Shown piece by piece: positions 1 through 36,779 of a DNA stretch of 36,779 nt. Every line of letters begins with the position of its first letter. Positions within the stretch are counted from its first letter, which is position 1. The notes below the pieces were generated by a model that was given only the letters and a program-made list of their open reading frames with translations, was not told where the DNA came from and searched no databases. Position numbers and translations under genes: made by a program. Origin of the DNA: Clostridiales bacterium (lineage in GTDB: Bacteria; Bacillota; Clostridia; Mahellales; Mahellaceae); assembly GCA_030156435.1 (NCBI GenBank), contig JASGMM010000012.1, positions 1 through 36,779 on the forward strand, given 5' to 3'.

Positions 1-125
1 CCTCCTGTTTTAGAAACATTATCGATCAGAAACTCCCTTATTTCATTCGATAAAGTCTTAAGCTGGTCTATATCCAATGCTTTCAAGCTCTCAGGACTAT
101 CTATATCATCGAGCAATCTACTCAT
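1..125 (-). CDS. dxs: 1-deoxy-D-xylulose-5-phosphate synthase, N-terminal fragment (runs off the window)
   Basis: Reading from the ATG at 125 towards the window edge gives about 41 residues beginning MSRLLDDIDSPESLKAL and continuing LDIDQLKTLSNEIREFLID, ending in the VSKTGG segment. This is the characteristic N terminus of DXS, which condenses pyruvate and glyceraldehyde 3-phosphate in the first step of the MEP isoprenoid pathway. The start codon overlaps the stop of oapA in an ATGA arrangement, so the two are probably translationally coupled. The gene order ispA - OLE - oapA - dxs supports the call. The rest of the enzyme, including the thiamine diphosphate site, lies outside the window. Confidence 0.87.
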   Translation of the reverse strand, partial: MSRLLDDIDSPESLKALDIDQLKTLSNEIREFLIDNVSKTG

Positions 126-781
126 AGGTCTTTCCTTTCCCTTCGCATCAGCGAGATTAAGTATTTCGGGCTTTTTATTATAATATCCAAAATATATGCA
201 ACCCTGTATACTATCTCTTCGGAATTATTTATAGCGTAATTTTTACCTAAGGCTTTGCCTCCTATAGTAAGCGATGCTATGCCGGCGCTGAGCATTATGC
301 TTATAATCATATCATAACTATTATGGGCTAAAACTATAAGTTTGCCCGCTATCACCGCTCCTGCCGCTCCGCTTATGACACCTGCTATATCGCCTATTAC
401 ATCATTGCAAAAACTTGATACCTTATCGGCATTGCGCACAAACTGCACAGCCAGAGCTGCTCCTGGCATTTTACGCGCCGAGCGTGCATGAAAGGGCGCC
501 TCCTTGGAAGCAGTAACCGCTACTCCTATTATATCAAATATTACGCCTATTGCTATAATAATTATTAGGATTATCCATGCCATAAAAAGATCCGCCGATT
601 GAATTGTAGTCTCAGATATTAAACTCATGATAGAGGATATAAGAAATGCTATGCCCGTAACCACCAAAGGCCAGCGATCTCGATGATTTTTATTGTTTTT
701 AGAATTTTTAGTTTTAATTTTATTATTTTTTACAACGCTTTTCCCTTTATGTAAGTGAATATCGCTATCGTCATTATCCAT
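122..781 (-). CDS. oapA: OLE-associated membrane protein OapA
   Basis: A 219-residue membrane protein lying directly between the putative OLE RNA gene and dxs, the position of OapA, the protein partner of OLE RNA. I place the start at 781 because an AAAGAGG ribosome site (793-799) precedes it at suitable spacing; an in-frame ATG at 826 would run into the RNA's 3' end. The N-terminal 35 residues are polar and Lys/Asn-rich, followed by hydrophobic segments at about 37-57, 65-88, 126-150 and 156-176. The loop at 95-130 holds a conserved-looking stretch with PFHARSARKMPGAA and FCNDVIGDIAG, resembling the CNNM/CorB (DUF21) type of membrane domain. OapA binds OLE RNA and anchors it to the membrane in Bacillus halodurans; here that role is inferred from position and topology. 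Confidence 0.82.
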   Translation of the reverse strand: MDNDDSDIHLHKGKSVVKNNKIKTKNSKNNKNHRDRWPLVVTGIAFLISSIMSLISETTIQSADLFMAWIILIIIIAIGVIFDIIGVAVTASKEAPFHARSARKMPGAALAVQFVRNADKVSSFCNDVIGDIAGVISGAAGAVIAGKLIVLAHNSYDMIISIMLSAGIASLTIGGKALGKNYAINNSEEIVYRVAYILDIIIKSPKYLISLMRRERKDL

Positions 782-829
782 GAAAGCATTAACCTCTTTA
801 AATAATATACATTGCGATGGCAGCATGTT

Positions 830-1404
830 GGGTAAACTCTGCGGCTTAGGTTCGGTAGGATTTCCCAGACGATTACTCTCCGTCGCCGGAGGAGCGGTTT
901 CCCTTTAAAATCGTCATGCCGAGTCGCCTATGGCATTCACCGAATCGCCACTAAGTCCACACTTTAATCCCCAACATGCCTCGTGATGAGCAGCCTAGGA
1001 GCTTTCCTCAACAGCCAAATCGATCCCTAGCCTCTTTTGCAACATAGGTTTCAAGCAGCGATAACCTCGCGCCTTCGGCGCCTTCCGGCCAAGGTGTGAA
1101 CTGCTATCCACCTATATCACTCAAGGCAGGCTACACTGTACACAGCGTCGTTTGCCGCATACAGGTTCATCCCCGAGCAGTAGCGCTTTCTTACTGAAGC
1201 ACCACCCTCTCGGGCCTCCGCGATAGATGGGTCATCGGCTGCATGCCATTGCAGCTTGCCCACCTATCTTAACTCCCAGCACCAGCCCCCGACTGGGCGT
1301 CAGAAGCCAGCACCAGGAACTTCATCGTTGTGCCCTTAGCGGATTTTTAGCCCCGCTTTCAGGATCGATAGCGCTGACTAGGATACTGCGCCATCGCACT
1401 TGTA
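830..1404 (-). ncRNA. ole: OLE (ornate large extremophilic) RNA
   Basis: About 575 bases with no convincing ORF, markedly richer in G+C than the AT-rich flanks, located immediately upstream of oapA and, before an IS insertion, just downstream of ispA. That is the known locus of OLE RNA (about 600 nt). The minus strand folds locally into several strong hairpins, e.g. GCGCC/GGCGC around a 3-nt loop at 1069-1081, a GCTGCA/TGCAGC hairpin near 1240-1257, and a GC-rich stem near 875-895. The 5' end is set from an extended -10 promoter at 1411-1440 and the 3' end from the oapA ribosome site; both are approximate. OLE forms a membrane ribonucleoprotein with OapA and is linked to tolerance of cold, ethanol and Mg2+ stress. 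Assignment rests on synteny, size and composition; a covariance-model search was not possible. Confidence 0.82.
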
Positions 1405-1410
1405 GATATA

Positions 1411-1440
1411 ATTATAACATATACATATAAATACATGCAA
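1411..1440 (-). promoter_or_regulatory. Extended -10 sigma-A promoter for OLE RNA
   Basis: On the minus strand a perfect TATAAT (1411-1416) is preceded by TGT, giving an extended -10, with a weak TTGCAT -35 (1435-1440) at 18 bp. Transcription would start near 1404, where the GC-rich RNA begins. The IS target duplication ends at 1449, nine bases upstream of the -35, so the promoter survived the insertion. Confidence 0.6.
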
Positions 1441-1448
1441 ATCTCATA

Positions 1449-1457
1449 GAGCATCGC
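1449..1457. repeat. Left target-site duplication of the IS
   Basis: GAGCATCGC, identical to 4231-4239 on the other side of the element. The two copies abut the outermost bases of the terminal inverted repeats. Confidence 0.9.
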
Positions 1458-1468
1458 CAGGGGTGAAG
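1458..1468 (+). repeat. IS terminal inverted repeat, left end
   Basis: CAGGGGTGAAG, perfect inverse match to 4220-4230. The 250 bases between this repeat and the transposase stop hold no convincing gene and probably contain subterminal transposase-binding sequence. Confidence 0.88.
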
Positions 1469-1724
1469 CATGAAAATTTACAATCGGCATTTCATCAGCT
1501 TATATGTACCAACTATTTAATATTGCATGCACTAACTGGCTTTATAGAAGCTGTCTATGTAGAAAAGTATCTGAATTTGAACACATCATACCGCTTAATC
1601 GTTATTTTACACCTATTTTTGGGCAGTATTGTACCCTTAGGCTTATAAAACGCTTTAAGTAAAGCTCTAAAACTTGCCCTTATATTCCATTAGATAAACA
1701 TACTTATTGTTGCTATCCCTCGTT

Positions 1725-3173
1725 TTACATAAATTCTGAAGGTACTAACCTCCATTGCCGCTTCTTTGATATGGCTGCTTGTATCCCTTCTTTATCAAGT
1801 ACCGCACCCTTTAATGCTTCGTATAAATCTTTTATAAATTGCTGAACCCCTCGCTCTTTTACCATTTCAGCCACTAGTTCGCTATGAACCAATAACTCGT
1901 TGATAAAGTGCGCTATCTTCATCAGATAATGGTATCCTTTCATAGCGTTCCAATTATATGATAAGCAGTGTTCATATTCATAACCATAATGTTTTTCTTC
2001 TAAAATGTTATTTTCTATCTTCCATCTGTATCGCGCCATCTCGGTACACCGGTAAAATATGTTGTATTTGTTGATCGTTTTGCCGGATATCCACGCATAA
2101 CGCGTCTTTTTGTGCTCGATTTCATCGCTGTTGCGCTTAACCTCGTCCCATTCTTCGTCGCATATCACCACGTCGAAAGTCTCTTTATTTCTCCCATTTT
2201 GCCCGTAATAGTAGGCAACATCGTTTGCCCATCTGTATTCTTGATGCCGATTCCCCCAGTCGCATTCGTAACAGTTTTCGCTCTCCAATTTCATTATCCC
2301 TTCGGCATCTTCCCAGACTTCTTTAAGGCAGTTGTCTTTTAACACAATCATATAATCCCAGTTATATTGTTTGCATATGCGTATTACCGGTCCACAGGCG
2401 TATAGTCCATCAACTACTATCGAAAGACGGCTTTTGGGAAATATACTTTTTATCTTTTTTGCTATACGGTAAAACGCCTTCCTTTCACAATCCTGCTTAT
2501 TTGTTTCGCTGCCATATCCCTTGTTATCAAGAAGCTCACTTGCTACGGGTAGGATTATACCGTTATCCAATATTAGTACCGCCTCCAGCACATAAGCATA
2601 ATACTGAGCATGTTTTTCTCCTTCTTTGCCTACATGGCGCTCTAAACAATGCTCGGACCACCTGTAATCGCGTGAGTACTTTTGTGTCCCATCAATGGCT
2701 ATTACGTATTGATGCTTACACAGATAATTCTTGAACTTCTTCCTCCTGATAAGATCTTTTAATAGTTCTATCATGCATTCCTGAATCTGTTCAACATCCT
2801 CTATATCTTCAAGTAGCCTTGCTAGTGTATCGGCGTGAGGAATGGTTTCTAATTCTGGAAAGGTGATTTTTAGGTTTTCGATAAATATTGGGTTGGTCAT
2901 CTCTCTATTTGTTCGCCTACGCGATGATACTTGCAGCAAAAACATAATGATACCGTATAGTAGTAATACAGTCATTTCGTATTTGATTTTGCCAGTTTGT
3001 CTTGGATCAGGTATTTTGCTCAGTTTTTTAAGCAACGGCGGCAATATTTGTTTGAAGATGACAGTTGTCCTTTCGACCATATCCTGCCTCGCTGCCATTT
3101 CTTCCGCTTGATTTCTCCAAGATGATTTGCGATTGGGTATGGATGTTTTTTTAGTCTTAAAATGAAAATCCAC
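1725..3173 (-). CDS. IS4-superfamily DDE transposase
   Basis: A 482-residue transposase, the second gene of the insertion sequence. The N-terminal part (about 45-85) reads LSKIPDPRQTGKIKYEMTVL followed by a hydrophobic stretch, like the associated N-terminal domain of ISAs1/IS4-type transposases. The catalytic core shows D161 in AIDGTQ, D255 in SIVVDGLYACG, and a C-terminal R383-(3)-E387-(6)-K394 signature in RYRWKIENNILEEK. All three acidic residues are present and the frame is open, so the enzyme looks active. It starts 10 bp after the DruA-like gene, so the two are cotranscribed. It would cut and join the element's ends; the exact IS family is uncertain. Confidence 0.9.
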   Translation of the reverse strand: MDFHFKTKKTSIPNRKSSWRNQAEEMAARQDMVERTTVIFKQILPPLLKKLSKIPDPRQTGKIKYEMTVLLLYGIIMFLLQVSSRRRTNREMTNPIFIENLKITFPELETIPHADTLARLLEDIEDVEQIQECMIELLKDLIRRKKFKNYLCKHQYVIAIDGTQKYSRDYRWSEHCLERHVGKEGEKHAQYYAYVLEAVLILDNGIILPVASELLDNKGYGSETNKQDCERKAFYRIAKKIKSIFPKSRLSIVVDGLYACGPVIRICKQYNWDYMIVLKDNCLKEVWEDAEGIMKLESENCYECDWGNRHQEYRWANDVAYYYGQNGRNKETFDVVICDEEWDEVKRNSDEIEHKKTRYAWISGKTINKYNIFYRCTEMARYRWKIENNILEEKHYGYEYEHCLSYNWNAMKGYHYLMKIAHFINELLVHSELVAEMVKERGVQQFIKDLYEALKGAVLDKEGIQAAISKKRQWRLVPSEFM

Positions 3174-3183
3174 CTTTGAACCT

Positions 3184-4092
3184 TTATTCTTCGTCTGGAT
3201 TAATCCTCCTGTATGGCCTTTCTCCCCTAAGGTAAGTCATAAAGTCTTTCTCGAGAGGATATACGTATATAGCTTTACGTGATAGAGGGTATTCTTTGTT
3301 TTTATCCATCCGCCCACGGCCTTTGGTTTGACCAAGATAGAGCCAGTTAGCCGCCTTGTAGCATGTGCCGGCAAAGTGCTCTAAGTCAACGAAGGTTTCC
3401 AGTAATACCGGTGCATAGCAGTACCATTTTAACCAGTCGCTTTGTATCTGCCTGGCAGCTATGGACAGTACCTTACTAGCAAGGTTTTGTATGTGCGCCC
3501 ATGGTAGAATAAGAAAGCGACTGTTATTTATTATGAGGTGCAATCGCTCTTTCTTATCTTGTATACTCCAACCTATCCATCTATCTCTATGTTCAAGTGC
3601 CCATGCTGAGGCTGAAAATTCCAAACACCCCAGTTCTTTATCACCCGATTTTATGAAATAGTGAAGCCTGGAGCCAAATTCTTGTTTGTAACCGAGCATA
3701 TGGTATTGGTCCAGGTATGCCTTCCAACGGGCAAATGATGGTTGCCCGCTAGTTACAATTTCAAGATAAATGGGTTCATATTCTGATAGCTCCCCACATA
3801 TTGGTGTGGTGTCAAATTCCATGTGCTGTGTTTTAGTGGATACTTTCCTTATGCGAGATCGCTTGGGCTCAGGAAGCTGTATGATTCCCTCGGTTTCTAG
3901 CTTTTGCAGCAATAGTAAACACTGCGGTGTTTTAGGTCGCCCTGCTGGTGTCGTCCAATCCAGAAATTCGCATACCGTTGAAGCCAGTTCGCCTCTGGGT
4001 AGTGATTGGTATGTTTGTCTGGCCCATTTTATGAGTTCTATGTCCTCGCTGGTAAAATTTCTACCAGCAAATGTTATGATAGTATCATTCAT
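3184..4092 (-). CDS. DUF4338 (DruA-like) protein of the insertion sequence
   Basis: A 302-residue protein whose C-terminal part contains the DUF4338 signature FAGTCYKAANW (240-250) followed by LGQTKGRGR (253-261). The middle region (about 105-205) has LEFSASAWALEHRDRWIGW and NNSRFLILPW, also typical. DUF4338 is the domain of DruA in the Druantia antiphage system, and homologues are often found next to transposases. Its biochemical function is not established. Here it is the first gene of a complete IS, inside the terminal repeats, with the transposase 10 bp downstream and none of the large Druantia helicase genes present. I infer a role in transposition or in protecting the element rather than a Druantia system. 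Confidence 0.82.
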   Translation of the reverse strand: MNDTIITFAGRNFTSEDIELIKWARQTYQSLPRGELASTVCEFLDWTTPAGRPKTPQCLLLLQKLETEGIIQLPEPKRSRIRKVSTKTQHMEFDTTPICGELSEYEPIYLEIVTSGQPSFARWKAYLDQYHMLGYKQEFGSRLHYFIKSGDKELGCLEFSASAWALEHRDRWIGWSIQDKKERLHLIINNSRFLILPWAHIQNLASKVLSIAARQIQSDWLKWYCYAPVLLETFVDLEHFAGTCYKAANWLYLGQTKGRGRMDKNKEYPLSRKAIYVYPLEKDFMTYLRGERPYRRINPDEE

Positions 4093-4120
4093 AATTAAGT
4101 ATTCCTACCTTTCCAATACT

Positions 4121-4149
4121 ATCATAACATTTTCGCTTTTTTGCGTCCA
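4121..4149 (-). promoter_or_regulatory. Sigma-A promoter of the IS genes
   Basis: Minus strand TGGACG (4144-4149), 17-bp spacer, TATGAT (4121-4126). It lies inside the right end of the element, about 30 bp before the DruA-like start codon, so the element carries its own promoter reading towards OLE. Confidence 0.6.
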
Positions 4150-4219
4150 GTTCTTTTTGAGAAAAAATTTATTTTCTGTACCCTTCTAAGCCTCATATGC
4201 CACTACTTTTAATTTCGCT

Positions 4220-4230
4220 CTTCACCCCTG
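4220..4230 (-). repeat. IS terminal inverted repeat, right end
   Basis: CTTCACCCCTG on the plus strand, perfect inverse of 1458-1468. It sits about 70 bp upstream of the promoter that drives the element's two genes. Confidence 0.88.
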
Positions 4231-4239
4231 GAGCATCGC
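4231..4239. repeat. Right target-site duplication of the IS
   Basis: GAGCATCGC, identical to 1449-1457. Collapsing the two copies puts the ispA stop about 45 bp from the OLE -35 box. Confidence 0.9.
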
Positions 4240-4268
4240 TTAAGCGAGCAAATCGCTATAAAACCATA

Positions 4269-5117
4269 TTAATTGCGGCGCCGCATCATATAGGAGGCCA
4301 TTTCTTTCAAAAACGTCCCTTTTTGACCGAAAACGGCTATTGCATCTATTGCATGCTGCGTGAATTCTTGTGCTGCTTTTATGGATGCCTCGATGCCGTA
4401 TAGTGCCGGATATGTAGCTTTAACTTCCTCTTTACCGCCTTCGTCCACGTCCAGTATGTCATCGCTTATCTGAAACGCCATGCCCAGCGCCAAACCGTAT
4501 TGCTCTATAGCCCGCACATATACATCATCAGCACCTGCAGCCAAGGCACCGGCTTTTACTGCTGCGCATATCAAGGCAGCGGTTTTATGCTGATGGATAT
4601 ATTGTAAAACGCCATCGTCCACAGGCTTATTTTCATACAATAAATCCATAACCTGCCCTCCTATCATACCGCCTATACCTGCCGCTTTTGCAATGGCTAT
4701 GGCAGCGGCTATATGATGAGGATTCCGAGCTATGTCATCTAGCATGACTTCAAACGCGTGATTGAGTAGAGCATCGCCGGTCAACACCGCTATACCCTCG
4801 CCAAACACTTTATGGCATGTCGCCTTGCCTCTTCTCGTGTCATCATCGTCCATAGCCGGGAGATCATCGTGTATAAGCGAATAAGTATGAATGAATTCTA
4901 TAGCGCATGCAAGCGGCATACAATCGTCTACATGCTCATCAAACAGTTCATAAGCCGATATAAGCAGCACCGGCCTCAATCTTTTACCACCGCTGAAGAC
5001 GCTGTAACGCATGGCTTCGTGTATTACCGGGGGATAAGTATCAGCAGGCGGAAGCATATTATCCAGATTTTTATCTATTATTTCTATTTTATGTTTTAGC
5101 TGTTGGTTAAAATCCAT
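4269..5117 (-). CDS. ispA: Farnesyl/geranyl diphosphate synthase
   Basis: A 282-residue trans-prenyl diphosphate synthase that joins IPP to DMAPP and GPP to make farnesyl diphosphate, the precursor of undecaprenyl and other isoprenoids. The family motifs are clear: GGKRLRP near 43-49, the first aspartate-rich motif in HDDLPAMDDDDTRRGK (about 83-98), and the second, ISDDILDV, near 217-224. The segment after the second motif (DVDEGGKEEVKATYPALYG) is shorter than in most homologues, which usually carry a GKxxGxD loop there. The start lies a few bases after xseB. The gene is the last before the IS; originally OLE RNA followed directly, then oapA and dxs. Confidence 0.93.
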   Translation of the reverse strand: MDFNQQLKHKIEIIDKNLDNMLPPADTYPPVIHEAMRYSVFSGGKRLRPVLLISAYELFDEHVDDCMPLACAIEFIHTYSLIHDDLPAMDDDDTRRGKATCHKVFGEGIAVLTGDALLNHAFEVMLDDIARNPHHIAAAIAIAKAAGIGGMIGGQVMDLLYENKPVDDGVLQYIHQHKTAALICAAVKAGALAAGADDVYVRAIEQYGLALGMAFQISDDILDVDEGGKEEVKATYPALYGIEASIKAAQEFTQHAIDAIAVFGQKGTFLKEMASYMMRRRN

Positions 5118-5125
5118 ATCTGTCC

Positions 5126-5350
5126 TTAGTTAAAAGGAACCTCCTTAAAAGCATTTTGCTCTTTCATCAGCATGGTTATCTTACCTTCGGCTTCGTCAAG
5201 CTTTTGGCTGCAATAGCGCGATAATTCCATGCCGCGCTCGAATAATGCTATAGCCTGGTCCAATGCAACATCTCCATTTTCTAAAGATGTTACTATATTT
5301 TCTAATTCGCGGATAGCTTTTTCAAAGGTCATATCATCTTCTATCATCAT
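5126..5350 (-). CDS. xseB: Exodeoxyribonuclease VII small subunit
   Basis: A 74-residue protein matching the usual length of XseB, with MTFEKAIRELENIVTSLE and GDVALDQAIALFERGMEL forming the conserved helical pair and an acidic C-terminal helix. Several XseB chains bind one XseA to form the nuclease that degrades single-stranded DNA to oligonucleotides. Its start overlaps the end of xseA by 17 bp, indicating translational coupling. A second in-frame ATG follows immediately and a third six codons in, so the true start may be slightly later. Confidence 0.93.
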   Translation of the reverse strand: MMIEDDMTFEKAIRELENIVTSLENGDVALDQAIALFERGMELSRYCSQKLDEAEGKITMLMKEQNAFKEVPFN

Positions 5351-6563
5351 TTTCCCTTTCGACTTCTAGATCCACGATCTCAGCCTGTGCTCGACCATCA
5401 TCGTAGATTATATGTATACGTTGCCCTAATGAAAGCTCGCTAACAGACTTAATGAGACTTTCATCCTCGACATCTAGCGTCATGGTATAGCCGCGTTTCA
5501 ATGCACCCAAGGGATTAAATGCTTCTAGCCTATGCTTAAGATCATTGTACAAAGCGCCTTTTATTTCCATCCGATGATGCATATTTATCAGCAAATATCG
5601 TTCGGCTTGATCCAATTGCTGCTGTTTATCTTTCAAAAGCTGCATAGGATCACGCATAATGCGGCTGCCCTGCAATTTATAAAGACACCGGCGTTGTTCT
5701 TCCACTAGCATATCCACCGCTCGCTTGGCATTCAAGCACAGCCCGGCAATACGCTGCTCCAATTCGGTTTTTAGTGGGACAACCAATTCAGCGGCAGCCG
5801 ACGGTGTGGGCGCCCGCATATCCGCTACAAAATCGGATATGGTGAAATCGGTTTCATGGCCTACTGCCGATACAACAGGTATATGAGAGCGATATATACT
5901 GCGTGCCACGACCTCTTCATTAAAGGGCCATAATTCCTCTATTGAACCGCCGCCTCTACCTACTATTATAACATCTACCGATTCATCCATAACATTCAGC
6001 GCATCTATAGCTTCGCTTATCTGTATAGCTGCAGCCCTGCCCTGCACAGCCACCGGCACTATGAGCAGGTCAATGTTCGGATAGCGGCGATGTGCCACAT
6101 TTATTATATCGCGTACAACTGATCCAGTATCAGACGTTACCACGCCTATGCGTTTAGGAAGCAAAGGCAGCGGCTTTTTATGCGCCTGATCAAACAGACC
6201 CTCTTGTTCCAGCTTAGCTTTAAGCTGCTCGAAAGCCAAATGCAAGGATCCAACACCGAACGGCTCTATCCTTTCGGCATATAGTTGATATTGCCCATCC
6301 CTGTCATAAACATTCACATAACCCTGTACCAATACATCCATGCCATCCTGCATCGCAAAAATCGGCTGCCCATATTGCCTGAACATCACACAGCGTATTT
6401 TGCTGTTGTGGTCCTTCAGCGTAAAATAGCTGTGACCTGAGGAATGCAGTTTATAATTTGATATTTCGCCGCGCACATACACCGAGCGCAATAACGGATC
6501 AGAAGAAAACATGCCTTTTATATAAGCTGTCAACTGACTTACGCTGAATATCAGAGTTTCCAT
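5334..6563 (-). CDS. xseA: Exodeoxyribonuclease VII large subunit
   Basis: A 409-residue XseA with an N-terminal OB-fold (VYVRGEISNYKLHSSGHSYF, about 27-46), then the catalytic core with RIGVVTSDTGSVVRDI, IIVGRGGGSIEELW and SAVGHETDFTISDFVADMRA, all diagnostic. A helical C-terminal arm (about 270-360) ends in the LKRGYTMT segment. The length is normal for clostridia. It works with XseB in degrading single-stranded DNA during repair and recombination. The start overlaps the folD stop by 13 bp and the end overlaps xseB, so folD-xseA-xseB form a tight unit. Confidence 0.95.
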   Translation of the reverse strand: METLIFSVSQLTAYIKGMFSSDPLLRSVYVRGEISNYKLHSSGHSYFTLKDHNSKIRCVMFRQYGQPIFAMQDGMDVLVQGYVNVYDRDGQYQLYAERIEPFGVGSLHLAFEQLKAKLEQEGLFDQAHKKPLPLLPKRIGVVTSDTGSVVRDIINVAHRRYPNIDLLIVPVAVQGRAAAIQISEAIDALNVMDESVDVIIVGRGGGSIEELWPFNEEVVARSIYRSHIPVVSAVGHETDFTISDFVADMRAPTPSAAAELVVPLKTELEQRIAGLCLNAKRAVDMLVEEQRRCLYKLQGSRIMRDPMQLLKDKQQQLDQAERYLLINMHHRMEIKGALYNDLKHRLEAFNPLGALKRGYTMTLDVEDESLIKSVSELSLGQRIHIIYDDGRAQAEIVDLEVERENDDRR

Positions 6564-7405
6564 TGCGATACAGCTGCTTCAAGAGTATTTTGCAACAACA
6601 TGGTTATGGTCATAGGGCCTACCCCGCCGGGTACAGGAGTTATCCAGCCGGCTACTTCTTTGACGCTGGCAAAGTGCACATCGCCAGTCAATTTACCTTC
6701 CACCCTGGTGGTTCCTACATCTATAACTACTGATCCTGGTTTTACCATATCGCCTGTTATGAGATTTGGCTTACCCGTAGCTACAACCAATATATCGGCC
6801 CTTTGCGTATGGGATTTCAGATCAGCCGTCTTGGAATGGCATATGGTAACGGTCGCGTCCTCATTGAGCAGCAGTATAGACACAGGTTTGCCTACTATGT
6901 TACTGCGGCCTACTACTACAGCATCTTTGCTTTTTATATCTATGTTGGTGCTCTTTATCAAAGTTATTATGCCCTTCGGGGTACACGGTACAAATCCCTT
7001 TTCGCCGTTTAACAGCTTACCCGCGTTCACCGCATGAAAGCCGTCCACGTCTTTATCCGGTGAAATATCCCTCAGTACTGTCATTTCATCTAAATGATCG
7101 GGTAAAGGCAATTGCACAAGTATACCGTTTATTTCCTGCCGTTCGTTTAGCTGATGTACCAGATCCAGCAACTGCTGTTGTGAAGTCTCCTGAGATAGCC
7201 TGTAAACCTCTGAGTATATACCTGCTTCCTGGCATGCCTTCTCTTTATTCCTAACATAAATCTGAGAGGCCGGATCTTCTCCTACCAACACAACCGCCAG
7301 TCCTGGGGCCTTACCCGTTTTTTGTTGCAATTCCATTACCTGCTGTTTTATCTGCTGGCGTACAGCAGACGATATAGCCTTGCCATCAATAATCTGTGCT
7401 CCCAT
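6551..7405 (-). CDS. folD: Bifunctional methylenetetrahydrofolate dehydrogenase / cyclohydrolase
   Basis: A 284-residue FolD, interconverting 5,10-methylene-THF, methenyl-THF and 10-formyl-THF in the cytoplasm. Visible signatures are YVRNKEKACQEAGI with the catalytic Tyr and Lys of the Y-x3-K motif, PLPDHLDE, PDKDVDGFH, the NADP-binding VVGRSNIVGKPVSILLL, and the C-terminal TPVPGGVGPMTITML. I place the start at MGAQIIDG (7405), where AAGGAGAG lies 8 bp upstream; an in-frame ATG nine codons earlier lacks a good ribosome site. Gene order nusB-folD-xseA is common in clostridia. Confidence 0.95.
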   Translation of the reverse strand: MGAQIIDGKAISSAVRQQIKQQVMELQQKTGKAPGLAVVLVGEDPASQIYVRNKEKACQEAGIYSEVYRLSQETSQQQLLDLVHQLNERQEINGILVQLPLPDHLDEMTVLRDISPDKDVDGFHAVNAGKLLNGEKGFVPCTPKGIITLIKSTNIDIKSKDAVVVGRSNIVGKPVSILLLNEDATVTICHSKTADLKSHTQRADILVVATGKPNLITGDMVKPGSVVIDVGTTRVEGKLTGDVHFASVKEVAGWITPVPGGVGPMTITMLLQNTLEAAVSQWKL

Positions 7406-7470
7406 CGAATATCTCTCCTTCACACCGTACAATTTAGGTTTTGTATATTAATCGAAAAATGATATGGCTT

Positions 7471-7875
7471 TCATGCTTTAGTGAGCTGTTTCATCAAGCC
7501 TGCCAGCACGCCGTTAATAAAAGTCGGCGATATATCATCCCCATAACGCTTGGCTAATTCCACCGCCTCGTCTATAGAAACCTTATATGGTACTGATGGC
7601 ATATATAACATCTCGGCCGCTGCTATCCTCAATATGGCCAAATCCATTTTTGCAAGGTATTTGATCTTTCTGCCGCAGCTCTGTTCTATGCCCCTATCTA
7701 TGTCATCCCTATGTTCAAGAGCAAGTTTTACGATTTCATCGATATATTTAGCATCAGCTCCATTTAACGCATGCGTGTTAAAAAAGCGTTCCAATATATC
7801 ATCAGAGCCACCGCCTTGCATATCTATCTCATACATTAAACAAACCGCATCCTGTCTGGCCTGCCTTCTGCTCAT
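7471..7875 (-). CDS. nusB: Transcription antitermination factor NusB
   Basis: A 134-residue all-helical protein beginning MSRRQARQDAVCLMYEID, the typical NusB start, and ending with DISPTFINGVLAGLMKQL. The middle contains ILRIAAAEMLYMPSVPYKVSIDEAVELAKRYG, the conserved core of the family. NusB with NusE (S10) binds boxA in rRNA leaders to allow antitermination. It follows the Asp23-AmaP-DUF2273 cluster on the same strand and precedes folD, as in many Clostridia. Confidence 0.95.
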   Translation of the reverse strand: MSRRQARQDAVCLMYEIDMQGGGSDDILERFFNTHALNGADAKYIDEIVKLALEHRDDIDRGIEQSCGRKIKYLAKMDLAILRIAAAEMLYMPSVPYKVSIDEAVELAKRYGDDISPTFINGVLAGLMKQLTKA

Positions 7876-7933
7876 ATCATTTTTCCCTTCTTATGCCATA
7901 GTTTATCCATCGAGGAGCACACCGTCAATGAAC

Positions 7934-8161
7934 TTATCGCATACCCTTAGGTAATATCTTGTCCAAAAATTCTAAGAAGCTTTCTCCCTTATCGAATTTG
8001 TTGCCTATATAATATCCTGCTCCAATACACAGCAATATAAACAGGGTCCTCCATAAGCCTATTATGAGAACAAGCAGGCTGAATATAAACCCTATCGTTA
8101 CACCAATCGCTTTACCTCTATATTTATCGAAAATATATACCAACAATTTCATAATGATCAC
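7934..8161 (-). CDS. DUF2273 small membrane protein
   Basis: A 75-residue protein with a short N-terminal amphipathic part (YIFDKYRGKAIG) and two hydrophobic segments (about 21-38 and 40-53) with the G-Y-Y-I-G-N-K-F-D motif after them. This matches the DUF2273 family, which is found next to amaP and Asp23 genes. It overlaps the amaP stop by 4 bp (ATGA), so it is translationally coupled. The function is unknown; a role in membrane-linked envelope-stress complexes with AmaP and Asp23 is inferred from context. An ATG three codons downstream (MKLLVYI) could be the real start. Confidence 0.82.
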   Translation of the reverse strand: MIIMKLLVYIFDKYRGKAIGVTIGFIFSLLVLIIGLWRTLFILLCIGAGYYIGNKFDKGESFLEFLDKILPKGMR

Positions 8162-8709
8162 TCCGCCTTGTAACGCGTTGTCGGCGATATGCTGTCCACC
8201 CTAACCGTTATAGCTTTTATTTTTATCCCGCCATAATTCTCCACATATTCTTTGACTTGACTTTGAAGATTATCGGTCAACTCCGGAATTTTTACATCCT
8301 GCTCCACTTGTACGCTCAACATTATCTGGGTACCCTCAGGATCAACGGACACCGAACTCTTTATATCCTTAATACCCTCGATCATCCTGGCAGAACGCTG
8401 AACCATACTGTCTATAGCATTTACGGACAGCATGACGCTGCCGGTGCCGTCCGATTTGAGCATTGCTCCACGCGGTGCTCTGCGGCGCGAGCCTGACAGC
8501 AACAACTCCAGACTTATAACCAAGAACAACAACCCTACTATCAAAACCGCTATGGCCACTTGCGTATTGTCGTATACGCTCCGTATGTACATATAAACCG
8601 TATCTGCCGGTATCCAACGCAACGCAATCGCCATGGCTATAACAGAGATGATGATTATCAATATAGTATATATAGCTAAAAGTACTCTATCTAAAATACG
8701 CATTTTCAT
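8158..8709 (-). CDS. amaP: Alkaline shock response membrane anchor protein AmaP
   Basis: A 183-residue protein with two N-terminal transmembrane segments (about 9-31 and 51-72), a basic linker (GSRRRAPRGA), and a C-terminal cytoplasmic domain distantly like Asp23 (SVNAIDSMVQRSARMIEGI and KEYVENYGGIKIKAITVRVDSI). AmaP tethers Asp23 to the membrane in Staphylococcus. Here the Asp23-type gene lies directly upstream and DUF2273 overlaps downstream. A strong hairpin (8725-8752) stands between asp23 and amaP and could lower downstream expression. Confidence 0.88.
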   Translation of the reverse strand: MKMRILDRVLLAIYTILIIIISVIAMAIALRWIPADTVYMYIRSVYDNTQVAIAVLIVGLLFLVISLELLLSGSRRRAPRGAMLKSDGTGSVMLSVNAIDSMVQRSARMIEGIKDIKSSVSVDPEGTQIMLSVQVEQDVKIPELTDNLQSQVKEYVENYGGIKIKAITVRVDSISPTTRYKAE

Positions 8710-8724
8710 ACCTCCTTAGTTAGA

Positions 8725-8752
8725 ATAACCCTCTGATAAATCAGAGGGTTAT
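8725..8752 (-). terminator. Strong hairpin between asp23 and amaP, possible attenuator
   Basis: ATAACCCTCTGA (8725-8736) and its exact complement (8741-8752) make a 12-bp perfect stem around a 4-nt loop. No uninterrupted T-tract follows on the minus strand (ATTCTAACTAAGG), so it may be a partial terminator or an mRNA-processing or stabilising element. Confidence 0.5.
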
Positions 8753-8762
8753 AATTAGGCTA

Positions 8763-9176
8763 TTATTCTTCAGCTTTTTCAGAAGAATCCGTTTCCTCTG
8801 CTTTGGGGAAATTAACGCCTTGCACATGCACGTTTACAGCCGTTACCTTCAATCCTGTCATATACTCTACAGCATTTTTGACGTTCTCCTGGATCTTCCA
8901 TGCCACATCCGGTATTCTTGCTCCATAATCGACAATTATAGCTATATCTATGCTAGTTTCTTTATCGCCGACCTGAACCTTCACGCCTTTAGCAGGATTC
9001 TTCCTGCCAAGTATACCCGCTATATCGCTGGCTAAGCCTCCGCTCATATCGGTAACCTTTTCCACCTTGGCAGCAGCCACACCAGCTATAGCGGCAACTA
9101 CTTCGTCTGCAATACGAATATTGCCTGCTGTCTGGACATCATTGCCTTGCACCTTCTCATTATCTACATCAGCCAT
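8763..9176 (-). CDS. Asp23/Gls24 family envelope stress protein
   Basis: A 137-residue Asp23/Gls24 (DUF322) protein: IRIADEVVAAIAGVAAAKVEKV, SGGLASDIAGILGRKNPAKGVKV, TSIDIAIIVDYGARIPDVAW and TGLKVTAVNVHVQGV are the family blocks. The C-terminal 15 residues are acidic (EETDSSEKAEE). These abundant cytoplasmic proteins are anchored at the membrane by AmaP, encoded next door, and are linked to envelope homeostasis. A good promoter lies immediately upstream (9205-9233), so the gene can be expressed independently of the spoIIIA operon. Confidence 0.93.
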   Translation of the reverse strand: MADVDNEKVQGNDVQTAGNIRIADEVVAAIAGVAAAKVEKVTDMSGGLASDIAGILGRKNPAKGVKVQVGDKETSIDIAIIVDYGARIPDVAWKIQENVKNAVEYMTGLKVTAVNVHVQGVNFPKAEETDSSEKAEE

Positions 9177-9204
9177 CTCGATCCCTCCAATCTCTTTTAT
9201 CTAT

Positions 9205-9233
9205 ATTGTACCAGACAATTCGGAGTTTTACAA
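9205..9233 (-). promoter_or_regulatory. Sigma-A promoter for asp23
   Basis: Minus strand TTGTAA (9228-9233), 17-bp spacer, TACAAT (9205-9210), about 30 bp before the asp23 start and just beyond the spoIIIAH stop. It separates vegetative expression of asp23-amaP-nusB from the sporulation operon upstream. Confidence 0.65.
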
Positions 9234-9243
9234 CCTCATTAAA

Positions 9244-9873
9244 TTATTTTCGCTCTATAATTTTAATTTTTTCAGCAGGCTGATTTGTCCTCTGCATGAC
9301 TACATCCTGTATCTTGGCAACATCAGCAGGTGTTAACTTACTAGGTGTCGATACTATGATATTGGTGGAATCCTCATGAACAAAAGCTAAAGCATCTTTA
9401 AATCCCTTGGCTTTTAGCAAGTTTTCTATAGCCATTTCCGTTTCATTGGTTTTTATAAGCTCAGACAGCGTCTGTTCGGCCTCAGCCTTCGATTCCTTAT
9501 CCATATCGGCATTGGTAAGTATCTCTTTTAGTGTATCTATCTCCTGACTCCTTACCTTCTCTCGTTCTAATCGGTACTCGATAAAGAATGTGGCCGCCGA
9601 GGTGCTCGAAGTCATAGCTTGTTGCTCCAGCGACGAAGCAGATGTCGGCACATCTTTAACCTCTATGTCGTTGCTTTTTGGAGAGGCCGATGGCGGTTGA
9701 ATATCCTTATCTGCATCAGCAGGTTTTGCACCGTTCGCTTTATCGCTGCCATTCGTCTGCACCACGCCCCTATTATTTAATTGCTGGTCATAATAATAAT
9801 TCAGATAACCGGTTAGGAATAGTAAAGCCACCAGCGACACTATAACAATAGTCCTTCTCCTCAATATTACCAT
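9244..9873 (-). CDS. spoIIIAH: Stage III sporulation protein AH
   Basis: A 209-residue protein with a basic N terminus (VILRRRTIV), one transmembrane helix (about 8-27, ending LNYYYDQQL, typical of SpoIIIAH), a Ser/Pro/Lys-rich linker and a YscJ/FliF-like ring-building domain from about 85 (FFIEYRLEREKVRSQEIDTL to the C terminus). SpoIIIAH in the mother cell binds SpoIIQ from the forespore across the engulfing septum, forming the outer part of the feeding-tube channel. It is the last gene of the spoIIIA operon. Confidence 0.93.
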   Translation of the reverse strand: MVILRRRTIVIVSLVALLFLTGYLNYYYDQQLNNRGVVQTNGSDKANGAKPADADKDIQPPSASPKSNDIEVKDVPTSASSLEQQAMTSSTSAATFFIEYRLEREKVRSQEIDTLKEILTNADMDKESKAEAEQTLSELIKTNETEMAIENLLKAKGFKDALAFVHEDSTNIIVSTPSKLTPADVAKIQDVVMQRTNQPAEKIKIIERK

Positions 9874-9889
9874 TACAACTCACTCCAAT

Positions 9890-10489
9890 TCAATCTCTAT
9901 TCTGTTTTTTCATAGCAAATACTGTTACTTTATGCGCAGGTACGTCCAATACGGTTTGTACCGCATGGGATACATCAGCTTGCACAGCCACATCCTCAGC
10001 ACCTTCTGCCACTACTATAACCCCCCGTATCTTTGGGGCCAATTCTTTTATAATCATCGGTTGACTGGCCCCTTGTTGATTTAATATTACGTGTTTGGAA
10101 TCATCGGTTTCTTCTATAATAGTACGATCACCCCCTTGATTATCTTTCTCCTCAGTCGTTTTTGTACTGCGCTGCACATCCGTTGCCGGTACTTTCTCAC
10201 CATCCGACTCAAAGGTTATCATGACCGATACCGATCCCACCCCGTCAACCTTGGACAATATATCGGCCAGCTCTGTCTCTAGGGCTTCGCCATAATCAGA
10301 ACTTGCTGTCACCGACGGCATATCGTTTTCAGTATCATCAGGCAAACCAGCACCAGCAGGCGGCTTTGAGAATTCCGATACGGCTAAACTTATCACAACG
10401 GCCATAATCAATACAGTCAACCATATTTCTATATTCTTTATATTCTTTATGCGGCTATAGTATTCTTTAGCTTTAGAAAAAATGTCCAT
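9890..10489 (-). CDS. spoIIIAG: Stage III sporulation protein AG
   Basis: A 199-residue protein with one N-terminal membrane helix (about 23-41), a Pro/Gly/Asp-rich linker, then LETELADILSKVDGVGSVSVMITFES and a C-terminal KIRGVIVVAEGAEDVAVQADVSHAVQTVL segment, the SpoIIIAG signature. SpoIIIAG forms a very large ring in the intermembrane space, like flagellar and type III secretion rings. It lies 16 bp from spoIIIAH and 18 bp from spoIIIAF within one operon. Confidence 0.94.
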   Translation of the reverse strand: MDIFSKAKEYYSRIKNIKNIEIWLTVLIMAVVISLAVSEFSKPPAGAGLPDDTENDMPSVTASSDYGEALETELADILSKVDGVGSVSVMITFESDGEKVPATDVQRSTKTTEEKDNQGGDRTIIEETDDSKHVILNQQGASQPMIIKELAPKIRGVIVVAEGAEDVAVQADVSHAVQTVLDVPAHKVTVFAMKKQNRD

Positions 10490-10507
10490 AATACCGTTTC
10501 CTCGTTT

Positions 10508-11119
10508 CTAAGGCAAATCACTGATAGCTGATACAGCGATGTCATCCGGCGAAATCTGATAGTAAGTTGCAAGGGTCGTTTTTATGTTCTGGGCATATGG
10601 CAGCGAAACGGCCTGCACTGTTTCTTCACGTTTGTCGGATATATCTATATTTACCGGTTCTACAGGTTCAATGCCGCCTTTCTTTTGCTTCACATATATA
10701 TGCATAGATTGGATACTGCCAAATGTTTCGCTATCTTCATCCTCATCTACCGCTATATCTACCCTCGCTGCTTCTCCATATCCTAAAGCATCGACCTGCT
10801 GCTTTATGCCCTGTTGCAAACGTTTTTTGTAAAGCTCTACGGTCGACTTTGACTGCTGCTCCTGTACTAGCTGTTGAGATTGTTTTAAATCGGCGCGCTG
10901 CATATCAAAACTTATGTTGTTTATGTTGTTTACCAGCTCGTCGCCATGTCCTAAAAGCTTTATAATCGGCGATAGTATGGTCAGCATTATTACAATGCCT
11001 ATAATGAACTGTATATATTTCCGGACTTGGCTGTCCGGTAATACTATTTCCATGAAGGTAGTTATGAGCACTATAGAAACTATAGCGCTTATCCACGATT
11101 TCAACCACTGAATAACCAC
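10508..11119 (-). CDS. spoIIIAF: Stage III sporulation protein AF
   Basis: A 203-residue protein starting MVIQWLKSWISAIVSIVLITTFMEIVLP, with two N-terminal membrane helices (about 9-28 and 36-55) and the conserved PDSQVRKYIQFIIGIVIML region. The C-terminal domain (about 105-203) is soluble and ring-building-like, ending in DDIAVSAISDLP. It is a component of the SpoIIIA-SpoIIQ complex in the mother-cell membrane. Position between spoIIIAE and spoIIIAG fits the canonical order. Confidence 0.93.
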   Translation of the reverse strand: MVIQWLKSWISAIVSIVLITTFMEIVLPDSQVRKYIQFIIGIVIMLTILSPIIKLLGHGDELVNNINNISFDMQRADLKQSQQLVQEQQSKSTVELYKKRLQQGIKQQVDALGYGEAARVDIAVDEDEDSETFGSIQSMHIYVKQKKGGIEPVEPVNIDISDKREETVQAVSLPYAQNIKTTLATYYQISPDDIAVSAISDLP

Positions 11120-11132
11120 TGCTTATACCCTC

Positions 11133-12332
11133 CTATAGTATAGCCTGTGGGCTGTTTATACCTATAAGCATTGCTATAGCTATAAAAAACATCACCGCCA
11201 CCGAAAATACCAGCGTAAACAACATTATCAGTATATCGCCTATGCTATTTAGGCATTGGCATATGCGCGGTTGCGCAATGGGCTCAATAAGAGCGGCCGC
11301 AAATTTATAAACAAGCGCTACGGCTGCGATCTTTATAGCTGGAAACAAGCATATGGATGCAAGGATAATAAGCCCTATCACGCCTATGGCACTTTTAACC
11401 AATGCGCTATAGCTGACCACGGTGGCCATTGAATCCGAAAGAGCTCGGCCTACTACCGGTACAAAATTATCTACAGCAAATTTGGCCGTCCTAAAGGAGA
11501 CGCTGTCAAAACTGCCCGCTGTTATGCCTTGAATTATGACAATAGCTGAAAATATAATAAAAGTCAGTTTGAGTGCCCATGAGCATATATTTTTCAATAA
11601 ATCTGCCAATTTACCCAGCGGGGCCTTGTCCGATATATGGTTTACCAGAGTGAGTATAGCTGATAAAAACAGCAGCGGTAGCACCACATCCTTTACAAAA
11701 GTACCCACCACACCCACCAGCAACGCCATCAACGGCTGAAACATGACCGAGCTGCTCACGGCTCCTGATGCCACTAGCAATGTATACATAGTCGGCGCAA
11801 ATGCCTGCATAAACAAAACCATATTGGACAAGGCTTCTTGCCCATAATTCATCATTTGCCTGAAGCTTTGTATAACCACCATTATTATCAATATATAACA
11901 GGCATAGAAGGCCATTTCACCAGCCGATTTGCTGTCGAAAGAGCTCTGGAGCTGATTGAGTATACCGGCTGCTATAGCGATGATCAGCACATTAGATATA
12001 AGTCCTATATTCTGCCACACTTCCTTAAATAAACCGCTAACAAGATTTTTTATGATCTGCCATACATCGAACGGTATACGACCTCTAAGCATGTCCTTCA
12101 GCAATGTGCCGATATCGGGATAATCTTCGCTCGCAAAATTCTCATAAAATTTGGCTATTTCCGAAATGTCTAAATTGTCGAGTTGCTGTTGTATTAAATC
12201 ATCATCCGGCATCGCTCCTTCGTCATCAGGAGCAGCATAGGCAACAGGAATCAACATATACGATACGATTATTATTATGCTTATATACATTATGAGCATC
12301 AATCTATTCATATCAAGATACCCTTTCATCAC
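11133..12332 (-). CDS. spoIIIAE: Stage III sporulation protein AE
   Basis: A 399-residue polytopic membrane protein with an N-terminal signal-type helix (about 10-33), an acidic exported stretch (PDDEGAMPDDDLIQQQL) and roughly eight transmembrane segments from about 110 onwards. Conserved blocks include VGTFVKDVVLPLLFLSAILTL, LKLTFIIFSAIV and FRTAKFAVDNFVPVVGRALSD. SpoIIIAE is the largest membrane part of the sporulation channel and resembles a transporter core. It overlaps the spoIIIAD stop by 4 bp, so translation is coupled. Confidence 0.95.
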   Translation of the reverse strand: MMKGYLDMNRLMLIMYISIIIIVSYMLIPVAYAAPDDEGAMPDDDLIQQQLDNLDISEIAKFYENFASEDYPDIGTLLKDMLRGRIPFDVWQIIKNLVSGLFKEVWQNIGLISNVLIIAIAAGILNQLQSSFDSKSAGEMAFYACYILIIMVVIQSFRQMMNYGQEALSNMVLFMQAFAPTMYTLLVASGAVSSSVMFQPLMALLVGVVGTFVKDVVLPLLFLSAILTLVNHISDKAPLGKLADLLKNICSWALKLTFIIFSAIVIIQGITAGSFDSVSFRTAKFAVDNFVPVVGRALSDSMATVVSYSALVKSAIGVIGLIILASICLFPAIKIAAVALVYKFAAALIEPIAQPRICQCLNSIGDILIMLFTLVFSVAVMFFIAIAMLIGINSPQAIL

Positions 12333-12724
12333 TGCATCACGCTGCTTATCAGATCAAATACCGCTAATACAATTGGTAAAGCAAGGATCATTATAAGCAC
12401 CTTGCCGGCCAGTTCTATCTTGGATGCGATGGAGCCCTCGCCGGCGTCCTTGCATATTTGCGAGCCGAATTCGGTTATATACGCTATGCCGATGATCTTC
12501 AGCACCGTAGTAAAATATATATTATTCAACTGAGCCTTCCGCATGATCTCATTCAAAGCCTGTATGGCTACAGACAGCTTTCCGGCTATCATAAAGAAAA
12601 TTACCAAACCCGCGGCAATGCTTACTATTAGAGCCATCTCCGGGCGCTGCTGGCGCAAAGTAATAGCCAATATAGCTGCTACCAACCCTATCGACACTAT
12701 TTGAACGATATCCATAAGCCCCAT
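12329..12724 (-). CDS. spoIIIAD: Stage III sporulation protein AD
   Basis: A 131-residue membrane protein with about four hydrophobic segments; the signatures are LRQQRPEMALIVSIAAGLVIF and LKIIGIAYITEFGSQICKDAGEGSIASKIELAGKVLIM, both characteristic of SpoIIIAD. It belongs to the same small-subunit group as SpoIIIAC, which lies 6 bp upstream. Its place in the mother-cell complex is known from the family. Confidence 0.95.
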   Translation of the reverse strand: MGLMDIVQIVSIGLVAAILAITLRQQRPEMALIVSIAAGLVIFFMIAGKLSVAIQALNEIMRKAQLNNIYFTTVLKIIGIAYITEFGSQICKDAGEGSIASKIELAGKVLIMILALPIVLAVFDLISSVMQ

Positions 12725-12730
12725 TCACCG

Positions 12731-12934
12731 CTAATACAACTGAAATATGGATTTGATGGTTTGAAAAAGCTGGTTTATCAAATCTATAACCATAAGCAAA
12801 ACTATTACAAGCCCCGCCAATGTGGTCATCATGGCTATCTCTTCTCTGCCTGATTGCACCAGCACCCGATTCAATATCGCTACCAGAATACCTATGGTTG
12901 CTATCTTAAATATGAGATCTATATTTACGCTCAT
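12731..12934 (-). CDS. spoIIIAC: Stage III sporulation protein AC
   Basis: A 67-residue protein with two hydrophobic helices: NIDLIFKIATIGILVAILNRVL and EEIAMMTTLAGLVIVLLMVIDLI. The QSGREEIA loop between them is the SpoIIIAC hallmark. The length matches the family (about 65-68). It lies between spoIIIAB and spoIIIAD with short gaps. Confidence 0.95.
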   Translation of the reverse strand: MSVNIDLIFKIATIGILVAILNRVLVQSGREEIAMMTTLAGLVIVLLMVIDLINQLFQTIKSIFQLY

Positions 12935-12945
12935 TTTTTCCTCCG

Positions 12946-13467
12946 TTATAGTATCAATATAGCTATACCCAGTCCACCCAATATACCAAGGTTATTGTAA
13001 AGTTTTTGGTTTTTTGCTTTTTCAGCTTCGGCAGATTTCTCCTGTTGCCTGAGTTGATTCAATATGAGCTCGAAATATTTAATCTGATTATCCGCATCGG
13101 AAGAACCCAGTGTCTTGCCCAAATTAAGCAATATACCGATATCATCGCCTGTCAATGCCATGGACTTGGCATAACGTCTCAGAGCCGTTTCCCATACGTG
13201 GTCTATGGTATAGCCCTTGCGGTCGGATAACATAGAGGCTGTATCCTCCATCATGCACTGTATTTCACCTTTCATAGATAACGCTACGCTCTTGAAAGCT
13301 TCCGGCAAAGGCGAATATCTGTATATTACCTCGGTTTCCAGCATTTGAAGAGCGGTTTGTAGCCTCCTCAATTGCGCTACGCGAATGGCATATTTCATGG
13401 CATATATGTTGCCTATCATAGCTGACGCTATCACTATGACAGCCGATAATATAAGCTTAAGCATCAT
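12946..13467 (-). CDS. spoIIIAB: Stage III sporulation protein AB
   Basis: A 173-residue protein with an N-terminal and a C-terminal membrane helix enclosing a helical region: LRRLQTALQMLETEVIYRYSPLPEAF is the conserved core, and LNLGKTLGSSDADNQIKYFEL follows. SpoIIIAB resembles GspF-type secretion platform proteins and is thought to act with the SpoIIIAA ATPase. It starts 4 bp after the spoIIIAA stop. Confidence 0.95.
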   Translation of the reverse strand: MMLKLILSAVIVIASAMIGNIYAMKYAIRVAQLRRLQTALQMLETEVIYRYSPLPEAFKSVALSMKGEIQCMMEDTASMLSDRKGYTIDHVWETALRRYAKSMALTGDDIGILLNLGKTLGSSDADNQIKYFELILNQLRQQEKSAEAEKAKNQKLYNNLGILGGLGIAILIL

Positions 13468-13471
13468 ACTA

Positions 13472-14470
13472 TCACCTCATCGGTTTTGCCAACAATACAT
13501 TGCCATTATATCCGTCATATACGCTTTCGACGGTGCCCGTACCCAGGCTCCTTCCCAATATAACATAACGTTGAAATATTCTCTTATCCATCAATTGTTT
13601 GAATATGGGACGGTTGGATATATCATTCATATCCTTGCCATGAGCCGAAGCTACTACGATGATACCGGAGTTCAACGCCTCCTCTATAGCATATACGTCT
13701 TCCTGACGGCCAATCTCATCGGTTACTATCACATCCGGTGACATAGCCCTTATGGCCATCATTATGCCTGCGGCTTTTGGACAAGCGTCCAACACATCAG
13801 TCCTTATACCCACGTCGTTTTGTGCTATGCCCATATAACTGCCGGCCAGTTCGGAACGTTCATCAACTATTACCACCTTCCTGGGGATACAAGCGCCGCA
13901 TCCATCGCTGAATTGTCTGGCTATATCGCGCAATAATGTCGTCTTTCCGCACTGCGGCGGCGATACTACCAGCGTATGCAACGGCTTTGCATCGTCGTCT
14001 ATAATAAACCGCATCACCCTGTCGGCTACACCTATTAATTCTCTGCTAATCCTTACATTCAACCCGGATATGTATTTTATAGTTCTGATAGCTGAGCCTG
14101 CCATCACTGCCTTTCCCACCACACCCACTCTATATCCTCCGGCCAGCGTGATATACCCGTTCCTCAGTTCTTCTTCTATGGCGTACAGGGAATATTCCGA
14201 CATGAATTGCAATGTCTTGTCTATATCCAATTTGCTCACCTTATAGGCCTGTTTGGGATCCCTGCATATATGGCCGGCTTCATCCAGCATATAATCGCGA
14301 TTTGCTGATATGAGCATGAGCGGTTTATTCACGCGCATGCGGATTTCTTCCATCTTATCGGATAATTCCGATGGAATCTTGTCCAGCATAGCCCTTATAT
14401 TTATGGGCATAAAATCCAAGAGCGATTCTTTCCATCCGTACCTTTTGTTTATCTCATTTTCTATAATCAT
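13472..14470 (-). CDS. spoIIIAA: Stage III sporulation protein AA, secretion-type ATPase
   Basis: A 332-residue ATPase, the motor of the sporulation channel. The Walker A motif is SPPQCGKTT (about 170-178) and Walker B is PDVIVTDEIG (about 245-254); VVIVDERSELAGSY and GYRVGVVGKAV are also typical. I choose the start MIIENEIN at 14470, where AGGAGG lies 8 bp upstream; an ATG two codons earlier is too close to that ribosome site. A 13-bp inverted repeat overlaps the ribosome site (14482-14512). It is the first gene of the eight-gene operon, expected to be under sigma-E; a loose candidate (TATTTT and TATATAAT near 14532-14555) is visible but not convincing. Confidence 0.96.
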   Translation of the reverse strand: MIIENEINKRYGWKESLLDFMPINIRAMLDKIPSELSDKMEEIRMRVNKPLMLISANRDYMLDEAGHICRDPKQAYKVSKLDIDKTLQFMSEYSLYAIEEELRNGYITLAGGYRVGVVGKAVMAGSAIRTIKYISGLNVRISRELIGVADRVMRFIIDDDAKPLHTLVVSPPQCGKTTLLRDIARQFSDGCGACIPRKVVIVDERSELAGSYMGIAQNDVGIRTDVLDACPKAAGIMMAIRAMSPDVIVTDEIGRQEDVYAIEEALNSGIIVVASAHGKDMNDISNRPIFKQLMDKRIFQRYVILGRSLGTGTVESVYDGYNGNVLLAKPMR

Positions 14471-14481
14471 AAGCATGTCCT

Positions 14482-14512
14482 CCTCTCGTTAATATAACTT
14501 ATTAACGAGAGG
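14482..14512 (-). repeat. 13-bp perfect inverted repeat overlapping the spoIIIAA ribosome site
   Basis: CCTCTCGTTAATA (14482-14494) and its complement (14500-14512) around a 5-nt loop. In the spoIIIA mRNA the 3' arm ends in GAGAGG, part of the Shine-Dalgarno sequence, so folding would hide it; as DNA it could be an operator. No T-tract follows, so it is not a plain terminator. Confidence 0.6.
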
Positions 14513-14571
14513 GACAAATTATTACTCAAATTATATAAGCGTGAAAGTGAAAATACCGTTGTCCGTAAAAT

Positions 14572-14589
14572 CAGTATTATGATATACTA
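14572..14589 (+). promoter_or_regulatory. Possible promoter for the zinc-ribbon gene, leaderless
   Basis: TATACT at 14584-14589 has a TTGTCC 18 bp upstream (about 14560-14565). Transcription would begin near 14596, at the second in-frame ATG (14597), which has no Shine-Dalgarno sequence; this suggests a leaderless message. Tentative. Confidence 0.3.
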
Positions 14590-14863
14590 TCAACAAATGA
14601 ATACACTGCTCTATATAATCGGTGCAATAATTTTTATAATCAATCTTGTAACAGGATTTACAACAGGTCCATTTGGTGGATTTGTTATATCCGTTGCCAA
14701 TGGTATTTTATTAGCCATAATACCATTCGCACTAGCGAAAATTCTCGATAAACAAGATACTATTATATATATGCTAGCAAGTGAAAAACACGAGAAATAT
14801 TCTAAGGAAAAGAAAACATGTCCGAGATGTGGCTATGAGTATAACGTTGATTTCTCTTCTTGA
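14579..14863 (+). CDS. Small membrane zinc-ribbon protein, cut short by an in-frame TGA
   Basis: A 94-residue protein with two hydrophobic segments (about 9-28 and 33-53), a polar helix (LDKQDTIIYMLASEKHEKYSKEKK) and a zinc-ribbon half, CPRCGYEYNVDFSS. The frame stops at TGA (14861-14863) and then continues PHCGYRD to a second TGA at 14885-14887. A complete ribbon would read SCPHCGY, so one base change of a Cys codon (TGC or TGT) to TGA explains the break. Neither ATG (14579 or 14597) has a ribosome site. It is the only plus-strand gene in the block, between spoIIIAA and the zinc-ribbon gene of the efp operon. Function is unknown. Confidence 0.6.
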   Translation: MIYYQQMNTLLYIIGAIIFIINLVTGFTTGPFGGFVISVANGILLAIIPFALAKILDKQDTIIYMLASEKHEKYSKEKKTCPRCGYEYNVDFSS

Positions 14864-14895
14864 CCGCATTGTGGATATCGAGATTGAATATGTAA

Positions 14896-14925
14896 AAGCG
14901 GCTTAAACATATGTTTAAGCCGCTT
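14896..14925 (-). terminator. Intrinsic terminator of the aroQ-efp operon
   Basis: AAGCGGCTTAAACAT followed by its exact complement makes a 30-bp perfect palindrome. On the minus strand it is followed by TTTTACAT, so it fits termination after the acidic zinc-ribbon gene that ends at 14974. It also lies just beyond the plus-strand zinc-ribbon ORF and may serve both. Confidence 0.7.
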
Positions 14926-14973
14926 ACAAACGTTAGTTGCATGTTTGACCTTCTCTAATAAAAGTAAAGAGTC

Positions 14974-15396
14974 TTATTCGTCTGAATCCTCGCCGTCTTC
15001 TTCACCATCACCCTCGTATTCGTATATAGGCTGATGGCAATTAGGACAAATAACGTCTTCATCATCATCCTCGAAGACATCAGTATCGATATATACCACT
15101 TCATGACAATTAGGACATTCTATTTCTATATAATTGGTATCGTCATCATCCTCGTCGTCATATTCATCAGTATAATCGTATATTTCGTCTTCAATATCGG
15201 CCAAGTCCTCATCTATAGCACTGATATACTCGTCCATTTCATCCTGCCTTTCGCTGATATCCTCAAGCTCTGCGGCTATCTGATCTAAGATATCGAGTAT
15301 GGCATTCAGCACTTTACCTTCATTGGTATCGTCTTTTATGCCAACGCCTTCTACAACGCCCTTAAGATAAGATATCTTTTGTTTTATTTCGCCCAT
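14974..15396 (-). CDS. CD1247-type acidic zinc-ribbon protein
   Basis: A 140-residue, very acidic protein. The N-terminal helix (MGEIKQKISYLKGVVEGVGI to about 45) matches the conserved N-terminal domain of clostridial CD1247-like proteins; a coiled-coil-like stretch follows (AAELEDISERQDEMDEYI). Two CPNCH motifs (about 94-98 and 118-122), 24 residues apart, should hold one zinc ion as a ribbon, and the tail is a run of Glu/Asp. It follows efp in Clostridia. Function is unknown; a role linked to transcription or translation is only a guess from the ribbon and neighbours. Confidence 0.8.
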   Translation of the reverse strand: MGEIKQKISYLKGVVEGVGIKDDTNEGKVLNAILDILDQIAAELEDISERQDEMDEYISAIDEDLADIEDEIYDYTDEYDDEDDDDTNYIEIECPNCHEVVYIDTDVFEDDDEDVICPNCHQPIYEYEGDGEEDGEDSDE

Positions 15397-15432
15397 AAGG
15401 CACCTCCTGTTAAATCATAATTATATTTTGCT

Positions 15433-15990
15433 CTAGACGCGCTCCATATATTCTCCGGTACGCGTATCTATTCTTATCTTATCGCCGGTATTTACAAATA
15501 ATGGCACCTGTATAACTGCCCCCGTCTCCAATGTAGCCGGTTTACTGCCACCTGTAGCTGTATCCCCTTTAAATCCGGGATCAGTTTGTACCACTTCAAG
15601 CTCGACAAAATTAGGCGGTTCAACCGAGAAGGCCTCTCCTTTATAGAATTTTATAGTAACAGTCATATTTTCTTTTATAAATTTCAACGCATCTTCGACT
15701 TTATCCTTATTTAGCGGCAATTGTTCATAGGTCTCAACATCCATAAAGTAATAGAGCTCTCCATCATTATAGAGATACTGCATTTCTTTCCTCTCTATAT
15801 GAGCTTGTTCGAACTTTTCGGTCGGATTAAAAGTGCGTTCCAGCACTGCTCCGGTAATCACATTTTTTATCTTTGTCCTGACAAAAGCCGCACCTTTACC
15901 CGGCTTAACATGTAAAAAGTCCACTACGGTATATACTTGGCCGTCTATCTCTACCGTCATACCCTTTCTGAAATCTCCTGCTGTTATCAT
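15433..15990 (-). CDS. efp: Translation elongation factor P
   Basis: A 185-residue EF-P of standard length, with an N-terminal KOW-like domain ([20 protein letters not shown]), the tip loop [14 protein letters not shown] carrying Lys32, and two OB-folds, ending in the signature [16 protein letters not shown]-like segment ([19 protein letters not shown]). EF-P rescues ribosomes stalled on polyproline. No modification enzyme gene is visible nearby. It follows the proline peptidase gene by 26 bp, the usual partner in Firmicutes. Confidence 0.97.
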
Positions 15991-16016
15991 ATAATACGCA
16001 TGCCTCCATTCAATTC

Positions 16017-17084
16017 TTATATTTCTATCAGTTTTTTTGTTGATGACGTAAAATCGTCTATATAACCATCGCGTACTGTTATGAGGTCCTCTATTCGAAC
16101 ACCTCCCATGCCCGGTATATATATACCGGGTTCAACAGTCACCACCGAATTAACCTGCAACATATCATCCGCCCCGGGCGAAAGCGTGGGAAGTTCATGT
16201 ATCTCCAGCCCTACGCCGTGACCAAGCGAATGGCCGAAATACTCGCCATAACCCTTGGCAGCTATTAAATTACGGGCCAAAGCATCGGCATCTTTGCACA
16301 CCATACCTGCTTTTATACCTTCCAGCGCTGTCCGTTGAGCTTCAAGCACTGTGTCATATATTTGGCGCTGCTCCGGCGATGCACGCCCCAAAACAACGGT
16401 ACGCGTCATATCAGAGCAGTAACCGTTATATATACCGCCGAAATCCAGCGTTATAAACTCACCGACCTCAAACGGCTTGTCCGATGGCTGAGCGTGTGGC
16501 ATCGAGGAATGATAGCCAGATGCAACAATGCTTGGAAAAGAAACGCCTTCGCATCCTTTATCCCTTATAATATACTCCAGCCTGGCGGCTAGTTGCTTCT
16601 CAGTTATACCAGGCTTTATATGTTCCAGCACAGCATCGAACGCTTTATCCGCTATAGCTGCCGCTTGCTTTATGAATGATAGCTCATCTTCATCCTTAAC
16701 GGCTCGTAACCGCTCCATAGTATCGCCCATAGGTATCATCTCTATACCATCCAGCTCAGCACTTAATTTATTGTAAAATGCGCATGTAATATAGCTATCT
16801 TCAAACCACAATGCATGTATATTATTATCATAAATTATGTCACTGATCATAGACATTAATTTACCACTACTTACCAATATGGCCTCAAACCCTTGGGCTT
16901 GATGCTGTGCTTGTTCTATATAACGAAAATCCGTTAACAAAAACTGCTTATCATTTGTTATAATAGCATAAGCATCATTATTGGTAAAACCACTTATGTA
17001 AGTTACATTAGGAGGTTTGGCCAACAAGCACCCATCTATACCATTCTGCGCCATGGTAATCCTTAATTTATCTATCCTGCTCAT
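16017..17084 (-). CDS. M24 family Xaa-Pro peptidase
   Basis: A 355-residue two-domain metallopeptidase: an N-terminal creatinase-like domain ([33 protein letters not shown]) and a C-terminal pita-bread domain. The dinuclear metal ligands are in [17 protein letters not shown] (two Asp), [13 protein letters not shown] (His), [10 protein letters not shown] (Glu) and GVRIEDLI (Glu). The enzyme removes residues next to proline, cytoplasmic by lack of a signal. It overlaps the end of aroQ by 17 bp and precedes efp, a conserved arrangement in Firmicutes. Confidence 0.94.
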
Positions 17085-17517
17085 CGCCCTTTGCCTCCAT
17101 AAAGTAATAAAGTGCCAGTTTGTATACCATAGGGCCTAATCCCGATATTTGGCCTAGGCATACCGGTGCTATAACCGAATGCTCTCGGAATCCCTCTCTA
17201 CTATATATATTCGATATGTGAATTTCTATAGTAGGAATATGAACACCTGCTATAGCATCCCTTATGGCATAGCTGTAATGCGTATAAGCACCAGCATTTA
17301 TTATAATGCCGTCGTACCGCCCGTAGGCCGCATGTATAGCGTCGATTATATCGCCTTCACTGTTTGACTGCAAAGCATCCAATTCTATTCCGTGAGATTC
17401 AGCGATGCTTTTAAGCCCTTCTATTATGCTTTCCAGCGTATCATGGCCGTATATACCGGGCTCACGTATACCCAACATGTTCAAATTAGGCCCGTTTATG
17501 ATCAATATCTTTTGCAT
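17068..17517 (-). CDS. aroQ: 3-dehydroquinate dehydratase, type II
   Basis: A 149-residue enzyme of the shikimate pathway that forms 3-dehydroshikimate. Visible are [21 protein letters not shown] with the catalytic Arg and Tyr region, [35 protein letters not shown] and [18 protein letters not shown]-type residues ([17 protein letters not shown]). The ATG at 17517 has GGAG 6 bp upstream; an in-frame TTG four codons earlier overlaps that site and is not used. It is first in the aroQ - peptidase - efp - CD1247-type operon, with a promoter 42 bp upstream. Confidence 0.95.
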
Positions 17518-17558
17518 AAAACGCTCCAAAAATGATTTTCTGTAAATTACGCTTATAT

Positions 17559-17587
17559 ACTATATCATAATATATTCCCTGTGACAA
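17559..17587 (-). promoter_or_regulatory. Sigma-A promoter of the aroQ-efp operon
   Basis: Minus strand TTGTCA (17582-17587), 17-bp spacer, TATAGT (17559-17564). It lies between the end of the 364-residue gene and the aroQ start. Confidence 0.65.
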
Positions 17588-17605
17588 GGACAAATTACGC
17601 GTTTG

Positions 17606-18700
17606 TTAAAAAGGATAGGCTATCCTGCCGTTTTGCGCATCTATATATGCCACCCAGTATCCAAAGTCCCCATATTGCCGTTTCTGCCCTTTGGCGGGAT
17701 ACCAATACACATATCCCGTCATACCTTGAAACGGCTGTTCTCCCAAGCAAAATCGACCCGGCATACCATAGGCCACATACTTTACATTTTCGCCTTCATA
17801 TATAAGCCCGATCAGATAATGGTCATATTTATACCAATTCCATTGCATAGCATAGGTGGGGTCTACAGCCACCGCACACCACTTTGAATCAGCTATGTTT
17901 TCGCTGAAAATATCGGAAACAGCGTTTCGCTCAACAAAACCTCTTATGCCTTCGCTGACCATAGCTGAAAATGGTTTATATTCTGGCGTTGAAGCATATG
18001 CCCTCTGTGGCATACTGCCATCGTCTTCTTCATTTAAAATAGGTGCCTGGAATTTGACGCCACCGTTTTGGTGAACACCATCGATTTGTTGCAACACCTC
18101 AGATGATGCCTCATACTGTTCATCAACCATTTGCTCCATCGTTCCGATGTTGTCCTGCGGCACTTGTTCATCCACTTCCACTTGCTCTATGGTTTCTGTT
18201 ACTGTTTCATCCCCTATTTCGCCGGATATAGTTTCGACCGGTATTCCCAAAACATCGGCTGCTATGCTTTTTAACTCCAATGCTTTATTCTTTTTAAAAT
18301 TACCCGATAATATTATTGGAATACCTGAACCGGACCTGACCTGAACAGGGTATGCCAGAACAACCAAGCCATCGAATTCCTCCAGTGGATAGCCTGTATC
18401 ACCTACATCATCGGCATCGAATATCCAAGTCTGCTGTCCTATACCGTCAGCACCTATTTCCATATCACCTAAAACAGCTGCCTGATCGCCCTCGGCAGTG
18501 ACCATCGCTACTAAGTATCTTTCCCCCGGCTGCACTGGCAAACGCATGTCTTGTACATATGTAAGTATTCTACCTTTATGATCCCTGATCTCCAGTTTGA
18601 CATAACCTGCTGCAGCCTTTTCTTCTTTCAATCTATAACCGCTTTGAGCTTCTTGCAAGATTATATAATAACGACTGTAACCTCTTCGATTTCTAACCAT
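17606..18700 (-). CDS. Unrecognised protein with basic N terminus and Trp/Tyr-rich C-terminal domain
   Basis: A 364-residue protein that I do not recognise. The start at 18700 (MVRNRRGYSRYY) has GGGAGG 8 bp upstream. The N-terminal half (about 1-140) looks like a beta-rich domain: GYVKLEIRDHKGRILTYVQD and LAYPVQVRSGSGIPIILSGN. A middle acidic region with EVDEQVPQDN and EQMVDEQYEASSEVLQQ is probably disordered. The C-terminal 100 residues are rich in Trp, Tyr and Gly (PTYAMQWNWYKYDHYLIGL, GMTGYVYWYPAKGQ, YGDFGYWVAYIDAQNG) and look like a compact domain. No signal peptide or membrane segment is visible. It is monocistronic, divergent from the UbiA gene and upstream of aroQ. A sporulation or surface role is possible but unsupported. 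Confidence 0.75.
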   Translation of the reverse strand: MVRNRRGYSRYYIILQEAQSGYRLKEEKAAAGYVKLEIRDHKGRILTYVQDMRLPVQPGERYLVAMVTAEGDQAAVLGDMEIGADGIGQQTWIFDADDVGDTGYPLEEFDGLVVLAYPVQVRSGSGIPIILSGNFKKNKALELKSIAADVLGIPVETISGEIGDETVTETIEQVEVDEQVPQDNIGTMEQMVDEQYEASSEVLQQIDGVHQNGGVKFQAPILNEEDDGSMPQRAYASTPEYKPFSAMVSEGIRGFVERNAVSDIFSENIADSKWCAVAVDPTYAMQWNWYKYDHYLIGLIYEGENVKYVAYGMPGRFCLGEQPFQGMTGYVYWYPAKGQKRQYGDFGYWVAYIDAQNGRIAYPF

Positions 18701-18775
18701 GATATTATCCTCCCGAATACAAGTTTTCAATAAAGTATATGCAGTATAGGACCAAATTGTGACATTATCAATGAT

Positions 18776-18804
18776 TTGTCCCTTAAATATAAATTTGCTA
18801 TAAT
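18776..18804 (+). promoter_or_regulatory. Sigma-A promoter for the UbiA-family gene
   Basis: TTGTCC (18776-18781), 17-bp spacer, TATAAT (18799-18804), then an AGGAGG ribosome site near 18829-18834 before the ATG at 18840. Confidence 0.65.
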
Positions 18805-18839
18805 TGATAAGACATCTAAATTATATAGGAGGGTAAAAG

Positions 18840-19769
18840 ATGGATAAAAATGCATTGAGGCTTTGGAAGGGATTCTGGCAAACCGCCGACCCTAAGATAT
18901 GGGTAGCATCTACAATACCCATGGTCACAGCTACTGTCTTTGCATATGTTTTTGAAGGGACTTTTAATCTTTATTGGTTTATACTCACATTGATGGGCAT
19001 ATACCTTATCGAAATAGGCAAAAACGCCATAGGTGAGTTCGCCGACTACGAATCCGGCGTGGATCTGTATGTTGCGCCAGATAAACGAACGCCTTTCAGC
19101 GGGGGCAAAAAAACCATTGTCGACGGCGTGCTGACGGTAAAGGAAAATAAGGTTATAGCAGCATTTACTTTCGCAGCAGCCGCCATAATAGGGCTGTATA
19201 TATCCTTCGCACGAGAACCAATGATACTCTGGATAGGCCTGGCAGGATTCGCTTTGGCTATCATGTACAACATGCCACCGTTTAAGCTATGCTACAGGGG
19301 CTTGGGCGAGATAACGGTCGGCACCGCATTCGGCCCGTTGGTCATGGCCGGCACATATATGGTGCAGACTCATAGCTACAGGATAGAAGTACTGCTGGCT
19401 TCTATAACACTAGGGCTTCTTATAACGAACGTGCTATGGATAAATCAGTATCCCGACTATGAAGCCGACGCTCAAGGCGGCAAGCGCAATTGGCTGGTAC
19501 GCCTGGGCAAGCAAAAAGGCCTTGTAGTATATAAAGCATTGTTTGTAACATCATATATACCTGTAATAATGCTTATCTTTATAACGAGCAGCCCTGTCTG
19601 GCTTATATGCCTTATAACCCTTCCGATCGTTCATCGCGCCATAAAAGTAGCCGAGCAGTATTATGATGATATACCTCGCCTCATGGAGGCCAACGCCAAA
19701 ACCGTACAGATATATCAGTTAACGGGGCTGACTCTCGTAGTAGCCGCTTTTATGACGCTTTGGCTGTGA
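18840..19769 (+). CDS. UbiA-family prenyltransferase
   Basis: A 309-residue membrane protein with about eight to nine hydrophobic helices. The two aspartate-rich sites of the UbiA superfamily are present: N62...D69...D75 in NAIGEFADYESGVD and D206-x3-D210 in NQYPDYEADAQGGKRN. The overall pattern, including APDKRTPFSGGKKTIVDG and YNMPPFKLCYRGLGE, resembles MenA-type 1,4-dihydroxy-2-naphthoate prenyltransferases. No menaquinone or other quinone gene is nearby, so substrate and product remain open. The 3' end overlaps the convergent L-threonine kinase gene by 51 bp. Confidence 0.88.
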   Translation: MDKNALRLWKGFWQTADPKIWVASTIPMVTATVFAYVFEGTFNLYWFILTLMGIYLIEIGKNAIGEFADYESGVDLYVAPDKRTPFSGGKKTIVDGVLTVKENKVIAAFTFAAAAIIGLYISFAREPMILWIGLAGFALAIMYNMPPFKLCYRGLGEITVGTAFGPLVMAGTYMVQTHSYRIEVLLASITLGLLITNVLWINQYPDYEADAQGGKRNWLVRLGKQKGLVVYKALFVTSYIPVIMLIFITSSPVWLICLITLPIVHRAIKVAEQYYDDIPRLMEANAKTVQIYQLTGLTLVVAAFMTLWL

Positions 19770-20633
19770 TATTATACGCGGGCCGCCTTTAACCATACGG
19801 ACGACATAATGCTGCCCATAAAATTCGAGTATGCCGCGCGTGCGCAGAGCCTCAACGAGAGCGCGCTCGTCTGTATCCGTATCCATTATTATGCCAAGCG
19901 CTGTACCGGTGTGAGCTACATTAACGCCATAGGCACCCTTCCTCATCGCTATATCGATTATGTCATCCAAATACGGTTTTGGCAAAACGCTTTGATATAA
20001 TCGAGCGCTCATTATAGCAGCATTGCCCATAACCGCCCAGTCGCCGGCGCTTACGCCGCTGCACAGCGCATCATAAGCCGCGTCGATAACGGGTACATAG
20101 GAGCGTTTTTTGTGAAAGCATATGGTATCGACCAAACCAATGCCCTCCAATACTAATACCTTCAAAGGCGGCACAGGGCCTATCATCTCAACCGCCTCTC
20201 CATTCACAGAATCGAAAAGCATAAGGTCCTCATATAATATACCGTCGGTCGGTTCTATTGACGCCGCCATAGCTGCTATTTCATCCGATGTGAGCTCATA
20301 ACCGAAAAATGCCGCAACGGCTGCCGCAGTCGCCCCTATATCGGCCGTGCTGCTGCTCATTCCTTTGCCCAAAGGCAAGGACGATCGCCTTATTATCTCG
20401 AACGTCCCCAGCTTATTTACGGGGATATTTAGATATTCCAAAACAGCTTTTGCTGTATGTAATATTTTCCTACACGAGGTGCTGTATGTCTTGCTCGAAT
20501 CACCGGACCGCACGGTAATCTCGGAATAGCGATTGATAGGATAGGACACCAGCAGCTCGCGGCCGCCTATAATGCCCTGCATCAGTTCGCCGCACGACCC
20601 CGGGCATATAGCCGTCACCTCTCTCGTGCTCAT
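19719..20633 (-). CDS. pduX: L-threonine kinase (PduX type, GHMP family)
   Basis: A 304-residue GHMP kinase. The ATP loop is SSLPLGKGMSSSTADIGA (about 86-103), and the N-terminal CPGSCGELMQG is typical of PduX-type L-threonine kinases. PduX phosphorylates threonine to supply the substrate of CobD, which lies directly upstream, for the aminopropanol arm of B12. The start at 20633 shares an ATGA with the cobD stop; GGAGG lies upstream. It is the last gene of the riboswitch-controlled operon and overlaps the UbiA gene's 3' end on the other strand. Specificity is inferred from the operon. Confidence 0.88.
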   Translation of the reverse strand: MSTREVTAICPGSCGELMQGIIGGRELLVSYPINRYSEITVRSGDSSKTYSTSCRKILHTAKAVLEYLNIPVNKLGTFEIIRRSSLPLGKGMSSSTADIGATAAAVAAFFGYELTSDEIAAMAASIEPTDGILYEDLMLFDSVNGEAVEMIGPVPPLKVLVLEGIGLVDTICFHKKRSYVPVIDAAYDALCSGVSAGDWAVMGNAAIMSARLYQSVLPKPYLDDIIDIAMRKGAYGVNVAHTGTALGIIMDTDTDERALVEALRTRGILEFYGQHYVVRMVKGGPRIISQPKRHKSGYYESQPR

Positions 20634-21709
20634 GCAAAGTCCTCCAGAGCTTTTATAAGGCACCGATTGCTATCCGCATCCCTCACCGCTACGCGTATAT
20701 AGTATTCATTTAGGCCGTCGAAGTTGGAAGCATTCCTCACCAATATACGATATTCCTGCAGATGCCGCTGCACAACATCTGCCGTAACATGTTGGTTTAG
20801 CGATTTTATAAGCATAAAATCAGCTTGGCTTGGGTATACGTGCATCTTGCCGGTAGCCGATATCTTGTACTGTAGTAAATCCCGCTGCTCTTTAACCAGT
20901 CGACGCGTTCTCACCATAAATTCTTTATCATTTAAAACGTATACGCCAGCCAATGCTGCCATAGCATTTATACGCCACGGAGGTTGTATATCGCTTATCA
21001 TTTCTTTGATACGGGCGTCGGCGATGCAATAGCCGAGCCTTAAACCGGGCATGGCGAAGAATTTCGTAAACGCCCTGACTATGCACAGGTTTGAATAATA
21101 CTGAAATACATCTGCCATAGAAGTATGCGAATAGTCTTCAGTAAACTCTATAAAGGTTTCATCCAAAAGAACATTTATATCATATCTTTTAGTACAGTCC
21201 AATATAGCTATCAGCTCAGACCTATTGAGCAAGCCACCCGTGGGATTGTTTGGATTGCACAGTATCACCATATCATGTCCGCCTTGGCTCAATACGGTGC
21301 ACAGCGCATCAACATCCATGGTAAACCCTTCGGCCAACGGCCAGATATCCGCTTGAGCCCCAGCTACAACAGCCGCGCGCTTATATTCCGAAAACGTAGG
21401 CGACGGTATGAGCACGCGTTTCGGTTTCATAACGCGCATATAATCGTATATTATATCTATGGCACCGTTGCCGAGTATTATATAGCGCTCATCGACATTC
21501 AGATAATCTGCCAGCGCCTCATAAAGCCGCCTGTATCCCGGATCAGGATAATGCAGTATGGCTTGCCAGTTATCCTCGATATATCGAGTCAATCCCGGTG
21601 GCGTACCCAAAGGGTTTATATTAGCGCTGAAATCCAATATATCATAAGGTGATACGTTCCATTCCCGCGCCGTATCGTATATATTGCCGCCATGTTTTAT
21701 ATTGCCCAT
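20630..21709 (-). CDS. cobD: Threonine-phosphate decarboxylase
   Basis: A 359-residue fold-type I PLP enzyme. The start GNIKHGGNIYDTAREWN and DFSANINPLGTPPG are hallmark CobD sequences. NPNNPTGGLLNR, LLDETFIEF and RAFTKFFAMPGLRLGY show the PLP pocket, the last containing the Schiff-base lysine. It decarboxylates L-threonine O-3-phosphate to (R)-1-amino-2-propanol phosphate, which CbiB attaches to the corrin ring. The 13-bp overlap with cbiB and the ATGA with pduX indicate coupling. Confidence 0.95.
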   Translation of the reverse strand: MGNIKHGGNIYDTAREWNVSPYDILDFSANINPLGTPPGLTRYIEDNWQAILHYPDPGYRRLYEALADYLNVDERYIILGNGAIDIIYDYMRVMKPKRVLIPSPTFSEYKRAAVVAGAQADIWPLAEGFTMDVDALCTVLSQGGHDMVILCNPNNPTGGLLNRSELIAILDCTKRYDINVLLDETFIEFTEDYSHTSMADVFQYYSNLCIVRAFTKFFAMPGLRLGYCIADARIKEMISDIQPPWRINAMAALAGVYVLNDKEFMVRTRRLVKEQRDLLQYKISATGKMHVYPSQADFMLIKSLNQHVTADVVQRHLQEYRILVRNASNFDGLNEYYIRVAVRDADSNRCLIKALEDFA

Positions 21710-22638
21710 AATGCCAGCACCCCTATTATAAGTGCAAGAAGCGATGCAATCTTCATAATGCGCACGGCCTCGAGTATATGCGATGGCTCTATGGGCCTAA
21801 GCGCTTGACCGAGCACAGGCTTATCCACCAGTTTGCCCCCGTAAGTGCTCGGACCGCCGAGCGTTATGCCAAGAGCACCGGCCATCGCAGCCTCCGGATA
21901 GCCGCTATTTGGGCTTTCATGGTGTGAACCTTCTCTAAGCATGGTCATAAGTGCCCTTTTGGAGCTACCTCTGCACACGACAGCAGCCAGCGCTATAAGC
22001 AGACCAGTTATTCTCGCCGGCAGAAAATTAGCCACATCGTCCAAACGCGCTGAAGCCCATCCAAAATACCTGTAGCGCTCATTTTTATACCCCACCATCG
22101 AATCCAGCGTATTGACAGCCTTATAGGCTATAGCTAAAGGAGCACCGCCTATGAAAAGATAAAAGAGCGGCGCTACCACGCCATCGGACGCATTCTCAGC
22201 CACAGTTTCTACAACAGCCCGGCTTATTTGATATGTATCAAGGCACTCGGTATCTCTTCCTACTATAAATGAAAGAGCATGCCGCGCGTCCTCTATATTG
22301 CCATTTTCCAGCAATCGATATATCTTCAATGCTTCATAGCTTAGACTGCACGTAGCCAACGTTGTGTATATAAAGAATATATTTAAAACATGGTATGCTG
22401 CTTCATTCCATTGACGAGCATATTTTAACATGAAACAGAGCACCGCATAGGTTACGCTCACCGTAACTACCGCCAATGCAACGCCGGCTGCTTTTTGCGC
22501 GGCAGGTGCGCGGACTATTCCCCTGAGCATCCTTTCCATAAAAGAAATAAATCGGCCTATAAGCCGAACCGGATGGGGGAGCCAGTAAGGATCACCGGCT
22601 ACCAAATCCAGAGCATAACCCAATACTATATCCAGCAT
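21697..22638 (-). CDS. cbiB: Adenosylcobinamide-phosphate synthase CbiB
   Basis: A 313-residue integral membrane protein: DLVAGDPYWLPHPVRLIGRFISFMER at the N terminus, ETVAENASDGVVAPLFYLFIGGAPLAIAYKAVNTLDSMVGY in the middle, and SPNSGYPEAAMAGALGITLGGPSTYGG near the C terminus are all diagnostic of CbiB/CobD. It attaches aminopropanol (or its phosphate) to adenosylcobyric acid. It lies between cobyric acid synthase and threonine-phosphate decarboxylase, the enzymes supplying both substrates. Confidence 0.96.
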   Translation of the reverse strand: MLDIVLGYALDLVAGDPYWLPHPVRLIGRFISFMERMLRGIVRAPAAQKAAGVALAVVTVSVTYAVLCFMLKYARQWNEAAYHVLNIFFIYTTLATCSLSYEALKIYRLLENGNIEDARHALSFIVGRDTECLDTYQISRAVVETVAENASDGVVAPLFYLFIGGAPLAIAYKAVNTLDSMVGYKNERYRYFGWASARLDDVANFLPARITGLLIALAAVVCRGSSKRALMTMLREGSHHESPNSGYPEAAMAGALGITLGGPSTYGGKLVDKPVLGQALRPIEPSHILEAVRIMKIASLLALIIGVLALWAI

Positions 22639-22647
22639 AAAATTACC

Positions 22648-24171
22648 TCATATACCCAAAATCTTGTATACAGCATCCATATTTACCGATTCGCGTACTA
22701 CATCTGCCAGTTCATCATACATGCGCTCTCGGCGCTGCTCAAATGTTTCGATTCTAGGCATATTTTCTACCGGTAAACCCTTAATGTGCCGTAGAGCGTT
22801 GATAATACCGCGAGTAAATGTATCGTTATCGAATATACCGTGCAAATACGTTCCGATTACATGCCCTGTAGCATCCATAAAACCATCAGGCTGTTCAACA
22901 TCCTCGTCCATGCGGCTAAATATGGTAGTAAAAGGATGCGCCTTCGTCCACGACGATGTAAACCCTTTATGTATCTCATACCCCTTTACCGTCATGCCTG
23001 ACAGCCCTTTCGTGAGCGGCCCATCGTTGGCCACCACCTTTGCTGCCGCTTGAGCAGTTATCTTTTGAGCATCCATAGTGGTCTCCACATCCAATAGCTT
23101 TAGACCCTCTATCTCATCTATATCCGATTCCACATGCAACGGATCGCGTATCACTTTGCCCAACATCTGGAACCCACCGCATATACCCATGATATAGCCT
23201 CCGCTGGCAGCATAGCGGGTTATAGCCTCTTCCCAGCCGGAGCGCTTTATATAAAGCATATCGGCGGTAGTATTTTTGGTACCCGGTAAAATGAGAAGGT
23301 CGGGCATGCCCAAATCTTCCGGTTTAGGCACGTAGCGCAAATCGACATCGGGCAATGACCTGAGCGGCTCAAAATCGGTAAAATTGGCTATATGCGGCAC
23401 ATATACAACCGCTATATCCAGCAGACCTTGAGCATTCCTGGCAGCAAACCGATCGGTGGCACCATCCTCCTCGTCTATATCGGTATGAATAAACGGCACC
23501 ACTCCCAGCACCGACCGGTGTATTATATCGGTCAGCATATCCAGACCTGGCTGCAGTATTGAAACATCGCCGCGAAATTTGTTTATGATGATGCCTTTTA
23601 CTCGCCGTCGCTCATTATGATCCAACAATAGCATGGTACCGGCTATAGAGGCAAATACACCGCCCTTATCTATGTCGCCTATCAGTAGCACCGGCGCATC
23701 AGCCATCTCAGCCATGCCCATATTGACTATATCATCGTCTTTCAGATTTATTTCAGCCGGACTGCCTGCCCCCTCTATGACCACTATGTCATATCGCTCG
23801 GCCAAGCTGTTATAAGCCGACATTATCACATCCTTGAGTTGCGGCTTAAAGGCTTGATATTGGGTGGCCGTCATGTTGCCGTAAACGCGGCCGTTTATTA
23901 TAACCTGTGACCCTATATCGCTCGACGGCTTAAGCAGTATCGGGTTCATGGCCACCGACGGCTCTATGCCGCAGGCCTGGGCTTGTACCACCTGAGCCCG
24001 CCCCATTTCGCCGCCTTCCGCGGTTACATACGAATTCAAAGCCATATTCTGTGACTTAAATGGAGCCACTTTATAGCCGTCTTGATGGAATATACGGCAT
24101 AAAGCTGCGGTTATCAGGCTTTTACCAACCGATGAACCGGTACCCTGCATCATTATAGCTTTAGCTTTCAT
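22648..24171 (-). CDS. cobQ: Cobyric acid synthase (CobQ/CbiP)
   Basis: A 507-residue ATP-dependent glutamine amidotransferase that amidates four side chains of adenosylcobyrinic acid diamide. The N-terminal dethiobiotin-synthetase-like domain shows MMQGTGSSVGKSLITAALCRIF and SQNMALNSYVTAEGGEMGRAQ; the C-terminal glutaminase domain has LPGTKNTTADM, the nucleophile Cys in GGYIMGICGGFQML, and the His in KGYEIHKG and IGTYLHGIFDN. I place the start at MKAKAIMMQG (24171), 8 bp after the ATPase gene stop; a longer frame to 24243 would run into that gene. It is in the cobalamin-riboswitch operon. Confidence 0.95.
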   Translation of the reverse strand: MKAKAIMMQGTGSSVGKSLITAALCRIFHQDGYKVAPFKSQNMALNSYVTAEGGEMGRAQVVQAQACGIEPSVAMNPILLKPSSDIGSQVIINGRVYGNMTATQYQAFKPQLKDVIMSAYNSLAERYDIVVIEGAGSPAEINLKDDDIVNMGMAEMADAPVLLIGDIDKGGVFASIAGTMLLLDHNERRRVKGIIINKFRGDVSILQPGLDMLTDIIHRSVLGVVPFIHTDIDEEDGATDRFAARNAQGLLDIAVVYVPHIANFTDFEPLRSLPDVDLRYVPKPEDLGMPDLLILPGTKNTTADMLYIKRSGWEEAITRYAASGGYIMGICGGFQMLGKVIRDPLHVESDIDEIEGLKLLDVETTMDAQKITAQAAAKVVANDGPLTKGLSGMTVKGYEIHKGFTSSWTKAHPFTTIFSRMDEDVEQPDGFMDATGHVIGTYLHGIFDNDTFTRGIINALRHIKGLPVENMPRIETFEQRRERMYDELADVVRESVNMDAVYKILGI

Positions 24172-24179
24172 AAGGACAC

Positions 24180-25001
24180 CTACCCTATCCTTTTTATGCA
24201 GGCAGATGTTTTCGATGATGGTTGTCTTACAGGGGCTATGCATATGGAGCCTGTCGCTTCATCATGCCATATGCTGACGGATACATTGTATACATCGCTT
24301 ATAAGCTGTTCGGTTATAACATCTTGCGGACAGCCGTCTGCTATAATCGAACCACTTTGCATGAAGACCACTTTATCGCAAAATTGAACAGCCAGATTTA
24401 TATCATGCAATACCACTATAACAGTCAGGCCGTGATGGTCCACCAATTGTCTCAGCAGATCCAGTATCTCCATTTGGAATTGCAAATCCAGATGGGCCGT
24501 AGGCTCATCCAACATCAGTACCTCAGGTTGTTGGGCTAAAGCGCGGGCTATCATCACGCGCTGCAATTCGCCGCCGGACAGCTCGGTTATGCTTCTGTCC
24601 CTAAGCTGCCATGTACCGGTCATATCCATAGCCTGCTCGACAGCAACCATATCGGCGCGGCTCTCGGACTGGAACCCCTTCATATACGGTATGCGGCCCA
24701 TCATGACGACATCCATGGCTGAAAACTCAAAATCGGCGGCCGTGTTCTGTGGTACATAGGCCATCTTGCGCGCCAACATGCGACGGCGCATAGTAAAAAC
24801 ATCGACGCCATTTAACAATACTACGCCCGACCGTGGCTTTAACGCCGCCGATATATGTCTCAACAGCGTGGTTTTGCCCGAACCGTTGGGACCAAGTATA
24901 CCCACCATGTTGTTTCTTTCGATAGCCAAATTCAGATGCTCTATTATCGCCGTTTGGTCATATGCACAGCTTAAATCACGTGCTTCCAATATATACTCCA
25001 T
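24180..25001 (-). CDS. btuD: ABC transporter ATPase, corrinoid/siderophore type (BtuD-like)
   Basis: A 273-residue ATPase with Walker A GPNGSGKTT (about 34-42), signature ITELSGGELQRVMIARAL and Walker B VLMLDEPTAHLD, followed by the switch His in VVLHDINLA. It belongs to the FecE/BtuD group. The permease gene lies directly upstream and the binding-protein gene before that; the riboswitch indicates corrinoid as substrate, though such transporters cannot be told from iron-siderophore types by sequence alone. The start at MEYILEARDL (25001) follows a GGGG stretch; an upstream ATG at 25025 is also possible. Confidence 0.9.
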   Translation of the reverse strand: MEYILEARDLSCAYDQTAIIEHLNLAIERNNMVGILGPNGSGKTTLLRHISAALKPRSGVVLLNGVDVFTMRRRMLARKMAYVPQNTAADFEFSAMDVVMMGRIPYMKGFQSESRADMVAVEQAMDMTGTWQLRDRSITELSGGELQRVMIARALAQQPEVLMLDEPTAHLDLQFQMEILDLLRQLVDHHGLTVIVVLHDINLAVQFCDKVVFMQSGSIIADGCPQDVITEQLISDVYNVSVSIWHDEATGSICIAPVRQPSSKTSACIKRIG

Positions 25002-25005
25002 ACTA

Positions 25006-26064
25006 TCAACCCCTATATGCTGCATTCCTGTTTCGTACCAACAAGTAAAGGAAAAACGGCCCGCCCACCAAAGATGTTATAATGCCCACCGGTATCTCTA
25101 TCGGAGCCATAGCGGTACGAGCCAATGTATCGCTGATTATCATGAATATGGCGCCGCTTACGGCTGCAGCGGGCAAAAGGCGCCTGTGGTCTGGGCCGGT
25201 AAACAGCCTGACCACATGAGGTATTATAAGCCCGACAAAGCCTATGATACCGCTGACCGATACGGCCGAAGCGGTTATGAGCGAACCCACAGCCAGCAGC
25301 AGCCGGCGGACTTTATTGACGTCCACGCCCAGGTGCAGGGCCGTTTCGTCGCCCATAAGCAAGGCGTTCATCTCCTTTGACATAAACCACAGCACTATGC
25401 TGCCGAACATGATAATCGGAAATGATATATACAACGACGTCCAGCTCGCCATCGCAAAGCTGCCCATTGTCCACAGCACTATGCTCTCGAGTTTATCGTG
25501 ATTCAATATCATCATAAATGATACCATGGCCGATAAAAACGAGCTTACGGCTATCCCCGCTAGCAGCAGCGTCACCATGGATGATTTTCTCCCAGCCCGG
25601 CCCAATGTATAAACTGCAGCCATTGTCAGCACAGCCCCTATAAAAGCCGCTGTCGTCGAACCAGCCAGGCCCATGAATCCGCTGCCTATACCGAGCACGA
25701 TAGATATCGTTGCGCCGAATGACGCCCCCGACGACACTCCGAGCACATAAGGATCGGCCATCGGATTCCGCAACATGCCCTGAAACGCCGTACCCGCAGC
25801 GGCCAGCCCCATGCCCACGATAGCAGCCAGCAATATGCGCGGCAGACGAATACCCCATACAATGCTGTAATAAACTTCGTCATATGAAGCATTCACCCAT
25901 CGCCCCACAATGGGCAACGGCTTTACCAATACGCCGAAAGCATCGGCCATGGTGATATCGGCGGCTCCTAGCGATACGGCCAACAATATGGACAAAAACA
26001 ATATAACGACCATGGCCAGCATAAATGCGCTAAACAGTAGGCAACTTTTATTTTTCATAAACAC
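25006..26064 (-). CDS. btuC: ABC transporter permease, corrinoid/siderophore type (BtuC-like)
   Basis: A 352-residue FecCD/BtuC-family permease with about ten membrane helices. Family blocks are VWGIRLPRILLAAIVGMGLAAAGTAFQGMLRNPMADPYVLGVSSGA, WTMGSFAMASW, LGVDVNKVRRLL and SVSGIIGFVGLIIPHVVRLFTGPDHRRLLP. It would form a dimer in the membrane with two BtuD-like ATPases. It starts 3 bp after the binding-protein stop. Substrate is inferred from the cobalamin riboswitch and B12 genes in the same operon. Confidence 0.92.
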   Translation of the reverse strand: MFMKNKSCLLFSAFMLAMVVILFLSILLAVSLGAADITMADAFGVLVKPLPIVGRWVNASYDEVYYSIVWGIRLPRILLAAIVGMGLAAAGTAFQGMLRNPMADPYVLGVSSGASFGATISIVLGIGSGFMGLAGSTTAAFIGAVLTMAAVYTLGRAGRKSSMVTLLLAGIAVSSFLSAMVSFMMILNHDKLESIVLWTMGSFAMASWTSLYISFPIIMFGSIVLWFMSKEMNALLMGDETALHLGVDVNKVRRLLLAVGSLITASAVSVSGIIGFVGLIIPHVVRLFTGPDHRRLLPAAAVSGAIFMIISDTLARTAMAPIEIPVGIITSLVGGPFFLYLLVRNRNAAYRG

Positions 26065-26067
26065 GGA

Positions 26068-27027
26068 TTATTCAAATATCTCGGGATGTATAACCCTGGC
26101 CAATTGTTCCAAGGCCTGATCTACTCTCGGGCCCAAGCGGTTTACTATATCAGCGTCCAATGAATATATCTTATCGTTCTTTACGGCGTTGACGCTTTTT
26201 AGCGTCTCTACATTCTTTATATCCTCCGGGCTGCCCGCATGTTCGGTGGTTATTATTATATCGGGATTCTTTTCGACGATTTTTTCCACACTATATTGAG
26301 CATAGCCTTCGCTATCGTCGGCCACATTCTCGCCACCGGCCATAGCTATAAGCTCGCTTATAAACGTACCCTTACCGGCTGTAAAAAACCCGTTTATATC
26401 GACATTAAAATAAACCTTCGGCTTATCTAAAGAGGCCGTCTTATCGGCTATAGTTTTCATATTGCTCTTAAGCTTTTCCACCAATTGCTTGGCCTGCTGC
26501 TGTGTACCGGTAGCCTTGCCCAACACGTCTATAGTCTGGTACAGCTCTTCCAAACCGGCCGCTTCAGATGAAATAACCAGTATCTTAAGGTCCTCCAGCT
26601 TCTTTATAGCCTCATCCTGTATATAACCTCCGGCTACGACCAGATCGGGCTTAAGCTGGGCTATAAGTTCTATATTAGGACCGTTGAAATTGCCCACCTT
26701 CTTTATGGCATTTGCTTGTTCAGGATAATTTGAGTACTCGTCCACGCCAACTATTTTATCGCCCAATCCTAGAGCAAACAGTGTTTCGGTATTACTGGGC
26801 GCCAATGATACTATCGATTCCGGTTCCTTCTCGATGGTAACGCTGCGGCCCTTCACATCGGTAACCGTAACCGGATACGCCGCCGGAGACGTTTCAGCCT
26901 GCTGTTCAGAAGGGCCCTCTGCATCGTTGGCATTGGGTTGGTCGGCGGGCTGCTGGCCGGAACAAGCAGTCAAAGCCATTAGCACTACAACTATTAATAT
27001 TAATAAATTCCACTTCACGTTTTTCAT
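26068..27027 (-). CDS. btuF: Corrinoid-binding lipoprotein of the ABC transporter (BtuF-like)
   Basis: A 319-residue class III solute-binding protein. A signal peptide ends in a lipobox (LMALTAC at about 16-22), then a Pro/Glu/Gln-rich linker. PESIVSLAPSNTETLFALGLGDKIVGVDEYSNYP is the BtuF/FhuD-type first lobe, with LKPDLVVAGGYI and KNPDIIITTEHAG later. It captures substrate outside the membrane and delivers it to the permease. It is the first gene after the cobalamin riboswitch and terminator, so vitamin B12 or a precursor is the likely ligand. Confidence 0.92.
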   Translation of the reverse strand: MKNVKWNLLILIVVVLMALTACSGQQPADQPNANDAEGPSEQQAETSPAAYPVTVTDVKGRSVTIEKEPESIVSLAPSNTETLFALGLGDKIVGVDEYSNYPEQANAIKKVGNFNGPNIELIAQLKPDLVVAGGYIQDEAIKKLEDLKILVISSEAAGLEELYQTIDVLGKATGTQQQAKQLVEKLKSNMKTIADKTASLDKPKVYFNVDINGFFTAGKGTFISELIAMAGGENVADDSEGYAQYSVEKIVEKNPDIIITTEHAGSPEDIKNVETLKSVNAVKNDKIYSLDADIVNRLGPRVDQALEQLARVIHPEIFE

Positions 27028-27084
27028 ATCGCTTTTTCCCTTTCCATTTTCTCATGCTTTTGTCGATCGGCTTACCATAAAAAA

Positions 27085-27110
27085 GCCTTTCAACCATAAG
27101 GCCGAAAGGC
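27085..27110 (-). terminator. Rho-independent terminator of the cobalamin riboswitch
   Basis: On the minus strand GCCTTTC ... GAAAGGC (stem arms 27104-27110 and 27085-27091, 12-nt loop) is followed directly by a run of six or seven T. It lies between the aptamer and btuF, so ligand binding most likely controls transcription read-through. Confidence 0.85.
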
Positions 27111-27159
27111 ATAGATAACATCCATTTACATATCCCTCCCCTATGGCTCGTAGGTTTGA

Positions 27160-27312
27160 TGGGGCATGCACCGGTCCGGTATCCTGGCTCGGCATCATCG
27201 CTCTGCTGCGCCTTCCCGAAATACTTCAGTGGCATATGCAGCATACTCTGCCATACAGTGGCGGCACCGCGCCGGCTTCTCACCGGCTTCCCTGCAATCG
27301 ATACATGAACAT
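27160..27312 (-). promoter_or_regulatory. Cobalamin riboswitch aptamer
   Basis: The minus strand shows the conserved blocks in order: GGGAAGCCGGTGAGAAGCCGG, GCGGTGCCGCCACTGTATGG, TGCCACTGAA, GGGAAGGCGCAGCA, and the B12 box GAGCCAGGATACCGGACC (about 27174-27192). It is followed by a terminator at 27085-27110 and seven B12 uptake and synthesis genes. High cobalamin should stop transcription of the operon. Confidence 0.95.
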
Positions 27313-27336
27313 CACTATTCAGTTTTTACACTTTAT

Positions 27337-27365
27337 ATTATACTTCACGCCCTTAGGCATATCAA
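27337..27365 (-). promoter_or_regulatory. Sigma-A promoter of the cobalamin operon
   Basis: Minus strand TTGATA (27360-27365), 17-bp spacer, perfect TATAAT (27337-27342). Transcription would start near 27330, about 18 nt before the riboswitch core. Confidence 0.75.
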
Positions 27366-27404
27366 ATAATTTTTTGCCCTTATAGCGCTTATCTTGCTCC
27401 ATAG

Positions 27405-27433
27405 TTGACAACGTGTACCTCGTGTAATATAAT
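27405..27433 (+). promoter_or_regulatory. Perfect-consensus sigma-A promoter for the arsR operon
   Basis: TTGACA (27405-27410), exactly 17 bp, TATAAT (27428-27433). It is divergent from the cobalamin promoter, with 39 bp between the two -35 boxes. A consensus promoter is strong and usually needs a repressor; an ArsR gene follows. Confidence 0.85.
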
Positions 27434-27445
27434 ATTCACAAATTC

Positions 27446-27467
27446 ACATATGTAAATATATATATGT
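27446..27467 (+). promoter_or_regulatory. Candidate ArsR operator
   Basis: An AT-rich imperfect inverted repeat, ACATAT ... ATATGT (22 bp), starting about 6 bp after the predicted transcription start. ArsR/SmtB repressors bind such repeats overlapping or next to promoters. Autoregulation is inferred. Confidence 0.45.
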
Positions 27468-27488
27468 TATACAAAGAAATGAGGTGCG

Positions 27489-27779
27489 ATGTTGAGCAAT
27501 GTAGATGAAATGTCCGATATGTTTAAGGCGTTAAGCGATCCTATGCGTTTGAAAGTCCTTAAATTGCTTCCCAAGCATGGTGAAGAAAAGGAATTATGCG
27601 TGTGCGCATTGGCGGACGAATTGGGTATTTCGCAGCCAAATGTATCTCATCATTTAAAGATACTCAAATCGGTAGGGCTGGTTAAATGCGCTAAGCATGA
27701 AGGCTTTTCCTACTATGCCGTCAATATGGACAAGATAAAATGCTTATTCGATGATTTACAAAATGAAATAGAAAAATAA
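27489..27779 (+). CDS. ArsR-family metalloregulator
   Basis: A 96-residue winged-helix repressor: FKALSDPMRLKVLKLL, then ELCVCALADELGISQPNVSHHLKIL (recognition helix) and a beta wing with EGFSYYAVN. ELCVC in helix alpha-3 is the classic ArsR/CadC thiol metal site (normally ELCVCDL), and a third Cys lies in GLVKCAKHEG. This supports a thiol-bound inducer such as As(III), Sb(III), Cd or another soft metal. It is first in an operon with an Fe-S aldo/keto reductase, larE and larB, 17 bp before the reductase, and behind a perfect promoter. Confidence 0.92.
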   Translation: MLSNVDEMSDMFKALSDPMRLKVLKLLPKHGEEKELCVCALADELGISQPNVSHHLKILKSVGLVKCAKHEGFSYYAVNMDKIKCLFDDLQNEIEK

Positions 27780-27796
27780 AACAAGGAGAGCAACAT

Positions 27797-28921
27797 ATGC
27801 AATACAGGGAATTCGGCAATACAGGTATAAACGTGTCATTACTTGGCTTTGGAGCTATGCGCTTGCCTATGGTAAATATAAACGGCGATGACGTAGTAGA
27901 CGAAGATAAAGCCATCCCTATGATACATAGGGCTTTTGAGTTGGGGGTCAATTATATAGATACCGCTCCCGGCTATTGCAATAAAACAAGTGAAATAGCC
28001 GTAGGCAAAGCCTTGAAGGGTTGGCGTGATAAGGTATATCTTTCCACTAAAAATCCGATAGAAGATACTTCGGGCGATAATTGGAGAAGGCGTCTTGAAG
28101 ATTCCTTAAAAAAGCTGGACGTTGATTATATAGACTTTTATCATATGTGGGGTATAAATTGGCAAACCTATACAGAACGCATCGATGTGCCTAATGGACC
28201 AATGGAAGCCGCCCGCAAGGCCAAAGAAGAAGGACTTATCAAACATATATCGTTTTCTTTCCACGATGTGCCTGAAAGTATGATAAAAATCATCGATACA
28301 GGTAACTTCGAATCGGTGCTGTGCCAGTATAATTTGTTGGACAGGGCTAATGAAGAAGCCATAGCTTATGCCAAATCAAAAGGCCTGGGCATCGTCATAA
28401 TGGGCCCGGTGGGAGGAGGACGCTTGGGCGAACCGTCTCAGCAGATACAAAACCTTTTACCAGGTAAAGTAAGGAGTACAGCCGAAATGGCATTGCGCTT
28501 TGTCATGGCCAATCCGAACGTAAGTTGCGCATTATCCGGTATGAGTTCGATGGATATGATCGAGGAGAACGTGCAGGTAGCCTCCCTTCCTGGAGCTTTA
28601 AACGATGAAGAACGCCAAATAATAGATCAAATGTTGGAAGAAAACAAACGTTTGGCTGACCTATACTGCACCGGTTGCAATTATTGCATGCCTTGTCCCA
28701 CAGGCGTAAATATACCCCTTAACTTTCAGATAATGAACTACCACAGAGTCTATGGTTTAACCGAATATGCCAAAAGTCAATATGCGCGTATAGGCATCGA
28801 TGATAATATGTCCGGCGGTAAAGCTGAGGACTGCACCGAATGCGGTACCTGTGTCCCTCTATGCCCTCAAAATCTGGATATCATAAAACAATTACGCGAA
28901 ACCGCGGAGGTTCTGGGATGA
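27797..28921 (+). CDS. Aldo/keto reductase with C-terminal iron-sulfur clusters
   Basis: A 374-residue protein. The N-terminal TIM-barrel aldo/keto reductase part begins MQYREFGNTGINVSLLGFGAMRLP and shows NYIDTAPGYCNKTSE, YLSTKNP and YIDFYHMWG, containing the usual Asp, Tyr, Lys and His catalytic set. The C-terminal part carries CTGCNYCMPCPTGVNIP (about 294-310) and CTECGTCVPLCPQNLDI (about 346-362), with the ferredoxin-like Cys spacing expected of [4Fe-4S] centres. Such fused enzymes are common in anaerobes; substrates are unknown. The stop overlaps the larE start (ATGA). Confidence 0.93.
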   Translation: MQYREFGNTGINVSLLGFGAMRLPMVNINGDDVVDEDKAIPMIHRAFELGVNYIDTAPGYCNKTSEIAVGKALKGWRDKVYLSTKNPIEDTSGDNWRRRLEDSLKKLDVDYIDFYHMWGINWQTYTERIDVPNGPMEAARKAKEEGLIKHISFSFHDVPESMIKIIDTGNFESVLCQYNLLDRANEEAIAYAKSKGLGIVIMGPVGGGRLGEPSQQIQNLLPGKVRSTAEMALRFVMANPNVSCALSGMSSMDMIEENVQVASLPGALNDEERQIIDQMLEENKRLADLYCTGCNYCMPCPTGVNIPLNFQIMNYHRVYGLTEYAKSQYARIGIDDNMSGGKAEDCTECGTCVPLCPQNLDIIKQLRETAEVLG

Positions 28922-29772
28922 TAAATTTAAGCGATATAGATTTGCAAACCAAGTTGCAGAGGTTAAAAGAAATACTGGCCGGCATGGGTAGCGCAGCGAT
29001 TGCTTACTCCGGCGGAGTGGACAGCACTTTCCTCTTAAAAGTCGCACATGACATTTTAGGCGATAATGTCATAGCCATTACGGCTCGTTCTTCCACCTAT
29101 CCCGAACGCGAATTCAACGAAGCCTGTGAGCTCATCAAGCAAATAGGCGCCGAACACGTGGTCATAATATCGGAAGAACTTGAAATAGAAGGCTTTCGTA
29201 GCAATCCTGTCAACCGATGCTATTATTGCAAGAAGGAATTATTTAACAAAATATGGAATGTCGCCAAAAAGCATGGTATAAACCATGTGCTCGACGGTTC
29301 AAATGTGGATGATACATCCGATTTCCGGCCCGGCATGAAAGCAGCCGATGAATTGGGTGTGGAAAGCCCGCTCAGACAAGCCGGTATGACAAAAAACGAT
29401 ATACGCGCTTTATCCAAGGCCATGGGCCTTCCCACATGGAGCAAGCCCTCTTTCGCCTGTTTGTCGACGCGCTTTCCTTATGGTCAGCCTATAACCGAGG
29501 AGAAACTGAGCATGGTAGAACAGGCTGAGCAATTTCTTTTGGACAAAGGATTTGCACAGGTAAGGGTAAGACATCACGGCGATATCGCACGTATAGAAAT
29601 AGCGCCGGAAGAACGTCGTCGTTTTTTCGACGAGCTTTTGATGGATGAAATAGCCGCGCGTTTCAAACAGATAGGTTTCGCATACACGGCTCTGGACCTC
29701 GCAGGATATCGAACCGGTAGCATGAATGAAGTTTTGAAAGAAGAAATGCCCGATGAACGCACAACAACTTAA
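28918..29772 (+). CDS. larE: Sulfur transferase LarE for the nickel-pincer cofactor
   Basis: A 284-residue PP-loop protein with SGGVDS at 31-36. LarE adenylates the biscarboxylated pyridinium nucleotide made by LarB and adds sulfur. CYYC (C101, C104) and C181 in PSFACLSTRFPYG are visible; whether sulfur comes from a sacrificial Cys or from a cluster held by the three Cys cannot be decided here. The start at 28918 has GGAGG 7 bp upstream and shares an ATGA with the reductase gene. The end overlaps larB by 20 bp. LarC, the nickel insertase, is not in the window. Confidence 0.94.
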   Translation: MINLSDIDLQTKLQRLKEILAGMGSAAIAYSGGVDSTFLLKVAHDILGDNVIAITARSSTYPEREFNEACELIKQIGAEHVVIISEELEIEGFRSNPVNRCYYCKKELFNKIWNVAKKHGINHVLDGSNVDDTSDFRPGMKAADELGVESPLRQAGMTKNDIRALSKAMGLPTWSKPSFACLSTRFPYGQPITEEKLSMVEQAEQFLLDKGFAQVRVRHHGDIARIEIAPEERRRFFDELLMDEIAARFKQIGFAYTALDLAGYRTGSMNEVLKEEMPDERTTT

Positions 29773-30502
29773 ACAACTGCTCAACGATGTAAAAGATGGC
29801 CGGCTGGCCATAGAAGATGCCATGGCGGAGCTTAAAAAGCTGCCGTTTGAGGATATGGGATTTGCCCATCTGGATACTCATCGCGAACTTAGAAACGGTT
29901 ATCCGGAGGTCATATATTGCGCCGGTAAAACAACCGATCAAGTAACGGCAATAGTAAAAAGGATGCTAGAACTGGATTATAGCAATATACTGGCCACCAG
30001 GGCCGATAGCGACGTTGCTCAAGCTCTCCGGGCATTAACGCCCAACGTCGAGTACAGCACAACAGCGCGTATAGCTGTGATAAACCGCAAGCCGTTGCCA
30101 CAGCCGGCCGGCACTATAGCGGTGGTAACAGGGGGTACATCCGATATGCCCGTAGCTGAGGAGGCCGCCATCACAGCGGAAATAATGGGCAATAATGTTA
30201 AACGCATATACGACGTAGGTGTGGCCGGGTTGCATCGATTGCTAAGTCATCTCGACGACATTATGAACGCCAATGTGGTTATAGCGGTAGCTGGTATGGA
30301 AGGCGCGTTGGCCAGCGTAGTGGGTGGTTTGGTAGATAAACCGGTTATCGCAGTGCCGACCAGCGTCGGTTATGGCGCCAATTTCCACGGCTTGGCCGCG
30401 CTGCTGTCCATGCTTAACAGCTGCGCATCCGGCGTGGCTGTGGTAAACATAGACAACGGTTTCGGCGCCGGTTATATGGCCAGCATGATAAATCATATAT
30501 AA
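29753..30502 (+). CDS. larB: Nickel-pincer cofactor carboxylase/hydrolase LarB
   Basis: A 249-residue protein. LarB carboxylates nicotinic acid adenine dinucleotide and hydrolyses it. Visible are the N-terminal helical part (EDAMAELKKLPFEDMGFAHLDTHRELRNGYPEVIYCAGKT), the PurE-like core (AVVTGGTSDMPVAEEAA) and the C-terminal NSCASGVAVVNIDNGFGAG, which carries the conserved Cys of the family. It overlaps larE and is last in the operon, followed by a strong terminator. Confidence 0.95.
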   Translation: MNAQQLKQLLNDVKDGRLAIEDAMAELKKLPFEDMGFAHLDTHRELRNGYPEVIYCAGKTTDQVTAIVKRMLELDYSNILATRADSDVAQALRALTPNVEYSTTARIAVINRKPLPQPAGTIAVVTGGTSDMPVAEEAAITAEIMGNNVKRIYDVGVAGLHRLLSHLDDIMNANVVIAVAGMEGALASVVGGLVDKPVIAVPTSVGYGANFHGLAALLSMLNSCASGVAVVNIDNGFGAGYMASMINHI

Positions 30503-30513
30503 AATCGATATTT

Positions 30514-30539
30514 AAAGCCGTGCCTTATGGCACGGCTTT
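30514..30539 (+). terminator. Bidirectional terminator between larB and the gamma-carbonic anhydrase gene
   Basis: AAAGCCGTGCC (30514-30524), 4-nt loop, GGCACGGCTTT (30529-30539): an 11-bp perfect stem followed by T residues on the plus strand and preceded by A residues, so it can act in both directions on the convergent genes. Confidence 0.88.
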
Positions 30540-31097
30540 TTAACAGTTTATGGCGTTATAGCCATTTGTGAGCTTTATATTGCTCTCTATAACCCTCTCC
30601 ATATAATCGCAGCGCTGTTTATCTATAGCCGGCAATAAATCGGCGTTTTGCTGCTGATAAGATAGTATCGCTCCGGTTGGTACTACGCGGCGTTCATCTA
30701 CTTTGATGCCCTCAGCCACCACGCTTATACCGACATAACACCAGTCCCCTATATCGGCATTGGATATAACCGATCTATACCCTATAAAACAGTGAGCCCC
30801 TATATTGCACGGCGCATGGATTAGGCAGCCATGGCCCAAAGATGTCCGTGGTCCTATAGCCACGCATGCATCGCCCAATGTATGTATGATCACGCCATCT
30901 TGAATATTGCAGTCATCGCCTATGGTTATAGACCCTACGGTATACACATCTGTCAATTCATCAGCTCTTATGACGACATTAGGCCCTATGTAAACGCGTC
31001 TGCCTATATGGACATTACCGACGATGACAGCGGTTGGATCAATATAAGCCGTATGATCGATCTGAGGATAATGCCCGTTTATGTTTTCCCTTATCAT
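30540..31097 (-). CDS. Gamma-carbonic anhydrase-like left-handed beta-helix protein
   Basis: A 185-residue protein built of hexapeptide repeats (VIVGNVHIGRRVYIGPNVVIRAD, SITIGDDCNIQDGVIIHTLGD, ISNADIGDWCYVGISVVAEG). His residues in IIHTLGD and SLGHGCLIHAP match the zinc ligands of gamma-class carbonic anhydrases. Many such proteins lack proved activity. It has a GGGAGG ribosome site and ends at the shared terminator. No transporter or acyl-CoA gene is nearby to refine the role. Confidence 0.88.
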   Translation of the reverse strand: MIRENINGHYPQIDHTAYIDPTAVIVGNVHIGRRVYIGPNVVIRADELTDVYTVGSITIGDDCNIQDGVIIHTLGDACVAIGPRTSLGHGCLIHAPCNIGAHCFIGYRSVISNADIGDWCYVGISVVAEGIKVDERRVVPTGAILSYQQQNADLLPAIDKQRCDYMERVIESNIKLTNGYNAINC

Positions 31098-31183
31098 TAT
31101 ACCGCCTCCCCATATTATCTGCTATTAGTACTTGGTCACATATAATAATATACCACAATTTCCTGCTTTAATCAACTCAAAAA

Positions 31184-31843
31184 TTAATTGTTCAGGTTTT
31201 TCTTCTCTCCGGTCACAGTATAAATAACCCATTCACATATGTTGGTCGTATGATCCGCTATCCGCTCTATATACCTCGCTACTAACAGTAAATACATGGC
31301 TTGCAGTATTGTAGAGCTATCATCCATCATTATAGAAATTATTTCATGAAAAATATTTCTATATATTCCATCTATAACATCATCTCTTATGCAGACCTCT
31401 TCCGCCAAAGCAACATTTTCATTGACATATGAATCTAGAGCATCTTTTATCATCCCTATGGTCGTCTTGGCCATTTGCGGTATATCTATAAGGGGTTTTA
31501 TATAATTCTGACCATCCAAACGTATAGTAGTCTTGGCTATATCCACTGCATAATCACCTATGCGTTCCAGATCAGTGCTTATTTTAAGCGCCGCACATAT
31601 AGTTCTCAGATCCTTGGCTAACGGCTGCTGAGTAGCTATCAAAGTAACACACTTGTCCTGTATTTCCAATTCCATATTATCCGGTATATCATCATCTTTT
31701 ATGATGACCTCGGCAAGTTCCATATCATGTTGCAATAGTGAGTCAATGGCACGATCTATACTCTCTTCGACCACGCTGCCCATGCGCAGTACCATATTAT
31801 GCAATTCGCTTAGCTCTTCGTTAAAATGCTCGCGCATAACCAT
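31184..31843 (-). CDS. phoU: Phosphate-specific transport regulator PhoU
   Basis: A 219-residue protein of two three-helix bundles. The metal-binding repeats LERIGDYAVDIAKT and IERIADHTTNICEW are characteristic, and the N-terminal REHFNEELSELHNMVLRMGSVVEESIDRA is typical. PhoU links PstB to the PhoR kinase and prevents runaway phosphate uptake. AAAGGAGG lies 8 bp upstream of the start. It is 28 bp after pstB. Confidence 0.95.
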   Translation of the reverse strand: MVMREHFNEELSELHNMVLRMGSVVEESIDRAIDSLLQHDMELAEVIIKDDDIPDNMELEIQDKCVTLIATQQPLAKDLRTICAALKISTDLERIGDYAVDIAKTTIRLDGQNYIKPLIDIPQMAKTTIGMIKDALDSYVNENVALAEEVCIRDDVIDGIYRNIFHEIISIMMDDSSTILQAMYLLLVARYIERIADHTTNICEWVIYTVTGEKKNLNN

Positions 31844-31871
31844 TGTCGCTACCTCCTTTAAGTATTATTAA

Positions 31872-32621
31872 TCAACCGAATCTTCCCGTAATGTAATCCT
31901 CGGTACGTTTATCTTCCGGCTTATAAAACAGCTTTTCGGTTTGCCCCCATTCTATCATCTCTCCCATGAGAAAGAAAGCCGTATAATCGGATATACGTGC
32001 AGCTTGCTGCATATTATGGGTTACGATTACTATAGTATATTTCTCTTTCAAATGATCTATGAGATCTTCAATTTTCGCCGTGGATATAGGATCCAAAGAA
32101 GCCGTGGGTTCATCCATAAGCACTACTTCCGGTTCAACTGCCAGGACCCTTGCTATACACAATCGCTGTTGCTGTCCGCCGGACAGACCCAATGCCGATT
32201 TTTTAAGCCTGTCGTTGACCTCATCCCATAGAAACGCAGCTTTCAGGCTCCTTTCCACTATAGCGTCCAGCTCATATTTATTCTTTACGCCATGTATCCT
32301 CGGCCCATAAGCGATATTATCGTAAACGCTCATCGGAAACGGATTGGGCTTTTGAAAGACCATGCCTACACGTTTGCGCAGGTCTATAACATCGTAATCT
32401 TTATATATATTTTTACCGTCCATAAACACGTCACCTGTAATGGAAACGCCGTTTATCAAGTCATTCATACGATTTATAGTCCGCAAAAACGTCGACTTGC
32501 CACAACCTGACGGTCCTATGAGCGCCGTTACTTTATTAGCCTCTATATTAATATTTATGTTTTTAAGGGCCTGGAAATCACCATAAAACAAATTTAAATC
32601 ATGTACCTCTATTTTATCCAT
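31872..32621 (-). CDS. pstB: Phosphate ABC transporter ATPase PstB
   Basis: A 249-residue ATPase with Walker [10 protein letters not shown], the Pst-specific [27 protein letters not shown], signature [18 protein letters not shown] and Walker [14 protein letters not shown]. It energises phosphate import through PstCA. The start at [10 protein letters not shown] (32621) has GAGAGG 8 bp upstream. The usual neighbours pstS, pstC and pstA are absent; the gene sits between phoB and phoU. Confidence 0.95.
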
Positions 32622-32649
32622 CAATACAACCTCTCCCACAAATATTATT

Positions 32650-33357
32650 CTATTCCCCTTCCTCGGAAGCGATAAATTTATAGCCTACGCCGCGTATAGT
32701 TTCTATATATTTGGCTTCGTCCATATTATCCCCCAGCTTTTGCCTTATATGTCGTATATGGACATCTACTGTTCGAGTTTCACCGAAATACTCATATCCC
32801 CATACCTGATCTAGTAAATAATCCCTTGACAGCACCTTGCCCTGATTTAGAACCAATAATTTCAACAATTCGAATTCTTTGAGCGTGAAATCTAATTTAT
32901 TGCCGTTTTTATATACCTCATACTTTGACGTATCTATAGTTAAACCGCCTAATTTTATTATTTTAGGCTCCATATCGCTATTCTCCGTTCTCCTTAAAAG
33001 AGCCTTAACACGTGCTATCAATTCTCTTATACCGAACGGCTTGGCAATATAGTCATCAGCTCCTATTTCAAGCCCTACTACTTTGTCTATCTCTTCTCCT
33101 TTAGCAGTAAGCATAATGATCGGGACTTTGGCAGTAGCAACCGACGCTCTCAGCGTTTTACACACTTCCAACCCATCTATGCCGGGCAGCATTATATCCA
33201 ATATGATGAGGTCCGGAACCTGCTGACGGCAAAATTTCAATGCCGTCTCACCATCCTCCGCGACTTCGACTTTATAGCCCGCACTCTCTAAATTAAAACG
33301 AATCAGCTCCAATATGTGCGCTTCATCATCTACTACCAAAATAGTTTCATTAGGCAT
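32650..33357 (-). CDS. phoB: PhoB/PhoP-type response regulator
   Basis: A 235-residue OmpR-family regulator. The receiver domain has D10 and D11, the phosphorylated D54 in [14 protein letters not shown]84 and K106. The C-terminal winged helix (about 130-230) includes [45 protein letters not shown], the classic PhoB/PhoP type. The neighbouring pstB and phoU support control of the phosphate regulon. No sensor kinase gene is adjacent. Confidence 0.92.
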
Positions 33358-33419
33358 CCGCCGTCCTCCTCGACATATTCTCTTCTTACATTATAATGCA
33401 CAAATGCCTTCATGTCCAA

Positions 33420-33890
33420 TCATTCTTCGGTATCATCGCGCTCATTCAAAAGTTTTTTAAGTTCATCCATGAATGTATTCACATCTCTAAACTGCCTGTA
33501 AACCGATGCAAAGCGCACATATGCCACCTCATCTAGGTCTCTTAGATGTTGCATGACCATCTCGCCTATCTCATGGCTGGTTATCTCGGATTTAACGTCC
33601 GTATATACCTGTTTCTCTATATCCGATACTACAGCTTCTATATCGTCCATAGAAACCGGCCGTTTCTCACATGCCTTTATAATACCGTTTTTTATCTTAT
33701 CAATATCAAAAGGTTCTCTGCGTCCGTCTTTTTTTATAACCATCAACGGTATCCTTTCCACCTTTTCATAGGTGGTAAAGCGTTTGCCGCATTCAACGCA
33801 CTCGCGCCTACGACGTATGATGGTATATTCTTCGGCCGGTCTAGAATCTATAACCTTGCTTTCTATACAATTACAATATGGGCATCTCAT
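33420..33890 (-). CDS. nrdR: Ribonucleotide reductase regulator NrdR
   Basis: A 156-residue repressor. The N-terminal zinc ribbon begins MRCPYC at residue 1 and closes with [13 protein letters not shown]; the ATP-cone spans about 49-139 ([30 protein letters not shown]). NrdR senses ATP/dATP and represses ribonucleotide reductase genes. The conserved N terminus fixes the start at 33890, yet the Shine-Dalgarno is 25 nt upstream with a hairpin between (33897-33914). It lies upstream of phoB on the same strand. Confidence 0.96.
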
Positions 33891-33896
33891 AAAAAG

Positions 33897-33914
33897 GCCA
33901 CTGTAACCAGTGGC
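33897..33914 (-). promoter_or_regulatory. Hairpin between the nrdR Shine-Dalgarno sequence and its start codon
   Basis: On the minus strand AGGAGG (33916-33921) is followed by T, a 7-bp stem GCCACTG/CAGTGGC with a GTTA loop (33897-33914), then CTTTTT and the ATG at 33890. Linear spacing is 25 nt; with the hairpin folded it becomes 7 nt, the ideal value. The stem followed by five T also resembles a short terminator. Confidence 0.6.
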
Positions 33915-33944
33915 ACCTCCTATTCTTTATTTTTTTACGCCTCT

Positions 33945-33974
33945 ATTATATACAAGTTCTATACATATGCGCAA
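33945..33974 (-). promoter_or_regulatory. Possible promoter of nrdR
   Basis: TATAAT (33945-33950) on the minus strand is perfect; the best -35 at 18 bp is only TTGCGC (33969-33974). Confidence 0.4.
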
Positions 33975-33995
33975 TATACAAACATGTTTTCTCGC

Positions 33996-34805
33996 CTAGC
34001 TCACTATACCCGTCAGCGTCAGTACGATCATCAGTATACCCACAACCAGCCTGTAATAGGCGAATGGCTTTAGCGGATGCTTACCCAAATACGTTAAAAA
34101 TCTGTCTACCACGATAAGCGCCACTATGAAAGACACTATAAACCCTATGGCCAGAGCAGCCCATTCCAAGGCCGACATAGCGCTGAATCCTTTTAAAAAC
34201 GAATATCCCGTAGCCGCTATCATAGTGGGCATAGCCAGAAAGAAGGAAAACTCCGCCGCCGCTTTAACCGACATGCCGGCTATCATGCCGCCCATAATGG
34301 TGGATGCCGAACGCGACATGCCCGGAAACAGCGACAAACACTGTACCGTACCTATGAGCAATGCTTGCCGGCCGTTTATTTTATCCATATCATCTACTCT
34401 GTAATTCCAGAATATCCGCTCGACCAACAGCATCAATACAGCTCCCACCACGAGCGCTATAGCCACGGTGAAAGAAGAAAATAAATGAGCCTCTACAAAA
34501 TCGTTTACCAGCAGCCCTATGACGGCAGCCGGTATAAAGGCTATGATTATCTTAAACCAAAGCTTGAATCCCCATTGCCCGGGTTTCATATGCCTGAAAG
34601 AATCGGCTATCTTCTTTCTATAATAGAATATTACCGCCAGTATAGCACCCAACTGGATTACTATTTCAAACATTATCGAGAACCCCTCATCGTTAAAATC
34701 GATGAGGTCACCCACTATAATAAGATGCCCCGTGGAGGATACAGGCAAAAACTCCGTTATACCCTCTACTATACCCATTATAAAAGCCTTAAACAAAAGT
34801 AACAA
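33996..34805 (-). CDS. uppP: Undecaprenyl-diphosphatase
   Basis: A 269-residue membrane enzyme of the BacA/UppP family with about eight hydrophobic segments. Both signature motifs are present: GIVEGITEFLPVSSTGHLI (about 11-29) with the catalytic Glu, and LFPGMSRSASTIMGG (about 158-172) with the key Arg and Ser. It dephosphorylates undecaprenyl diphosphate, recycling the lipid carrier for peptidoglycan, and gives bacitracin tolerance. It starts 13 bp after the pepF stop, so the two are probably cotranscribed. Confidence 0.96.
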   Translation of the reverse strand: MLLLFKAFIMGIVEGITEFLPVSSTGHLIIVGDLIDFNDEGFSIMFEIVIQLGAILAVIFYYRKKIADSFRHMKPGQWGFKLWFKIIIAFIPAAVIGLLVNDFVEAHLFSSFTVAIALVVGAVLMLLVERIFWNYRVDDMDKINGRQALLIGTVQCLSLFPGMSRSASTIMGGMIAGMSVKAAAEFSFFLAMPTMIAATGYSFLKGFSAMSALEWAALAIGFIVSFIVALIVVDRFLTYLGKHPLKPFAYYRLVVGILMIVLTLTGIVS

Positions 34806-34818
34806 TTGCTTTATCCCC

Positions 34819-36609
34819 CTATATCATGCTTTCCATTTGATCGAGAAGACCAGCAAATACCTTAAGCGCCGCTTCTACCGGTTTCGGCGTAGTCATATCC
34901 ACGCCGGCTTTCTTCAGCAATTCTATGGGATAATCCGATCCGCCGCTTTTTAGAAAGTTTATATATCTGTCCACCGCGGGTTTGCCCTCACTCAATATTT
35001 GCTGCGATAAAGCCGTGGCCGCCGAAAAACCCGTAGCATATTTATAGACATAAAAACTGCTGTAGAAATGGGGTATACGCGACCATTCCAAGTCTATCCG
35101 ATCATCCACCACTATATCCTGCCCATAATATTTTTCATTCAAATTATGGTATATTGATGACATCATATCCGGCGTCAACGATTCACCGATTTCGGCCTTA
35201 TCATGTACGATCTTCTCGAATTCGGCAAACATGGTCTGACGATACACCGTACCCCTGAACTGCTCCAGATAGTGGTTTATAAGATACAGCTTCATGCCGC
35301 GTTCATCAGTGGTCTTCAGCATATGATCCATGAGCAATGCCTCATTCAGCGTTGACGCCACCTCGGCCACGAATATGCGGTATTCTGCATAGATATACGG
35401 CTGTGTTGAGAACGAATAATGAGTATGAAGCGAATGTCCCATCTCATGAGCTATGGTAAATATATCATCCAATGTCCCTTGGAAATTCAACAACACAAAT
35501 GGGTGAATCCCATAACATCCCCACGAATAAGCGCCGCTGGTCTTGCCTTGATTCTCGTACACGTCTATCCAAGCATTTTTAAATCCATGTTCGAGCAAGC
35601 TTATATATTCCTCTCCCAGAGGCCGAAGCCCCTCCAATACCCTATCAACCGCCTCTTCATATGATACTTTTATCTTTATATCAGGCACCAAGGGTACATA
35701 TAAGTCGTACATATGGAGCTCATCCACGCCCAGCATTTTCTTGCGCAGTTTCACATAACGGTACATAAGATCCATATTATCATGTATAGCCTTTATAAGG
35801 CCGTCGTACACCGATGCAGGCACATTATCGTCATCTAGCGAAGCCGCTAAAGATGAAGGGTATTTGCGCACGCGGCTAAAAAATATATCTTTTTTTACGC
35901 TCGAGCCCAACGTAGCTGATAATGTATTTTTCAGTTTGCCATATGTATCATACAACGCCTCGAAAGCATCTTTGCGCACACGGCGGTCCTGGCTTTCCAT
36001 AAACTGCATATAGCGCCCTTTGGTCATCTCTACCTCATCGCCGTTCTCATCCTTTATAGAAGGAAATTTTATATCCGCATCGTTTATCATGGTAAATATA
36101 GTATCTGCCGCTTCGGCCATCTCTCCGGCTTGAGCCAATATCCTCTCCTCCGAGGCTGACAGCACATGTGCCTTCTGCCTCATGATATCATCTATATAAT
36201 GCCTGTATAGCTCAAGATTTGGTTCTTCAATCATATAGCCATAAACCGCGTCAGCCGGTATAGCCAATATTTCTGGTACTATAAATGATAAAGCGCTCTG
36301 CACTTCTACAATAAGGCTCATAGCCCGGTCGGCTAACGCCTGATATCTCGCATTAGCATTATCTTCATCGCGTCGCATACGCGCGTATGTAAAGAGCCTC
36401 TCGGCTAACTGGCTTATCTCATCGCGCAATTTAAGCGCGTTATACAGGTTATCCGCTGAATTTAGTCTGCCCTTATACCCTTCCATCTCAGGCACCATAT
36501 CCTTAAGCCTTTTAAAATCCCTTTCCCATTCGTCATCCGATGAATATATATCTTCCAAATGCCACTTATATTTTTCATCGATTTCTTCACGTTTAGGCAA
36601 TGCATTCAT
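34819..36609 (-). CDS. pepF: Oligoendopeptidase F
   Basis: A 596-residue M3B zinc peptidase. The N-terminal helical part begins NALPKREEIDEKYKWHLEDIYSSD; the zinc site is TIAHEMGHSLH, with HEMGH near residue 388, and the downstream EVASTLNEALLMDHM supplies the third ligand, a Glu. The C-terminal YKYATGFSAATALSQQIL is also conserved. The enzyme cleaves oligopeptides in the cytoplasm. The start at 36609 has GGAGG 8 bp upstream; the family length (about 600) agrees. Confidence 0.96.
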   Translation of the reverse strand: MNALPKREEIDEKYKWHLEDIYSSDDEWERDFKRLKDMVPEMEGYKGRLNSADNLYNALKLRDEISQLAERLFTYARMRRDEDNANARYQALADRAMSLIVEVQSALSFIVPEILAIPADAVYGYMIEEPNLELYRHYIDDIMRQKAHVLSASEERILAQAGEMAEAADTIFTMINDADIKFPSIKDENGDEVEMTKGRYMQFMESQDRRVRKDAFEALYDTYGKLKNTLSATLGSSVKKDIFFSRVRKYPSSLAASLDDDNVPASVYDGLIKAIHDNMDLMYRYVKLRKKMLGVDELHMYDLYVPLVPDIKIKVSYEEAVDRVLEGLRPLGEEYISLLEHGFKNAWIDVYENQGKTSGAYSWGCYGIHPFVLLNFQGTLDDIFTIAHEMGHSLHTHYSFSTQPYIYAEYRIFVAEVASTLNEALLMDHMLKTTDERGMKLYLINHYLEQFRGTVYRQTMFAEFEKIVHDKAEIGESLTPDMMSSIYHNLNEKYYGQDIVVDDRIDLEWSRIPHFYSSFYVYKYATGFSAATALSQQILSEGKPAVDRYINFLKSGGSDYPIELLKKAGVDMTTPKPVEAALKVFAGLLDQMESMI

Positions 36610-36779
36610 CGCTTTTACCTCCAAAATTCATTTTTATATATTATATCATCTATGGCTTAATAAAAGAAATGGCCTTTCCAAAAAGAGCTATTTGCGATGT
36701 ACACATTTTTCTCCTTAAGAAAAAAGCATATTAGCCTCATTATCTCAATTCTCATCCTATTATATCCGTACAATCGCCT
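36610..36779 (-). other. Upstream region of pepF, window edge
   Basis: No established gene. On the minus strand TATAAT occurs at 36640-36645 and at 36759-36764, each without a clear -35 inside the window. Between them an AAGGAG sits 4 bp before an ATG that opens an 18-codon frame (36650-36706). It could be a leader peptide but is too short to support. Confidence 0.3.

Follow-up and report, generated by a model that had tools for sequence, protein, structure and literature searches.

OLE is a large bacterial RNA that acts at the cell membrane together with partner proteins. The ole gene cluster of Halalkalibacterium halodurans has been reported as one polycistronic transcript (PMC12265935). 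Cryo-EM has shown that OLE dimerizes, with contacts formed by loops that are A-rich in P4, GCCCA in P5.1 and AAUGGC in P6.1 (PMC12265935), and with the L9.3 loops of the two RNAs kissing via the palindrome GGCC, for which some species have GAUC or AGCU (PMC12286853). A weak relationship links the partner protein OapA to the CNNM domain of MpfA, a Mg2+ exporter whose occurrence anticorrelates with that of OLE (PMC11332333). We find that the window analyzed here (36,779 nucleotides of contig JASGMM010000012.1, from an organism of the genus Mahella) contains a genuine, complete copy of OLE, an additional example of this published RNA class. From its sequence, the copy appears unusual only in the mobile element just upstream of its promoter and in a changed predicted dimer-contact loop. 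No paper naming OLE RNA and Mahella together was found in the literature searched, which does not prove that none exists.

An Rfam scan of the whole window placed the OLE model (RF01071) on positions 1410-801 of the minus strand with a score of 506.3 bits (E 8e-146), about ten times the cut-off (gathering score) of 50 bits. The alignment spans model positions 1-616 of 616 over 610 nt of RNA. The initial annotation had named the stretch OLE and proposed a covariance-model search of the minus strand; that search thus gave the full-length, high-scoring match and the name is right. A whole-genome search found a single OLE copy, the one in the window, and no OLE match in 14 control genomes, which together with the E-value excludes a chance match. 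The other Rfam match in the window is a cobalamin riboswitch (27316-27157, minus strand, 81.7 bits). Canonical pairing is retained at 147 of the 159 consensus pairs counted on the RF01071 alignment (7 are non-standard and 5 gapped), and in 43 of these 147 both bases have changed relative to the consensus with pairing kept. Strongly conserved consensus positions, those given as capital letters, are identical at 231/249. The RNA is of the full-length type, with P7/P8 present and a model alignment free of large deletions, and the OapB site at P13 is present with a GCGA tetraloop at its tip. The ole gene is accordingly placed at 801..1410 (minus strand), with a predicted 5' end near 1404, as judged from the -10 box, and a predicted 3' end near 801-820. 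The stretch is ORF-poor over about 600 nt, much as had been described, its extent (1410-801) being slightly longer than the 575 nt at 830-1404 originally called ORF-free. Among frames of at least 60 aa, only one of 67 aa on the plus strand (1227-1430) overlaps much of it; this frame is unsupported and we regard it as spurious, rejecting a coding explanation. The oapA frame, when extended 5' to 826, likewise overlaps the OLE end.

Directly downstream, the OapA-type gene that had been recognized there is borne out both by homology and by CNNM similarity. oapA (122..781, minus strand) encodes a 219 aa membrane protein, the OLE partner, assigned from its CNNM match, tblastn relatives and hydrophobic segments. 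The Pfam match to CNNM is weak (E 7e-4, below the curated cut-off), in agreement with the published OapA-CNNM similarity (PMC11332333), and by tblastn across the window genome and its relatives OapA homologs are encoded beside OLE in 28/28 loci; a scan of genome contigs returned hundreds of OapA relatives. A crude hydropathy scan resolves three separate hydrophobic regions, and four helices have been reported for OapA. A start codon at 826, inside the RNA, was considered and rejected, since 781 better fits a ribosome-binding site and in several relatives the alignment begins near there. The oapA stop codon (124-122) and the dxs start codon (125-123) share ATGA, giving the overlap noted in the initial annotation a length of 4 nt. 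Only the 5' end of dxs (1..125, minus strand) is present before the contig end; the near-identical sequence of locus L010, from the Mahella genome G002, matches DXP_synthase_N (Pfam, E 1.7e-120).

Genes for the rest of the RNP are also present, elsewhere in the genome. OapC is an 87 aa L7Ae-type protein encoded between rpoC and rpsL, with YbxF as its best solved match (4lck, E 4e-16). OapB, which was located by its position between map and infA and then checked against solved structures, is a 94 aa protein whose sole solved match is OLE-associated protein B (7k9b, E 1.1e-10); a KOW family search (PF00467) returned only NusG, rplX and a NusG-like protein, with OapB not among the matches. A second NusG-like protein of 184 aa, of a kind seen as specialized antiterminators, is encoded besides NusG at L031 (G000:C37, 1989-1435, minus strand). 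The gene for bS21 is present as well. Occurrence of OapB and OapC in a genome is common but not universal for OLE. MpfA was not found in the genome search, where OapA was the only CNNM-like protein, as expected from the reported anticorrelation (PMC11332333). OLE is present in 28 of the 60 relatives listed (window genome included), mostly of the same class, and two further genomes (G001 and G002) belong to Mahella. The window shares with full-length OLE RNAs (RF01071) the structure, the conserved positions, the oapA neighbor and the nearby isoprenoid genes, as well as the OapB, OapC and bS21 genes and the lack of a detected MpfA. It differs in two respects, an insertion sequence that parts ole from ispA and a P9 tip with GGCGCC where most relatives have GGCC.

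The first difference lies upstream. The farnesyl diphosphate synthase gene ispA (4269..5117, minus strand; NCBIfam FPPsyn, 300.5 bits vs a cut-off of 275) is found upstream of ole together with xseB and xseA, so that ispA is on the other side of ole as had been stated, but it is not directly adjacent. Between them lies a 2,773 bp insertion sequence (1458..4230, minus strand), delimited by its terminal inverted repeats (CAGGGGTGAAG) and by the empty site in L010, and flanked by the 9-bp target-site duplication GAGCATCGC on the ole side (1449..1457) and on the ispA side (4231..4239). When the flanks are joined without the insert they give exactly the L010 sequence of G002. The element encodes an ISAs1-like transposase (1725..3173, minus strand; DDE_Tnp_1_assoc, PF13808, E 1.6e-10) and, as cargo, a DruA-domain protein (DUF4338; 3184..4092, minus strand; PF14236, E 6.5e-45). 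Members of the ISAs1 family have a DDE_Tnp_1-associated transposase, CAGGG termini and 9-bp target duplications. The window element has all of these likewise, but differs in its length of 2.77 kb and in the second gene inside its ends. Since this is one element with an ISAs1-like transposase, clear ends and target duplications, the DruA homolog moves as part of it. Partial relatives, most of them 73-81% identical, are found at other places in the genome. Among plasmids of Candidatus Thiodictyon, one DruA-protein relative bears the annotation DUF4338, and a feature annotated as an ISAs1 family transposase covers another matching stretch.

Counted from the duplication, the insert edge lies 8 bp from the predicted -35 box of ole, thus leaving the predicted promoter intact. 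The latter comprises a predicted -10 box, TATAAT (1411..1416, minus strand), preceded by TGT as an extended -10, and a predicted weak -35 box, TTGCAT (1435..1440, minus strand), at a spacing of 18 bp. Promoters listed by a consensus scan included none at ole, and the call therefore rests on comparison with relatives. Of 26 loci (window included) searched over the 60 bases that precede the conserved 5' motif, 19 have an exact TATAAT just 5' of OLE, vs a mean of 3.7 and a maximum of 11 in 1000 dinucleotide-preserving shuffle sets; these loci span many families but are related, two of them nearly identically, so that their effective number is lower. The enrichment supports a promoter belonging to ole itself, which would be additional to a polycistronic transcript of the H. 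halodurans kind.

It could be argued that the insertion, by cutting ole off from the ispA operon, has cost the gene its expression and left a silenced or decaying OLE, given that the H. halodurans cluster is a single transcript (PMC12265935) and that ispA and ole are parted here. We consider this improbable. The conserved regions are all intact with 147/159 pairs kept, most relatives share the TATAAT found immediately upstream, and the ole-oapA region is 99.8% identical to the uninterrupted L010 locus, in which no insertion sequence separates ispA from ole, although the last point could equally mean that the insertion is recent. The intactness of sequence and structure leads us to reject a silenced or decayed gene as the main reading. 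When window positions 1-6000 are compared with G002:C1, xseA-ispA-ole-oapA is ~99-100% identical and most of the remaining window 85-97%, a pattern that suggests recent recombination over a tract that includes ole. Still less probable, to the point of being negligible, is that the stretch serves oapA-dxs as a long 5' leader or a riboswitch-like element and is no separate RNA, for while it immediately precedes oapA, on one and the same strand, and its 3' end reaches into the likely ribosome-binding region of oapA, it matches in full a family that makes a discrete, processed, abundant trans-acting RNA (PMC11332333, PMC12265935).

The locus is thus very probably a functional ole gene belonging to a species of Mahella, and would yield from its own promoter an RNA of ~600 nt that takes up the OLE fold and works as a partner-bound RNP at the membrane. 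The family match, the conserved pairs and positions, the oapA, OapB, OapC and bS21 genes, the failure to find MpfA and an insertion that spares promoter and RNA all argue for a functional gene; against it stand the weak -35 box, absent from the consensus scan, and the departure of the P9 tip from the consensus. By analogy with the family, transcription from the putative promoter would be followed by folding into the OLE structure and, as expected, by dimerization. OapA, encoded just downstream, would hold the RNA at the membrane, and OapB, OapC and bS21 are expected to bind it. The complex may then help the cell under stresses that include cold, alcohol, high Mg2+ and poor carbon sources, a role known from published work on H. 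halodurans.

Finally, the second difference concerns the P9/P9.3 arm (approx. 1048..1108, minus strand), where alignment, a P9 pattern search and fold prediction indicate that the palindrome GGCGCC stands where the dimer loop usually has GGCC. In the pattern search of the loci at hand, GGCC is contained in 57 of the 66 parsed P9 arms, and GGCGCC was found in four loci representing the three Mahella genomes (L024 and L043 being the same contig). All these counts are rough, since many loci escaped the search and a few were parsed wrongly. GGCC is entirely absent from the P9 arm of the third Mahella genome; in the window OLE it is still present on the 5' side of the arm, predicted to lie within a stem. 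A 13-nt loop with GGCGCC at its center (GGAAGGCGCCGAA) could form, but in the predicted monomer fold GGCGCC instead sits in a forked tip, the forked fold being more stable than the open loop by a predicted 3.7 kcal/mol in the window and 1.4 kcal/mol in another Mahella genome. The other dimer-contact loops (A-rich in P4, GCCCA in P5.1 and AAUGGC in P6.1) are unchanged in the window OLE alignment. As far as prediction goes, the three Mahella OLEs seem to carry GGCGCC where the P9 dimer loop usually has its GGCC palindrome. Tentatively, and with rather more doubt than conviction, one may go on to propose jointly that a loop-loop contact in P9 made by the six bases GGCGCC, in place of the four-base GGCC, holds the Mahella dimer, and that ole is an independent transcription unit, as the insertion uncoupling it from ispA would show. 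If true, the P9 contact and the uncoupling from ispA would be natural experiments on OLE dimerization and on the operon.

The Mahella locus leaves present knowledge of OLE function unchanged, and is of interest for two modest variations that have arisen in nature, the insertion and the palindrome in P9. Mahella adds another complete OLE locus whose machinery is complete, in which the upstream insertion provides a natural test of whether ole can be separated from ispA, and the altered P9 loop offers a ready-made variant for testing the proposed RNA dimer contact.
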